Shown here piece by piece: positions 1 through 43,490 of a stretch of 43,490 nt of DNA. The DNA lies in the IMG/VR virus record IMGVR_UViG_3300044949_001377, positions 1-43,490 of that record, one strand, 5' to 3'. The stretch is from a virus. A program made the translations under genes and the position numbers. The number at the start of each line of letters is the position of its first letter. Positions within the stretch are counted from its first letter, which is position 1. A model generated the notes under the pieces. It was given only the letters and a program-made list of their open reading frames with translations, did not search any database and was not told the DNA's origin.

Positions 1-606
1 ACTGAGTACGGCAACGAAGTTCAGCAGTTCCAGGTGAAGACCGACCTGCTGACCATTGTTAAGGATCTGCGCAAGCGTAACGTTCCGACCTTCGCTGATG
101 GTCTGTATCGCTGCATCTGCGATCCCACCTTCATGATGCACCTGCGTCGTGACGCCGACTTCCGTGAGATTGCTCGTTACAGCGGCAACCCTGGTCAAGG
201 CATGTACATGGGTAACCCCATGATGCCTAACAACGCCAGCTTCTACATGGGTCCCCAAGCTGGTCAGGGTTACTTCCTGGCTGGTGAGCCTGTGATGCCG
301 ACCGGCGTTCAGTTTGAAGGCGTTAAGTTCTTCGAGTCGACCAACTTCCCGACCAAAACTGTGCAAGCCTCCTTCAACGGTGGCTCCAGCTACAGTGCTC
401 AAGAAGCTGCTCAAGGTTACTTCTTCGGTCCTCAGTCCATCGGTGTGGGTATCGGCGGTCCTAACGCTCAAGTGCTCATCAACAACAACGATGACTTCAG
501 CCGCTTCATCATCCTGATCTGGCAACTGTACGCTGGCTTCGAGATCCTGAATAAGGACTTCGTGACCACTGCTTACAGCTTCGTGTCTGACGACGGCACT
601 GTCTGA
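1..606 (+). CDS. Major capsid protein, C-terminal part (5' truncated by window)
   Basis: The frame is open from base 1 with no stop, so the true start lies upstream and about 201 residues are visible. The stretch with MHLRRDADFREIARYSG, followed later by VQFEGVKFFESTNFP, has the layout of the C-terminal half of HK97-fold phage major capsid proteins of the N4-gp56-like type, in which a residue run ending in a tyrosine/glycine turn precedes a 'G.rf.es.n' strand. The product would assemble into the icosahedral shell. It is the first gene of a plus-strand structural run and is followed after 35 bases by another abundant-looking structural gene. C-rich third codon positions here and in the next gene, compared with AT-richer codons downstream, suggest high expression. 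The family call is by motif memory only. Confidence 0.7.
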   Translation, partial: TEYGNEVQQFQVKTDLLTIVKDLRKRNVPTFADGLYRCICDPTFMMHLRRDADFREIARYSGNPGQGMYMGNPMMPNNASFYMGPQAGQGYFLAGEPVMPTGVQFEGVKFFESTNFPTKTVQASFNGGSSYSAQEAAQGYFFGPQSIGVGIGGPNAQVLINNNDDFSRFIILIWQLYAGFEILNKDFVTTAYSFVSDDGTV

Positions 607-641
607 TAACAAACCATAAATCCAAATATAGGAAAAGATAA

Positions 642-1445
642 ATGACCTATTTGTCCGCTAAAAAAATCTACCCAGGTAACTGGGCAGAGCCTCTGAACGG
701 TTGGTACAAGAACATTGATACCGACGACAGCGGTAGTGTTGATGGTTCCAAGGGTGGCCCTACTTCGGTGCTGGCTGTCCCTGGCTATCGCTACTTCCAG
801 CAGCGTGGTTACGTGCCTGTTACCGCAACTTCCGGTAGCGGTCCCGTGGCTGCAGCCGATGTGATCGTTCCTTCCCCTTACCGCCAGGACGACACTCGCC
901 CCGACATCACCGGCATGGTGATCTCTGGTAGCAGCACCCTGCCTGCTTATGTTTATCGCGCCACCATCTCCGTTGCTTCTGGCTGGGGTGATGGTCGTGT
1001 TGCTTCCGGTGTGTATGCCGCCACCGGTAACGTGATCTCCTTCGGTCGCAGCAACAGTGGTAGCCCCACCGCTGCCTCTGGTATCGGTGAAGGTGTGATC
1101 CAGGCTAACCTGGCTTCCACCGTGTCTGGTACCCAAGCTGGTGAGATCTTCTTCGCTGCTGGTACCGCTGCTTACAGCACCAATCCGTTCCTGATTGCAT
1201 CCGGTGCTGCCGGTGTGACCGCCGGTAACGTGAACTATGCTGCTACCGCCGCCACCACCCTGAAGGTGTTTGCGAAAGAAACTGCTAATAGCACCGCTAC
1301 TTCCGGTGGTTTCTACATCTCCAGTGGTGATGCAACTGGTGGCCGTACTGGTTATCTGGTGGTTGAGTGCTGCTACGTCCAACCTGACGTGGCACCTGGC
1401 TACGAAGATATCGATGGCTACCTCCTGGGCCGCACTGTTAGCTGA
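642..1445 (+). CDS. Virion structural protein (possible capsid decoration or fibre)
   Basis: This 267-residue protein has an AGGAAAAG ribosome-binding sequence just before its ATG. It is rich in Gly, Ser, Ala and Thr, with many short predicted beta strands and no Cys until a CC pair near the C terminus. The N-terminal part reads YPGNWAEPLNGWYKNID, and the body contains repeated SG/AASG turns like those of head-decoration or fibre proteins. Codon use matches the capsid gene immediately upstream, so the two are probably co-expressed at high level. No specific family is recognised. Its location right after the capsid gene makes a capsid-associated role the best guess, but a tail or fibre role cannot be excluded. 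Confidence 0.6.
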   Translation: MTYLSAKKIYPGNWAEPLNGWYKNIDTDDSGSVDGSKGGPTSVLAVPGYRYFQQRGYVPVTATSGSGPVAAADVIVPSPYRQDDTRPDITGMVISGSSTLPAYVYRATISVASGWGDGRVASGVYAATGNVISFGRSNSGSPTAASGIGEGVIQANLASTVSGTQAGEIFFAAGTAAYSTNPFLIASGAAGVTAGNVNYAATAATTLKVFAKETANSTATSGGFYISSGDATGGRTGYLVVECCYVQPDVAPGYEDIDGYLLGRTVS

Positions 1446-1457
1446 TTAGGTTAAACT

Positions 1458-1480
1458 AAGACCAGTGAATAACTGGTCTT
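1458..1480 (+). promoter_or_regulatory. Hairpin directly abutting a start codon
   Basis: A perfect 9-bp inverted repeat (AAGACCAGT / ACTGGTCTT) with a 5-base loop ends on the base just before the ATG at 1481. No Shine-Dalgarno sequence lies between it and the ATG. It resembles an intrinsic-terminator stem but lacks a T-run, so it may be a processing site or control translation of the next gene. Confidence 0.6.
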
Positions 1481-1909
1481 ATGTCAACCACTGCAGCACT
1501 GCTTTATCAGCACAAGAAAACAGGTGCAAGAGTCAAGATTGTAAGCGAATGGGATAACGGCGATTGGTTCATGGTCGAAGATCAGGACGGTCGCCTTTAT
1601 ACCGCATACAAGACTGAACTTACACCTGATGAAGCTGCTACCAAAACGGTAAAAACGCTTCAGGTAAAAGATAAAGCTGCGCAGGAAGAGCCACGGACCT
1701 TCCCCCCGGACAACCGTTTGAATATCAATTCAGCTACCGCTCAAATGATCGCTGATCATATTAAGGGTATTGGATTGAAAACAGCCCGAGAGATTAAAGA
1801 TCTTCAAATGTCCTTATCGGGTGAAAGGTTTAACAATCTCGAACAGTTAAAGAAAATCGGTCGGGTTGATTGGGAGGCCGTCATCGCCGCTGACCTGATC
1901 AGGGTTTGA
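1481..1909 (+). CDS. Helix-hairpin-helix DNA-binding protein
   Basis: This 142-residue protein has two parts. Residues 1-50 look like a small beta-barrel (HKKTGARVKIVSEWDNGDWF), as in SH3-like folds. Residues 75-142 contain LNINSATAQMIADHIKGIG followed by LKTAREI, the classic helix-hairpin-helix signature (NINTA..L..LpGIG..tA..I) of ComEA-like non-specific DNA-binding domains. The two are joined by a charged linker. The gene follows the capsid genes and ends before a strong terminator, so it closes that transcription unit. A role in head or DNA packaging is an inference from position. It has no visible Shine-Dalgarno sequence; the start codon sits at the foot of a hairpin. Confidence 0.6.
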   Translation: MSTTAALLYQHKKTGARVKIVSEWDNGDWFMVEDQDGRLYTAYKTELTPDEAATKTVKTLQVKDKAAQEEPRTFPPDNRLNINSATAQMIADHIKGIGLKTAREIKDLQMSLSGERFNNLEQLKKIGRVDWEAVIAADLIRV

Positions 1910-1929
1910 TTACTTATCTCCACACTAGG

Positions 1930-1953
1930 CCCCTGGGAAACCAGGGGTTTTTT
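1930..1953 (+). terminator. Rho-independent terminator
   Basis: A perfect 7-bp GC-rich stem (CCCCTGG / CCAGGGG) with a GAAA loop is followed by six T residues. It lies 20 bases after the stop of the helix-hairpin-helix gene and ends the capsid transcription unit. Confidence 0.9.
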
Positions 1954-1981
1954 AGTCTTACAATTAAAAATAAACAGTAAT

Positions 1982-2629
1982 ATGGCTGGCATTACGTTTA
2001 AAGGACGTGTTGGTTCTACTGGTAGATCAACTGGTCCGCATTTACATGTTGAAGTAGAAGATCTTGCAACAGGCTCTCTTATAAATCCGGAAACAATACG
2101 TACTCCTCTTGCTGGTCTACGTATTGGCGAAAAAAGAGTTCCGGCTTTACTTCAAACTCCAGAAGGTAAATTTGCCTTTAATCCAGAGGCTGGCATTACA
2201 GTTACTTCTAAATTCGGCCCCCGTGGAGGTCGTCAACACCAAGGTGAGGATTGGGCGCTACCAGAGGGAACGCCAGTCTTTTATGAAGGAGCGGGCAAAT
2301 ATGTTCCTTTAGCAAACCAAGGCGCTTACGGAAACCTGTCTACGTTTACTACAGGAGATAATAAATACAAGATTCGTTTGGGACATATGCAGTCCTTGGG
2401 CGAAGCTGCCGATTTAACGGGCACTAAAGTAGCCGACCCCTCTGGTGCTGGTACAGATCCTAAAGAGTTTTTAATGGGTTACTTGCTTGGCACTGGTTTT
2501 GCGGGTGAGCCCAAAGAAAGTAGTGCAACAAAAATGAAACGTCAACTTGTCCAACAATTAATACAACCACAGCAAGATAATATGTTTGAACAGCTTCTTT
2601 CGATGGCGTCTCAACAGTATGCTGTTTAA
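1982..2629 (+). CDS. M23-type peptidase with circularly permuted metal ligands
   Basis: This 215-residue protein carries every M23 (LytM/lysostaphin-type) zinc-site motif once, but in a permuted order. The motif that normally ends the domain, GSTGRSTGPHLHVEV (His20, His22), is at the N terminus. The motif that normally begins it, SKFGPR followed by HQGED (His86, Asp90), is in the middle, and the LGHM histidine (His135) follows. Known M23 enzymes cleave glycine or stem-peptide bonds in peptidoglycan. Position among structural genes suggests a virion wall-piercing enzyme. The reading frame is open upstream to the previous gene's stop, but a terminator lies between, so the ATG at 1982 is the best start. 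An alternative is fused remnants of two M23 domains without activity. Confidence 0.7.
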   Translation: MAGITFKGRVGSTGRSTGPHLHVEVEDLATGSLINPETIRTPLAGLRIGEKRVPALLQTPEGKFAFNPEAGITVTSKFGPRGGRQHQGEDWALPEGTPVFYEGAGKYVPLANQGAYGNLSTFTTGDNKYKIRLGHMQSLGEAADLTGTKVADPSGAGTDPKEFLMGYLLGTGFAGEPKESSATKMKRQLVQQLIQPQQDNMFEQLLSMASQQYAV

Positions 2630-2640
2630 TTCACTGCATT

Positions 2641-2646
2641 TATAAT
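2641..2646 (+). promoter_or_regulatory. Putative -10 promoter element (TATAAT)
   Basis: A consensus TATAAT followed by TGAGA lies 23 bases before the GTG start at 2669. The same TATAATTGAGA string occurs before the fibre gene at 16357, which suggests a reused late promoter. No clear -35 box is visible. Confidence 0.45.
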
Positions 2647-2668
2647 TGAGAACATACGGAAATAAGCT

Positions 2669-3130
2669 GTGCAGCTCAGCGATTTTGACAAGAGTAGAGT
2701 CAGGTATCACCTAGGCTACTTCACGGTTTCCGTGCCGGCGGGTGACTATGCCCGACTTGAAGAAGCCATGAACACCGTTCCGGATTCATACTTCTATGAC
2801 AAAATTGCTATCCAAATTGGACGTTGCGACACTGCTGAAAAGAGGACTGAAGTAGCTACTTCACCCTCTACACGCATCGAAAACATTGCTGGTGACGTTG
2901 ATCGTACGATCAGATCCAGTAATGCCAAAGAGGCACTTAAGGTTTGGGATGAGATTTATCTCTACGAAACCAACCGTTTAGCCGGCATCCTTTACGTTCC
3001 CAACTACAAGGATCCGTTCCAAGCCAGATACCGTTACGAACGCTCTGGTGCTGAATTTATACAGAGTCTTCCAGGACCAGCGGACGTTTCAGTAGGCACA
3101 CGTCTTTACCTGCACGAGCTTTGGCGCTAG
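2669..3130 (+). CDS. Virion-associated protein; 3' end replaced beside an HNH gene
   Basis: A 153-residue protein starting at GTG, with an ACGGAAA weak ribosome-binding sequence. The N-terminal part (RVRYHLGYFTVSVPAGDYARLEEAM) and the C-terminal SVGTRLYLHELWR look like a compact alpha/beta structural or connector protein. The family is unknown to me. The notable feature is downstream. After the HNH gene that follows, bases 3682-3726 encode EAVGSRIYLHEVWR and a stop, nearly the same 14 residues as this protein's own end, with strongly different codons. The current 3' end therefore appears to have been imported or recoded with the endonuclease, leaving the old end as a remnant. Gene position suggests a head-neck or tail role. 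Confidence 0.6.
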   Translation: MQLSDFDKSRVRYHLGYFTVSVPAGDYARLEEAMNTVPDSYFYDKIAIQIGRCDTAEKRTEVATSPSTRIENIAGDVDRTIRSSNAKEALKVWDEIYLYETNRLAGILYVPNYKDPFQARYRYERSGAEFIQSLPGPADVSVGTRLYLHELWR

Positions 3131-3157
3131 TATACAGGTGCTTTTGTTACTCGTGCC

Positions 3158-3676
3158 ATGGCTTCTCAATGGGATTCACTGCCTCCCTTTGAAGAGCTGA
3201 ACACATATTACAAGTATGATCCTGAAACGGGAATTGTAGTACTAAAGAAAAAACGCTGCAATTCAGACGCTAAACGGATAGGGAAACCTGTTGGAAATTT
3301 ACGAAAACGAGGCAAGAGACTGGTTTGGACAATAACACATAAAAATAGAAACTTCTATTTAAGCCGTGTCATTTGGGTTTTAATGACAAAAGAAGATCCT
3401 GGCGATTTATTTGTCGAGCATAAAAACAGAAACCCTCAAGACAATACCTGGAAGAATTTAAGACTTGCAACGCGTCCGCAGAATGCAGTTAATCAAATAT
3501 TTGCAGGTTATTCACAAAGGAAAGACACGGGGCTATATAGAGTTAGAGTGACTCTTGAAGGTAAACGTATTACGGTTGGTAATTTTCAAACGGAAGAAGA
3601 GGCAAAGAAAGCGGCGCGGGATGCCAAAAAGCTTTTCTATCGGGAATTTGCGTGTCTTGATTTAGAATGTTCTTAA
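3158..3676 (+). CDS. HNH homing endonuclease with AP2 DNA-binding domain
   Basis: This 172-residue protein has an N-terminal LPPFEELNTYYKYDPETG segment, a central HNH nuclease region (LFVEHKNRNPQDNTWKNLRLAT, residues about 87-108) and a C-terminal AP2-like domain (YRVRVTLEGKRITVGNF with TEEEAKKAA). It is AT-richer than its neighbours and has no strong ribosome-binding sequence. Such enzymes cut intron-less or intergenic sites and spread by homing. It sits between the gene at 2669 and a leftover copy of that gene's last codons, so it is a mobile insertion. Related proteins in this window are at 18169, 25694 and 37072. Confidence 0.88.
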   Translation: MASQWDSLPPFEELNTYYKYDPETGIVVLKKKRCNSDAKRIGKPVGNLRKRGKRLVWTITHKNRNFYLSRVIWVLMTKEDPGDLFVEHKNRNPQDNTWKNLRLATRPQNAVNQIFAGYSQRKDTGLYRVRVTLEGKRITVGNFQTEEEAKKAARDAKKLFYREFACLDLECS

Positions 3677-3681
3677 TCAGG

Positions 3682-3726
3682 GAAGCTGTTGGTTCTCGTA
3701 TCTATTTACATGAGGTTTGGAGGTAA
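3682..3726 (+). pseudogene. Remnant 3' end of the gene at 2669
   Basis: These bases translate as EAVGSRIYLHEVWR plus TAA, matching the terminal VSVGTRLYLHELWR of the protein ending at 3130. The codons differ at most third positions, so this is not a recent simple duplication. Its last codons (TGG AGG) also supply the GGAGG ribosome-binding sequence of the next gene, which may be why it was kept. Confidence 0.75.
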
Positions 3727-3728
3727 TT

Positions 3729-4571
3729 ATGATCGAAGATCTGATTAGGGCTACACAATCCGCTGCAGGAGGAAGATCTCTTTCGCAACTTCTCCAGGGT
3801 TTTGGGCAAGGTGTCACGAACTATAAAAACCGAGTTCGCGGGGTTAATGTACCTATTCAGCAACGTCCTGTTGTTAATCCCGAGTTCTTGCGTTCAGATT
3901 ATGCTATTGAATCCAGACTTAGACACCCAGCTGAACGGTCTCGTCGTTTTCAAGAATATCAAACAGGTCGCGATATTCCCGGAGCAAATACTGATTATTC
4001 AGCGCGCTTAGGAGGTGGCTCACCAGCCGCCGAACGTGCTTATCAAGCAGAAGCATCTCGTGTTGCTCAACTGACTGCCCAAGATCCCGAACTTCAGCGT
4101 TACGAAGCTGCTCGTCAGAAAGCTGTTGCCCCTGGCGCTACACCTGAACTGGTTCGGTCGGCAGAAGATATCGGCATGCAGATGTGGGCAAAAGCCAATC
4201 CTAAACTTGCCGCCAAAGTCAAGGCCGGACAGTCTGGTTACGAAGCTATTCAAGGCACTCTTGCCGGTAACATGGCGCGCGCAGGACAAGGCTTTGGTAT
4301 GGCCGAACAACTTGTACCAACACCACAAGGCTTCCCAACACAAGTTCCTGGCTTACCGACAGGCGCTGGTTACTCCACAGGCTTTGGTGTAACCTCTAAT
4401 CTTGCCCCTGGAGCACAGACGCCTCCCCCTTACTCCACGATTAAACCGACATCTGAGTTATCAGGCTTAGGTGCAGCTCCCCTTGGTACAGCAGCAACAT
4501 CTGTATTTGGTCAGCCTAACGTGATGGACGCTGCCAAGTTTGAAGAGCTTCTTAAGTTAGTCAAGAAATAA
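3729..4571 (+). CDS. Predicted internal or tail virion protein, unknown family
   Basis: A 280-residue protein. The ATG at 3729 is chosen because GGAGG lies six bases upstream; a TTG at 3717 in the same frame would put the ribosome site inside the gene. The N-terminal two thirds are rich in Ala, Gln and Arg with long predicted helices (PAAERAYQAEASRVAQL). The last third is Pro/Gly/Thr-rich and disordered, and the end is LLKLVKK. There are no cysteines. Such composition is typical of phage internal or ejected proteins. No catalytic motif is seen, and the function is inferred only from the structural-gene context and the wall hydrolase that follows. Confidence 0.55.
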   Translation: MIEDLIRATQSAAGGRSLSQLLQGFGQGVTNYKNRVRGVNVPIQQRPVVNPEFLRSDYAIESRLRHPAERSRRFQEYQTGRDIPGANTDYSARLGGGSPAAERAYQAEASRVAQLTAQDPELQRYEAARQKAVAPGATPELVRSAEDIGMQMWAKANPKLAAKVKAGQSGYEAIQGTLAGNMARAGQGFGMAEQLVPTPQGFPTQVPGLPTGAGYSTGFGVTSNLAPGAQTPPPYSTIKPTSELSGLGAAPLGTAATSVFGQPNVMDAAKFEELLKLVKK

Positions 4572-4777
4572 AACCTTGGCATTGCTTTGCATGTAAGCCC
4601 AACCTACTGGACACGAATCTTTGATTCATGGGGGCCAGTGTTGTTGCTTTAAAACCATGATCCTTTGTCCCAATTTTGTTAGACGCCTTACGACCAAACT
4701 CAGTCTTGTTGTTGCATTACAAGCTGTTTTTATCCCTGGTCTTAGAGCAAGTTCAAATTGGGTAGGAGCATAACACC
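4572..4777 (+). promoter_or_regulatory. Intergenic region with imperfect hairpin
   Basis: This 206-base gap holds an imperfect hairpin at 4606-4639: outer stem ACTGG/CCAGT and inner stem GAATC-TTT-GATTC, separated by an asymmetric internal loop. It may be a terminator of the upstream gene or a 5' leader structure of the lysozyme gene. A weak ribosome site (GGAG, in TAGGAGCATAACACC) precedes the ATG at 4778. I see no gene in it. Confidence 0.45.
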
Positions 4778-5479
4778 ATGGCAGATCGTTCCTTTTACGA
4801 AAAGTTTAGACAAACGCCGGAAGCGCAAGGTCTTTTGCGTATGTTGCGTTTTGCGGAAGGAACAGAACGTGGTGGACAAGACTCATATCGAGTCATGTTT
4901 GGTGGATCGCTTGCGCCTGATCTCAAGCAGCATCCAGATAAAGTAATGAAAGGAAGGAGCACCGCTGCGGGTGCTTATCAATTCCTTACGCCCACCTGGC
5001 AAGCACAACAAAAGAAATTAGGACTTGGATCATTTGGTCCAGTTGAGCAAGACATTGCCGCGCTTGATCTTGCACGCCAACGTACCATGGGTCTTGGCGG
5101 CCTTTCTTATTTACAGAAACAAGGTTTAACACCTGAGTTTGTTGCTGCTCTTGCCCCTGAGTGGGCGTCACTTCCCACGAAAGAAGGCAAGAGTTATTAC
5201 GGTCAGCCCGTTAAAAGTTACTCTGAATTACAGAAAACTTATCAACAAGGAAGGCAACCTCTCTCCGGTGAACAAGCACAAGGAGCAACTACTGGGCAGG
5301 AAACATCTTCTACCGGTTTCCTCCAGGGCTTCTTATCGGCAATGGAGGGCAGTAAACCAAAAGATGTATCTGTTGCCGATCTGTTAAAACAAGAGTTGAT
5401 GGGGCAGCTTTTGACGCCTGCACAACCTCTTGCCATGAATCCATTTCAAATGTTGCTTAACATGAGTCCATATGGTTAA
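4778..5479 (+). CDS. Lysozyme-like lytic transglycosylase (lambda R / GH104 type)
   Basis: This 233-residue protein has, at residues 19-75, LLRMLRFAEGTE, then YRVMFGG, then STAAGAYQFLTPTWQ. This matches the lambda gpR-type lytic transglycosylase fold: a catalytic Glu in '.EGT', an 'FGG' turn and an 'AAGrYQf...TW' helix. The predicted catalytic residue is Glu27. Enzymes of this type cleave the MurNAc-GlcNAc bond with formation of the 1,6-anhydro sugar. The C-terminal 70 residues are low-complexity Gln/Gly/Ser and then helical, which resembles a virion-anchoring tail more than a free endolysin. With the M23-like protein upstream and a separate endolysin at 22453, a tail-associated role at entry is likely. 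Confidence 0.75.
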   Translation: MADRSFYEKFRQTPEAQGLLRMLRFAEGTERGGQDSYRVMFGGSLAPDLKQHPDKVMKGRSTAAGAYQFLTPTWQAQQKKLGLGSFGPVEQDIAALDLARQRTMGLGGLSYLQKQGLTPEFVAALAPEWASLPTKEGKSYYGQPVKSYSELQKTYQQGRQPLSGEQAQGATTGQETSSTGFLQGFLSAMEGSKPKDVSVADLLKQELMGQLLTPAQPLAMNPFQMLLNMSPYG

Positions 5480-5521
5480 ACCGCGTTAGAATTGACGAAT
5501 CAGTAAACGCGCAGTAGAACA

Positions 5522-6301
5522 TTGTCGTCAACTAGTACCAACAAGCAACCCCTGCTTATTGACCGGCCGTTATTTGATTCGGTTCGGGTAACGACTCAAA
5601 CTGTTGGTAGTTCTACTGCCAATACTCTCTTTGTGCAAGGCGGACAAGCTCCATCGATCTTGGTGGATATGGACGCTGCTCTGCAAGAAGATAACAATAG
5701 TGGCGGCGTTGTTGATTCCATTACTATCAGTCGTAATGACTTCTATCGTGACCCAGATTACACCATCAATGCAACGACTTCTGGTACTGTTATATCTCTT
5801 GTCAGTGGTCAGATTGTGTTTGTTGCTGCCACTGGGGTCCTAGCCACCGCTCCTGGCAGTGGTTACGGCTATTACACTTACACAGGGGCAACCACTCTTA
5901 CAGGCGTTAATACCGCACTGGTGTACTCCGGTGGTACCTCCAGTGGCTTTGCATACAACGGTGTTGCTTACGGTTATCAGCCAGCAGTAACCTTTGTCTT
6001 CTACCAGACTCGTGGTACGACCGTCCCCATCCCAGCCTCTGGTGACTACCGTGTGTTGTTTGCAAAGACTCTCCCCGCTAACAGCGGTACTGTCGACTGC
6101 TCGGACGTGATGCCGCAACTGGCAGCTCCTATGGCGCAAGCAGGTAATACCACAGGTCTAGGTTCCACTGCACCACTGCGGAATAAGGGTATCTACCTGG
6201 AGCGCGGCGACCGTATTTACGTGGGTGTATTTCCTGATGGACCCAACATCTCTGGCTATACCCCTGGCGTACACATCACTGCTCAAGGCGGATTCTTCTG
6301 A
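5522..6301 (+). CDS. Virion structural protein, unknown family
   Basis: This 259-residue Ser/Thr/Gly-rich protein starts at TTG (MSSTSTNKQPLLIDRP). The 5' leader contains a 6-bp inverted repeat (CGCGTT 5482-5487 / AACGCG 5506-5511) ending ten bases before the start. The sequence is predicted all-beta, with repeated turns such as APGSGYGYYTYTGATTLTG and a C-terminal YLERGDRIYVGV strand common in phage tail or fibre-associated proteins. The next gene starts three bases after its stop, so the two are probably translated together. No enzymatic motif is visible. The structural assignment rests on composition and neighbours. Confidence 0.6.
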   Translation: MSSTSTNKQPLLIDRPLFDSVRVTTQTVGSSTANTLFVQGGQAPSILVDMDAALQEDNNSGGVVDSITISRNDFYRDPDYTINATTSGTVISLVSGQIVFVAATGVLATAPGSGYGYYTYTGATTLTGVNTALVYSGGTSSGFAYNGVAYGYQPAVTFVFYQTRGTTVPIPASGDYRVLFAKTLPANSGTVDCSDVMPQLAAPMAQAGNTTGLGSTAPLRNKGIYLERGDRIYVGVFPDGPNISGYTPGVHITAQGGFF

Positions 6302-6303
6302 TC

Positions 6304-7833
6304 ATGGCCAAAAAGAGTGGAAGCTCTTTTGGTAATTTCAACCGGTCTGAAGTCTTTGATCCGAGGCCGGTTAAACCGATTACGACTGAGTTCTCCAAAG
6401 GTTCAGTCCCAGATTCCATCTATTCGGCAAACAGGGAATCAGCTTGGTCTCGCTGGCGACGTGGCTATGAATTAGCTACTGCTACCTTCTACGACAACGG
6501 CTATAACTATCCTTTTCAATACCAGATTCCTGTTCCTTCTGGTACGCCAAGTTCTGTTGTCAATCCATCTCCAACCGTATCAGGGACTTTTGTAGGGTTC
6601 CCGACCAAGAACAAAGAGATGGGAATGCATTGGGCAGGCTGGCGATATGCCGGTTCAATGCGTAGCGACAAACTAAAAGACCCAATCACAAATCAAAAAC
6701 TGTTTGTTGAATCAATTACAGAGGATGCAAACTACTGGTATGTAAAGCTTGCTGGTTCCTGGAGCGCAGGCAATCCACTTCCTCCGCCTTTTTTTGTTGC
6801 TGTTCCAGGGGTGCCGAATGGCTTAACACCACTGAACAGTGAGATCCTCGAAGATCGTGTCATTGATATCGATGGTGAAATCATTGATCGTGATACGATC
6901 AACCCACAAACACAAAAACGATACGGTTACACCCAGGCCGTCTTGGTTGCTACAAATCCACTGACAGGTGTATTAACACTCCGTAAGTCCGGTTCTGTGC
7001 AGGTAACACCGGATAAAGAATACATCTCTCCTGCTCCTCAACCTTTTACGGTTGGACGTTATCTCATTACAGGTGCAAGGTTTTGTTGCTCGTGCCAAGA
7101 CTTTACGCACCGTGATTTTGCTTTTATGCGTGACATCACAAAACCCATGAAGAAGCTCTACCCACGCAGTGGCGCTTCTTCTATTAAGCCTGGTCGTTAT
7201 GAAGAAACAACATTGGCAGGTGTATTAAATAACAGTGCCATGACTGTTGCATCTGTGAATAGACAGATGACGGTTTATGCGCCTAGTGGTTTTACCCTTC
7301 CTTTTGATGTCGCTCCATCTACCGTTGATCGTCAAGCTACACGAGATAACCCTGGTGTTTACAGAGATTTTGGCGCAACATATACGAGGAAAACTGGAAC
7401 GCCCGCTATACCAGGAACAACGGCAGATGGCATGCCTTCCTATGAAGACTACAAAAGCGAGCAAGGTATTGTCACATCTTTAACTGATAACTGGGAACCG
7501 CTGCTTGATGAGCTGCGCTATTGCAAACACATTTACGCTCTTAAGTTTGCCGACAATACATTTCCGCCCGAACCATCTGATTTTCCTGTTGGCATAGGAA
7601 GCATGGCTGCATGGGAACAAAAACTTGTTGACCAAACAGAAAGTGAGCAAAAAGATATGGACGCAGTTAATCTGAATCGGTTTTCACTGTCTCAAATGGA
7701 TGTACCACCTTATAACTGTCAATCACCAATGATGATGCCAATGATGCAAAAACTGTTTAATGTGCCTACTCAATTCATTGTCATGCAAGGTTTCACGATG
7801 TTTGATAAGAACGGACAACCTTACAAGCCATAA
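6304..7833 (+). CDS. Large virion structural protein with a Cys/His cluster
   Basis: A 509-residue protein beginning two bases after the previous stop. Aromatic-rich strands (WSRWRRGYELATATFYDNGYN, HWAGWRYAGS) and a Met-rich C terminus (MMMPMMQKLF) are seen. At about residues 258-270 there is a tight cluster, FCCSCQDFTHRDF, with CxC spacing and a following His, loosely like a SWIM-type or other small metal site. I recognise no family. Its size, all-beta character and place in the late block suggest a tail, neck or baseplate component. The Cys cluster could bind zinc or form a disulfide. Confidence 0.55.
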   Translation: MAKKSGSSFGNFNRSEVFDPRPVKPITTEFSKGSVPDSIYSANRESAWSRWRRGYELATATFYDNGYNYPFQYQIPVPSGTPSSVVNPSPTVSGTFVGFPTKNKEMGMHWAGWRYAGSMRSDKLKDPITNQKLFVESITEDANYWYVKLAGSWSAGNPLPPPFFVAVPGVPNGLTPLNSEILEDRVIDIDGEIIDRDTINPQTQKRYGYTQAVLVATNPLTGVLTLRKSGSVQVTPDKEYISPAPQPFTVGRYLITGARFCCSCQDFTHRDFAFMRDITKPMKKLYPRSGASSIKPGRYEETTLAGVLNNSAMTVASVNRQMTVYAPSGFTLPFDVAPSTVDRQATRDNPGVYRDFGATYTRKTGTPAIPGTTADGMPSYEDYKSEQGIVTSLTDNWEPLLDELRYCKHIYALKFADNTFPPEPSDFPVGIGSMAAWEQKLVDQTESEQKDMDAVNLNRFSLSQMDVPPYNCQSPMMMPMMQKLFNVPTQFIVMQGFTMFDKNGQPYKP

Positions 7834-7842
7834 CAATTCATG

Positions 7843-7871
7843 TATACTTGAATTAAGTCTCACGAGACTTA
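7843..7871 (+). promoter_or_regulatory. Putative promoter -10 (TATACT) with following hairpin
   Basis: TATACT at 7843-7848 is followed by a 7-bp hairpin, TAAGTCT-CACG-AGACTTA, at 7854-7871. The hairpin would lie at the very start of the transcript for the recombinase-like gene at 7945, or act as a weak terminator of the gene ending at 7833. Confidence 0.4.
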
Positions 7872-7944
7872 TCAAGGTTTTCTTTATCCTTTACGAGCTA
7901 GTCCCACCGTTCGATATGGTACGGGTACTTGGCTCATACAGCAC

Positions 7945-8367
7945 ATGACCCACCAACCGCCCCTGGATCAGCGGATTGTGGATGAGTATTTCCGCTTAGC
8001 ATCCAGTAGAAAAACAAAAGACATTGCTTGGCTTTACGGCATGGTCGCCACCTATGGCATCAAGCCAGAAGACTTAGCTGACCTTGACTGGGGACCAGAT
8101 CTTTCCATTTCTGTCCCTGGTAAAAAGCGACTTGTACGCCCACTCCATCCACAGTGGGTTTTCTTGTTTGGTCTAAAAGAAAAACAGCCCCGCGATTTGC
8201 AGAGCTGTTTGCCGTCCATCAGTTCGTCCATGTATGAGGCAATGGCTTTTCAGAATGTTGAATTCAACATTACTGATCTAGTCCTCGCTCACAAAATGCG
8301 CAAGAATCACTATAGGCAGATCAAGCGGCTACCGGCATCATACCCTGCTTTTGCAGGTGTTTTCTGA
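7945..8367 (+). CDS. Degenerate, truncated tyrosine recombinase-like protein
   Basis: This 140-residue protein resembles the start of the catalytic domain of cyanobacterial-type tyrosine recombinases: WLYGMVATYGIKPEDLADLDWG aligns with the 'TyGlRp.El..Ld' box I region and VRPLHPQWVFLFGL with the following 'WPLyPeW...F.L' strand. The box I arginine is lysine here (GIKPED), the later LRH-like region reads DLVLAHKMR, and no C-terminal catalytic tyrosine segment follows. It is therefore unlikely to cut and rejoin DNA. It could be a remnant or a repurposed DNA-binding domain. Its 3' end overlaps by 47 bases the convergent excisionase-like gene on the other strand. Confidence 0.5.
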   Translation: MTHQPPLDQRIVDEYFRLASSRKTKDIAWLYGMVATYGIKPEDLADLDWGPDLSISVPGKKRLVRPLHPQWVFLFGLKEKQPRDLQSCLPSISSSMYEAMAFQNVEFNITDLVLAHKMRKNHYRQIKRLPASYPAFAGVF

Positions 8368-8539
8368 CGGCTGTCACATTCCAGCGATAGCTGTCCCTGG
8401 AACGGGTCTCCGGGAATGCCGCGTAATGTGGGCCAAGCTTCAGGGTGCCGTCATCGCGGTACTTGAAGAGCGTCTTGCGGTCGATGCCCAGGAGTTCTTC
8501 GATTTGCTGAGCAGAGACCCAGCCAGGGTGCTTAGCCAT
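8321..8539 (-). CDS. Excisionase/MerR-like winged-helix DNA-binding protein
   Basis: This 72-residue protein has the Xis/MerR-type layout: VSAQQIEELLGIDRKTLFKY (helix-turn-helix, residues 8-27), then DDGTLKLGPHYA and RWNVTAVRKHLQ (wing and final helix). Proteins of this type bind DNA near recombination or regulatory sites. It is convergent to the recombinase-like gene at 7945 and overlaps its end by 47 bases, so the two transcripts are antisense to each other there. A stand-alone regulator is equally possible. A second protein of this type is at 15550. Confidence 0.65.
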   Translation of the reverse strand: MAKHPGWVSAQQIEELLGIDRKTLFKYRDDGTLKLGPHYAAFPETRSRDSYRWNVTAVRKHLQKQGMMPVAA

Positions 8540-8675
8540 TGATGTGGCGGTGGTTACACATATACCTTACCTGGAGTCAAGACCCGGTCAAGGCTCTTAA
8601 GAAAGGTTTTATCTCTTTGTTTGGAACTGGAAACCGTATGGGGAAATTAGAATGAATTAACGGCAACCAAAGAGC

Positions 8676-9032
8676 ATGTTTTGCAGCCAGCACGAGCCTC
8701 TCGCCCTGCTAGTTGAATTAACACCAAAACTTGCCAAGAAACGTTTTAGAGAAAGTATATACCAAGCTTGGGACCATAAGTGTGGTTATTGCGATGCAGA
8801 CGCAACAAGTCTGGACCACATCGTACCACGTTTTAGATCTGGCTGCTCTAATCGTCATAACTTGGTTCCTGCTTGTGCCAGATGCAATGCGAATAAGGCA
8901 TCAACCGAAATGGAAACCTGGTATCAACAACAATCGTTTTTTACGCAAGCAAAGTTAGATAGAATAAAAGCCTGGATGAAACCTGTTGACTTTACGGTCA
9001 TTGATCTGCAAGAACATAGACAAGTATCATGA
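8676..9032 (+). CDS. HNH endonuclease (zinc-binding, McrA-like)
   Basis: This 118-residue protein contains CGYCDADATSLDHIVPR followed by SGCSNRHNLVPACARCNANK. This is the canonical HNH finger with two CxxC zinc pairs, the DH nuclease pair, the middle Asn and the final N..K. No AP2 domain is present. The stop overlaps the next start as ATGA (9029-9032), so it is translationally coupled to the large virion protein gene. A free-standing homing role is likely, as for the other HNH genes, though phage HNH proteins can also assist packaging terminases. No terminase is seen here. Confidence 0.85.
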   Translation: MFCSQHEPLALLVELTPKLAKKRFRESIYQAWDHKCGYCDADATSLDHIVPRFRSGCSNRHNLVPACARCNANKASTEMETWYQQQSFFTQAKLDRIKAWMKPVDFTVIDLQEHRQVS

Positions 9033-10903
9033 CAACATTTAAGCAGCAGTATAGTGATTTTTTAAGCATTCTCAATAAGCTCAATAGCCCTAAAGAAACA
9101 ACAACAACAGAACTTGAATTTCCAAAAGAAACACAAGTACCTGTTGAAGAAAAGCCAAAAAAACAACTCACGACTTATAAAGAAACTCTTCGGGCACCTA
9201 CTGATCTAGAGCGTCAGATTTTACGAAGCGCTCTTTTGGATGCCCCACAGGGACAGCTATCGTGGGCAAAGCAAGCTGCAAATAATTACGTCAACGCCAA
9301 AGGAGAGGAGGTTTTTAAAAACCTTTCAGCAGATGCCCTCAAGCAAACACTTAACGAATACCAGAAAGCATTAAAGAAACAACAAAGTTTTTCCATGCTT
9401 CAAGGCATGGGATTGTCTGAAGTAACAGACATGAAGGAGAGTATTAAAAACTCCATCATGGGTGATATTGGTTTTGGAGGATTTGTTGGAACAAATAAAG
9501 GATCCACGCAGGAAAAAACACTATCAGATCGGTTAGATAAAGCGTTAGGTATTGGGTCCTCTGTTCAGTACAACTGGCAAAAGTGGTTTGATGACACAAT
9601 CTCGAAGCGCTATCAAGATCTTGACACCCTTAAAAAATTAGAAGGAACAAACATATCTCCAGAAGAAACGCAACGGATTGAAGAGTTAAAAAAACTTGGT
9701 CAAGCTTTTGTACAAGATTACCTGAAGCCTCGTTTTGATACTTCTAAATCGATCAGCGAGTTTGTTAGCTACATGGATGTGAAAGAAGAAGAGCAAAACG
9801 TTTTACAAACGCAGCTGGCATCTAGTGCCCTGAAAGACTACGCAGAACGACAAGCAAGAACTTATATTGATTCATTAGGGACAACGCCAATAACAAGAGA
9901 GTTTGATCCAGCTTTCTATAGAAATCCGACATTGCTTACCGGGTCTGACAAAGTAGAGAAAGCAACTCTGTACAGCAAGCAAAAAGAAGAGTTAGCTCAG
10001 TTAGATCCAAATGCACTCGTTGAGAAAGAAGGGAAAACATGGAAAGAATTAGCTTACGAATATGGCCTGGACATTGAAAATAACACAGACGATTTTGCGC
10101 GTTTACATTACGAGATTATTGGTAAAGACAAGGGTTATGATCCTGTTGCAGACTCTTATACAGGTGCAGATTTACAGAAGTTTATTAACACAGACTTGGC
10201 AAAAGCCCTGGAAAAACAACAAGGCACTTATATCAACTCTGTTTTTACCCCGTTTGTAACAGCGGACGCGAAGGCTAGCGAGTTGGTAGCCAAGATGAAT
10301 TTACAGAACCTACCGGCAGATTTAAGAACACGGCTTAAAGAGCTGGGCGTTAGCGAAAAAGAAGATCCTGTGGAAGAAGTTAAAGATGCCTTGTCGCAAG
10401 TTTTACGCACCGATCCAGCGCTTCAGGTTAGAGAGCAGATCCGTCAACTGAATGAACAGTCTATTAAACCAACGCAAGAAAAACTTGGTTTTGGGTACAT
10501 TCAAAGAGACACAGATGAACAAATAAAACCACAAGCAGGAGGAAGTGCTCTATTCAATGTCTTTAAAAAAGCAGGATACGGAGGAAGTGAATCAGAGTTT
10601 TATACAGAGTTTTTCCCTGATGCTACAGAAGAAGATAAAGGACTTACTTATAGCAGTTCTCAGTTAAAGAAGAAAGGTGGTGTACAAGATCTTCTTGGTT
10701 TTAGTATGCCTGATTTTTCTGATCCCTTTGCTGCTATTGGTTCTTTAGACAAGATGTTTACAGATAATTCAACAAAGAAAAAAGAAACGTACGTACCAAC
10801 ACGATCAAATTACTTCAAGTACTTTACGGACGAAGAAGATGAAGGTGCGCCTTCCTATTTTAATATGGGATCAGGTGGTGGATTTGGATCGCTCTTTGGT
10901 TAA
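9029..10903 (+). CDS. Large internal or tail virion protein, unknown family
   Basis: A 624-residue highly charged, Lys/Glu/Gln-rich protein with long predicted helices (DLERQILRSALLDAP, LEGTNISPEETQRIEELKKLGQ) and almost no Cys or Trp. The N terminus is disordered with Pro/Lys/Glu/Thr, and the C terminus ends in a Gly-rich tail (YFNMGSGGGFGSLFG). Composition and length resemble ejected inner-core proteins of podoviruses, but no family is recognised and no lytic motif is found inside. It is coupled to the upstream HNH gene by an ATGA overlap and followed after five bases by a small basic protein. Confidence 0.55.
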   Translation: MTTFKQQYSDFLSILNKLNSPKETTTTELEFPKETQVPVEEKPKKQLTTYKETLRAPTDLERQILRSALLDAPQGQLSWAKQAANNYVNAKGEEVFKNLSADALKQTLNEYQKALKKQQSFSMLQGMGLSEVTDMKESIKNSIMGDIGFGGFVGTNKGSTQEKTLSDRLDKALGIGSSVQYNWQKWFDDTISKRYQDLDTLKKLEGTNISPEETQRIEELKKLGQAFVQDYLKPRFDTSKSISEFVSYMDVKEEEQNVLQTQLASSALKDYAERQARTYIDSLGTTPITREFDPAFYRNPTLLTGSDKVEKATLYSKQKEELAQLDPNALVEKEGKTWKELAYEYGLDIENNTDDFARLHYEIIGKDKGYDPVADSYTGADLQKFINTDLAKALEKQQGTYINSVFTPFVTADAKASELVAKMNLQNLPADLRTRLKELGVSEKEDPVEEVKDALSQVLRTDPALQVREQIRQLNEQSIKPTQEKLGFGYIQRDTDEQIKPQAGGSALFNVFKKAGYGGSESEFYTEFFPDATEEDKGLTYSSSQLKKKGGVQDLLGFSMPDFSDPFAAIGSLDKMFTDNSTKKKETYVPTRSNYFKYFTDEEDEGAPSYFNMGSGGGFGSLFG

Positions 10904-10908
10904 TACAC

Positions 10909-11196
10909 ATGTCAGACAAAGCACGTAAAGCAGCATCAGCTGCTGGTAGGTACAAGAAAGAAAACATGAAATGCAATAAGCCTCAAAGGGCTCCCAAGGG
11001 AGATAAGCATAAATATGTTGTGAAAGCGTGTCAAGGCGGAGAAGAAAAAATTGTACGTTTTGGTGCCAGGGGTTATGAAGACTACCTCCAGCACAAAGAC
11101 GAGGGAAGACGTGCTAACTTTAAAGCGCGTCACAACTGCTCCGAGAAGAAGGACAAACTGACTCCCGGATGGTGGGCGTGTAATTACAACTGGTAA
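10909..11196 (+). CDS. Small basic Cys-containing phage protein (RFG...KARH type)
   Basis: This 95-residue protein has a Lys/Arg-rich N terminus (KARKAASAAGRYKKEN) and a domain reading VVKACQGGEEKIVRFGARG, then RRANFKARHNC, then TPGWWACNYNW. I recall the pattern 'VkvC..G..KiirFG..G...r..F.aRH......s..yWa..v.W' from small structural proteins of marine phages, and this is a Cys-bearing version of it. The four cysteines could form a metal site. The position between a large virion protein and another basic peptide suggests a head component. Function unknown. Confidence 0.6.
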   Translation: MSDKARKAASAAGRYKKENMKCNKPQRAPKGDKHKYVVKACQGGEEKIVRFGARGYEDYLQHKDEGRRANFKARHNCSEKKDKLTPGWWACNYNW

Positions 11197-11201
11197 CAAC
11201 T

Positions 11202-11324
11202 ATGGCAAAACCCAAATCAACCACAGTCCGACTTGAGTCCAAGCCCAAGAAAACACGTCAAGGTCAGGGGCGTAATTCTTTACCTAATCATGGCCGTAAA
11301 CTTAGTCGCGGTCAGGGTAAATAA
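11202..11324 (+). CDS. 40-residue basic peptide (KPKKTRQGQG)
   Basis: A short ORF, MAKPKSTTVRLESKPKKTRQ then GQGRNSLPNHGRKLSRGQGK, starts six bases after the preceding stop. It is almost entirely Lys, Arg, Gly, Gln and Pro. Similar short basic peptides recur in cyanophage genomes as I remember them, but the role is unknown. DNA or RNA binding inside the capsid is the natural guess. The sense codons and spacing support a real gene. Confidence 0.65.
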   Translation: MAKPKSTTVRLESKPKKTRQGQGRNSLPNHGRKLSRGQGK

Positions 11325-11337
11325 TTTGTGTATGATT

Positions 11338-11359
11338 GGAGGTAATTATAGTTACCTCC
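11338..11359 (+). promoter_or_regulatory. Hairpin sequestering a GGAGG, abutting a start codon
   Basis: A perfect 8-bp inverted repeat (GGAGGTAA / TTACCTCC, loop TTATAG) ends exactly one base before the ATG at 11360. The 5' arm is the only Shine-Dalgarno-like sequence, so it would be paired in the hairpin. TATGAT at 11331-11336 could be a -10 element. Confidence 0.6.
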
Positions 11360-12019
11360 ATGTCGGATCTTTCGCGTGCCATTAATCTCATTCGTAAATA
11401 CGAAGGGTTTAATGAAAAGGCATACCCAGATCCGCACACTGGTGCAGAGCCATACACCATCGGGTTTGGGACTCAGTTCTATCCCGATGGTTCTCCCGTC
11501 AAGCAAGGTCAGCGTTGCAGCCAAGAGAAAGCTCTTGAGTACCTCTTCCATGAGGTCAACGTCATTGAGTCCCAGCTCCAGCGGCAGAACCTAGGGCTTG
11601 ACGACAACATGCGCCAGGCTCTAGTCTCGTTCATTCATTCGGTTGGCTGGGAGTCCTTCTTGTACAGCCACATCATTGATCATGTGGAAGCAGAAGATTT
11701 TGCCAGTGCCACCACGGAGATGAGTCGTTGGATCTTTGATCAAAACCACAAGGTCGTTGGCGGTCTCCTGGAACGCAGAAGAGAAGAGATGGGTCTTTTT
11801 CTCCGTGATGTGGACACCAGCCCCTGGGCTTCCACCGAAGTCCTGTTAACCGCCTTCCGTCATTACAGTGCTGCTCCCCATGAGGTGCGTGCAATCCGGG
11901 CCTTGGAGGAGCGCATCAATCCTTATATCCTGTCTGAGTTTGCCAATAGTTTTCGTATCGACGACGATCCATGGACCGACTTCAGTGACGAGTCCGTCGA
12001 TCTGATATTCAACGGCTAG
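11360..12019 (+). CDS. T4-type lysozyme (GH24 muramidase)
   Basis: The 219-residue product has the T4-lysozyme catalytic layout near the N terminus: IRKYEGF (Glu15), AYPDP (Asp24) and YTIGFGT (Thr33), the Glu-Asp-Thr triad. The middle contains QALVSFIHSVGWESF and LLERRREEMGLF, matching the GH24 C-terminal lobe. About 55 extra residues follow (TSPWASTEVLLTAFRHYSA onward) with no recognised domain. It hydrolyses the beta-1,4 bond of peptidoglycan. The start is taken at the ATG at 11360, at the base of the hairpin; the in-frame TTG at 11336 would be inside it. It is one of four wall-active enzymes in the window. Confidence 0.85.
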   Translation: MSDLSRAINLIRKYEGFNEKAYPDPHTGAEPYTIGFGTQFYPDGSPVKQGQRCSQEKALEYLFHEVNVIESQLQRQNLGLDDNMRQALVSFIHSVGWESFLYSHIIDHVEAEDFASATTEMSRWIFDQNHKVVGGLLERRREEMGLFLRDVDTSPWASTEVLLTAFRHYSAAPHEVRAIRALEERINPYILSEFANSFRIDDDPWTDFSDESVDLIFNG

Positions 12020-12043
12020 CATTAGAATAATTGCAACTAGCAA

Positions 12044-12346
12044 ATGCAGAGTGGAATGGAGCGTTCAGTCGAGCCACGGGAGTTTGAACTTCCTCTTGAG
12101 CTTCAATTTGCCATGCGTAAAGCTGAACTCCAGTCTGAAGAGATGACGTGGGAAGAGCTGCGTTTTGCTTTGTTAAGCCTGTACCATCAACGTTTGATGG
12201 AGTGGCACGCCATTAAAGACATCATGGCAGCAGAAAATATTGAGATCGATTGGGATCATCCAACCGACCTCGAATTAGCTGAACTCGCCGCCGCATGTGG
12301 TTATTGCGACGACGAGGATGATGACGATGAACTTCAGCCTTTCTGA
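12044..12346 (+). CDS. NblA/Ycf18-like phycobilisome degradation protein
   Basis: This 100-residue protein has at residues 13-60 FELPLELQFAMRKAELQ, then EEMTWEELRFALLSLYHQRL, then KDIM. This fits the NblA pattern 'L..E.QF.lr....qv..ms.E.l...l..l..q.m.....ik.ll', two amphipathic helices. NblA links phycobiliproteins to the Clp protease and triggers phycobilisome breakdown. The acidic C-terminal extension (DDEDDDDELQPF) is not in typical NblA, which has about 60 residues. Two bases before the start a 5-bp inverted repeat (GCTAG/CTAGC, 12015-12041) ends. An unrelated helical phage protein with chance similarity is the main alternative. Confidence 0.5.
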   Translation: MQSGMERSVEPREFELPLELQFAMRKAELQSEEMTWEELRFALLSLYHQRLMEWHAIKDIMAAENIEIDWDHPTDLELAELAAACGYCDDEDDDDELQPF

Positions 12347-12627
12347 GCTTCGTCTAGTTGAATGAGGCGGTCCAGATACCACTGAGCTTTTTTCAGTGAT
12401 TCTGTACCGCCTTTATGTTTTTCACGCCATACGTACTTTTGGATATTTCCTTTCAGATATCCGCGATACTCTTCGTCTGTTAATGCGGACTCGATTGCTT
12501 CAATGCATTCGATACTTCCACCATCAGTGTAATGAGGCGGGTGATTAACCACATCCTTTTGGATAATAGGGGTTTCCTCTTTGGTAGCCCAAGGCACAGG
12601 ACAGATGCCACCAGGACAGTCACTCAT
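12334..12627 (-). CDS. DUF3310-family protein
   Basis: The 97-residue protein contains VVNHPPHYTDGGSIECIEAI, then YLKGNIQKYVWREKHKGG and KKAQWYLDRLI, the signature of DUF3310 phage proteins. Their biochemical role is unknown; they are often near nucleotide-metabolism genes. A longer in-frame ORF reaches 12828, but that part overlaps another minus gene in a different frame. The ATG at 12627, five bases after that gene's stop, with a purine-rich AGAAGAA before it, is the natural start. Its 3' end overlaps the NblA-like gene by 13 bases. Confidence 0.8.
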   Translation of the reverse strand: MSDCPGGICPVPWATKEETPIIQKDVVNHPPHYTDGGSIECIEAIESALTDEEYRGYLKGNIQKYVWREKHKGGTESLKKAQWYLDRLIQLDEAQKG

Positions 12628-12632
12628 TTCTT

Positions 12633-12974
12633 CTACCGGAGCAAACCACGACGTTTTGCTGAGAGCATCTGCTCCTTCTCGTCCGGTTCCTCCAGTTCCA
12701 ACACCAGAGTCTTTGGTTTCGGAGAGGCTCCCATCGCCAAACCCTGCTCCATTGAGGGGATATAACCCGTCATTCCAGGCCGTTGTCCCTCGAGATTCAA
12801 TGGATTTCTCTCTAGCCCCTGTTCGCATGCAACCAAACCACGGTTGAACATATCATAGAGCGGAACGTCATTCTCTGCGTTATCGAGAGGCGCACCAAAA
12901 TCTTCTTCATCAAGACAGCGGCACTTTACTTCGTCTTGAACAAACGCATCTAGGAATCCTGCGGCGGAATGCAT
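12633..12974 (-). CDS. Hypothetical small phage protein
   Basis: A 113-residue protein of unknown family, upstream of and closely linked (five bases) to the DUF3310 gene. The N-terminal half is acidic and contains CRCLDEEDFGAPLDNAEND. The C-terminal third is acidic then basic (KTLVLELEEPDEKEQML, SAKRRGLLR). A GTG at 12977 directly precedes the ATG at 12974 and could also start it. The two-gene minus-strand arrangement is tight and the frame is uninterrupted; the function cannot be inferred. Confidence 0.5.
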   Translation of the reverse strand: MHSAAGFLDAFVQDEVKCRCLDEEDFGAPLDNAENDVPLYDMFNRGLVACEQGLERNPLNLEGQRPGMTGYIPSMEQGLAMGASPKPKTLVLELEEPDEKEQMLSAKRRGLLR

Positions 12975-13012
12975 CACGGAACTAATTGATTTACTGCTTC
13001 TACAATATTAAG

Positions 13013-13495
13013 ATGGCTAACCGATTTAGACCTACTTACGATCCAGGTGTTGACTCTGGTACCTCTGGAGCTGAGGTATCAGACCTTAACCCAGGCTCGG
13101 ACTACAATACGGATTTGCGTTATGGCAGTGAAAAGGATAAATTATATGAACGCAAGGCAGATGAGCCAACAGTTACTCCTGGATCTTGGCCAGAGCGCCC
13201 ATCTTACACACGAGAAGGAGACGTAATAAATGAAAGAAGAGCTGAAAAATTTATTAAATCAGCCAAAGCTGCGGGCAAATTTAAAATTGCAAGCGATTTA
13301 AAAGAATATACAAATAACGGAGAAACACCAAGAAATTCTTATTTAGTAAATGCGCGATCTTTCGGCCCTCCCTTCGGTGGTGTACAAACACCGTCTATGG
13401 GAGAATCAGGAGGGCGTTCTGGATCTGTAGGCTATGCAGGTAAGCCAGAGAAAAATTCGGGCAAACCTTATAATTGGCTTGATTCTTTTGGCTAA
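13013..13495 (+). CDS. Hypothetical hydrophilic protein
   Basis: This 160-residue protein starts at the ATG at 13013 (MANRFRPTYDPGVDSG). TACAAT at 13001-13006 is only six bases upstream, so it may be translated from an almost leaderless mRNA; an earlier in-frame start at 12986 would lie upstream of that element. The sequence is Gly/Ser/Pro/Asn-rich and probably mostly disordered, with one charged helix (RRAEKFIKSAKAAGKFKI). No motif is known to me. The gene is flanked by minus-strand genes on both sides and ends just before the dcd stop. Confidence 0.5.
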   Translation: MANRFRPTYDPGVDSGTSGAEVSDLNPGSDYNTDLRYGSEKDKLYERKADEPTVTPGSWPERPSYTREGDVINERRAEKFIKSAKAAGKFKIASDLKEYTNNGETPRNSYLVNARSFGPPFGGVQTPSMGESGGRSGSVGYAGKPEKNSGKPYNWLDSFG

Positions 13496-14083
13496 TTAAA
13501 CCTGAGAGAAAACCACGTTGTTTGGTTGGTCTTGGTACTTACCTTTCCGGTCTTGGTACGTTGTGTGGCATGGATTACCACGATAGAACAGTAGTTGCGT
13601 GATCCCTTCATTTGCATAGATGCGATTGAAGAGCCCAGTGCAATTACTGATTTCAAGCGTTAGGTAACCTTCCCATCCACTTTCAGCTGGCGTAATGTTG
13701 ACCAGGATACCTGAACGTGCATAAGTAGATTTACCTACAGCAACAACGGTGACATCACGAGGAAGTTTTAGACGTTCTTGGGCAACACCAAGACAATAGC
13801 CATACGGAGGAAGCAAGAAGTATTGACCGCGTTCATCCTCCAGCAGATCAGCTGGTTTCAGGATATCAGGATCAAAGTTCTTTGGATCGCAGTCCCCAGC
13901 CTGGACCTTACCAAAAATTAAGCATTGTGCAGGAGATAACCGGATGTCGTAACCGTAAGAGCTAAGTCCATAACTCAGAAGTTTACGTCCATCTTCTTTA
14001 TTGATCAAGTGATCAACAAAAGGTTCGATCATCTGCTCGTTTTCTGCGAGTTCTTTGATCTCCCAGTCGGCCAGGACGCTCAT
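13496..14083 (-). CDS. dcd: dCTP deaminase
   Basis: The 195-residue protein has the dCTP deaminase core: SSYGYDIRLSP near residue 42, GKSTYARSGILV, then ESGWEGYLTLEISNCTGL, which carries the catalytic acidic residue and the nucleotide-binding strand. The enzyme converts dCTP to dUTP, feeding dTTP synthesis, and acts as a trimer in the cytosol. Length is typical of the family. Cyanophages often carry it to rebalance nucleotide pools for a replication burst. It leads a minus-strand block with a Dam-like protein and small genes. I see no missing key residue. Confidence 0.92.
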   Translation of the reverse strand: MSVLADWEIKELAENEQMIEPFVDHLINKEDGRKLLSYGLSSYGYDIRLSPAQCLIFGKVQAGDCDPKNFDPDILKPADLLEDERGQYFLLPPYGYCLGVAQERLKLPRDVTVVAVGKSTYARSGILVNITPAESGWEGYLTLEISNCTGLFNRIYANEGITQLLFYRGNPCHTTYQDRKGKYQDQPNNVVFSQV

Positions 14084-14116
14084 AAATCCTTGTAATCGTC
14101 CTTCAGTATACAGAGA

Positions 14117-14713
14117 TCACACAAGAAGGTGTCCTCTTTCTCCGTAGATCTTCACGAAATCATCCACTGCATCAATCGACGTATCCTGTGGAGGCAGGTA
14201 GACAACAAATGAGGTGCACGTACGTTTTTTGTTGACCTCCCCATCTTTATGGCACAGGACATAAGGTGCACTTCTCAGAATGCACATCGGGAATTTAAAG
14301 ATCTTGGGCTCATAACGAATCATGTCAGGGCAGTTGCTGAAATAAAGACCTTGCTCTATCTCCTTGGCAAGCCACGCATGGTACATTCGCCGGAACCAAA
14401 CGGCATGGGAGGACGTCAACGTCAGTGACGATGCCCTTGTCATCTTCCACTTTTCGTGCTTTTTATCCCAGAAGTATGCGCCCGCTGGTGGAAACAAATA
14501 ACAACTTCCGTACCACTGTTGAGCATTTAACCCATCATCCGTTGGTGTGTAATAATTCTCTGCTGCTATGTACTCATTAGCAACCTTGGAACTAGCCACA
14601 TCAAGCGTGATGCCACCCATCAGTTCATTGGCAGCAAGAACCAAGTCTTTATTGGTGATCAGTTCAGCGCCTTCATTACGTGCTGCAACACCACGCAGTC
14701 CTTTTTCAGCCAT
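14117..14713 (-). CDS. Dam-family (PF05869-like) protein with altered NPPY motif
   Basis: This 198-residue protein matches the phage DNA N6-adenine methyltransferase family: ELITNKDLVLAANELMGG, then ITLDVASSKVANEYIAAENYYT, then a segment where the catalytic (N/D)PPY is expected. Here it reads LFPPAGAYFW, so the first residue is Phe and the aromatic after PP is Ala. The C-terminal half (CTSFVVYLPP) is also family-like. The altered motif argues against ordinary adenine methylation; it may bind DNA without catalysis or have another substrate. It shares one base with the next minus gene (stop/start overlap at 14713), so translation is coupled. Confidence 0.7.
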   Translation of the reverse strand: MAEKGLRGVAARNEGAELITNKDLVLAANELMGGITLDVASSKVANEYIAAENYYTPTDDGLNAQQWYGSCYLFPPAGAYFWDKKHEKWKMTRASSLTLTSSHAVWFRRMYHAWLAKEIEQGLYFSNCPDMIRYEPKIFKFPMCILRSAPYVLCHKDGEVNKKRTCTSFVVYLPPQDTSIDAVDDFVKIYGERGHLLV

Positions 14714-15096
14714 TATTCAGATGCTCGGTTGTAATCAATCTCGAAATAGCGCATGCCCTCATCATCATTGATGACGTAACCAGCTTTTTCTACCGGATCA
14801 ATCTTTTGTGCCGCCCCAAGGATGCGTCTAAACGTCTCGGCAAGATCACCGTTGTTATCCCGCTCACACTCCTCTTGTGCTGCATGGATTTCTTTTAGGG
14901 TCCAAAAGAACATAGACCGTTCTTTGTTCCGTGGTTGAAACACCATCACGCCAGGGCCTTCAACCTCCCACATCTTGCAGTATTGTTGCCCCATATCACC
15001 AAGAACCAGCTTGATGGTGGCGTCAAGCATCTTGGCTTTTGTTTCGTCCAGCTCTGGACCAATCACAGAAGCAATTAATTTTTCACGTCGATCCAT
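14713..15096 (-). CDS. Hypothetical phage protein
   Basis: A 127-residue protein of unknown family, coupled to its neighbours by overlaps on both sides (one base with the Dam-like gene, 14 bases with the gene upstream). The C-terminal half is acidic and helical (KEIHAAQEECERDNNGD), and RSMFFWTLKEI is the most hydrophobic stretch. No catalytic motif is visible. Its tight packing in the dcd block suggests a nucleotide- or DNA-related accessory role. Confidence 0.6.
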   Translation of the reverse strand: MDRREKLIASVIGPELDETKAKMLDATIKLVLGDMGQQYCKMWEVEGPGVMVFQPRNKERSMFFWTLKEIHAAQEECERDNNGDLAETFRRILGAAQKIDPVEKAGYVINDDEGMRYFEIDYNRASE

Positions 15097-15550
15097 CTTT
15101 TAGCAATCCTTGGCGATGTAAAGAATCCAGAAGCTTAGCCGTTGGTTGATACAGTACCACCAATTTGCCTAAGACGCCACGTTTCTTGATGAGCTTTCCG
15201 TTTTCATCTCTTACCTTATCAAATTCTCCAGACCGAATAAGGTATTCGGCAACGCAACGCAACCTCCTCTTGAGAGGCAATTCTGCTTGGGGGAACTTAC
15301 CGCAGATTGTATCAGCGTTTAAGTCCTGGAACGCAAGACGCAATCGATTGGCAAGAGTCATGCCAGAGTTAGCGTCTTCCTCTTCATAGTTTTTTAAGTT
15401 TTCGAGGTACCTACGTAGGCACGCATCATCGAAAGAACCACTGGGTGGCAAGAACATCTCTACTTGCCGGATTAATGATTCAGGCAATAATTCTTCATGG
15501 TTCTCAAGCGTAATAGAACCAATCTCAACTCCCTGGAAACGATGCGCCAT
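15083..15550 (-). CDS. Hypothetical phage protein
   Basis: This 155-residue, mostly helical, charged protein has Leu/Arg-rich segments (CLRRYLENLKNYEEED, LKRRLRCVAEYLIRSGEF) and a basic patch (KLIKKRGVLGKLV). It shares one base with the stop of the excisionase-like gene upstream (TAATG) and overlaps the next gene by 14 bases. The repeated Arg/Lys helices could contact nucleic acid, but I recognise no family. Confidence 0.6.
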   Translation of the reverse strand: MAHRFQGVEIGSITLENHEELLPESLIRQVEMFLPPSGSFDDACLRRYLENLKNYEEEDANSGMTLANRLRLAFQDLNADTICGKFPQAELPLKRRLRCVAEYLIRSGEFDKVRDENGKLIKKRGVLGKLVVLYQPTAKLLDSLHRQGLLKDGST

Positions 15551-15960
15551 TACTCTAAAAAGCCTCGATCTTTTTTGTACATGTGGTAATGCTGGCGTAT
15601 ATTGCGCAAATCAAGGCCTTCGTTTTTGGCAAAAGACTGAATCAGCCTGTTCCAGGGAATCCTTAAGACTGCTTTACGGTGTACATCAGGAGAGACATTG
15701 ACATAATGAATGCCTTCGACCCAGCCTTTATCAGGTGTTTTTCTACCAATCGCAATCCAATTGCGGATGGTTTGATCTGAGACGCCCAAACGTTTGCCAC
15801 ATTCTTCTGTCGAGATGTACTCATCGGCAAAAGCTTCTGGATTTAAAGCGTCTGTTTCACCGTTGGCGTAACGACTGTGCCACATGGAACCAAGGATATT
15901 CTTGATTCCTTTGAGTTCGTACGCAATATCCTCTAAACTTTTGCGTAATCCGTACTGCAT
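15550..15960 (-). CDS. Excisionase/MerR-like DNA-binding protein
   Basis: In this 136-residue protein, residues 48-100 read EYISTEECGKRLGVSDQTIRNW, then a wing with EGIHYVNVSPDVHRKAVLRIPWNRL. That is the winged-helix layout of Xis and related regulators (helix, turn, recognition helix with 'S..TIr.w', then a positively charged wing). It is the first gene of the minus block running to dcd, so it may regulate that block. Its start is 52 bases from the divergent membrane-protein gene at 16013, a shared promoter region with TATATG-like sequences. Confidence 0.7.
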   Translation of the reverse strand: MQYGLRKSLEDIAYELKGIKNILGSMWHSRYANGETDALNPEAFADEYISTEECGKRLGVSDQTIRNWIAIGRKTPDKGWVEGIHYVNVSPDVHRKAVLRIPWNRLIQSFAKNEGLDLRNIRQHYHMYKKDRGFLE

Positions 15961-16012
15961 ACCGACACATCCTTTGTTTATATGTTAGTCTTTGGGAAAA
16001 CAATTTGCGACT

Positions 16013-16312
16013 ATGGAAGAGCAAATCCCACCTAGCCAACCTCCTATTCCTCAGCCTATGGACGGTCAGATCACTCCTGAGCTAGTGGCACAGATGAAAG
16101 CAAGGGCACGGGAGCTTGCCATCCAGCAAACCATTGCACAACAAGCAGTAATTCCACAGCAGCAACCTCAGGTTGTTTATGTGCGACGCAATTTAACAGT
16201 CGCCGAAATCCTGTTGGTTATCCTGCTTTCTTGTGGGATTGTGACAGGTGTTCAATGGACCTGGAACATTGTAACGAATGTTTTGCCGCGTGTCGAGATT
16301 AAGGTGCGCTAA
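16013..16312 (+). CDS. Small single-pass membrane protein, Gln/Pro-rich N terminus
   Basis: This 99-residue protein starts at the ATG at 16013; the in-frame TTG at 15992 lies in the leader. The first 60 residues are Gln/Pro-rich (PPSQPPIPQPMDG) and hydrophilic. Residues about 66-90 (TVAEILLVILLSCGIVTGVQWTW) form one transmembrane helix, and the C terminus is short and basic. A long soluble N-terminal part with a C-terminal anchor is unlike a classical holin. A spanin-like or host-membrane role is possible but not shown by sequence. Confidence 0.65.
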   Translation: MEEQIPPSQPPIPQPMDGQITPELVAQMKARARELAIQQTIAQQAVIPQQQPQVVYVRRNLTVAEILLVILLSCGIVTGVQWTWNIVTNVLPRVEIKVR

Positions 16313-16323
16313 ATAAGCGGATC

Positions 16324-16329
16324 TATAAT
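16324..16329 (+). promoter_or_regulatory. Putative -10 promoter element (TATAAT)
   Basis: TATAATTGAGA, identical over 11 bases to the element at 2641, lies 28 bases before the GTG start of the fibre gene. No convincing -35 box is seen. Confidence 0.45.
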
Positions 16330-16356
16330 TGAGAGAAAGAATTGCGTAGTAAATAG

Positions 16357-18144
16357 GTGGCCAATCGCCGTATTTCAGAATTCCCTGCCATCAGTGGTGG
16401 CGAGATTGATGAACAGGACCTGCTAACGCTGGTTCATGTTTTTGAGGTTGACCCCACTCTACGAAACAAAAAAATTACCTTTACGCAGTTCAAGGAATAT
16501 CTCAATGAGTACTATGCACCCGCTAGTGGTGCAACCTTTAGTGGAAACGTCACTATCTCCGGGAACTTAACAGTTACTGGTACAAGTTCATTCAATTCTA
16601 TTACGGCGTCAGGTTCTAGTACGTTCAGTGGAATCGTTGTACAAAACAACGCAGTTGTCAGCGGTACCGTCAGTGGCGTCACCATTACGGGTACCAACGT
16701 ACAGGGCACGAATGTTAATGGCGTAACTGCCACGGTTGTGACAGCGACTGGTACAACGAGTGCTTTTACATCAGGCGTTTATCAAAACCTATCTGGTGCC
16801 ACGATCACAGGTGGGATTGTCCGTTCGCCTTCAGGTGTTTTCACCAACCTGAGCGGTGTCACCATCACGGGCACAACTGTTGCAGCAACCACAGGCACAT
16901 TCCAGGCTCTTGGTACGCCCATCCTGGATGTCAGCGGTAATCTTTCCGTTGCCAGTGGCTTAACCGTTACAGGTACAGCACAATTTGCTAGCGGTGTTCA
17001 AGTCACCGGTACTCTGTCGGGAACAACAGTAACTGGTACAACGGCACGTTTTAGTACTGTCACTGGTGTATCTGGTGTTTTCACGACACAATTATCTGGT
17101 GCCACCATTACAGGTGATACGGTAACCGCTTCTAACATCACAGGCGTTTCTGGGACATTTACCACCAGGGTTTTTGGTGCAACCGTCACAGGTAATACGG
17201 GTGCTTTTGGTAATGTCTCCGGCATCTCCGGTGTTTTTACACAGTTACTTTCAGGCGCAGTCATCACGGGTGACACGGGACGCTACACAACACTCACCGG
17301 TGCATCCGGTACCTTTACAACGCTTTCGGGTACAACTGTCACTGGTGACAGTGTATCAGCAACAATTGTTTCTGGTGTGTCAGGTGTTTTTAATAGCAGG
17401 GTATCAGCTACCACAATTACTGGCGCATCGGGAATCTTTACAACACTGACGAGTGCAAGCGGTACCTTCACCACTCAACTCTCAGGTGCAACCATTACCG
17501 GTAACGTCGGTAGCTTTACGTCTTTGACGGGTGCAACCGGTACATTTACCACACGTGTTTCTGGTCTGCTTGTCACAGGAGACACTGGCAGCTTTACAAA
17601 CTTGACCGGTATTGCTGGTGTATTCACAACCAGTATCTCCGGTGCCACAGTCACTGGTAATACGATCCAAGGTACGTCTGGTGTCTTTGTCAATCTTAGT
17701 GGCACGACCATTACAGGCACAACGGTCAATGCAACGACTGGTGTCTTTAACACTCTTCAAGCAACCAACCTTTCGTTTACGAACACAACTGTTTCAGGTG
17801 ATTTAAACGTCCTTGGTTCTGGCTTCTTTGCTTCTGGTGTTCAGGTCACTGGTACGCTCAGCGGCACGACCATTACAGGTACCAACATTCAAGCTGTAAC
17901 CACATCGGCAACAACCGGTACTTTTACTTCGTTAACAGGAACAACAACCACTGGTACGACTGCGACATTCACTACTGTTTCAGGTGTAACAGTCACAGGT
18001 GCAACAGGTGTATTTACAAACATCACAGGCAGTACGCTTGCCATCACAACACCATCTGGTGCAACACCTGCAATCGTTTGTTCAGGCGTTGTATCAGGTA
18101 GTGCCAGTGGCTTTGTAATCCAAGGGCCGTTAATTATTTTGTAA
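16357..18144 (+). CDS. Long tail fibre built of SGxTxTG repeats
   Basis: This 595-residue protein starts at GTG. An N-terminal domain (MANRRISEFPAISGGEI, then QDLLTLVHVFE) of about 50 residues is typical of fibre attachment ends. The rest is an array of imperfect repeats centred on SGATITG / TGTFTT / SGVFTT, recurring roughly every 10-12 residues. These would fold as a beta-helix or triple-stranded beta stack of a trimeric fibre. Nearly every residue is Gly, Ser, Thr, Val, Ala or Phe, and charged residues are almost absent. There is no S74 chaperone end here; the protein just stops at GPLIIL. The next fibre gene carries the same repeat style, and an HNH gene lies between. Confidence 0.85.
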   Translation: MANRRISEFPAISGGEIDEQDLLTLVHVFEVDPTLRNKKITFTQFKEYLNEYYAPASGATFSGNVTISGNLTVTGTSSFNSITASGSSTFSGIVVQNNAVVSGTVSGVTITGTNVQGTNVNGVTATVVTATGTTSAFTSGVYQNLSGATITGGIVRSPSGVFTNLSGVTITGTTVAATTGTFQALGTPILDVSGNLSVASGLTVTGTAQFASGVQVTGTLSGTTVTGTTARFSTVTGVSGVFTTQLSGATITGDTVTASNITGVSGTFTTRVFGATVTGNTGAFGNVSGISGVFTQLLSGAVITGDTGRYTTLTGASGTFTTLSGTTVTGDSVSATIVSGVSGVFNSRVSATTITGASGIFTTLTSASGTFTTQLSGATITGNVGSFTSLTGATGTFTTRVSGLLVTGDTGSFTNLTGIAGVFTTSISGATVTGNTIQGTSGVFVNLSGTTITGTTVNATTGVFNTLQATNLSFTNTTVSGDLNVLGSGFFASGVQVTGTLSGTTITGTNIQAVTTSATTGTFTSLTGTTTTGTTATFTTVSGVTVTGATGVFTNITGSTLAITTPSGATPAIVCSGVVSGSASGFVIQGPLIIL

Positions 18145-18168
18145 GATAGAAGACCATGGAGTATCTAA

Positions 18169-18702
18169 ATGCAAGCCAAGCCACTTCCTCCCCTGAGGCT
18201 GGTCGAGCAGTATTTGAAATTAGATTCAACAAGCCCCAGTGGACTACGCTGGATTAAGCGTCCTTCACCTGCTGTAGACAAGGGAGATATTGCTGGATAT
18301 TTACATCAAGACTCAAATCGATGGATGGTGAAATTCAAATCAAAACTCTATCTTGCTTACCGTATTGTTTTTTATTTAACACACAAAAAAGACCCAGGAA
18401 ATCTTCAAATTGACCACATTAACGGAAAGCCGAGCAATAATTGTATTGAAAACTTAAGACTTGCTACTCCACAGCAAAATTGCGCAGCACGCATAAAAAC
18501 AAGAAAGAAAAACGGACAAAAACCGTCAAAATATAGAGGTGTTAAATGGGACGCAGGACGAAAGAAGTGGAAAGCATACATTACTTATAAATTGAAAAGG
18601 ATTGAACTAGGACGTTTTGAAACAGAAGAAGAGGCCGCAATCGCTTATGACAAAGCAAATAAAGAGTTGAATGGCGACTTTGCTGTTCTTAATTTACCTT
18701 GA
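18169..18702 (+). CDS. HNH homing endonuclease with AP2 domain
   Basis: This 177-residue protein starts LPPLRLVEQYLKLDSTSPSG. It has the HNH core LQIDHINGKPSNNCIENLRLAT at about residues 82-103, where DH, N and N positions are intact. A C-terminal AP2 domain follows (KYRGVKWDAGRKKWKAYI, then ELGRFETEEEAAIAYDKA). It is a close relative of the proteins at 3158 and 37072. It sits between two tail-fibre genes that share repeat units, a place where homing and recombination could shuffle host-range genes. Codon use is AT-richer than the fibres. Confidence 0.93.
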   Translation: MQAKPLPPLRLVEQYLKLDSTSPSGLRWIKRPSPAVDKGDIAGYLHQDSNRWMVKFKSKLYLAYRIVFYLTHKKDPGNLQIDHINGKPSNNCIENLRLATPQQNCAARIKTRKKNGQKPSKYRGVKWDAGRKKWKAYITYKLKRIELGRFETEEEAAIAYDKANKELNGDFAVLNLP

Positions 18703-18744
18703 GCGTAATTTTTTCCGCTAAAATAAACAAAAAGAGACAACAAA

Positions 18745-20931
18745 ATGCCGTACGGAATTATTAAGATTGACACCATTACGTTTACCGATGGTGGCGTTGA
18801 CAAGAGTGTATCGATCTCTGGTTTAGTCCAGAATCCAACTTTTAGTGGCAATATTACCGTTACAGGTACTGTTTCGGGAAATACAATTCAAGGACAAACG
18901 GTATCAGGTGTAACAGTCACTGGCACTACGTCTAACTTCGCATCGGGTGTTTTCACCACGCAGATCTCTGGTGCAACCGTCACCGGTAACGTTGGTAGTT
19001 TTACCACAATTACAGGTGGTACTGTTACCTTAACCTCGGGTGTATTTGATGCAGGCACAGCTTCTGCGCCAAGCATTGCATTCACTGGCGATTTAAATAC
19101 CGGCATTTACTCTCCCGGCGCAGACCAAGTAGCGGTAGCAACTGGTGGAACTCGTCGATTAGTTATTCTTAGCGATGGAAAGGTAGGACTTGGCGCTGCT
19201 TCAGTTCTTCAGCAAGGATCTGGGGTTGATGGAGGCTCTGCGGCTGGAGTTCTTGAACTTTATAACGGCGGCACAGGCAATACTACACTTGAGAATACGG
19301 GAGCTTTCCCGATTCTTTTTAAGACAAACGGCAACGAACGTTTGCGCATCACCTCCGCTGGCCTCGTAGGCGTGGGGACTTCTGCGCCCAACTGCAGGTT
19401 TGAGGTTAGCGGTGGGTCTGCAATTACAACTCTTGCAAATAGCTATTCAAACTGCGGCATTCTCCACAACTACAGCGCATCGACGCTGCTTGCCATTGGC
19501 AATGACGGAACTTCGCCTGTTCTCCAGGGCGTCAACGCAACAAATAATACAGCGCGGAACATCCTGCTTAACCCTTTAGGAGGGTCAGTAGGGATTGGCA
19601 CTACAAGCCCTGCAGTATTGCTGCAACTTGGAAATACAGGATCTACTGGGCTAGGTTTTGATGCTTCAAATGCTGCAATACATGGCACTTTTGGCTCAGG
19701 TGGATCAATAGTTATTCGGGCGCAGATTTCTTCGTCTTCAGGCGGAGGACAGATTTTCCTTGGAGGCAGCACAAGAGGAGACGCTAACGTCAATTCGATT
19801 GTGTTTAGTACTGCGAATACGGATAGAGCAAAGATAGATGCAAATGGTTACCTAACGATTGCTAGCAATCGTATCAATGGATTTGAGCTTGATGGTAGCT
19901 CTGGCACTATTTTCAATTCTTTTGGATCTGGTGGTAATTTAACTTTGCGGGCGCAATCTGGATCTATAGCGGGTGGCGGCGAAATCTTCTTGGGTGGTAG
20001 CACAAGGGGCGATGCAAACGTTAATGCAATTGTTTTTAGTAGTGCGAATACCGAACGCGCCCGCATCGACTCCAGCGGCAGGCTCTTAGTTGGCACGTCT
20101 TCTAGCCCTAGCGCAGGTCTTGGCCAATATGCACTTGCTGTTGTTCAGGGTTACGCAGGCGGTACAACTGGAGAAGGAATCCTAAGCATTGCGCGTGGCA
20201 AGGTTGCTACGTCGATGGTAAATACAGATACGGTTGGGCAAATTGCCTTTACTGATAACGCAGGCAATACGTTTGCAAAGATCTTTTCTTTTGTTGATGG
20301 AACCGTTTCATCTACGAGTGACCTCCCAGGCGGATTAACGTTCTCGACTACTGCCGACGGGGCAAGTTCTCCGACGGAGCGGATGAGGATTAGAAATAAT
20401 GGACGGACTGATTTTATTGGAACAGCTACAGATTACACACTTGTTACTGCAACCTCTCAATCTGCAGGAACAACTACAGAAATACTTACCGGCGTATATG
20501 GTAGCACAGGTGTAGGAAGCGGCACAGTTTCTTTCCGTGTTTATTCAAATGGCAATGTCCAAAATACTAACAACTCCTACGGCGCAATCTCCGACATCAA
20601 GCTGAAAGAAAACATTGCTGACGCCAACTCTCAGTGGTCTGACATCAAAGCTCTTCAGGTCCGCAAGTACAACTTCAAGGAAGGCCAGACCCACACCCAA
20701 ATCGGTCTTGTCGCCCAAGAAGTTGAACTGGTCTCCCCCGGCCTGGTCACCGAATCCCCCAACCGCGACGCTGAAGGCAACGACCTTGGCACCGTCACCA
20801 AATCGGTGAACTACTCGGTGCTTTACATGAAGGCAGTGAAGGCGCTACAGGAAGCAATGGAGCGCATCGAAACCCTTGAGGCCAGCAATGCAGATCTCCT
20901 CGCACGAGTTTCTGCTCTTGAAGACAGCTAG
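18745..20931 (+). CDS. Tail fibre with C-terminal S74 self-cleaving chaperone
   Basis: A 728-residue protein with four parts. Residues 1-100 have the same SGATVTG repeats as the preceding fibre. Residues 110-480 are glycine-rich units with 'TNGNERLRI', 'STGLGF' and 'STANTDRAKID' repeats. There is a near-tandem duplication of about 70 residues (two copies of FGSGG..., GGSTRGDANVN). Residues 613-728 are the intramolecular chaperone: ISDIKLKENI holds the Ser616/Lys621 dyad, then IGLVAQEVE and a coiled-coil end (ALQEAMERIETLEASNADL). Known S74 domains trimerise fibres and then cut themselves off just before the Ser. The last 120 codons shift to high GC, suggesting a module swapped in. Confidence 0.9.
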   Translation: MPYGIIKIDTITFTDGGVDKSVSISGLVQNPTFSGNITVTGTVSGNTIQGQTVSGVTVTGTTSNFASGVFTTQISGATVTGNVGSFTTITGGTVTLTSGVFDAGTASAPSIAFTGDLNTGIYSPGADQVAVATGGTRRLVILSDGKVGLGAASVLQQGSGVDGGSAAGVLELYNGGTGNTTLENTGAFPILFKTNGNERLRITSAGLVGVGTSAPNCRFEVSGGSAITTLANSYSNCGILHNYSASTLLAIGNDGTSPVLQGVNATNNTARNILLNPLGGSVGIGTTSPAVLLQLGNTGSTGLGFDASNAAIHGTFGSGGSIVIRAQISSSSGGGQIFLGGSTRGDANVNSIVFSTANTDRAKIDANGYLTIASNRINGFELDGSSGTIFNSFGSGGNLTLRAQSGSIAGGGEIFLGGSTRGDANVNAIVFSSANTERARIDSSGRLLVGTSSSPSAGLGQYALAVVQGYAGGTTGEGILSIARGKVATSMVNTDTVGQIAFTDNAGNTFAKIFSFVDGTVSSTSDLPGGLTFSTTADGASSPTERMRIRNNGRTDFIGTATDYTLVTATSQSAGTTTEILTGVYGSTGVGSGTVSFRVYSNGNVQNTNNSYGAISDIKLKENIADANSQWSDIKALQVRKYNFKEGQTHTQIGLVAQEVELVSPGLVTESPNRDAEGNDLGTVTKSVNYSVLYMKAVKALQEAMERIETLEASNADLLARVSALEDS

Positions 20932-21056
20932 ACGAGTCCCCTCCAATACTGTGCCTGGCTGAATTATCTGGAATTTCCGGATGGTTGCCACATGGTCTAA
21001 TGTGGTGGAGCGGCGAGTTTGCACCTCCCGCTCCTGGCCACAGTTCCCGAGAAACC

Positions 21057-21521
21057 ATGACCCAACAAGATTACGACAACGATCTCGTCTTTCGCACGAA
21101 CGGAAAGGAACGCTTTCGCTTCGACGGGAACGGACCGTGGGAATCCGTGACTCCCTCAACTGAGCTTGCAGTTGCGCCCAGCAAAGGTCTTGAGGTTGGT
21201 GGGGATACACCGCCTTCCATTAATTTCCATATGGGTCCAACCCTTAAAGAAATTGCTCGCTTTACTGAAGAAGGTTTTTACTACAAAGGTGAGTTTGTTG
21301 ATGACGCCGGTGAAGTGCATCGGCTACTGAAGGACGTGCTGAATGGCATTTGCTATAAGCAACTGTGCATTGATCTTATCAATAACGCTCACGCTGGGAA
21401 ATCTGGGCAAATGGGCTGGACCAGCAAAGCGGAAGACCAACTTTTGAAGCGTGCTGCCGAAGCATGTGGACCTGATTGCTTTACTCCAACAACGTGGAAC
21501 ATTCTTACTCAAACCGTTTAG
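21057..21521 (+). CDS. Fibre-associated or virion protein, hypothetical
   Basis: This 154-residue protein uses the ATG at 21057 (MTQQDYDNDLVF). An upstream in-frame stretch from 20985 lies in a region that looks like leader and contains a short CCACA/TGTGG inverted repeat. The first residues (RTNGKERFRFDGNG) echo the 'TNGNERLRI' units of the preceding fibre, so it may be a tail tip or a fibre-related protein. The C-terminal half is helical with four cysteines (GICYKQLCIDLI, CGPDCF). Function unknown. Confidence 0.55.
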   Translation: MTQQDYDNDLVFRTNGKERFRFDGNGPWESVTPSTELAVAPSKGLEVGGDTPPSINFHMGPTLKEIARFTEEGFYYKGEFVDDAGEVHRLLKDVLNGICYKQLCIDLINNAHAGKSGQMGWTSKAEDQLLKRAAEACGPDCFTPTTWNILTQTV

Positions 21522-21539
21522 TCACTTGCTCTAGTAACC

Positions 21540-21803
21540 ATGAATTTAATTGCAACCTTTAAGGTGCCAGTGTCGTTTTGTCTTGACTCTGAGCAGATCA
21601 AAGAAGCACAAGCAGCACTCAACACCTATCACCTTGGTGATGCCGAGTGCAATTGTTTGAACCCGGAAACCATGCAGTATGAGCCAAAGTATCCCGAAAA
21701 AGAAACTGATGAGTTTAAGCAAAGCATGGGCGACATTAAAATGACTCGCACTGCTTTCGTGACAGTGGGACTGGACTACAAAGGCGGTTTGTCGATTCTT
21801 TAG
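21540..21803 (+). CDS. Hypothetical small phage protein
   Basis: An 87-residue soluble protein, acidic, with two Cys in CNCLNPETMQYEPKYPEKE and a beta-rich end (AFVTVGLDYKGGLSIL). The start is an ATG 18 bases after the previous stop, with no visible Shine-Dalgarno sequence; TCTAGT lies just upstream. No family is recognised. It continues the late plus-strand block between fibre and endolysin genes. Confidence 0.5.
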   Translation: MNLIATFKVPVSFCLDSEQIKEAQAALNTYHLGDAECNCLNPETMQYEPKYPEKETDEFKQSMGDIKMTRTAFVTVGLDYKGGLSIL

Positions 21804-21864
21804 TCAGAGCCAGAAGGCTTTGACCCTAGTGTTACTGGCTTTAAAATAAGAAAAACCATTTGTT

Positions 21865-22188
21865 ATGGCACAAACTACTTGGGATATTGCTCAACTTGAA
21901 CGTCATCTTCCTGATGGGAATACTTGTCCTGATGGTGCTGTTTACACGGCACACTGGACTGCATCTCTGGAAGAAGATAGTGAATCTGCTAGTGCATATG
22001 GCTCTGTGGGTTTTGGTGATCCAGACCCCGCTACCTTTGTGCCTTTTAGTCAACTCACCAAGGAAGAAGTCCTTAACTGGGTTTTTGAAGCCTTGGGTCC
22101 TGATCAAGTTGTTACCATCCAAGAAGGACTGTACAACCAGATCCAACAAAAACTTCACCCGACTTCAGAAGCTGGTGTCCCCTGGTGA
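21865..22188 (+). CDS. Small tail or structural protein (DUF7936-like)
   Basis: This 107-residue protein reads TTWDIAQLERHLPDG, then VYTAHWTASLEEDSESASAYGSV, then a helix LTKEEVLNWVFEAL and a final PW. The arrangement 'W.i..ld....dG.v...hw....dg...a..yG.vgf' with a closing 'PW' resembles a small family common in cyanophages (DUF7936 as I recall it). It is probably structural. The preceding 60 bases contain a 6-bp AGCCAG/CTGGCT inverted repeat and a TAAAAT -10-like element. Confidence 0.55.
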   Translation: MAQTTWDIAQLERHLPDGNTCPDGAVYTAHWTASLEEDSESASAYGSVGFGDPDPATFVPFSQLTKEEVLNWVFEALGPDQVVTIQEGLYNQIQQKLHPTSEAGVPW

Positions 22189-22195
22189 TTTTTGT

Positions 22196-22201
22196 TATAC
22201 T
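22196..22201 (+). promoter_or_regulatory. Putative -10 promoter element (TATACT)
   Basis: TATACT lies 22 bases upstream of the ATG at 22223, directly after the preceding gene's stop. TTTTT just before it (22189-22193) could also terminate the upstream transcript. Confidence 0.35.
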
Positions 22202-22222
22202 CTTTGAAGTTATCTGTTCCTT

Positions 22223-22408
22223 ATGGCTTGCACAAAGTCTCAGCTAGTTAGCGCCATCAATTCTTTTGGTTCTGCACGTGCCACTGGTGATGGCAACCTG
22301 ATTGCTTTCTCTGCTAATCTCATCGGTCAACTGATTGATACAATTGAGTTTGCACCAGAGGAAGAAGCAGTGGAAGACACTGAAGTCAAAGAAGCCGTAC
22401 CTGCTTGA
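22223..22408 (+). CDS. Hypothetical small acidic protein
   Basis: This 61-residue protein is helical in the first 45 residues (KSQLVSAINSFGSARATGDG, NLIAFSANLIGQLIDTIEF) and ends in a highly acidic tail (EEEAVEDTEVKEAVPA). Similar short proteins with this head-plus-acidic-tail plan are common in cyanophages as I recall, with no known function. It has its own promoter-like element and precedes the endolysin gene. Confidence 0.55.
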   Translation: MACTKSQLVSAINSFGSARATGDGNLIAFSANLIGQLIDTIEFAPEEEAVEDTEVKEAVPA

Positions 22409-22418
22409 TTATTGACCT

Positions 22419-22447
22419 GACCTAGAGTATTTGTAGTGCTCTAGGTC
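22419..22447 (+). promoter_or_regulatory. Hairpin in the endolysin leader
   Basis: A perfect 9-bp inverted repeat (GACCTAGAG / CTCTAGGTC) with an 11-base loop ends five bases before the ATG at 22453. It has no following T-run, so it is not a canonical terminator; it may gate translation of the endolysin. Confidence 0.5.
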
Positions 22448-22452
22448 GATAA

Positions 22453-23463
22453 ATGTCAATCAAACTCACGGACGCCGCTAAGTTTTTCAAAGGAGAACCT
22501 CAGCAAATTGACGCATTAGAATGGCTCCAGGCTCAGTTAACACCTGAGATCCTGGAGTCTTTTGCTGAGAAGTACCGTAATAAACCAAAACCTGCTCCAA
22601 TTGTAGATAATACTTGGGACGGTGTACTTGCGGCTGCTAAGCAAGCTGGTGCTACATGGCCGGAATGTGTTGCTGCACAATGGGCGCTTGAATCCGGCTG
22701 GGGCAAACACACGTCAGGTCAACATAACTACTTTGGACTGAAAGGATCTGGCTCTAGTGTCAACACACAAGAGTTCATCAACGGTCAATGGGTCACGATC
22801 AAAGCTGGTTTCATTGATTTTCCCGACTTACAAACCTGTGTCCATTACCTTGTTGACCGTTGGTACAAAGACTTTGGCCGCTTTAAAGGAGTCAATCGAG
22901 CTAGTAGTAGGAATGAGTGTGCTCGTCTATTGGTTAAAGAATCCTACGCAACAGATCCTGACTATGCCACCAAGTTGATTCAGATCATGGATCGACAGCT
23001 CCAAAACATTGGAGAAAAAGAAGATCCTAACCCACACAACAACAACTTCAATCCCTGGAGCCCATTCACGTACAAGATCACGCCTAACATCACGTACGGT
23101 GAATTAACTTTGAATCAGGAGGCTCGGCGTTTTACAAAACAGTATCAATGCGACACAGCAAAAGAACTGTGTTTATTCCTTGAAAAAGTACGTAAACAGT
23201 TTGGTAACAAACCATTGATCATCACCAGTGCTTCTCGTCCAGAACCCATTAATCAATCTGTGGGTGGCGCCAAAAACAGTGAGCACACTTACAGTGCTCC
23301 CTCCAAAGGCGCTATTGACTTTTACGTCGATGGAGTCAGTGTCTACACTGTGCAAGACTGGTGTGACAAAAATTGGCCTTACTCGCTAGGCTATGGTGCA
23401 CCAAAAGGATTCGTCCATCTTGGAATCAGAGAAGGCAAGCCTCGCGTCCGTTGGGTCTATTAA
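22453..23463 (+). CDS. Two-domain endolysin: GH73-like glucosaminidase plus M15 peptidase
   Basis: This 336-residue protein has two catalytic modules. Residues about 55-170 contain CVAAQWALESGWGKHTSGQ and NYFGLKG, the FlgJ/GH73-type motif with catalytic Glu80, which cuts the GlcNAc-MurNAc linkage. Residues about 210-336 contain ITSASRPEPIN, SEHTYS (His278), GAIDFYV (Asp289) and FVHLGIR (His322), the zinc triad of M15-type LAS peptidases that cleave stem peptides. Combining glycosidase and peptidase is typical of phage endolysins. A holin-like gene lies nearby on the minus strand. The wall enzymes at 1982, 4778 and 11360 are more likely virion-borne. Confidence 0.88.
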   Translation: MSIKLTDAAKFFKGEPQQIDALEWLQAQLTPEILESFAEKYRNKPKPAPIVDNTWDGVLAAAKQAGATWPECVAAQWALESGWGKHTSGQHNYFGLKGSGSSVNTQEFINGQWVTIKAGFIDFPDLQTCVHYLVDRWYKDFGRFKGVNRASSRNECARLLVKESYATDPDYATKLIQIMDRQLQNIGEKEDPNPHNNNFNPWSPFTYKITPNITYGELTLNQEARRFTKQYQCDTAKELCLFLEKVRKQFGNKPLIITSASRPEPINQSVGGAKNSEHTYSAPSKGAIDFYVDGVSVYTVQDWCDKNWPYSLGYGAPKGFVHLGIREGKPRVRWVY

Positions 23464-23464
23464 T

Positions 23465-23626
23465 GTGAAAAAATACAAAGAGCCGCAGATTAAGGTAAAT
23501 ATTTGCTGGCAAATTGGCGACGATAAAAAATGCGTGACCTTACCAAAGGAGCACGCATATGAAACTAGAGATTGGGTAGAAGAGCAAGGTGGATGTGTGT
23601 TCTGGTTTCAACCACTGCCTGATTGA
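23465..23626 (+). CDS. Small hypothetical protein, endolysin-linked
   Basis: A 53-residue protein beginning at GTG one base after the endolysin stop. It reads KEPQIKVNICWQIGDDKKC and then HAYETRDWVEEQGGCVFWF. The pattern of an I.W strand, a helix with 'W.EEQ' and a closing 'W.QPLP' occurs in small cyanophage proteins of unknown function, as I recall. An upstream in-frame start at 23393 would lie inside the endolysin gene and is not used here. Coupled translation with the endolysin is probable. Confidence 0.55.
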   Translation: MKKYKEPQIKVNICWQIGDDKKCVTLPKEHAYETRDWVEEQGGCVFWFQPLPD

Positions 23627-23791
23627 TCAGCGTTGCTTGGCGCGGCCAATGACTAAAGCAGCAATTTCAATCAGCTTATAAAGTTTCTCTACGACTTTAT
23701 TGTCGTGAGGAGTCGGAGTAAGAGCAACAATCATTGATGCAGCGGCATGAATTGCCAGTGCAATTTCAAGATACTGGTTAAGGTGGGTCAT
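23627..23791 (-). CDS. Small hydrophobic protein, holin candidate
   Basis: A 54-residue ORF on the minus strand, preceded by GGGAGA as a ribosome site. It reads MTHLNQYLEIALAIHAAASM and IVALTPTPHDNKVVEKLY then LIEIAALVIGRAKQR. Two hydrophobic helices (about residues 8-25 and 40-49) flank a TPTP turn, with a basic end. Two short membrane helices next to an endolysin gene suggest a class II holin or a small membrane helper. It ends one base after the plus gene's stop, so the two are convergent. The function is inferred. Confidence 0.55.
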   Translation of the reverse strand: MTHLNQYLEIALAIHAAASMIVALTPTPHDNKVVEKLYKLIEIAALVIGRAKQR

Positions 23792-23827
23792 GGGTATCTC
23801 CCGTTTCTTTTATTGTAAGACTGGATG

Positions 23828-23956
23828 TCATCGATCAAATAAATTGTCAAGATCTTCTTGTACAGCAAAGAAATCTTCCCAGTCTTTTTCAGTTGCTTCC
23901 GTATAAACGGGCCTTGGCTTGAGTTCTTTTGGCTCAGGCTTTTCTTTTGGTTCCAT
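23828..23956 (-). CDS. Hypothetical 42-residue acidic protein
   Basis: A short ORF (MEPKEKPEPKELKPRPVYTE, then ATEKDWEDFFAVQEDLDNLF) with a Lys/Glu/Pro-rich N terminus and an acidic helix. Its ATG overlaps the stop of the upstream 40-residue gene by one base (TAATG), which supports it as real. No function can be assigned. Confidence 0.55.
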   Translation of the reverse strand: MEPKEKPEPKELKPRPVYTEATEKDWEDFFAVQEDLDNLFDR

Positions 23957-24078
23957 TAGACATCATAAATACGACAACCTGGTGCACCAGGGTTTTCTAT
24001 ACAGTAGCGCATCCAAGCAATACGAGGGTGTTGTTTAGGCGGTTCTTTGCGGAACAAGGCAAGTAGTTGTTTGATCAT
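23956..24078 (-). CDS. Hypothetical 40-residue phage protein
   Basis: A short ORF, MIKQLLALFRKEPPKQHPRI followed by AWMRYCIENPGAPGCRIYDV. It overlaps the upstream fibre-like gene by four bases (ATGA) and the downstream gene by one. The 'hPRI.W...C..NP..P.CRIYD' pattern is familiar from cyanophage genomes, with unknown role. Two cysteines could bridge. Confidence 0.6.
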   Translation of the reverse strand: MIKQLLALFRKEPPKQHPRIAWMRYCIENPGAPGCRIYDV

Positions 24079-24986
24079 GGCCTGTTAGTTAGAGGAAGAA
24101 AGAGTTCAGGGAAGCGATCAGTGTCTTGATGTTCCCTCTCCCATGCATTTTGCCACTCCGACAAGGAATGGTCATGAACTGTGTCGTAATACGCATCATC
24201 TCCTACTTCAAGAATAATCTTATAATTATCATAGTCCGCAGCAGGGATGCGTTCACCGATATACCAGGTGATTCCCGGATTGACGGTCACTGTTACACCA
24301 GATGCAATCTCACAACTTGTTTCAGAAAACGAATTAACACTAATTGTTAAATCGCTTAAGATTGGACCAACGATTTCTGCCGCATCAATTTCAGTTTCTT
24401 GTAAACAAACTGAACCATCGGAGTCTTCTAGTTCAAAAAAAGCTTCTTGCGTTGGGAACTCAATGACAACACCAAGTTCGTACTCAAGTGTTTCGTTACG
24501 TGTTGAAGAGATGCAGATGAGATAGCTGCCTGCACTCAATGGGTAATAACGGTCATCGCCTCGGTCCAGGCGATTACGCATGTATGTGTTGTATAGATCA
24601 GACTGTGCACTCATTACCGTATCTAAATACGGAATGTAAGTAGACCCATTGGTATCTACCTGAACAGAATCTGCATCAAAGATTGGGTTGCCTTGGATTG
24701 GTGTTTTGTTTAGGTCATAGGCAGAAACTTGAATGTACCTGGGACGTGGTGGTCCCTTGGTAAGAATGATCCAACCGGGAGTAGCTAGTGTGGCAACAAA
24801 CCAATGATTGAACGTGCCGCCGCCAATGCCACCGTTAGAGGTTTGATTGGTATCAGCACGTCCAATAACTTTCCACTGTGGACCAAGAGTGCCTTTAAGG
24901 TAACGCAGTGTGGTTTGACTGAACGTACCGAGATTTAAAGGATTATTCTGAGTTCTTTGCGGTTGACTTACCGAACTCCTGGACAT
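24075..24986 (-). CDS. Virion structural protein, probable tail or fibre component
   Basis: A 303-residue protein starting at the ATG at 24986; an earlier in-frame start at 25082 would lie deep in the HNH gene upstream. The central 200 residues are beta-rich with LNLGTFSQTTLRYLKGT and FNHWFVATLATPGWIIL, and later acidic strands (EAFFELEDSDGSVCLQETEID). The C-terminal region ends in a YDNYKIILEVGDDAYYDTV segment. No enzymatic motif is recognised. It overlaps the HNH gene by 44 bases at its 5' end and the next small gene by four. The composition points to a structural role. Confidence 0.5.
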   Translation of the reverse strand: MSRSSVSQPQRTQNNPLNLGTFSQTTLRYLKGTLGPQWKVIGRADTNQTSNGGIGGGTFNHWFVATLATPGWIILTKGPPRPRYIQVSAYDLNKTPIQGNPIFDADSVQVDTNGSTYIPYLDTVMSAQSDLYNTYMRNRLDRGDDRYYPLSAGSYLICISSTRNETLEYELGVVIEFPTQEAFFELEDSDGSVCLQETEIDAAEIVGPILSDLTISVNSFSETSCEIASGVTVTVNPGITWYIGERIPAADYDNYKIILEVGDDAYYDTVHDHSLSEWQNAWEREHQDTDRFPELFLPLTNRP

Positions 24987-25683
24987 ATGACCCGTAGTAC
25001 AACTCCTGTGTCTCATCATAATCCGGGGTATTTTTGTGTACCAACGGATGTTGAATTGTGTTTTTGTATTGCTGCTCCACAACAGGAAGAGGTTTATCTC
25101 TTAACTGATTTTGCGCCGAGTGCATTGACTTTGCTGGGTCAAACTCAACACAAAATGGGTGAATAGTTTTAGGTGGAAATGTGCGATTCCAACTTGAAAC
25201 TAAATGTAGAGGGTTGAGACAGGCTTTGTTTTTGCACGTGCGGGTCACAAACATTTTGCCGACATCGCCCCATGCACATTGATAAATTGCTTTGTGCACA
25301 CTAATGTTGTCATTCGTTTTGTCGTTGTAGAAGTTGCGATACGAAGGAAAACGTATGCGTTTACCTCCTAGCCAAGGCACTTCCCAGCACTCATCCCATT
25401 CACCAACAGCGATCTGGTTCCAGAGACCAAGAAGCCGTGCCTTGTAATTCTTGTTGAGGTAATTGAGGTCAAAACCGCAAGCATTGCTTTGGATCTTGCG
25501 AACGCATTCATAGCACCAATGTTCTTCTTTGTGACGTATGCGGTGTCCATGAACACAATAATAGCCACGATAGTAGCCATGAAAGTTCAAGTATTCTTCT
25601 GGCATTTCATGAATGCCTTCAATAAAAGGAAGCGTTGTTATGGACTCAGCTAAAAGAAGAAGTTTTTTGGTAACGTAAGCCAT
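24943..25683 (-). CDS. Zinc-loop HNH_3-type homing endonuclease
   Basis: This 246-residue protein starts at the ATG at 25683 (MAYVTKKLLLLAESITTL); the longer ORF to 25764 overlaps the upstream gene. Residues about 43-65 hold paired cysteines and histidines (YCVHGHRIRHKEEHWCYEC). The C-terminal half has the nuclease loop VTRTCKNKACLNPLHLVSSW, the 'C.n..CiNP.HL' pattern of zinc-binding-loop HNH homing endonucleases. A gene of this kind placed so its tail overlaps the next gene's start looks like a mobile insertion that adapted the junction. Function beyond DNA cutting is not visible. Confidence 0.72.
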   Translation of the reverse strand: MAYVTKKLLLLAESITTLPFIEGIHEMPEEYLNFHGYYRGYYCVHGHRIRHKEEHWCYECVRKIQSNACGFDLNYLNKNYKARLLGLWNQIAVGEWDECWEVPWLGGKRIRFPSYRNFYNDKTNDNISVHKAIYQCAWGDVGKMFVTRTCKNKACLNPLHLVSSWNRTFPPKTIHPFCVEFDPAKSMHSAQNQLRDKPLPVVEQQYKNTIQHPLVHKNTPDYDETQELYYGSYVQEFGKSTAKNSE

Positions 25684-25693
25684 TGTTTTAAAG

Positions 25694-26119
25694 TCAGTAC
25701 GTGGTTTTGTTGACGAATTTGTAGTTTGTATCAGGCTCGCGATAGACAAGATTACCATCTTCATCGCGTACGCGACGCCGATACTTAGGTGCCGGACGAT
25801 TTTTGCGTTTGTATAGCGTAAGGTTTAAGCGATTGTCGCGTGAAATATTGTCTTTATCGTGAAGCACATCTGCATCCCCTGGATCAATACCCGTACGCAA
25901 GTAATAAACCACACGATGTGCAGTGTAACGCGTACCAAGTATAGATACGGTGTAAAACCGTCCATGCGTTAAAAGCTTCCCTGCAACATCCCCTGCGTCA
26001 TGGTAACGATCCGATGTTTTCCACACAAGGCCAGAAGGGTGGTCAGCAGTCAGTTCCAGATTTTCCTGGACCCACCACAAGGGCGGCATCTCGTGATAAG
26101 TACGGGCCACTGGCACCAA
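25694..26119 (-). CDS. HNH endonuclease-family protein with altered core
   Basis: A 141-residue protein with the same N-terminal plan as the AP2-HNH group (MPPLWWVQENLELTADHPSG, then LVWKTSDRYHDAGDVAGK). It also has the HRVVYYLRTGIDPGD segment before the nuclease region. There the core reads DVLHDKDNISRDNRLNLTLY: the first His of DH and one Asn are retained but spacing differs, and no AP2 domain follows. The C terminus is basic (KYRRRVRDEDG). It may be an inactive or narrow-range relative. It lies ten bases from the next HNH gene, giving two adjacent endonuclease-type genes. Confidence 0.65.
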   Translation of the reverse strand: MVPVARTYHEMPPLWWVQENLELTADHPSGLVWKTSDRYHDAGDVAGKLLTHGRFYTVSILGTRYTAHRVVYYLRTGIDPGDADVLHDKDNISRDNRLNLTLYKRKNRPAPKYRRRVRDEDGNLVYREPDTNYKFVNKTTY

Positions 26120-26230
26120 GGAGTAGTGAACAGAGGAAGCTTAGCGCATTAGCCAGGTATTTACAAGGTATAAGCAGCTAAACCCCCCGGCGGGGTGGTG
26201 CTACAACACTCTTATTTTCTTTATTAGAGT

Positions 26231-26342
26231 CGTGAGCAGTTTTTAACTAAAGTGTCTCGTTTCTTAGTTTTGTCTTATTTGCGTCTCATTTAATACTGAG
26301 AGTTATTCTCATTAGAGACACTTTTAAAAAAACATGCTCACG
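26231..26342. repeat. 112-nt imperfect palindrome in AT-rich intergenic region
   Basis: Nested inverted repeats: an outer perfect 8-bp stem (CGTGAGCA 26231-26238 / TGCTCACG 26335-26342), an inner perfect 10-bp stem (AAAGTGTCTC 26249-26258 / GAGACACTTT 26315-26324) with a T-run facing an A-run between them, and a central TCTCA/TGAGA hairpin at 26284-26301. The region lies in the 388-base gap between 26119 and 26508. It could be a replication or regulatory site, a cruciform, or an RNA. Confidence 0.5.
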
Positions 26343-26461
26343 GCTTTCCTAAGGAAAATACGGACGTTGTATCACCCCTTGCAAGAAGGTTGTAGCACCT
26401 GTCAACACGGGTACAAGACGGTTGTCGCGCCTATCAGCTGCGCATACCTTCTTATGGGCAC

Positions 26462-26487
26462 AAAAAAGCCCCTGCCGAAGCAGAGGC
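26462..26487 (-). terminator. Rho-independent terminator of the glycosyltransferase gene
   Basis: On the minus strand a stem GCCTCTGC / GCAGGGGC (one G-T pair) with a TTCG tetraloop is followed by six T residues. It lies 21 bases after the stop of the gene at 26508. Confidence 0.9.
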
Positions 26488-26507
26488 CTTGGTTCCCTTG
26501 GACCCGA

Positions 26508-27785
26508 TTAGCTTACAGCAGTTGTCATCTCTTTCCGCAGAGTTCGGCTTTTCTTCCGTTTCCGTGGCTTCTCACTGTTCTTAACTGGGACTGAATGATC
26601 CACCTGGTTCATGACATCCTCAAAGATGCCGCCAAATTGAGACGCAACTGTGTCCCATGCGAACTGTGGATCCATCACCCGTTCCCGGCAGCGTTGGCCC
26701 ACATGTTCCCGATACATCTGGTCGTGGTATAGATCCTCCAGAATCTCAGCAAGGTGCTCAGAGGATGGACATGGCATCTCACGTGCGTAGTTGGTATCCA
26801 CATCAACGTGGTCACAACGGATCAATTCGCCATACCCTTCAAAGATCTCCTTGCAGGACGTATGGTCAGGCACAACCTGTGGCACACCACATGCAGCGTG
26901 TTCAAAGTTGACAAGACCCCACCCCTCACCTTTACAGGTGTTGACGCCCACGTCACATGCGTTGTAGATGATGTTGAGCATCTCCACCGATACGTTCGGC
27001 GGCCCATCCGTCTGCGTGGTCATGATGATGCGTCCGTTGGGATCCAGTCCCACCTTCGACATCTCCCTGGCAAAGACACCCATCACATCCCAGCCTTGGT
27101 CCTTGAGGCCCATGTGCAGGTACAGCCGAGCCTCTGGCTTACCAACCGCAAATTTGGCAAAGCCCTGGATCGTGATGTCCTGTCGTTTTCTGAACTGATT
27201 CCTATTCCCGTTGAAGACAATGAATAAGTCTTCTGCAAGACCCAGCTTGCGACGGCATTCATTCCTATCCAAGGGGTAGAACTGCCCTGGTGTCACACCA
27301 TGGGGAATGACAGCGATGGGTTTCCGGATACCACCTTTTACGAATTCGTGCGCACCAAATTCCGTATAAGAAATGATGGCATCCCAGTCATTGGCTGTTT
27401 CATCTAGACAACCAATCCATCCATACGAATCCATGGGGGCATACCCCACAAACTTAAATTTGCCTTGTTTGTGCAGATCCTGGATCTGACGGTACTGCTC
27501 ATTGATAATCCACATATCATTGATTGTGAACACAATGTCAGGTTGTTCACGTTCAACGACTTCCCTAATGCGTTGCTCACCAAACGGTGCAGTCTGGAAG
27601 CGATTAGACGAAGGATACATTTTGAAATCCTTCTGTTGATCACAGGGATCTCCCCACCAGTTGTGGCCAAGCACAACGATTTCAAAGTCGTCCTTCAGTC
27701 GATAGATGACGTTTTCAGTTACACGTGCAAATCCAGTCATGGCGACGATATCGCCACACCACAGCACCTTAGTTTTCTTTTTCAA
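26508..27785 (-). CDS. GT-B glycosyltransferase (GT4 type)
   Basis: This 425-residue protein has a first Rossmann domain beginning KVLWCGDIVAMTGFARVTENV, a central IAVIPHGVTPGQFYP hinge and a second Rossmann domain with NACDVGVNTCKGEGWGLVN and FEHAACGVPQVVPD, the E-x7-E-like donor-nucleotide-binding region of GT4 enzymes. It transfers a sugar from a nucleotide donor; the substrate is unknown. In phages such enzymes can glycosylate virion proteins, DNA bases or the host surface. The C terminus is very basic (EKPRKRKKSRTLRKEM). The gene is transcribed alone, with its own terminator, away from the divergent internal-protein gene at 27856. Confidence 0.85.
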   Translation of the reverse strand: MKKKTKVLWCGDIVAMTGFARVTENVIYRLKDDFEIVVLGHNWWGDPCDQQKDFKMYPSSNRFQTAPFGEQRIREVVEREQPDIVFTINDMWIINEQYRQIQDLHKQGKFKFVGYAPMDSYGWIGCLDETANDWDAIISYTEFGAHEFVKGGIRKPIAVIPHGVTPGQFYPLDRNECRRKLGLAEDLFIVFNGNRNQFRKRQDITIQGFAKFAVGKPEARLYLHMGLKDQGWDVMGVFAREMSKVGLDPNGRIIMTTQTDGPPNVSVEMLNIIYNACDVGVNTCKGEGWGLVNFEHAACGVPQVVPDHTSCKEIFEGYGELIRCDHVDVDTNYAREMPCPSSEHLAEILEDLYHDQMYREHVGQRCRERVMDPQFAWDTVASQFGGIFEDVMNQVDHSVPVKNSEKPRKRKKSRTLRKEMTTAVS

Positions 27786-27855
27786 AGCAATTGAGTTACT
27801 CTCGATTTACTATACCGAAAATTAAAGGAACGTAGACTAGTAAAAAACAAGTGAT

Positions 27856-28749
27856 ATGAACCAGGCTGCACTTGCTGGTAAATTTATGCAGCTTCAAGGA
27901 AATGACTTATTTCAAGAAGCTGTAGAAGGGACTCTACTTGGCGGAACAGCAGGCCTTACTCAACTTGGTACTGACACACCTCCAGCTCAAGTTGCTATCC
28001 AAACTTTGGCGGGCATTGCCGGTGGTGTTGGTATTGGTTTATTAGGTAAATCTATTGGAGCGCGTATAGGCAAAGCAGTTAATCCCAACGCTTTAAAAAA
28101 TCAAGAAGGTGTTTTAGCTGGGATAGGCCGAACAACAGGTCAAAAAACTTTAGCCAAGGGCGCAGCCGAACAAGCTCGTTATGCAAAGGGTCAAATCAAA
28201 CAAGAACTAAAACAACAAACATCTGCACAGCTTTTAAATGAAGCTTTGCAAAATCCTCAAGCATTTGCGGGTAAATATGGTGTTGACGCAGAAACCTTTA
28301 AAAAGTATCACACAGTCGTTGGCGCTGCCGGTCAAGCACGTGCAGGACTTGAGACAATTGAGAATATGTCACCAGAACAACGCAAACAAGTCGGGGTGGC
28401 AGCGCAACAAGTAATGAATCAAGGCTTTAATCAAGTAGAGAATTTAATCAACATAGAAGCTGCTGCAAGGATGGATAACAATCTTATGAAGATGGCAATG
28501 TTACAAAAAGGTAAAACAGTCCCAGGCACAAATGTAGATATTGGTGCTACATTTGAAACTCTTTTGAAAGATGCAAAACCAGTTACAGGCGAGCACCTGG
28601 GACGGGCAGCGGGTCGTTTTATTGGTGACGAGGTTGGCGTTGCTGTTGGAATGGGTTTAGGGGGTATGTTATCAGGAGCCCTTGGTATTAAAACAGAAAA
28701 GGATAAAAAGATTGAAGAGTTAGAGCGTCAACTTGGTCGGGGTTATTGA
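27856..28749 (+). CDS. Predicted internal virion protein with membrane-active segments
   Basis: A 297-residue protein, Ala/Gly/Gln-rich. Two glycine-zipper hydrophobic stretches (TLAGIAGGVGIGLLG at about residues 50-64 and VGVAVGMGLGGMLSGALG near the C terminus) flank a long helical middle. Glycine-zipper segments are typical of proteins that enter membranes during DNA ejection, and of colicin-like pores. It has no Cys. It stands alone on the plus strand, 70 bases from the divergent glycosyltransferase, and overlaps speD by 30 bases at the 3' end. No family is recognised. Confidence 0.55.
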   Translation: MNQAALAGKFMQLQGNDLFQEAVEGTLLGGTAGLTQLGTDTPPAQVAIQTLAGIAGGVGIGLLGKSIGARIGKAVNPNALKNQEGVLAGIGRTTGQKTLAKGAAEQARYAKGQIKQELKQQTSAQLLNEALQNPQAFAGKYGVDAETFKKYHTVVGAAGQARAGLETIENMSPEQRKQVGVAAQQVMNQGFNQVENLINIEAAARMDNNLMKMAMLQKGKTVPGTNVDIGATFETLLKDAKPVTGEHLGRAAGRFIGDEVGVAVGMGLGGMLSGALGIKTEKDKKIEELERQLGRGY

Positions 28750-29082
28750 CCGTACTAACTCTTTCTCTTCCGCTGTTTTTGCTTTGAGTTTTGTTTTCAA
28801 AAACTCAGCCGCTCGATGCGTCTGCGTTGTATCACCACAGGTGTAAAGGTCGATAGCGCAATAGCCAATCTCTGGCCACGTATGGATAGATGCGTGGGAT
28901 TCCGCCAGTAATGCCAACAGCGTTACCCCTTGCGGCTGGAACTTCTCTCCAAAGATACGTAGGACGTTTGCCTTGGCCATGACAAGAGAAGCCTCAAGCA
29001 AGCGTTGAAGCTCCTCATAGTCATTCAGGATCTCTTGATCGCAGTCATAGAGATCCAAGATCAGGTGACGGCCATTACTCAC
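28720..29082 (-). CDS. speD: S-adenosylmethionine decarboxylase proenzyme
   Basis: The 120-residue protein has the bacterial/cyanophage SpeD core ESHASIHTWPE. The chain cleaves between Glu61 and Ser62 to create the pyruvoyl cofactor, and DLYTCGD holds the catalytic Cys region. It decarboxylates S-adenosylmethionine for spermidine synthesis. It starts at GTG inside a GTGA overlap with the primase-helicase stop, so translation is coupled to that replication gene. Length fits the small class 1b enzymes. Polyamines neutralise packaged DNA, so a role in phage DNA condensation is plausible. No spermidine synthase is seen nearby. Confidence 0.92.
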   Translation of the reverse strand: MSNGRHLILDLYDCDQEILNDYEELQRLLEASLVMAKANVLRIFGEKFQPQGVTLLALLAESHASIHTWPEIGYCAIDLYTCGDTTQTHRAAEFLKTKLKAKTAEEKELVRSITPTKLTL

Positions 29083-31736
29083 GTGACTTGTGCAATATCT
29101 TCCATTGTCGCATTAGTAGGTGTAGTGATATCCATTCCATACAACGGCAGATATTTCTGTGGATCAGAGGCCACCTCAACAATCGACGGATAGGAATCAT
29201 ACTTACTGGGATTCGAGTCCCTAACAACAGCATTGAAGACCATCAAACCTTTATTGGTCTTCTTACTGAAGACATTGAGTTTGAGCTGGTGCTTACAGAT
29301 GTCAAAGAACAGGACCTCAAATCGGCCACGACCAACAAAACCAACATTGCAACTACGGCAAAACTCTGCATAGCTTGCATAAAGCCATTGCTGCCAATTC
29401 TGGTAGAAGTTATTGGAACCTTGTGCATTCTTACAGGTACCAACCACAGCTCTTGCACCTGGATCATAGATGACGTGTTGACTCATCCAATCCAGTACAG
29501 GGTTAGAACGCAGGCTTTGCTCCTTCTCATACTTCTGGAAGAAGTCCACATGCTGTGCGGTCTCCATTAGGTAGGAACGCATTTCTGTTTCTGGCATATC
29601 CAACAACCAGTTCACAAGCCCTGGTAGCAGCGGCGCAAACTCACCTTCTGGATTACCTTTGTTATCAAACTTGATCAGTTCTTTTTGTTCTGCTTGGCCG
29701 CCAGTAAATGGACGGTCAAACGGAATAGTGAGACGGCGACGAGCCAGGCCAGAAGTATAGTCGGTGGACTGAATAGCTTCATTAGCCGTGATGATGACCA
29801 TCCCATGGTACTGGAAGGGATCGAGCGCTTCACCTTGGTACTTGCGCTCAGAACGAATCCAGTCATTACCAGTGATTGCTTTTAATCTTGATACGGAACC
29901 ACCCCAACGATCAGCGTCCTGGAACAGCAGCAGCTTTTTACCCATGTAAGCAGCGGCTTCAAACCTGTTCTTCTCCATGTTCTCGAAGTCTGTGGAGTAG
30001 GTATTACTGCGTCCAACCAATGCCACAGCCAGGTTTGCATAGGTCGATTTACCCGACTTACCTGGGCCAACAATCTCCAAAAACTTCTGGATTTCATAGT
30101 TACCAAGCAGTGTTGCCCGCAACCATGCCCTCAACACTTGCGTGCGATTCCATGAATTGTGTTGCGTATGCTTCAGCCACTTAATGATTTCTTCACAGGT
30201 AGCCGATGGGTCGTATTCATACGGCATCTGCTGTGTCATATACAGATCCCGCTGGAACGGATGCAGCTCTCTGGTACTAACCTCAAGCATCCCATTGGTG
30301 AACAGAAGGTAGTCCGATCCGTCGTACCAGTCATCAAATGGCACTAACGCCTGAAGTTGTTTATACATGTCTTCCATCAAGTTGTGGTTAAACCCTCTGG
30401 GCAACCAACCAGATGCCGCCAGATCTTTCAGGTTTTCCCTGATGCTGCCAAACATCTCAATCTTGGTCTTCTTCTCCCATAGCCCCTTCCTTCTGTCATA
30501 GAGAAAGAACTGGTTGTGGGGCTGACTAAACAACAGATCACCTGCGTAAGCAACAAGAAGTTGATCCGCTACCTCATGTGATGGTCTGTTGTGCCCTTTT
30601 GCATCTTTGGGTGCTTCTCCGTCTTGTTCTTTTTTCCTGCTGCGTGTCGATGGTTTTGTTTTTAGAGGAGACTTTGATGCTTGAAGGGTTTCTGCGTTCT
30701 GTGCTAAGACTCTTTCCATGTGCTCTAATGTGTCACCTTCAAGGTTGGGTAGGATTGCAGCAATTGCATCTAGTGTTGCGTCATCAACGCTTTGTACGCG
30801 GTAGTCCTGTGATGGCGTCCATCCATTTTCCTGGGCAATATGGATAAGTGAGCCGATACCACGACCACCACCTTTACTAAAGGAGAGCCAACGTCTGTGG
30901 CATTCACCATCTTTGTACTTATCGCTTTGCTTGGACCATTCATCCCATTGATCCAACAGGGATTCATCCAAGCTATGAAGCGACTGACCAACCATGATCC
31001 AGATGTCATAGTCATCCGTCGCTTCTGGAGGCATACCCCACATTGCTTCGGTCGCCAGTTGGATATCACGATCCAAACCGATGACACTTTGGATGGCAAA
31101 GTTACCACCGACCACACGTGAGACTTCTTGTGCGGGACTTCCTTGTTTGGCGTTCTTAGTGATGATGTTATTAAGGATCCAATCCGGGAGTTCGGGCAGT
31201 GAATCAGACCACTCAAATCCCAGTCCTTCTCCTGTGTAGTAACCATCCGTCTCTGGGTGTACACCCATTAAGACACCCTGGTGCTTCTTCCAAAGGATCT
31301 CAAGCTTTTCTTTATTTTCTTCCCCGTGCCAAGTGTACTTATTACGAAGAAAATGCTTGTGTTTATCGCGACCTAGTTTGTAGAGTTTGCGTTCGCGGCC
31401 GATTTTACCACTGAAGATGGTAAGGGTGGCAGGCAACGCGTCTTGGAGGGGGAGTCCAGAGATGTGTTCAATGAGGGGATAAACGCTTGGGCCATCAACA
31501 TCCACCCAAACCAAGCCATAGGGATGGTTGTAAGCAGGACCGCCCAACAAGCCGATTGCACTACAGTCCCCTGTTGCCAGTTCTTCTTCAATTTCTTTAA
31601 CACTGAATGGTTTGTTCTGCCAGCCTTGTACATAAGGATCTTTGTTAGGACCTAAGGGAGTAAGTGGCCAATCCAACGGAATGTAATCCAGCCGAATTTC
31701 GCCAGGCTTAAGAGCTTTCTGATTCTGGTTTGTCAT
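29079..31736 (-). CDS. Primase-polymerase / SF3 helicase fusion (D5-like)
   Basis: In this 885-residue protein, residues 1-190 resemble a bifunctional primase-polymerase domain (YIPLDWPLTPLGPNKDP; catalytic VDVDG at about 78-82; a HEHL-like basic segment further on). Residues about 215-310 form a PriCT-like helical domain (DIWIMVGQSLHSLDES). A disordered Lys/Arg linker follows. The helicase has IVGPGKSGKSTYA (Walker A), GKKLLLFQDADRW (Walker B), MVIITANEAI (motif C) and an arginine-finger region GLARRRLTIPFD. Together these would prime and unwind the phage replication fork. Its stop overlaps the speD start (GTGA), and its start overlaps the next upstream small gene (ATGA), forming one operon. 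Confidence 0.85.
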   Translation of the reverse strand: MTNQNQKALKPGEIRLDYIPLDWPLTPLGPNKDPYVQGWQNKPFSVKEIEEELATGDCSAIGLLGGPAYNHPYGLVWVDVDGPSVYPLIEHISGLPLQDALPATLTIFSGKIGRERKLYKLGRDKHKHFLRNKYTWHGEENKEKLEILWKKHQGVLMGVHPETDGYYTGEGLGFEWSDSLPELPDWILNNIITKNAKQGSPAQEVSRVVGGNFAIQSVIGLDRDIQLATEAMWGMPPEATDDYDIWIMVGQSLHSLDESLLDQWDEWSKQSDKYKDGECHRRWLSFSKGGGRGIGSLIHIAQENGWTPSQDYRVQSVDDATLDAIAAILPNLEGDTLEHMERVLAQNAETLQASKSPLKTKPSTRSRKKEQDGEAPKDAKGHNRPSHEVADQLLVAYAGDLLFSQPHNQFFLYDRRKGLWEKKTKIEMFGSIRENLKDLAASGWLPRGFNHNLMEDMYKQLQALVPFDDWYDGSDYLLFTNGMLEVSTRELHPFQRDLYMTQQMPYEYDPSATCEEIIKWLKHTQHNSWNRTQVLRAWLRATLLGNYEIQKFLEIVGPGKSGKSTYANLAVALVGRSNTYSTDFENMEKNRFEAAAYMGKKLLLFQDADRWGGSVSRLKAITGNDWIRSERKYQGEALDPFQYHGMVIITANEAIQSTDYTSGLARRRLTIPFDRPFTGGQAEQKELIKFDNKGNPEGEFAPLLPGLVNWLLDMPETEMRSYLMETAQHVDFFQKYEKEQSLRSNPVLDWMSQHVIYDPGARAVVGTCKNAQGSNNFYQNWQQWLYASYAEFCRSCNVGFVGRGRFEVLFFDICKHQLKLNVFSKKTNKGLMVFNAVVRDSNPSKYDSYPSIVEVASDPQKYLPLYGMDITTPTNATMEDIAQVT

Positions 31737-31918
31737 ACTTCCGTTGCGTTCTTGACTTCTACTTTAAACACCCGCTCGGGGAAGGAGGCCTCCTTTAAGA
31801 TTGTGTACGCATGAAGATGCATGTGGGTGGGCAGAACAAAACAATCCCCGTCCATCGCACTTGACATGCGACTCATGAGACTATTCGTCCACTCACCCAA
31901 GCCGACGTGTACGTCCAT
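31733..31918 (-). CDS. Hypothetical small protein coupled to the primase-helicase
   Basis: This 61-residue protein (MDVHVGLGEWTNSLMSRMSS) has a middle FVLPTHMHLHAYTI and an end reading FPERVFKVEV. The TH.H.H cluster could bind a metal, but no family is known to me. It overlaps the primase-helicase start by four bases (ATGA) and likely serves the replication operon. A promoter-like GATACT and a CTAG inverted repeat lie upstream on the minus strand. Confidence 0.6.
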   Translation of the reverse strand: MDVHVGLGEWTNSLMSRMSSAMDGDCFVLPTHMHLHAYTILKEASFPERVFKVEVKNATEV

Positions 31919-31985
31919 GGGGAGGGCCTGGTTGTGTGTTCTAGTATCCTAGGGCTCCCAATCCATGGAGCCTACCAAGTTTTTA

Positions 31986-32174
31986 TTAAGTTACTTGAGA
32001 CTCATTGGACTCACGTTCTTTATACTGTGCCCGCCTATCTATTGCATCAAATTCTTTCATCATCTTTTCGTAAAGATGAGAAGCATCTTCTCTTGTAACA
32101 ACCGCCCGCTCACAGGCAATTGTCCATGCCAGCCGCTTTCTGCACTCCATTTTACCGCTGGGATTGTAAGCCAC
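31986..32174 (-). CDS. Hypothetical small basic protein
   Basis: A 62-residue helical, charged protein (MECRKRLAWTIACERAVVTR, then YEKMMKEFDAIDRRAQYKER). It lies three bases downstream of the nuclease gene at 32178, so it is in the same operon. After its stop an inverted repeat (GGCTCC/GGAGCC) without a T-run is seen. Function unknown. Confidence 0.55.
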   Translation of the reverse strand: MAYNPSGKMECRKRLAWTIACERAVVTREDASHLYEKMMKEFDAIDRRAQYKERESNESQVT

Positions 32175-32177
32175 AAA

Positions 32178-33032
32178 TTAAATCAAATCTGGGTCATAAA
32201 CTCCACAGTTTTCAATTTGAGTATAGTATTCAGCTACAATTGCATACCAATCTTCCCGAAGGGAATCTAAAAACTTTCGGGAGATTTTAAAGATTTGTGT
32301 ACGGACAGGCGTTGATACGAGGATTGCTGCTTGTTGGACAGTCATGCCAAGGGTCTGTTCAATTGCGATGTCGTATGCGGCTAGCTGTTTGCATGTTTTT
32401 TTAAACTTAAGATGGCCACCAAGCAGATCCCTCCACTCCTGGGACCCCTTCTCCAAATCTTTTGGCCACTTACGGCTGTATGGTTTGACGCTGGTCTTTA
32501 GGTCGGCAAGCGTCAACTTATTGCTAACGACACCAATAATATCAGGAGCACCGGCCCAAGCACGACCTTCTGAGTCACAACCCCAGACGCGAGCAACGTC
32601 ATCAGCACCAATAGTGAAGTCAAACTTATCCAGAACAGGGGACTCGGCCCAAAGCACTTCTTCAAATTGATCCAGAATTGGCGGCATTCCCGCCCAGAAA
32701 TCCGCGTATTCATCCTTGATGTCCGGAGTCTTATTCCCTTTGAGGTACTGTTCCATGCCGTAGTGAATGGCAGTTCCTCGTTCGGCGGCAGCTTCTTTGA
32801 CACCTGGGTTAGCTTTTGACCACATTTCAAGCTTCCGTTTATTTGCTTCGGAAGCCGTCTCACTGATGATAGTAGTTACGGACGGCGCTGGTCCAGTGGG
32901 TAACGGAGTTGTATAGTGACGTTTTCCGTTAAGCGTAATTCTGGCAGCGGTCCTATTTAGTGACCGCATCATCTCAGGTTGCTCTTCCTTGGCTTTGATC
33001 CAAGGATCTGATGTATTCAGTCTAGCAACCAT
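32178..33032 (-). CDS. PD-(D/E)XK exonuclease (RecB/Cas4-like)
   Basis: This 284-residue protein has the RecB-family nuclease signature: APSVTTIISETASEANK near the start, ERGTAIHYGMEQYL (H motif), AGAPDIIGVV followed by LTLADLKTSVKPYS (the PD...D-x-K catalytic core) and CKQLAAYDIAIEQTLG (the Q..aY motif). Such enzymes resect DNA ends for recombination or degrade host DNA. The initiating ATG is 9 bases after a TATACA element, implying a very short leader. It heads the minus-strand operon running to speD. Confidence 0.85.
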   Translation of the reverse strand: MVARLNTSDPWIKAKEEQPEMMRSLNRTAARITLNGKRHYTTPLPTGPAPSVTTIISETASEANKRKLEMWSKANPGVKEAAAERGTAIHYGMEQYLKGNKTPDIKDEYADFWAGMPPILDQFEEVLWAESPVLDKFDFTIGADDVARVWGCDSEGRAWAGAPDIIGVVSNKLTLADLKTSVKPYSRKWPKDLEKGSQEWRDLLGGHLKFKKTCKQLAAYDIAIEQTLGMTVQQAAILVSTPVRTQIFKISRKFLDSLREDWYAIVAEYYTQIENCGVYDPDLI

Positions 33033-33080
33033 TGATGGTTTTGTATATTGCTGCTAGCTTAACAGATAAATCGACTACGT

Positions 33081-33188
33081 ATGATGGACGGATTCAACTA
33101 CGCAATTGCCTCGATCCTTGGCGCTATGCTTGTCGTCATTAGCATGGATGCATACCTGTTCTTCATGGAAGTTGCATCTCGTCAATGA
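33081..33188 (+). CDS. 35-residue single-pass membrane peptide
   Basis: A short ORF reading MMDGFNYAIASILGAMLVVI then SMDAYLFFMEVASRQ, with one hydrophobic helix from about residue 6 to 28. Its stop overlaps the hli start (ATGA), so translation is coupled to hli. Small one-helix proteins commonly accompany photosystem complexes, but no sequence match to a named photosystem subunit is seen. It could be a thylakoid partner of the Hli protein. A second in-frame ATG is at 33084. Confidence 0.65.
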   Translation: MMDGFNYAIASILGAMLVVISMDAYLFFMEVASRQ

Positions 33189-33427
33189 ACAAGTTTCTTC
33201 TTGGCCTACAGGGCTACATCTCTTGTTTTAGCTGGATGATCCCTGCCCTCTGGGAGTGGATCCTAGAGATGTCACCCGATCTCCGCTTCTGGAAGTGGCA
33301 CACAAACCTTGACGATCACCTTTGGTACGCCGAGCGTGTCAACGGTCGTCTTGCCATGTTGGCAATGACCTTCCTCTTTATCTGGTGCCTAACCCATGGG
33401 ATCGAACTTAAGCCGCTTCTATTTTGA
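33185..33427 (+). CDS. hli: High-light-inducible protein
   Basis: This 80-residue protein carries the chlorophyll-binding signature AERVNGRLAMLAMTFLFIWC in its C-terminal helix (ExxNGRxAM). About 45 residues precede it (LWEWILEMSPDLRFWKWHTN), longer than minimal phage Hlips. Hlips bind chlorophyll and carotenoid in the thylakoid and protect photosystem II assembly under light stress. Cyanophages use them to keep photosynthesis running during infection. It is coupled to a short membrane peptide upstream and overlaps a small ORF downstream. Confidence 0.9.
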   Translation: MNKFLLGLQGYISCFSWMIPALWEWILEMSPDLRFWKWHTNLDDHLWYAERVNGRLAMLAMTFLFIWCLTHGIELKPLLF

Positions 33428-33557
33428 TTTTGATGACGACTGTCGTACAGGTTGCTTTGAAGGCTTAGCTTTTGAAGATGTAGAAACCATTGAGGCCGAC
33501 ATGTACGAAATAGAGCTACAATCCAAAGAGATTTCTTATACACGAGTCGACTTATAA
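33396..33557 (+). CDS. Possible small acidic protein overlapping hli
   Basis: A 53-residue ORF (MGSNLSRFYFDFDDDCRTGC, then EADMYEIELQSKEISY) starts inside the hli 3' end, overlapping by 32 bases, and ends two bases before the methyltransferase start. It fills an otherwise empty 130-base gap and is very acidic. No Shine-Dalgarno sequence or family is known. It could be non-coding. Confidence 0.4.
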   Translation: MGSNLSRFYFDFDDDCRTGCFEGLAFEDVETIEADMYEIELQSKEISYTRVDL

Positions 33558-33559
33558 CA

Positions 33560-34141
33560 ATGGCACGCACTTGGGACGACTACTTTAACCCCATCAAAAG
33601 CAAGCTGGGCGCACGTCAGCATACCTTTGAAAAGATCTTTAAGCATCTAGACGAACGCACTGCACCAGTCATTATTGAAACTGGTACATACCGCGAACGG
33701 GACAACTATACAGGCGATGGCTGCTCCACCTTGTTGTTCGATAACTACATCGACATCCGTGGAGAAGGTGAGTTGATCTCAATCGACATTGATCCAGGTG
33801 CCTGTGCCCTGGCTCAAAAGTCCACCAAGCATGCCGAGGTCATCGAGTCTGACTCCGTAGAAGCTCTTGACACCTTCGCTGGTGCATGCGATCTCCTTTA
33901 CCTGGATTCGTACAACATCACCGATTGGAACAATGACTGGGCACCTGCCGCCCACCATCTCAAAGAGATGTTTGCAGCTTATTCCCTGCTTGCTCCTGGC
34001 ACCTTAATTGTTGTTGACGATAATATCAAAGCACCTGATGGACGCCGCCACGGTAAAGGACGCCTGGTCTATGAGTTGATGCAGTCAATCGGAATTGATC
34101 CCTGGTTTGACTCTTATCAGATTGGTTGGATCTGGTACTAG
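33560..34141 (+). CDS. SAM-dependent class I methyltransferase-like protein
   Basis: This 193-residue protein has the Rossmann-fold methyltransferase layout: VIIETGTYRERDNYTGDG (motif I), GELISIDIDPGACALAQ (motif II acidic loop), ACDLLYLDSYN (motif IV) and a final SLLAPGTLIVVDDN strand. This resembles the Methyltransf_24 group. The substrate is unknown; sugar or protein decoration is plausible given the glycosyltransferase in this genome. The start follows a TTATAAC element with almost no leader. It is the first gene of a run of small basic protein genes. Confidence 0.75.
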   Translation: MARTWDDYFNPIKSKLGARQHTFEKIFKHLDERTAPVIIETGTYRERDNYTGDGCSTLLFDNYIDIRGEGELISIDIDPGACALAQKSTKHAEVIESDSVEALDTFAGACDLLYLDSYNITDWNNDWAPAAHHLKEMFAAYSLLAPGTLIVVDDNIKAPDGRRHGKGRLVYELMQSIGIDPWFDSYQIGWIWY

Positions 34142-34237
34142 ATATCCGTACTTTCCAAGACTCTTGCCTTGGGTCATAATATAAACAGCACAGAAGCTGT
34201 TATGTTTACTATAGTAAGAGGACCACGGGTATCAGAG

Positions 34238-34450
34238 ATGTCTCTTTCCACTCAAGTCAAAGAGTCAATTGATGGCGCTGCTCAATGCATGCGTGATGCC
34301 TTGGCTTTTGCCGCACGCACTGAGCATCCCATCACTATTACAACGATCTCTGATATCCTTTGCCGCCTGGAATCCCTAGAGCAAGTTGATGATTTGATGC
34401 AGCAATTCGCCAAGAAAGATGACGAAAAGACGAATCGTTACCGAGGCTGA
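34238..34450 (+). CDS. Hypothetical small helical protein
   Basis: This 70-residue protein (MSLSTQVKESIDGAAQCMRD, then ITTISDILCRLESLEQVDDL) is all-helical and acidic. A longer in-frame reading starts at 34202, at the foot of a 6-bp hairpin (AACAGC/GCTGTT, 34184-34201); I prefer 34238 because a TATAGT -10-like sequence lies between the two ATGs, but 34202 is possible. The next gene overlaps its end by 32 bases. Function unknown. Confidence 0.55.
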   Translation: MSLSTQVKESIDGAAQCMRDALAFAARTEHPITITTISDILCRLESLEQVDDLMQQFAKKDDEKTNRYRG

Positions 34451-34583
34451 ACGCCTCGAAAAATACTTCGACAACTTACCCATTCCTCATCCAACCGCCA
34501 AGGAGATGGAGTGTTTATTGCGTCCGTGTAAGTATCGTAAAATACTAGAAGAACGCAATAAAGATCCTCGTGGCGCAGGATGA
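34419..34583 (+). CDS. Hypothetical small basic protein in overlapping frame
   Basis: A 54-residue ORF (MTKRRIVTEAERLEKYFDNL, then CLLRPCKYRKILEERNK) overlaps the gene before it by 32 bases and the DUF5872-like gene after it by 14. It is charged and helical with two Cys. Overlap on both sides is common in this genome. No family is recognised. Confidence 0.5.
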   Translation: MTKRRIVTEAERLEKYFDNLPIPHPTAKEMECLLRPCKYRKILEERNKDPRGAG

Positions 34584-34854
34584 TAGCAAGTACTCTAAAC
34601 CAGAGTTACGCGAGCGAATCAAAGATCGTGTGATGGCTGGCTCTAAAGGCGGCAAGCCTGGTCAGTGGTCTGCACGTAAGGCTCAGATTGTTGCTAATGA
34701 GTACAAAGAAGCTGGTGGTGGGTATAAAGGCGGCAAGGGTGAAAAGCAAAAAGATTTAGAGAAGTGGGGCAAAGAAAAGTGGATGACCAAAGATGAGTAT
34801 GAAAAAAGAGGGAAAGCTAAGTCTGCTGCCAAGAAATACAAGGACAGTAAGTAA
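34570..34854 (+). CDS. DUF5872-like small basic phage protein
   Basis: This 94-residue protein begins at GTG. The core YSKPELRERIKDRVMAGSKG, then KPGQWSARKAQIVANEYKEA and GGYKGGKG, followed by EKWGKEKWMTK, matches the DUF5872 signature as I recall it. It is rich in Lys and Gly, likely nucleic-acid binding. It shares one base with the next gene's ATG (TAATG). Together with the two following genes it makes a run of three very basic proteins. Confidence 0.65.
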   Translation: MAQDDSKYSKPELRERIKDRVMAGSKGGKPGQWSARKAQIVANEYKEAGGGYKGGKGEKQKDLEKWGKEKWMTKDEYEKRGKAKSAAKKYKDSK

Positions 34855-35054
34855 TGGCAGACAAAGCTATACAGAAAGGCTACACCAAACGCTACTTACC
34901 AGAGAGTGCGTGGGCATCACTGTCTAAAGAAGAACGTGAGGAGACTGACCAAAAGAAAAGAGCTGGTAGTAAACAAGGCAAACAATTTGTGCCTAACACT
35001 GAACGTGCCAAGAAAGCAGGACGTGCCGCCCGTCGTTACAAACAAGGTAAGTAA
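34854..35054 (+). CDS. Small Lys/Arg-rich protein
   Basis: A 66-residue protein (MADKAIQKGYTKRYLPESAW, then KKRAGSKQGKQFVPN, ending KKAGRAARRYKQGK). About one third of the residues are Lys or Arg. Coupled to the DUF5872-like gene by a one-base overlap. The strong positive charge suggests DNA or RNA binding, perhaps in the capsid. Function not shown. Confidence 0.6.
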   Translation: MADKAIQKGYTKRYLPESAWASLSKEEREETDQKKRAGSKQGKQFVPNTERAKKAGRAARRYKQGK

Positions 35055-35085
35055 TTATAGAATCAGTAGAGATACTTAAAAGATC

Positions 35086-35250
35086 ATGGCTAAAGCAGTT
35101 CCCCCTAAAGGCAAAGCTGTTCCTCCCAAGGGCAAAGAAGCTCCTGCTAAAGGCAAAGCAGGCGGCACTGACAAGCAAGCTGCTGCTCGCGATAAGTTCA
35201 AGGCAATGATTGAGGCTAAGAAAGCCGCAGCCGCCAAGAAGAAAAAATAG
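35086..35250 (+). CDS. Histone-H1-like Lys/Ala/Pro-rich peptide
   Basis: A 54-residue ORF with tandem units KAVPPKGKAVPPKGKEAPAK, then a Lys/Ala-rich end (AMIEAKKAAAAKKKK). PPKGK-type repeats and a poly-Lys tail resemble eukaryotic-like or bacterial H1-type DNA-condensing tails. It is preceded by TATAGAAT and GATACT promoter-like sequences. Likely to bind the DNA backbone; role not tested. Confidence 0.6.
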   Translation: MAKAVPPKGKAVPPKGKEAPAKGKAGGTDKQAAARDKFKAMIEAKKAAAAKKKK

Positions 35251-35356
35251 TGATATGCTGACACACGGAGCAATACCGCTCCGGAGCTAATAGTCGAACG
35301 CTCCTTCACGTTACGAAGTAGTGCTTAGCAACAGCTTGAGTGGGAAGGAAGTATGA

Positions 35357-35380
35357 TCCCGGTATACACCGGGATTTTTT
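35357..35380 (+). terminator. Rho-independent terminator
   Basis: A perfect 7-bp stem (TCCCGGT / ACCGGGA, loop ATAC) is followed by six T residues, four bases before the ATG at 35385. It probably ends the basic-protein unit; transcripts of the next gene would have to read through it or start after it. A GGAGC/GCTCC inverted repeat lies upstream at about 35267-35282. Confidence 0.85.
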
Positions 35381-35384
35381 GTAC

Positions 35385-36014
35385 ATGGCATATTTGAATC
35401 ACAATCTTCCCGATTGGTCGTGCTACATACGAAACGAATTCCTTTACAACCACACCCAAGGCCATGGTGAGGTAACGAAATGTGACGTGCACTGTGTTGC
35501 TAGCCTTGAGAAACGGGTGCCGCTCTTTGAGGCATTCCTTGAGAATGGCGTCAACTGGACCAGGCGTCCGCTCCATGCGTTCTGCTGGAAGCCTGACGCA
35601 CCCATCGAACCACTGGAAGACGTCATGTACTGGGACTGTTTCTCACCATATATTGACGTACAGAAACGCGCCCGTCTTGCCGGCCTCCAGGCGGAGTTGA
35701 TCAAACCTAACGGTGACAAAGCCCTTGGGTCCTATATGTTTACACTTGACTGGTCATGGGAGAACAAAGGGACTACCGACTTCAACTTCTCAGAAACACC
35801 TGAGCATAAGTGCGCCCATCTCTTCAAGATGGACAGCGGCAACTACTATGCGTATCCCAATAACCGAATCATCTGGTACGACAACGCCTGGACTTTCAAT
35901 CGCATCAAGAGCAATCCAGGTTATGAGATTGATATGACGGTTTACTCCGTGGAAAACAAACGGAAGCTAGAGACCTCAGACCATTACATCTACGACGTAA
36001 AGCATGTAGAATAA
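35385..36014 (+). CDS. Conserved-looking phage protein, unknown function
   Basis: This 209-residue protein starts at the ATG at 35385; an earlier in-frame start at 35340 would be within the terminator. It is rich in aromatics and conserved-looking His/Asn positions: NHNLPDWSCYIRNEFLYN, VHCVASLEKRVPLFE, HAFCWKP, a FNFSETPEHKCAHLFKM run and YYAYPNNRIIWYDNAW. No catalytic motif is known to me, though I recall similar proteins from cyanophages. The preserved HxC/Cys pattern might bind a metal. It precedes the non-coding structured region. Confidence 0.55.
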   Translation: MAYLNHNLPDWSCYIRNEFLYNHTQGHGEVTKCDVHCVASLEKRVPLFEAFLENGVNWTRRPLHAFCWKPDAPIEPLEDVMYWDCFSPYIDVQKRARLAGLQAELIKPNGDKALGSYMFTLDWSWENKGTTDFNFSETPEHKCAHLFKMDSGNYYAYPNNRIIWYDNAWTFNRIKSNPGYEIDMTVYSVENKRKLETSDHYIYDVKHVE

Positions 36015-36609
36015 ATGGGTTCCCCCTCTCTTATGATGGGGCGCTTAAGTCCTGGGTACCCAGGCCATCTCCAGTGAGTAGCCGGTGTAGTAACTGGAGA
36101 TGTCAGTAACACCGGAAATGGGGAGGATAGGAAGCCGGTAATTTTAAATTGCCTTAGATGTGCATCCGCCCCCTCCCCGACAACCAACCATACTGCTCTG
36201 TCGGCATGGTGCATCAGTGGGGGTTGCTTGACTCAAGCATCTGTACTAGCTGATTGCGTGATAGAGGGCAAGCCACTGTTACATCCTTGAGGTGTATCAC
36301 GCTTGCTCCATCTATCGGTCGGTAGTCTAGTGGTCATGACACGCAGACAATGCAGTTGGAGTTTGGGTTCGATTCCCAACCGATCTAAAGGGTGCAACAA
36401 GGAACGTTGCATTAAACAAAGGATCCCCTCGGCCGCATCGTAGATTCACCGTTAAGTTTGTGGCAACACGGCACTAGCGATGGTCGGTGAACGTAGGCGG
36501 ACATCCTTGCCCTTAACAACACCCCCTATGCTTAGCTCTCAGATGTAGACCATTTTCTTGATATCAGGAAAATGGTCTATAGAGATGATGCACAAACCTG
36601 GGGGTCACT
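36015..36609 (+). ncRNA. Large structured non-coding region (possible ornate phage RNA)
   Basis: About 600 nt without a credible ORF on either strand, but with dense complementary pairing. Three pairs of stems are in pseudoknot (A-B-A'-B') order: 36066-36075/36093-36102 (10 bp) with 36082-36088/36109-36115 (7 bp); 36177-36182/36199-36204 with 36187-36191/36206-36210; and 36258-36263/36295-36300 with 36268-36273/36301-36306. Further stems are 36120-36126/36172-36178; nested 36421-36424/36503-36506, 36433-36436/36497-36500 and 36445-36451/36485-36491; and a 12-bp hairpin 36546-36557/36568-36579. A tRNA-like element is embedded at 36316-36387, and tRNA-Pro follows directly. The strand is assumed from the tRNAs. 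Large phage RNAs with tRNA neighbours (GOLLD, ROOL) are the nearest known analogues. Confidence 0.5.
36316..36387 (+). tRNA. tRNA-like element with intact acceptor and T arm, no normal anticodon arm
   Basis: 72 nt including the discriminator A. The acceptor pairs 6 of 7 (CGGTCGG with CCGATCT, first pair mismatched). The D-arm starts GTCTAGTGGTCATGAC (3 bp), and the T arm is perfect (TTGGG-TTCGATT-CCCAA). The 17 bases where the anticodon stem-loop belongs (CGCAGACAATGCAGTTG) cannot form a 5-bp stem, and only GCA/TGC pairs. It may be degenerate or part of the surrounding structured RNA rather than a decoding tRNA. No CCA is encoded. Confidence 0.45.
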
Positions 36610-36683
36610 CGGGGATTAGCGCAGTTTGGTAGCGCAATTGCTTTGGGAGCAATGGGTCGCAGGTTCAAATCCTGCATCTCCGA
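36610..36683 (+). tRNA. tRNA-Pro(UGG)
   Basis: 74 nt with all four arms. The acceptor CGGGGAT pairs with ATCTCCG (one G-T), the D-stem is GCGC/GCGC, the anticodon stem is ATTGC/GCAAT with loop TTTGGGA giving anticodon TGG, and the T stem is GCAGG/CCTGC with loop TTCAAAT. The 3' CCA is not encoded. Anticodon UGG reads CCA, the most used Pro codon type in this window. Confidence 0.95.
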
Positions 36684-36686
36684 TCA

Positions 36687-36762
36687 CACCTGGTGCGAAC
36701 TAATTGGATAAGACGGTTACTGCCGCTGCAGGACGATGTAGGTTCGAATCCTATCCAGGTGC
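36687..36762 (+). tRNA. tRNA-like element with perfect acceptor and T arm, odd middle
   Basis: 76 nt, the standard tRNA length, starting three bases after tRNA-Pro. The acceptor is a perfect 7 bp (CACCTGG/CCAGGTG), and the T arm (GTAGG-TTCGAAT-CCTAT) is good with one G-T. The D-loop carries AATTGGATAA, but the D-stem is weak and no 5-bp anticodon stem with a 7-base loop can be drawn. The middle shows only CTGC-CGCT-GCAG and CGG/CCG pairings. Identity is undetermined. Confidence 0.5.
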
Positions 36763-36808
36763 TATCGAGAATCTCAATAAACACCGTTTATCAAGAAAAC
36801 TGATAAAT

Positions 36809-36835
36809 TATAGTTACGCGTGCGTAAAAACTATA
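36809..36835 (+). promoter_or_regulatory. Hairpin one base before the HNH start
   Basis: TATAGTT (36809-36815) pairs with AACTATA (36829-36835), and the interior ACGC/GCGT can also pair, giving an almost continuous stem. It ends one base before the GTG at 36837. A second hairpin (TTTATCA/TGATAAA) lies at 36787-36807. Confidence 0.5.
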
Positions 36836-36836
36836 C

Positions 36837-37091
36837 GTGACCTGGGCCAACGCCAAAAAACGTATCGACAAGAATCGACAAAAGCTTTTGGAGTACAAGA
36901 AGACTTTGCAATGCGAAAAGTGTGGGCTGGATGATCACCGTGTCCTTGAGTTCCACCACGTAGGTGAGAAGGACAATAACATCTCATCTATGGTGAATCA
37001 CGGCTACGCCTGGAGCAGCGTCGAAGCAGAGATTGAGAAGTGCATTCCGCTTTGCTGCAACTGCCACAGGCTTATTCATTGGGAAAGTTAA
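36837..37091 (+). CDS. Small HNH endonuclease
   Basis: This 84-residue protein starts at GTG. CEKCGLDDHRVLEFHHVGEK and then KCIPLCCNCHRLIHW give CxxC, the HH nuclease pair and the second C..C plus H, a complete zinc HNH finger. It follows the tRNA cluster and is convergent with, and overlaps by 20 bases, another HNH gene on the minus strand, so endonucleases occupy the downstream side of the tRNA region. The hairpin before its start codon suggests controlled expression. Confidence 0.85.
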   Translation: MTWANAKKRIDKNRQKLLEYKKTLQCEKCGLDDHRVLEFHHVGEKDNNISSMVNHGYAWSSVEAEIEKCIPLCCNCHRLIHWES

Positions 37092-37623
37092 GTCTTGCGT
37101 ATTCTCCCCAAAGTTCTTTAGCTTTTTTATCGTAAGCCAAAGCAGCGTCCACTTCTAGATTGTATCGTCCAAGATTGTATTTTTTACTTTCTTTCATTAT
37201 TGCAGCTAACCATTTGTTTCTGTTTTTATCCCAAGAGACTCCTTTGTATTGGCTACTTACTTTTTTATTTCCATAGGTTTTTATTTTGATTCTATTTGCC
37301 TGATTTTGAGCAGGTGTCGCTTCTCGTATTGACATATTATCTTCCTTGTTTTTTCTATGGTCTATATAATTTAAACCAGGATCTTTTTCTGTTTTTAAAT
37401 AAAAAATAACTCTATGCACAAAATATATCTTTGAGGTTTTGTTATAGGATATTTGTACTTGCCAGTATTTATTCTTTTTTCTTAGTGTACCTGCAACGTC
37501 CCCAGGCTTTAGCCTTGCGCATATCGGATTTTTCCACCTCAAACCGCTAGGAGAAGAGTCATCGATACTAAATAAATTATTTACAAACTCAAAGGGAGGA
37601 AGGGGGTTTGTTAAAATTGTCAT
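37072..37623 (-). CDS. HNH homing endonuclease with AP2 domain
   Basis: This 183-residue protein has LPPFEFVNNLFSIDDSSPSG at the N terminus, an FVHRVIFYLKTEKDPG segment, the HNH core NYIDHRKNKEDNMSIREAT and the AP2 domain QYKGVSWDKNRNKWLAAIM then NLEVDAALAYDKKAKEL. The DH and N positions of the nuclease are kept. The close relatives at 3158 and 18169 indicate spread within this genome. The AT-rich coding sequence differs clearly from the flanking genes, which suggests recent acquisition. Confidence 0.92.
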   Translation of the reverse strand: MTILTNPLPPFEFVNNLFSIDDSSPSGLRWKNPICARLKPGDVAGTLRKKNKYWQVQISYNKTSKIYFVHRVIFYLKTEKDPGLNYIDHRKNKEDNMSIREATPAQNQANRIKIKTYGNKKVSSQYKGVSWDKNRNKWLAAIMKESKKYNLGRYNLEVDAALAYDKKAKELWGEYARLNFPNE

Positions 37624-37647
37624 GTTACCAGTGCTTTGGTGACCGTG

Positions 37648-37678
37648 GAGTAGGAGGCTGCAACCTCGCTACTCTTTT
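37648..37678 (+). terminator. Terminator-like hairpin with T-run
   Basis: GAGTAG pairs with CTACTC and the interior GAGG with CCTC around a 6-base loop, with one bulged G, and TTTT follows on the plus strand. It lies between two minus-strand genes. It could end plus-strand transcription reading out of the tRNA/HNH unit. Confidence 0.55.
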
Positions 37679-37687
37679 ATTCTAGGC

Positions 37688-38239
37688 TTAAGCGTTGCGA
37701 AGTGAGGCTTTGAGGAACCAAGCCGCTTTGAATGTTTCTCCAACAAGCTCTGCAAGATAATTTTGCACATCTACTGCGTCTACTTTTGCAGCCACTTTTT
37801 CTAATTTTTTGGCCATCATTCCAAGTTCTTCTAGGTTTTTGTAATATGTACCAAGCATTTCACTAGGTTTATAACTGACACAGTGTTTAAATTGCGGCGT
37901 AGCCTGCATAAGGCCTTCGCTGCACATCGGGGTTAAGTAATCAAGAGAGCGGATGAATTCGCCAATGGTATCAAACTGGCTAAGGTGAGCTTCATATTGG
38001 TCTTTAAGGAATGCGTGGATACCTAAAAAGTTAGGAGCCTCATAGTTTAAATGTAGTAAATGAGATTGCACCTGAAGCTGATGAATGTAACCCATCAGGC
38101 TAATCAGTTGCTGGATGAAGGCCCCGACGTCACCATTCTTTGATTTACTTGGAGCCTTGGGCTTGGCCTGTGGCTCTGGAGCAGCTTGAGGTGCAGGAGT
38201 TTGAGCTACGGCAACCGTTTGAGGACCAGGAGTATACAT
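37688..38239 (-). CDS. Dps-like ferritin (DNA protection during starvation family)
   Basis: A 183-residue protein with a disordered Ala/Pro/Gln/Lys-rich N-terminal tail (residues 1-37, including PQAKPKAPSKSK) and a helical body. The ferroxidase ligands are all present with exactly the Dps spacing: His63 in HLNYEAPNF, His75 in GIHAFL, Asp90 and Glu94 in FDTIGEFIRSL (12, 15 and 4 residues apart). Dps proteins form 12-mers that oxidise and store iron at dimer interfaces and protect DNA from peroxide; basic tails can bind DNA. Here it could protect the infected cell or bind phage DNA. Confidence 0.85.
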   Translation of the reverse strand: MYTPGPQTVAVAQTPAPQAAPEPQAKPKAPSKSKNGDVGAFIQQLISLMGYIHQLQVQSHLLHLNYEAPNFLGIHAFLKDQYEAHLSQFDTIGEFIRSLDYLTPMCSEGLMQATPQFKHCVSYKPSEMLGTYYKNLEELGMMAKKLEKVAAKVDAVDVQNYLAELVGETFKAAWFLKASLRNA

Positions 38240-38265
38240 GGCGTTTGTTCAGTAGTTCTAGTTTA

Positions 38266-39552
38266 TCAGCGGGAAATTTCTTCCCAATCTAACGCAGCAT
38301 ATACATCATCACCTGCTGCTTTAGTTTCTACTAACAAAGAAAATTCTTCCGGCGTACTTGTAAAGCTATTACGTCGAAGCTGAAAGTTAAACAACGCTTC
38401 TTTGAGAATATTTAAAGACACAGAACTTTGCGTTGTAGATGCAACATAGCCTTTGGCAAGTGTTGTTCCACCACTGGTTGATGTCCCAGTTAAGTTGTAT
38501 TCAATTGCTGATTCACTACCAGCACTAACCCAGGTACCTCCTGATGTTGTTGCGTTTTGTTGTAATGACCACTCAAAAATGCCGTTATTTCCAACACCTA
38601 AAACACTAACGGCGGTGGGAATAACAATTGCATCTAAACGATTTGGGCTTGCCTTAAGACGTATAGATACAACAGGGTATTTTACTCCTGTTGCTGTCAA
38701 GTCATATGGTGTTGCAACAGGAGTGCCAACTGCGTTTTGTCTACCACGAAGCTCATAGCCTCCTTCAGACAGTACAGTTGAACACACTTGTTTTAACGTA
38801 CTGCTAGAAGCAGTGGTACCAAGGTTTTCAATCTCATATCTTAATGGCAGGCTTGCTGTTGTGATATATGTAGACGCAATTTCATTTGCATGGTGGAATG
38901 AATGACAATGAATAAATTTTCCATTAATGATAAAACCTAAACGGACTGTGCCAAGGCCTAACCATTCCACATCCATCCAAAGGATTTGTGCCTTGGTCAG
39001 ATCTAACGTTAAACCAGATGGTCCATCGCCATTTAATTTATCTACACTCCAGTCATTCTGCACGATAACAGTTTCTGTTACAGAGCCAGATACTGAACTG
39101 CGTTCTACAAAACTAGGGGTTATTCCACTGATTTGGAAGTAAAGACCATTGTCAGCACCAAAATAACCAACACGTTGCCTTAGATTTGTTTTGCCGGGTG
39201 CCATGACAAAGGTAGACATAACCAACAAGGACTTCCCTGGTTGATAGGAAAACACTTGTTTGGTTTCTCGTTTGACGTAAGCACCTGATGTGGTTGGTAC
39301 ATTGAGTGTTACCAAGCCTTGATTGGCATCAAACGTTGCGGTCGAGCTTACGCCTGTTGCTGTAGCCCACAGCCCATTGTCTTGGTAACGATGGCTGGAA
39401 TCAAATAGTGTGAGCGGTTGAGAAATACGCTGACGACCAAACGCATCGCTTGATGTGCCAGCAGTTTGTGTTTCTAATGGTTGCCCACTACAGGTCTGCA
39501 CTTTTACAACGTCATAAATAATACTTTGCCCTGACTCTCTATAAATAGGCAT
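38266..39552 (-). CDS. Virion structural protein, probable tail fibre or receptor-binding
   Basis: A 428-residue protein with N-terminal MPIYRESGQSIIYDVVKVQT and SSDAFGRQRISQPLTLFDSS, followed by HRYQDNGLWATA, a segment I recognise from structural proteins of cyanophages and other phages. The middle is beta-rich with FQISGITPSFVERSS, DVEWLGLGTVRLGF and KFIHCHSFHHANE. No enzymatic motif is seen. It is probably a tail or adsorption component, at the distal side of the minus-strand block from the Dps-like gene. Confidence 0.65.
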   Translation of the reverse strand: MPIYRESGQSIIYDVVKVQTCSGQPLETQTAGTSSDAFGRQRISQPLTLFDSSHRYQDNGLWATATGVSSTATFDANQGLVTLNVPTTSGAYVKRETKQVFSYQPGKSLLVMSTFVMAPGKTNLRQRVGYFGADNGLYFQISGITPSFVERSSVSGSVTETVIVQNDWSVDKLNGDGPSGLTLDLTKAQILWMDVEWLGLGTVRLGFIINGKFIHCHSFHHANEIASTYITTASLPLRYEIENLGTTASSSTLKQVCSTVLSEGGYELRGRQNAVGTPVATPYDLTATGVKYPVVSIRLKASPNRLDAIVIPTAVSVLGVGNNGIFEWSLQQNATTSGGTWVSAGSESAIEYNLTGTSTSGGTTLAKGYVASTTQSSVSLNILKEALFNFQLRRNSFTSTPEEFSLLVETKAAGDDVYAALDWEEISR

Positions 39553-39556
39553 TGTT

Positions 39557-39796
39557 TTAATTGCTATTTCCTTTCTTTATTATCTCACGCCTCCAATCTG
39601 AACGTAAGTGACCATAGTCACGTGGCTCGCTAACAGTCACATCTGTTGCACCACAGAGACCACACGTGCCCTGGTGGTAAGTGGCGTAGTGATGCGGCGG
39701 TCCTACATAGGTGCCGCGTTTGTACCACGTGCCGTAGTTCTCACCACAGCAGTGACAAACCCATGCAGGGTAGTCGGGGTCATTGGCACGTGTCAT
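39557..39796 (-). CDS. Small zinc-ribbon protein
   Basis: A 79-residue protein with two CxxC-type pairs (WVCHCCGENYG and GTCGLCGATDV) plus several His (GPPHHYATYH). This is a zinc ribbon of the RNA-polymerase- or transcription-factor-like kind, or a phage structural Zn protein. It ends in a basic segment (RSDWRREIIKKGNSN). It shares one base with the stop of the gene upstream. Role unknown. Confidence 0.65.
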   Translation of the reverse strand: MTRANDPDYPAWVCHCCGENYGTWYKRGTYVGPPHHYATYHQGTCGLCGATDVTVSEPRDYGHLRSDWRREIIKKGNSN

Positions 39797-40143
39797 CAGT
39801 CTTGACCAAGGTGGTGGTAACGCAGCATATCAACCAGCTCCTTGGTACGTTGATATTCTTTTTCTGCGCAGTCCATGGCTTCTACTGCTGCTTGGTAGAA
39901 GGCTTTATAGAAGTCTTTACCATTCAGTTCGCATTGGTATTCAGCAAGTGTGTCAGCAAAATGCTCACGTGCTTTATTAATCCACATTGTTTTGGTGTCG
40001 TCTGTTGCGTTGGTTGTGTCGTGCATGTTTTCACGTGAGTTTTTGGTGATCAGTGGTTGATCCAACTGAGCAACGATGCGGTGTTTACGATACCACTCTT
40101 GCCAATCTTTGATGCTGTTTATGGGTTCTTGTGTGGTGTCCAT
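39796..40143 (-). CDS. Hypothetical helical protein
   Basis: A 115-residue protein from the ATG at 40143 (MDTTQEPINSIKDWQEWYRK); a longer reading from 40185 overlaps a terminator-like hairpin. The body is charged and helical (FYKAFYQAAVEAMDCAEKEY, then RTKELVDMLRYHH). No motif recognised. It opens a run of small minus-strand genes and sits behind a hairpin 10 bases before its start. Confidence 0.55.
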   Translation of the reverse strand: MDTTQEPINSIKDWQEWYRKHRIVAQLDQPLITKNSRENMHDTTNATDDTKTMWINKAREHFADTLAEYQCELNGKDFYKAFYQAAVEAMDCAEKEYQRTKELVDMLRYHHLGQD

Positions 40144-40153
40144 AAAACAAAAG

Positions 40154-40179
40154 AGACGTACCACTAGTGTGGCACGTCT
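40154..40179 (-). promoter_or_regulatory. Terminator-like hairpin upstream of a start codon
   Basis: On the minus strand AGACGT(G)CCAC pairs with GTGG(T)ACGTCT (11 bp with one G-T) around an ACTA loop, followed by CTTTTGTTTT and then the ATG at 40143. It may end transcription from the gene at 40208 or attenuate the next gene. Confidence 0.6.
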
Positions 40180-40207
40180 AATCACAAAAGTGTGTTCAGT
40201 GTAAGTT

Positions 40208-40498
40208 TTAAGAAACAGGTGTCAAAGTACCCTCTGCTACCATCTCGTCATACAGACGGACTGCTTCAAGCATCTCGTAGTAACGATCACGCATGATGGG
40301 ACCGGCCTCTGTAAGACAGAAGTTTTGCCACAGACCGGTATAAAGACCGTTGGTACGCCCAGAGCACTGATACATGTGTTCCATGAAGTCAGCTTTCTTT
40401 TGCTCAGCAGCTACGTTCCAGTTGCGTAGTTGTTCTTGAAGCCACGGCGGATCAAAAGCTCCAGCAGTTCTGAGCTTCTTGGCAAGATCGTCAGTCAT
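40208..40498 (-). CDS. Hypothetical phage protein
   Basis: A 96-residue protein from the ATG at 40498 (MTDDLAKKLRTAGAFDPPWL); a TTG at 40507 is in frame but less likely. Helical, with QLRNWNVAAEQKKADFMEHM and RDRYYEMLEAVRLYDEMVAE. It overlaps the upstream small gene by eight bases. Family unknown. Confidence 0.55.
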   Translation of the reverse strand: MTDDLAKKLRTAGAFDPPWLQEQLRNWNVAAEQKKADFMEHMYQCSGRTNGLYTGLWQNFCLTEAGPIMRDRYYEMLEAVRLYDEMVAEGTLTPVS

Positions 40499-40685
40499 TG
40501 GATTCAATGGAGGTCAGTGTGGAAGAAACGCCATCAACATGCTCTAGTTCAAAGAGCAGGTCATGTAGCTCATCTTGTAATGCATCTGCAATTTCATCAG
40601 CGGTTTTGCCGCCAAATGAATTGTATTCAACCTCAACGTCAACTGCAAACGATAAGGTCAACTTAGGCACGGGAACGGTTTTCAT
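40491..40685 (-). CDS. Hypothetical small acidic protein
   Basis: A 64-residue protein (MKTVPVPKLTLSFAVDVEVE, then DEIADALQDELHDLLFELEH) with a beta N terminus and an acidic helix. Its stop overlaps the next start. No known function. Confidence 0.55.
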   Translation of the reverse strand: MKTVPVPKLTLSFAVDVEVEYNSFGGKTADEIADALQDELHDLLFELEHVDGVSSTLTSIESND

Positions 40686-40721
40686 TCCTTGAAGTAGTGA
40701 CTTGCTTACCTTAGCAGGAAT

Positions 40722-40985
40722 TTAACTGCCAAGAAGCCTTTCAAGGGAATGCGCCTGATGCTCTTGGTAGTAACCAAGACGTTGTTGAATCAAATTGTAA
40801 TAATTGATGGCGGCATCGACCATCTCTTCTGCATCCATTGATGCAGCAAGATTTTCATTGGAAAGCATGGCTGCTGTTAAGATGACAACACCATGCTCCA
40901 TCTTGGAACCAATCGTTGCAGAAAGAGGAGTCCCATCTTGGGTAAACCCAGCAATCAATTTGTTAAGAACTGAATCTCCCCCCAT
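40722..40985 (-). CDS. Hypothetical small protein
   Basis: An 87-residue protein (MGGDSVLNKLIAGFTQDGTP, then AEEMVDAAINYYNLIQQRLG) with a hydrophobic middle (VVILTAAMLSNENLAASM) and a helical end. It stands alone between short gaps on the minus strand. Function unknown. Confidence 0.5.
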   Translation of the reverse strand: MGGDSVLNKLIAGFTQDGTPLSATIGSKMEHGVVILTAAMLSNENLAASMDAEEMVDAAINYYNLIQQRLGYYQEHQAHSLERLLGS

Positions 40986-41019
40986 GGGACTCCTACTGCT
41001 TTACCTATTGTACAAGCAT

Positions 41020-41244
41020 TTACTTAGTTGACTTTTCCCGCTGGAGGTAATACCAATAGGCATTGGATGCATTCTGGTGAAAGCGTTTACCCACCAACAG
41101 CTTTAGCTTTTTCTCTTCAAGATCACCATGCTCATCCAGGTGGTAAGGAATAACCTCACCGTTTTCTTTAAGCATGTCCAGCTGTAGACCATTCATCTCC
41201 AGTTGAAGATCAAAGTCTTTGATGGCATGGTCATGACAGCTCAT
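41020..41244 (-). CDS. Hypothetical small protein downstream of the Gp157-like gene
   Basis: A 74-residue protein from the ATG at 41244 (MSCHDHAIKDFDLQLEMNGL), 22 bases after the Gp157-like stop. A longer ORF to 41625 is an overlap in another frame of that gene and is rejected. The C-terminal part reads KLKLLVGKRFHQNASNAYWY with a basic end. Function unknown. Confidence 0.55.
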   Translation of the reverse strand: MSCHDHAIKDFDLQLEMNGLQLDMLKENGEVIPYHLDEHGDLEEKKLKLLVGKRFHQNASNAYWYYLQREKSTK

Positions 41245-41266
41245 CTTGATACGAGCGTCATCGCTA

Positions 41267-41980
41267 TCAATCGGCGCTGGAATCTTCTGGTAGAAGCTCT
41301 CCTGGATACTCGGATGAAACCATTTCCAGCTTTGGTTCTCCAAAGATGCGTTTGGAACGGACGGCATATTCTTGGATGACTTTGACACCGTGTGGGAGTT
41401 GTCGACCTTCTTGATAGGCGCTGCGTATGGCATCGAGATTAGGGAGGACTTTAGTGGTTGTTTTGGGTTCAGTTCTTTCGTCAAGAACTTCTCCTGACAT
41501 TGATCGTAATACAACTCGCTTGGTTGTGGTGATTGTTTCCTCAACGCAATAAAGTTCTCTTTCTGTAGTGTGCCAAAACTCCGGGTCCGTGGAGACCTCG
41601 ACTGTAAGTTCCTTCTTCTTAACAAGGGTGAACTGGTAATTGCGACCTGTGATTTTGTTCGAGTCTAGTGGCAGGACCCGACGCAAATAATTTAGCAGGC
41701 CCTTGAGTGACCGCAGTTGGGATTCGTGGTGACGCTTGGCTTGCGTAATGAGTTCACCTTCTTTCTTGATGCGCTCCAGTGCATCCTCATGGGACGCCAT
41801 TGCGTAATAGATACGATCAATCTTTTCTGAGCGTAGGTGAGCACAATTCTCAAGCTCAGCTTTGGCCAGCTCCTGGGACTCAGGAGTAAGTAAAGGCAGT
41901 GATTTTTCAAGAGCATTGTAGTGCTCGTAGAGTTTGATAACGGTCAAGTCCTTGAGTTTAGCTTGTGTGATCTGGGTCAT
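41267..41980 (-). CDS. Gp157-like phage protein (coiled coil plus beta end)
   Basis: A 237-residue protein with a long helical N-terminal half (KSLPLLTPESQELAKAELEN, ERIKKEGELITQAKRH) leading into SLKGLLNYLRRVLPLD, then a beta segment TGRNYQFTLVKKKELTVEV. This 'helical stalk, then K...R.N.F.f.' layout matches the Siphovirus Gp157 family, which is linked to recombination or phage resistance genes in other phages. The C-terminal region is charged. The function in this phage is inferred from family only. Confidence 0.6.
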   Translation of the reverse strand: MTQITQAKLKDLTVIKLYEHYNALEKSLPLLTPESQELAKAELENCAHLRSEKIDRIYYAMASHEDALERIKKEGELITQAKRHHESQLRSLKGLLNYLRRVLPLDSNKITGRNYQFTLVKKKELTVEVSTDPEFWHTTERELYCVEETITTTKRVVLRSMSGEVLDERTEPKTTTKVLPNLDAIRSAYQEGRQLPHGVKVIQEYAVRSKRIFGEPKLEMVSSEYPGELLPEDSSAD

Positions 41981-41983
41981 GGT

Positions 41984-42097
41984 TCAGTTGAATTGAGTTT
42001 GAAATTTGTTGAAGAGATAGGTCAGCGCTATGCCAGCCGCTGCCCAAAGTAAGTCTTTCATCACCGGAAGTACGGCGGCAAACAAGGATTCAAACAT
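41984..42097 (-). CDS. 37-residue single-pass membrane peptide
   Basis: A short ORF (MFESLFAAVLPVMKDLLWAA, then AGIALTYLFNKFQTQFN) with one hydrophobic helix at about residues 5-28 and a polar tail. It is three bases upstream of the Gp157-like start, so it is co-transcribed. It may be a membrane anchor or toxin-like peptide; no evidence separates these. Confidence 0.55.
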   Translation of the reverse strand: MFESLFAAVLPVMKDLLWAAAGIALTYLFNKFQTQFN

Positions 42098-42162
42098 GGT
42101 GTGGTATTGAGATGGGTGGTCAGTTTTACGTCATGACCAGGACGGCCCGTACCAAGGCGTTG

Positions 42163-42552
42163 TCAGTCTACCAGATTTTCGGCAATGCCTTCAAGGCCCT
42201 TGGTCGTGACCTTGACCAGCTCTGTGACGTAATCAGTAAGAGCTTCAACCTTGGCACTGACAGCCTTGATTTCCTCCAGCAGCTCTTCCCTGGAGGGGTA
42301 GATGCCTAAGAGATCAGTGTCTTTGATAGCTTCAGGGTTATTAGTTTTTTGATACCGCCGGCAATCATCATTGGTTTGATAAGTAGCTTCTTGGTACATG
42401 TCAAGAACTGTTTTAAAGTCAACTTTTCTTCCAGCGCCTTCAGCGCTGATAACGTTACATGTTTTCAAATAAAGCTGAGCAGCAAACCTGATGTTGTCTT
42501 CAAAGAACTCCTCGTATTGTTCAGAAGGAAGTCCGTAGGTGTCAATCGACAT
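42163..42552 (-). CDS. Hypothetical protein with C-terminal coiled coil
   Basis: A 129-residue protein from the ATG at 42552 (MSIDTYGLPSEQYEEFF). Residues about 85-125 form a heptad-like helix (SREELLEEIKAVSAKVEAL, then TDYVTELVKV). The upstream gene ends inside its start region, so they overlap by 11 bases. Function unknown; a stalk or oligomeric protein is likely. Confidence 0.55.
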   Translation of the reverse strand: MSIDTYGLPSEQYEEFFEDNIRFAAQLYLKTCNVISAEGAGRKVDFKTVLDMYQEATYQTNDDCRRYQKTNNPEAIKDTDLLGIYPSREELLEEIKAVSAKVEALTDYVTELVKVTTKGLEGIAENLVD

Positions 42553-42757
42553 AGCACTCAACAGCAGAATACAACGAATCAATGATAAAGGTTTTTTGGT
42601 TCTCCGGACCTAAGTCAGTCCACCATTGGAGATCAGGATCTGTCTCATCCCAGTCAATGTGAATGGTCATGGAACCATCCTCTTCATCAATGCAATTAAT
42701 CTGTAGCTTGTTTATCGAGTCCGGATTCAACGTGGCCCAGGAGGATGTGTTCTGCAT
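42542..42757 (-). CDS. Small acidic phage protein, start uncertain
   Basis: A 71-residue reading from the ATG at 42757 (MQNTSSWATLNPDSINKLQI); the conserved-looking core is CIDEEDGSMTIHIDWDETDP and DLQWWTDLGPENQKTF. The start could be later, since the first 20 residues overlap the upstream gene in another frame. It is acidic and beta-rich with two close Trp. The family is unknown to me. Confidence 0.45.
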   Translation of the reverse strand: MQNTSSWATLNPDSINKLQINCIDEEDGSMTIHIDWDETDPDLQWWTDLGPENQKTFIIDSLYSAVECYVD

Positions 42758-43010
42758 AGGTTTCACAATCGGTTTTGATCTCTGCACCAAGCTTAACAAG
42801 ACCCCAATAGGTGTCTTCGTCAAGCTCTAAGTTCAAAGCGTACTTGCCGTTGGATAGCATCATTGTTTTTGCGGGTGGTTTAGCAATCAATGACAAAGCG
42901 TACTCACGTAGCTCATCATCGATTGCTGTGTCAGTGGGTTTGATGGTAAGGATTGTACTGGGACATTCGCTTCCCAGATATGCAATGCCATCACCCATTT
43001 GAAAAGTCAT
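42696..43010 (-). CDS. Hypothetical phage protein
   Basis: A 104-residue protein (MTFQMGDGIAYLGSECPSTI) with a beta N terminus and a helical, acidic C-terminal half (ELDEDTYWGLVKLGAEI). It overlaps the gene upstream by four bases (ATGA) and the small acidic gene downstream by 62. No motif identified. Confidence 0.55.
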   Translation of the reverse strand: MTFQMGDGIAYLGSECPSTILTIKPTDTAIDDELREYALSLIAKPPAKTMMLSNGKYALNLELDEDTYWGLVKLGAEIKTDCETYAEHILLGHVESGLDKQATD

Positions 43011-43456
43011 TGCTTCTTGATGGCAGACTTAAGTTGTAGCAGTGCAGTACCAGGGAATGGTACATAGGACGCATCCATCATATTAAAGAACAAGTCCCAT
43101 GCATCATGCTGCGTAAATACCTCCTGTGGTTTGTAAGTCCGCCAATGCGTTAGCGGAGCTTGTGCACCTGAGTTTGTATACAACAATACAAAGCGTCCAT
43201 CACTGATGTGGTCAGCGGGTGGTGCATACCACCAGGCAACACACTTCTCAGGTGTACCACTGGGACTAGCGTTCCGTGCTTCAGTGCGCTTGCACAGCAG
43301 CTCACGGTACTTGTTGAACCAACTCAGGTGGATGCACCAGGGTTTGAATCCTTGGATCTCGGCCGCAAAGTCAGATAGATTGCTGAGCTGACGCTGATAC
43401 GACCCACACGAACACCAAGGTTCACCCACGACAGGTGTGGACTGGTCAGCTTCCAT
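43007..43456 (-). CDS. Hypothetical cysteine-containing phage protein, start possibly outside window
   Basis: A 149-residue protein from the ATG at 43456 (MEADQSTPVVGEPWCSCGSY). The frame stays open upstream to the window edge (LPNRPIDLDSD), so the true start may lie beyond. It has a CSCG pair, two more Cys at KPWCIHLSWF and ELLCKR, and aromatic-rich strands (CVAWWYAPPADH). It overlaps the next gene by four bases. Function unknown. Confidence 0.55.
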   Translation of the reverse strand: MEADQSTPVVGEPWCSCGSYQRQLSNLSDFAAEIQGFKPWCIHLSWFNKYRELLCKRTEARNASPSGTPEKCVAWWYAPPADHISDGRFVLLYTNSGAQAPLTHWRTYKPQEVFTQHDAWDLFFNMMDASYVPFPGTALLQLKSAIKKQ

Positions 43457-43490
43457 GTCGCTGTCAAGGTCAATGGGCCGATTCGGAAGC

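Follow-up and report, generated by a model that had tools for sequence, protein, structure and literature searches.

Positions 36015-36609 of the window (the whole 43.5-kb virus record, IMGVR_UViG_3300044949_001377, analyzed at its full length of 43,490 nucleotides) lie between a protein gene and a tRNA gene, and raise the question of whether these 595 nt specify one large ornate phage RNA, as the preliminary description of this DNA proposed. The record encodes members of the primase, exonuclease, dCTP deaminase, tail fibre and endolysin families; these gene families give no firm placement, and we infer a cyanobacterial host from the relatives of the window. A ferritin-like protein gene (Pfam PF00210) is also present at 37691-38239 on the minus strand. 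The region had been described as lacking any credible ORF, and a conserved reading frame is indeed absent from 36015-36609. A protein gene carrying a frameshift was ruled out on the basis of this absence and of covariation that fits RNA. The fold of the strand was beaten by only 1 of 100 shuffles (z of -3.4). These data indicate that the 595 nt are genuine structured non-coding RNA.

The region is a chain of discrete modules and not a single GOLLD/ROOL-like molecule. Rfam models for GOLLD, ROOL and tmRNA gave no match at the gathering threshold or at E-values up to 5, and neither the covariance model nor ARAGORN called a tmRNA in the window. Among the modules, only D and the tRNAs are recognized by Rfam. 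Comparison by blastn with phage records yielded short separate matches to Synechococcus phages, their order unlike that of the window. We gathered further loci, hundreds in all, by pattern scans of IMG/VR and by profile searches. Each conserved piece was found alone and in other orders elsewhere, contradicting the earlier proposal that all the pieces belong to one RNA. The correct unit is a module of 30-130 nt rather than the 600-nt region, and the structured stretch continues past 36609 to a second tRNA-like element. The earlier proposal thus holds insofar as the region is structured, non-coding, mostly new to Rfam and located beside cyanophage tRNAs, with the predicted tRNA-Pro adjoining, but fails as to a single ornate RNA. 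We regard the module anatomy given in Table 1 as close to certain.

Table 1. Features of the RNA array and its flanks, in positions of the window. Locus counts are of contigs, except for E (distinct relatives).
Feature	Position	Strand	Loci	Basis or remark
Upstream protein gene, 209 aa	35385-36014	+		PHROG 3704, labelled ferredoxin; PHROGs E 3e-50
Probable -10 element (TAGAAT) of the RNA array	36007-36012	+		Consensus scan and conservation
Leader GTTCCCCCTCTCTTATGATGGGGC, small hairpin, probable transcript 5′ end	36019-36042	+		Common to different module sets
Module G, first hairpin (TAAGTCCTGGG..CCAGGCC)	36043-36065	+	59	Short blastn matches; covarying stems
Module E, H-type pseudoknot then hairpin	36066-36180	+	12	Distinct relatives
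Module F, stem and invariant CTGCTCTGTCGG loop	36183-36213	+	36	Covarying stem
Linker with hairpin	36214-36257	+		Common to close relative L101
Module A, 57-nt hairpin RNA, conserved internal loops	36258-36314	+	156	Covariation; covariance model 82 bits
Module B*, tRNA-like element	36316-36387	+	180	Rfam tRNA 35.9 bits; covariance model 82 bits
Module C, branched RNA, GGG/CCC closing, variable tip hairpin	36388-36514	+	96	Covariance model 98 bits
Module D, abiF-type RNA	36517-36609	+	182	Rfam abiF ends at 36522-36605
Hairpin of 12 bp or more inserted in D	36546-36579	+		Recurs inside D of relatives
tRNA-Pro (TGG)	36609-36685	+		ARAGORN; Rfam gathering threshold
T2, second tRNA-like element	36687-36763	+	77	Covarying arms
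HNH endonuclease adjoining the array	36837-37091	+		PHROGs

Module E contains the pseudoknot of the array. Its 10-bp outer stem is formed by CATCTCCAGT (36066-36075) and ACTGGAGATG (36093-36102), its 7-bp crossing stem by CCGGTGT (36082-36088) and ACACCGG (36109-36115), and its 3′ hairpin is closed by GGGGAGG (36120-36126) and CCTCCCC (36172-36178). Of 1000 dinucleotide shuffles, 1 gave H-type stems as large as the two of E. In relatives the crossing stem stays fully paired (100%), and two of its pairs show double changes. The outer stem occurs in nine versions, every one complementary, and swapped arms pair on average at 3.2 of 6 positions; one or two bulged bases of the 3′ arm were omitted by hand for this comparison (L236, L339, L342). 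No Rfam match was found for E. The preliminary description had noted at least three stem pairs in pseudoknot order in the region. The H-type pseudoknot at 36066-36115 is borne out by the shuffles and by compensatory changes, whereas a second one that can be drawn, CCGACA/TGTCGG with CCAT/ATGG (approximately 36176-36213), is not kept in relatives. We rejected the latter because TGTCGG forms part of the loop that is invariant in F, and CCGACA is missing upstream of F in relatives.

Compensatory change in relatives, a check named in the preliminary description, was strong for A, B* and C as well as for the E pseudoknot. In module A, 97.7% of cells are paired over 20 pairs, both sides have changed at 13 of these, and slid controls were 33-46% paired; in module C, 100% of cells are paired. 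Double-change cells numbered 144 for A compared to 42 in shuffles (0 of 500 shuffles as high), 216 for B* compared to 69, and 97 for C compared to 28, counts that are not readable as probabilities because the sequences are related. Module B* is the embedded tRNA-like element that had been noticed earlier, and it passes the Rfam tRNA model, for which the cut-off is 29 bits; ARAGORN made no tRNA call for it in the window. A 7-nt anticodon loop is lacking, its place taken by a GACAA loop of 5 nt, carried by a short stem that covaries. This loop reads GACAA in 49 of 53 sequences across 16 stem combinations, and is thus a fixed loop on a changing stem rather than a 7-nt anticodon loop.

The covariance models were also run against whole genomes. 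The model for A found one copy in the window and one in each of 5 of 7 isolate genomes, that for C one copy in the window and one in each of 2 of the 7, and that for B* a single copy each in the window and six isolates, scoring 82-95 bits, with all its other matches below 45 bits. On two cyanobacterial plasmids the models for A and C had no match, a separate search of plasmids for A and C was negative too, and a genome scan with one exact pattern of the tRNA-like element likewise returned none. Module A is present but unannotated in the cultured phages S-RIM8, S-RIM32, S-SZBM1, S-CREM1 and S-SRM01, as is B* in S-PM2, S-CREM1, S-RIM8, S-RIM32, S-SZBM1 and DSL-LC03. Among 50,697 phage records searched, those matching A and B* were all Synechococcus phages. 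Covariation in F, G and T2 was taken from RNAalifold counts without a formal control. The usual second hairpin of G is missing in the window. In T2 the anticodon loop is usually replaced by a 4-nt loop, CGCT in the window, where ARAGORN did not call the element; some relatives have a much longer arm at the T2 site (loci compared were L084, L073, L065 and L069).

The sequence upstream of the modules was examined for signals that might direct their transcription. Of 24 distinct loci, 23 have a TANNNT hexamer at exactly -12 to -7 relative to the leader, including loci with unrelated upstream sequence, and a possible -35 element (ATTACA) is present in the window at 35983-35988. Loci that start with a variant of A have a TATAAT-like hexamer about equally close, sometimes right behind a terminator (L031, L061). 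The identical leader precedes different module sets. To judge from its conservation, the -10 element probably serves a dedicated transcription start for the array. The last codons of the upstream protein gene overlap this promoter. That gene gave no Pfam match, and its identification as CpeT was ruled out, there being no similarity to CpeT of S-RIM32 or S-PM2. Farther upstream, a short intergenic stretch at 35250-35380 is conserved in part across seven related loci and ends in a clear intrinsic terminator (35355-35376); it is possibly one more small RNA.

The modules are shuffled among the tRNA clusters of cyanophages. We found 64 module orders across 226 loci having two or more modules, numbers that, like those of Table 1, count contigs and not independent events, because IMG/VR contigs are partly redundant. 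The modules sit in tRNA clusters, where the nearest module or tRNA is mostly no more than 15 nt away from A, B*, C and D. All neighbors within 400 nt share one strand, with none in the opposite orientation. We counted 94 distinct ordered adjacencies, and 16 different features occur directly after D. Seven contigs in which the upstream protein shows 94-96% identity keep the leader behind the stop codon of that gene. The interval from leader to tRNA-Pro (to T2 in one case) in seven relatives holds A-C, C alone, the G hairpin and I, I-A-C, or D, and in L121 and L127 it consists of leader, A and tRNA-Pro alone. These differing contents behind the same leader indicate clean gain and loss of whole modules. 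HNH endonucleases are possible and plausible agents of the exchange. Besides the one adjoining the array, HNH-type endonucleases are encoded at 18169-18702 (plus strand) and at 24946-25764, 25697-26119 and 37075-37623 (minus strand). Two additional recurrent RNA-like modules occur in the same islands and are missing from the window, these being H (9 loci, among them L042, L050, L075 and L164) and I (L073, L156, L500).

Module D is the one module that can be assigned to a family with a known partner. The copy in the window aligns to both ends of the Rfam abiF model and scores 20.7 bits, under the cut-off of 37, because a 58-nt hairpin-bearing stretch replaces the 11-nt abiF loop. It keeps the outer and inner stems of abiF and the single-stranded 3′ segment, and the inner pairs of D covary (AGC/GCT and TGC/GCA). 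Shorter versions of D in related phages score above the cut-off, at 42-56 bits (S-CREM1, S-SZBM1, S-SRM01 and several contigs). The abiF RNA of S-CREM1 has been reported earlier (PMC9964418). The cultured cyanophage S-SRM01 (L578) carries an unannotated abiF RNA and module A, at 1057-1093 and 1201-1255. The 12-bp hairpin of the preliminary description is real and corresponds to the insert of D. Its arms, GACCATTTTGTTG...CAACAAAATGGTC, are nearly identical inside D of many relatives, and the hairpin was found once outside D (L049:5472-5501), from which it may be mobile.

We searched for the protein partner expected of an abiF RNA. Of 58 phage records searched for the AbiF domain (PF07751), comprising the window, 7 isolate genomes and 50 contigs (many of the contigs being fragments), not one contained it, whereas the identical search found it on two cyanobacterial plasmids. 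One of these plasmids, from Picosynechococcus PCC 8807, has upstream of its AbiF gene two matches to abiF RNA, both sub-threshold at 27.2 and 24.9 bits. In cellular genomes a near-consensus abiF core was found in 14 Bacteroidota. Across Bacteroidota loci such as L482, L488, L483 and L485, the core lies beside AbiF in some genomes and in others adjoins HigB/HigA-like, RhuM-like or acetyltransferase-like genes, named here by eye. This variety of gene neighbors suggests that abiF RNA may have more than one toxin as its partner. On sequence grounds, D belongs to the abiF RNA antitoxins and is an orphan carried by a phage.

An anti-AbiF role for D is proposed from its membership in the abiF family, its orphan state, the ability of abiF RNA to act in trans, and the precedents for RNA mimics in phages. 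The abiF RNA neutralizes AbiF both in cis and in trans, and its stems are required (PMC12373285). A review cites work on a region of lactococcal phage DNA that protects against AbiF (PMC12737573). On balance, we lean slightly toward D acting as an anti-AbiF RNA. According to this proposal, D would bind in trans to AbiF, a HEPN ribonuclease abortive-infection toxin of the infected host, and keep it inactive.

The explanation that best accommodates the array overall, and on which we consider the evidence evenly poised, is a hypervariable cassette of small RNA genes within a cyanophage tRNA cluster that is self-promoted, processed with the tRNAs and directed against host defenses. A sigma70-type promoter just before the leader, as suggested by the conserved -10 element, would start transcription, which would continue past the leader and the modules and extend into tRNA-Pro. 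Cleavage by RNase P and other enzymes of tRNA processing would then take place at the tRNA, and perhaps at the tRNA-like units, freeing the intervening RNAs; the 0-6 nt spacing is the reason for proposing this mode of release. Because the other modules are never coding and are freely exchanged with D, they may represent further RNA mimics, serving as decoys for other RNA-binding toxins, and the tRNA-like elements could be decoys for tRNA-cleaving nucleases. A decoy function for A, B*, C, E, F, G and T2 is a guess. Against the explanation weigh the low abiF score and large insert of D in the window, the occurrence of the phage-like abiF core in Bacteroidota, the sub-threshold scores of the plasmid matches, and the presumed regulatory role of manA and wcaG, which occur in such clusters as well. 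That the whole array serves counter-defense is a tentative reading, toward which we are more doubtful than inclined. The still broader proposal, that cyanophage tRNA clusters form a combinatorial arsenal of RNA counter-defense with a decoy for each toxin, cassette-like swapping and release by the tRNA machinery, appears somewhat unlikely.

One alternative is that the modules are cis-acting elements of a tRNA operon that fold between the tRNA genes, determine how the tRNA precursor is processed, how stable it is or where it ends, and do not act in trans. In favor of this, the modules lie 0-15 nt from tRNAs and share their strand without exception, and some clusters also hold manA and wcaG, which Rfam lists as cis-regulatory. 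However, the conserved internal loops and the invariant letters of the GACAA and CTGCTCTGTCGG loops are independent of the neighboring tRNA, one module precedes many different tRNAs or modules, arrays exist without an adjacent ordinary tRNA (L015, L061), and D comes from a trans-acting antitoxin family. We judge the cis-acting explanation unlikely. Less probable again is a regulatory role in which the modules sense metabolites or respond to light and so control phage or host genes, in the manner of manA and wcaG. Modules A and C are compact with conserved internal loops and the same phages do carry manA and wcaG (PMC2864571), but the modules lie between RNA genes and not in the 5′ UTR of one gene class, and the array would be started by the probable promoter of the leader itself. 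One large RNA of the GOLLD/ROOL type could account for the pseudoknot, the good folding energy and the position beside tRNAs, yet no model matches, the order is not conserved, and relatives with one or few modules between the same flanks contradict it, making it extremely improbable. Decayed tRNAs and mobile-element scars without function, as might be suspected from two tRNA-like elements missed by ARAGORN and from the HNH endonuclease genes that flank the array, can be dismissed just as firmly given the covariation of A, B*, C and E, the dozens of distinct sequences in which loops stay invariant and base changes are strongly compensated, and the conserved promoter.

At least seven structured RNA elements of the array are backed by sequence comparison (A, B*, C and E formally, F, G and T2 less so) and are not represented in Rfam by a dedicated family. 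Should D indeed act against AbiF, the array would provide a handle on unknown RNA-sensing defenses, with each unassigned module predicting a host partner, and might partly explain the long tRNA clusters of cyanophages.

The array can be compared with several known systems. GOLLD and ROOL (PMC12286853) are likewise phage RNAs near tRNA islands, with pseudoknots and without an assigned function, but each is a single large cage-forming molecule, whereas the array consists of small independent modules that match neither family model. The structured RNAs manA (RF01745) and wcaG (RF01761; PMC2864571) occur in the same phages and in the same tRNA cluster of S-CREM1; neither is present in the window, which excludes them as its identity, and the modules of the window match no Rfam family beyond abiF and tRNA. 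The abiF RNA (RF03085), which acts as the antitoxin in AbiF abortive infection (PMC12373285), shares with D both closing strands, an inner helix of 3 bp and the unpaired CACAAACC/CUCAAAUC segment, and has near-consensus copies in related phages; D differs in lacking an AbiF gene and in occurring as single copies before a tRNA or tRNA-like element. The pseudo-ToxI of phage PhiTE, which is thought to blunt a ribonuclease abortive-infection system, is also a phage RNA antitoxin without a toxin gene (PMC3475682), but it belongs to another RNA family with another toxin, and is built of tandem repeats in contrast to the mixture of RNAs and tRNAs in the array. The Racr RNA anti-CRISPRs (PMC10651486) are solitary viral RNA units imitating the RNA component of a host defense; they differ in mimicking CRISPR repeats, and PMC10651486 makes no mention of a tRNA-cluster setting. 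In common with pseudo-ToxI and Racr, D is an orphan copy of a host defense RNA residing in a phage.
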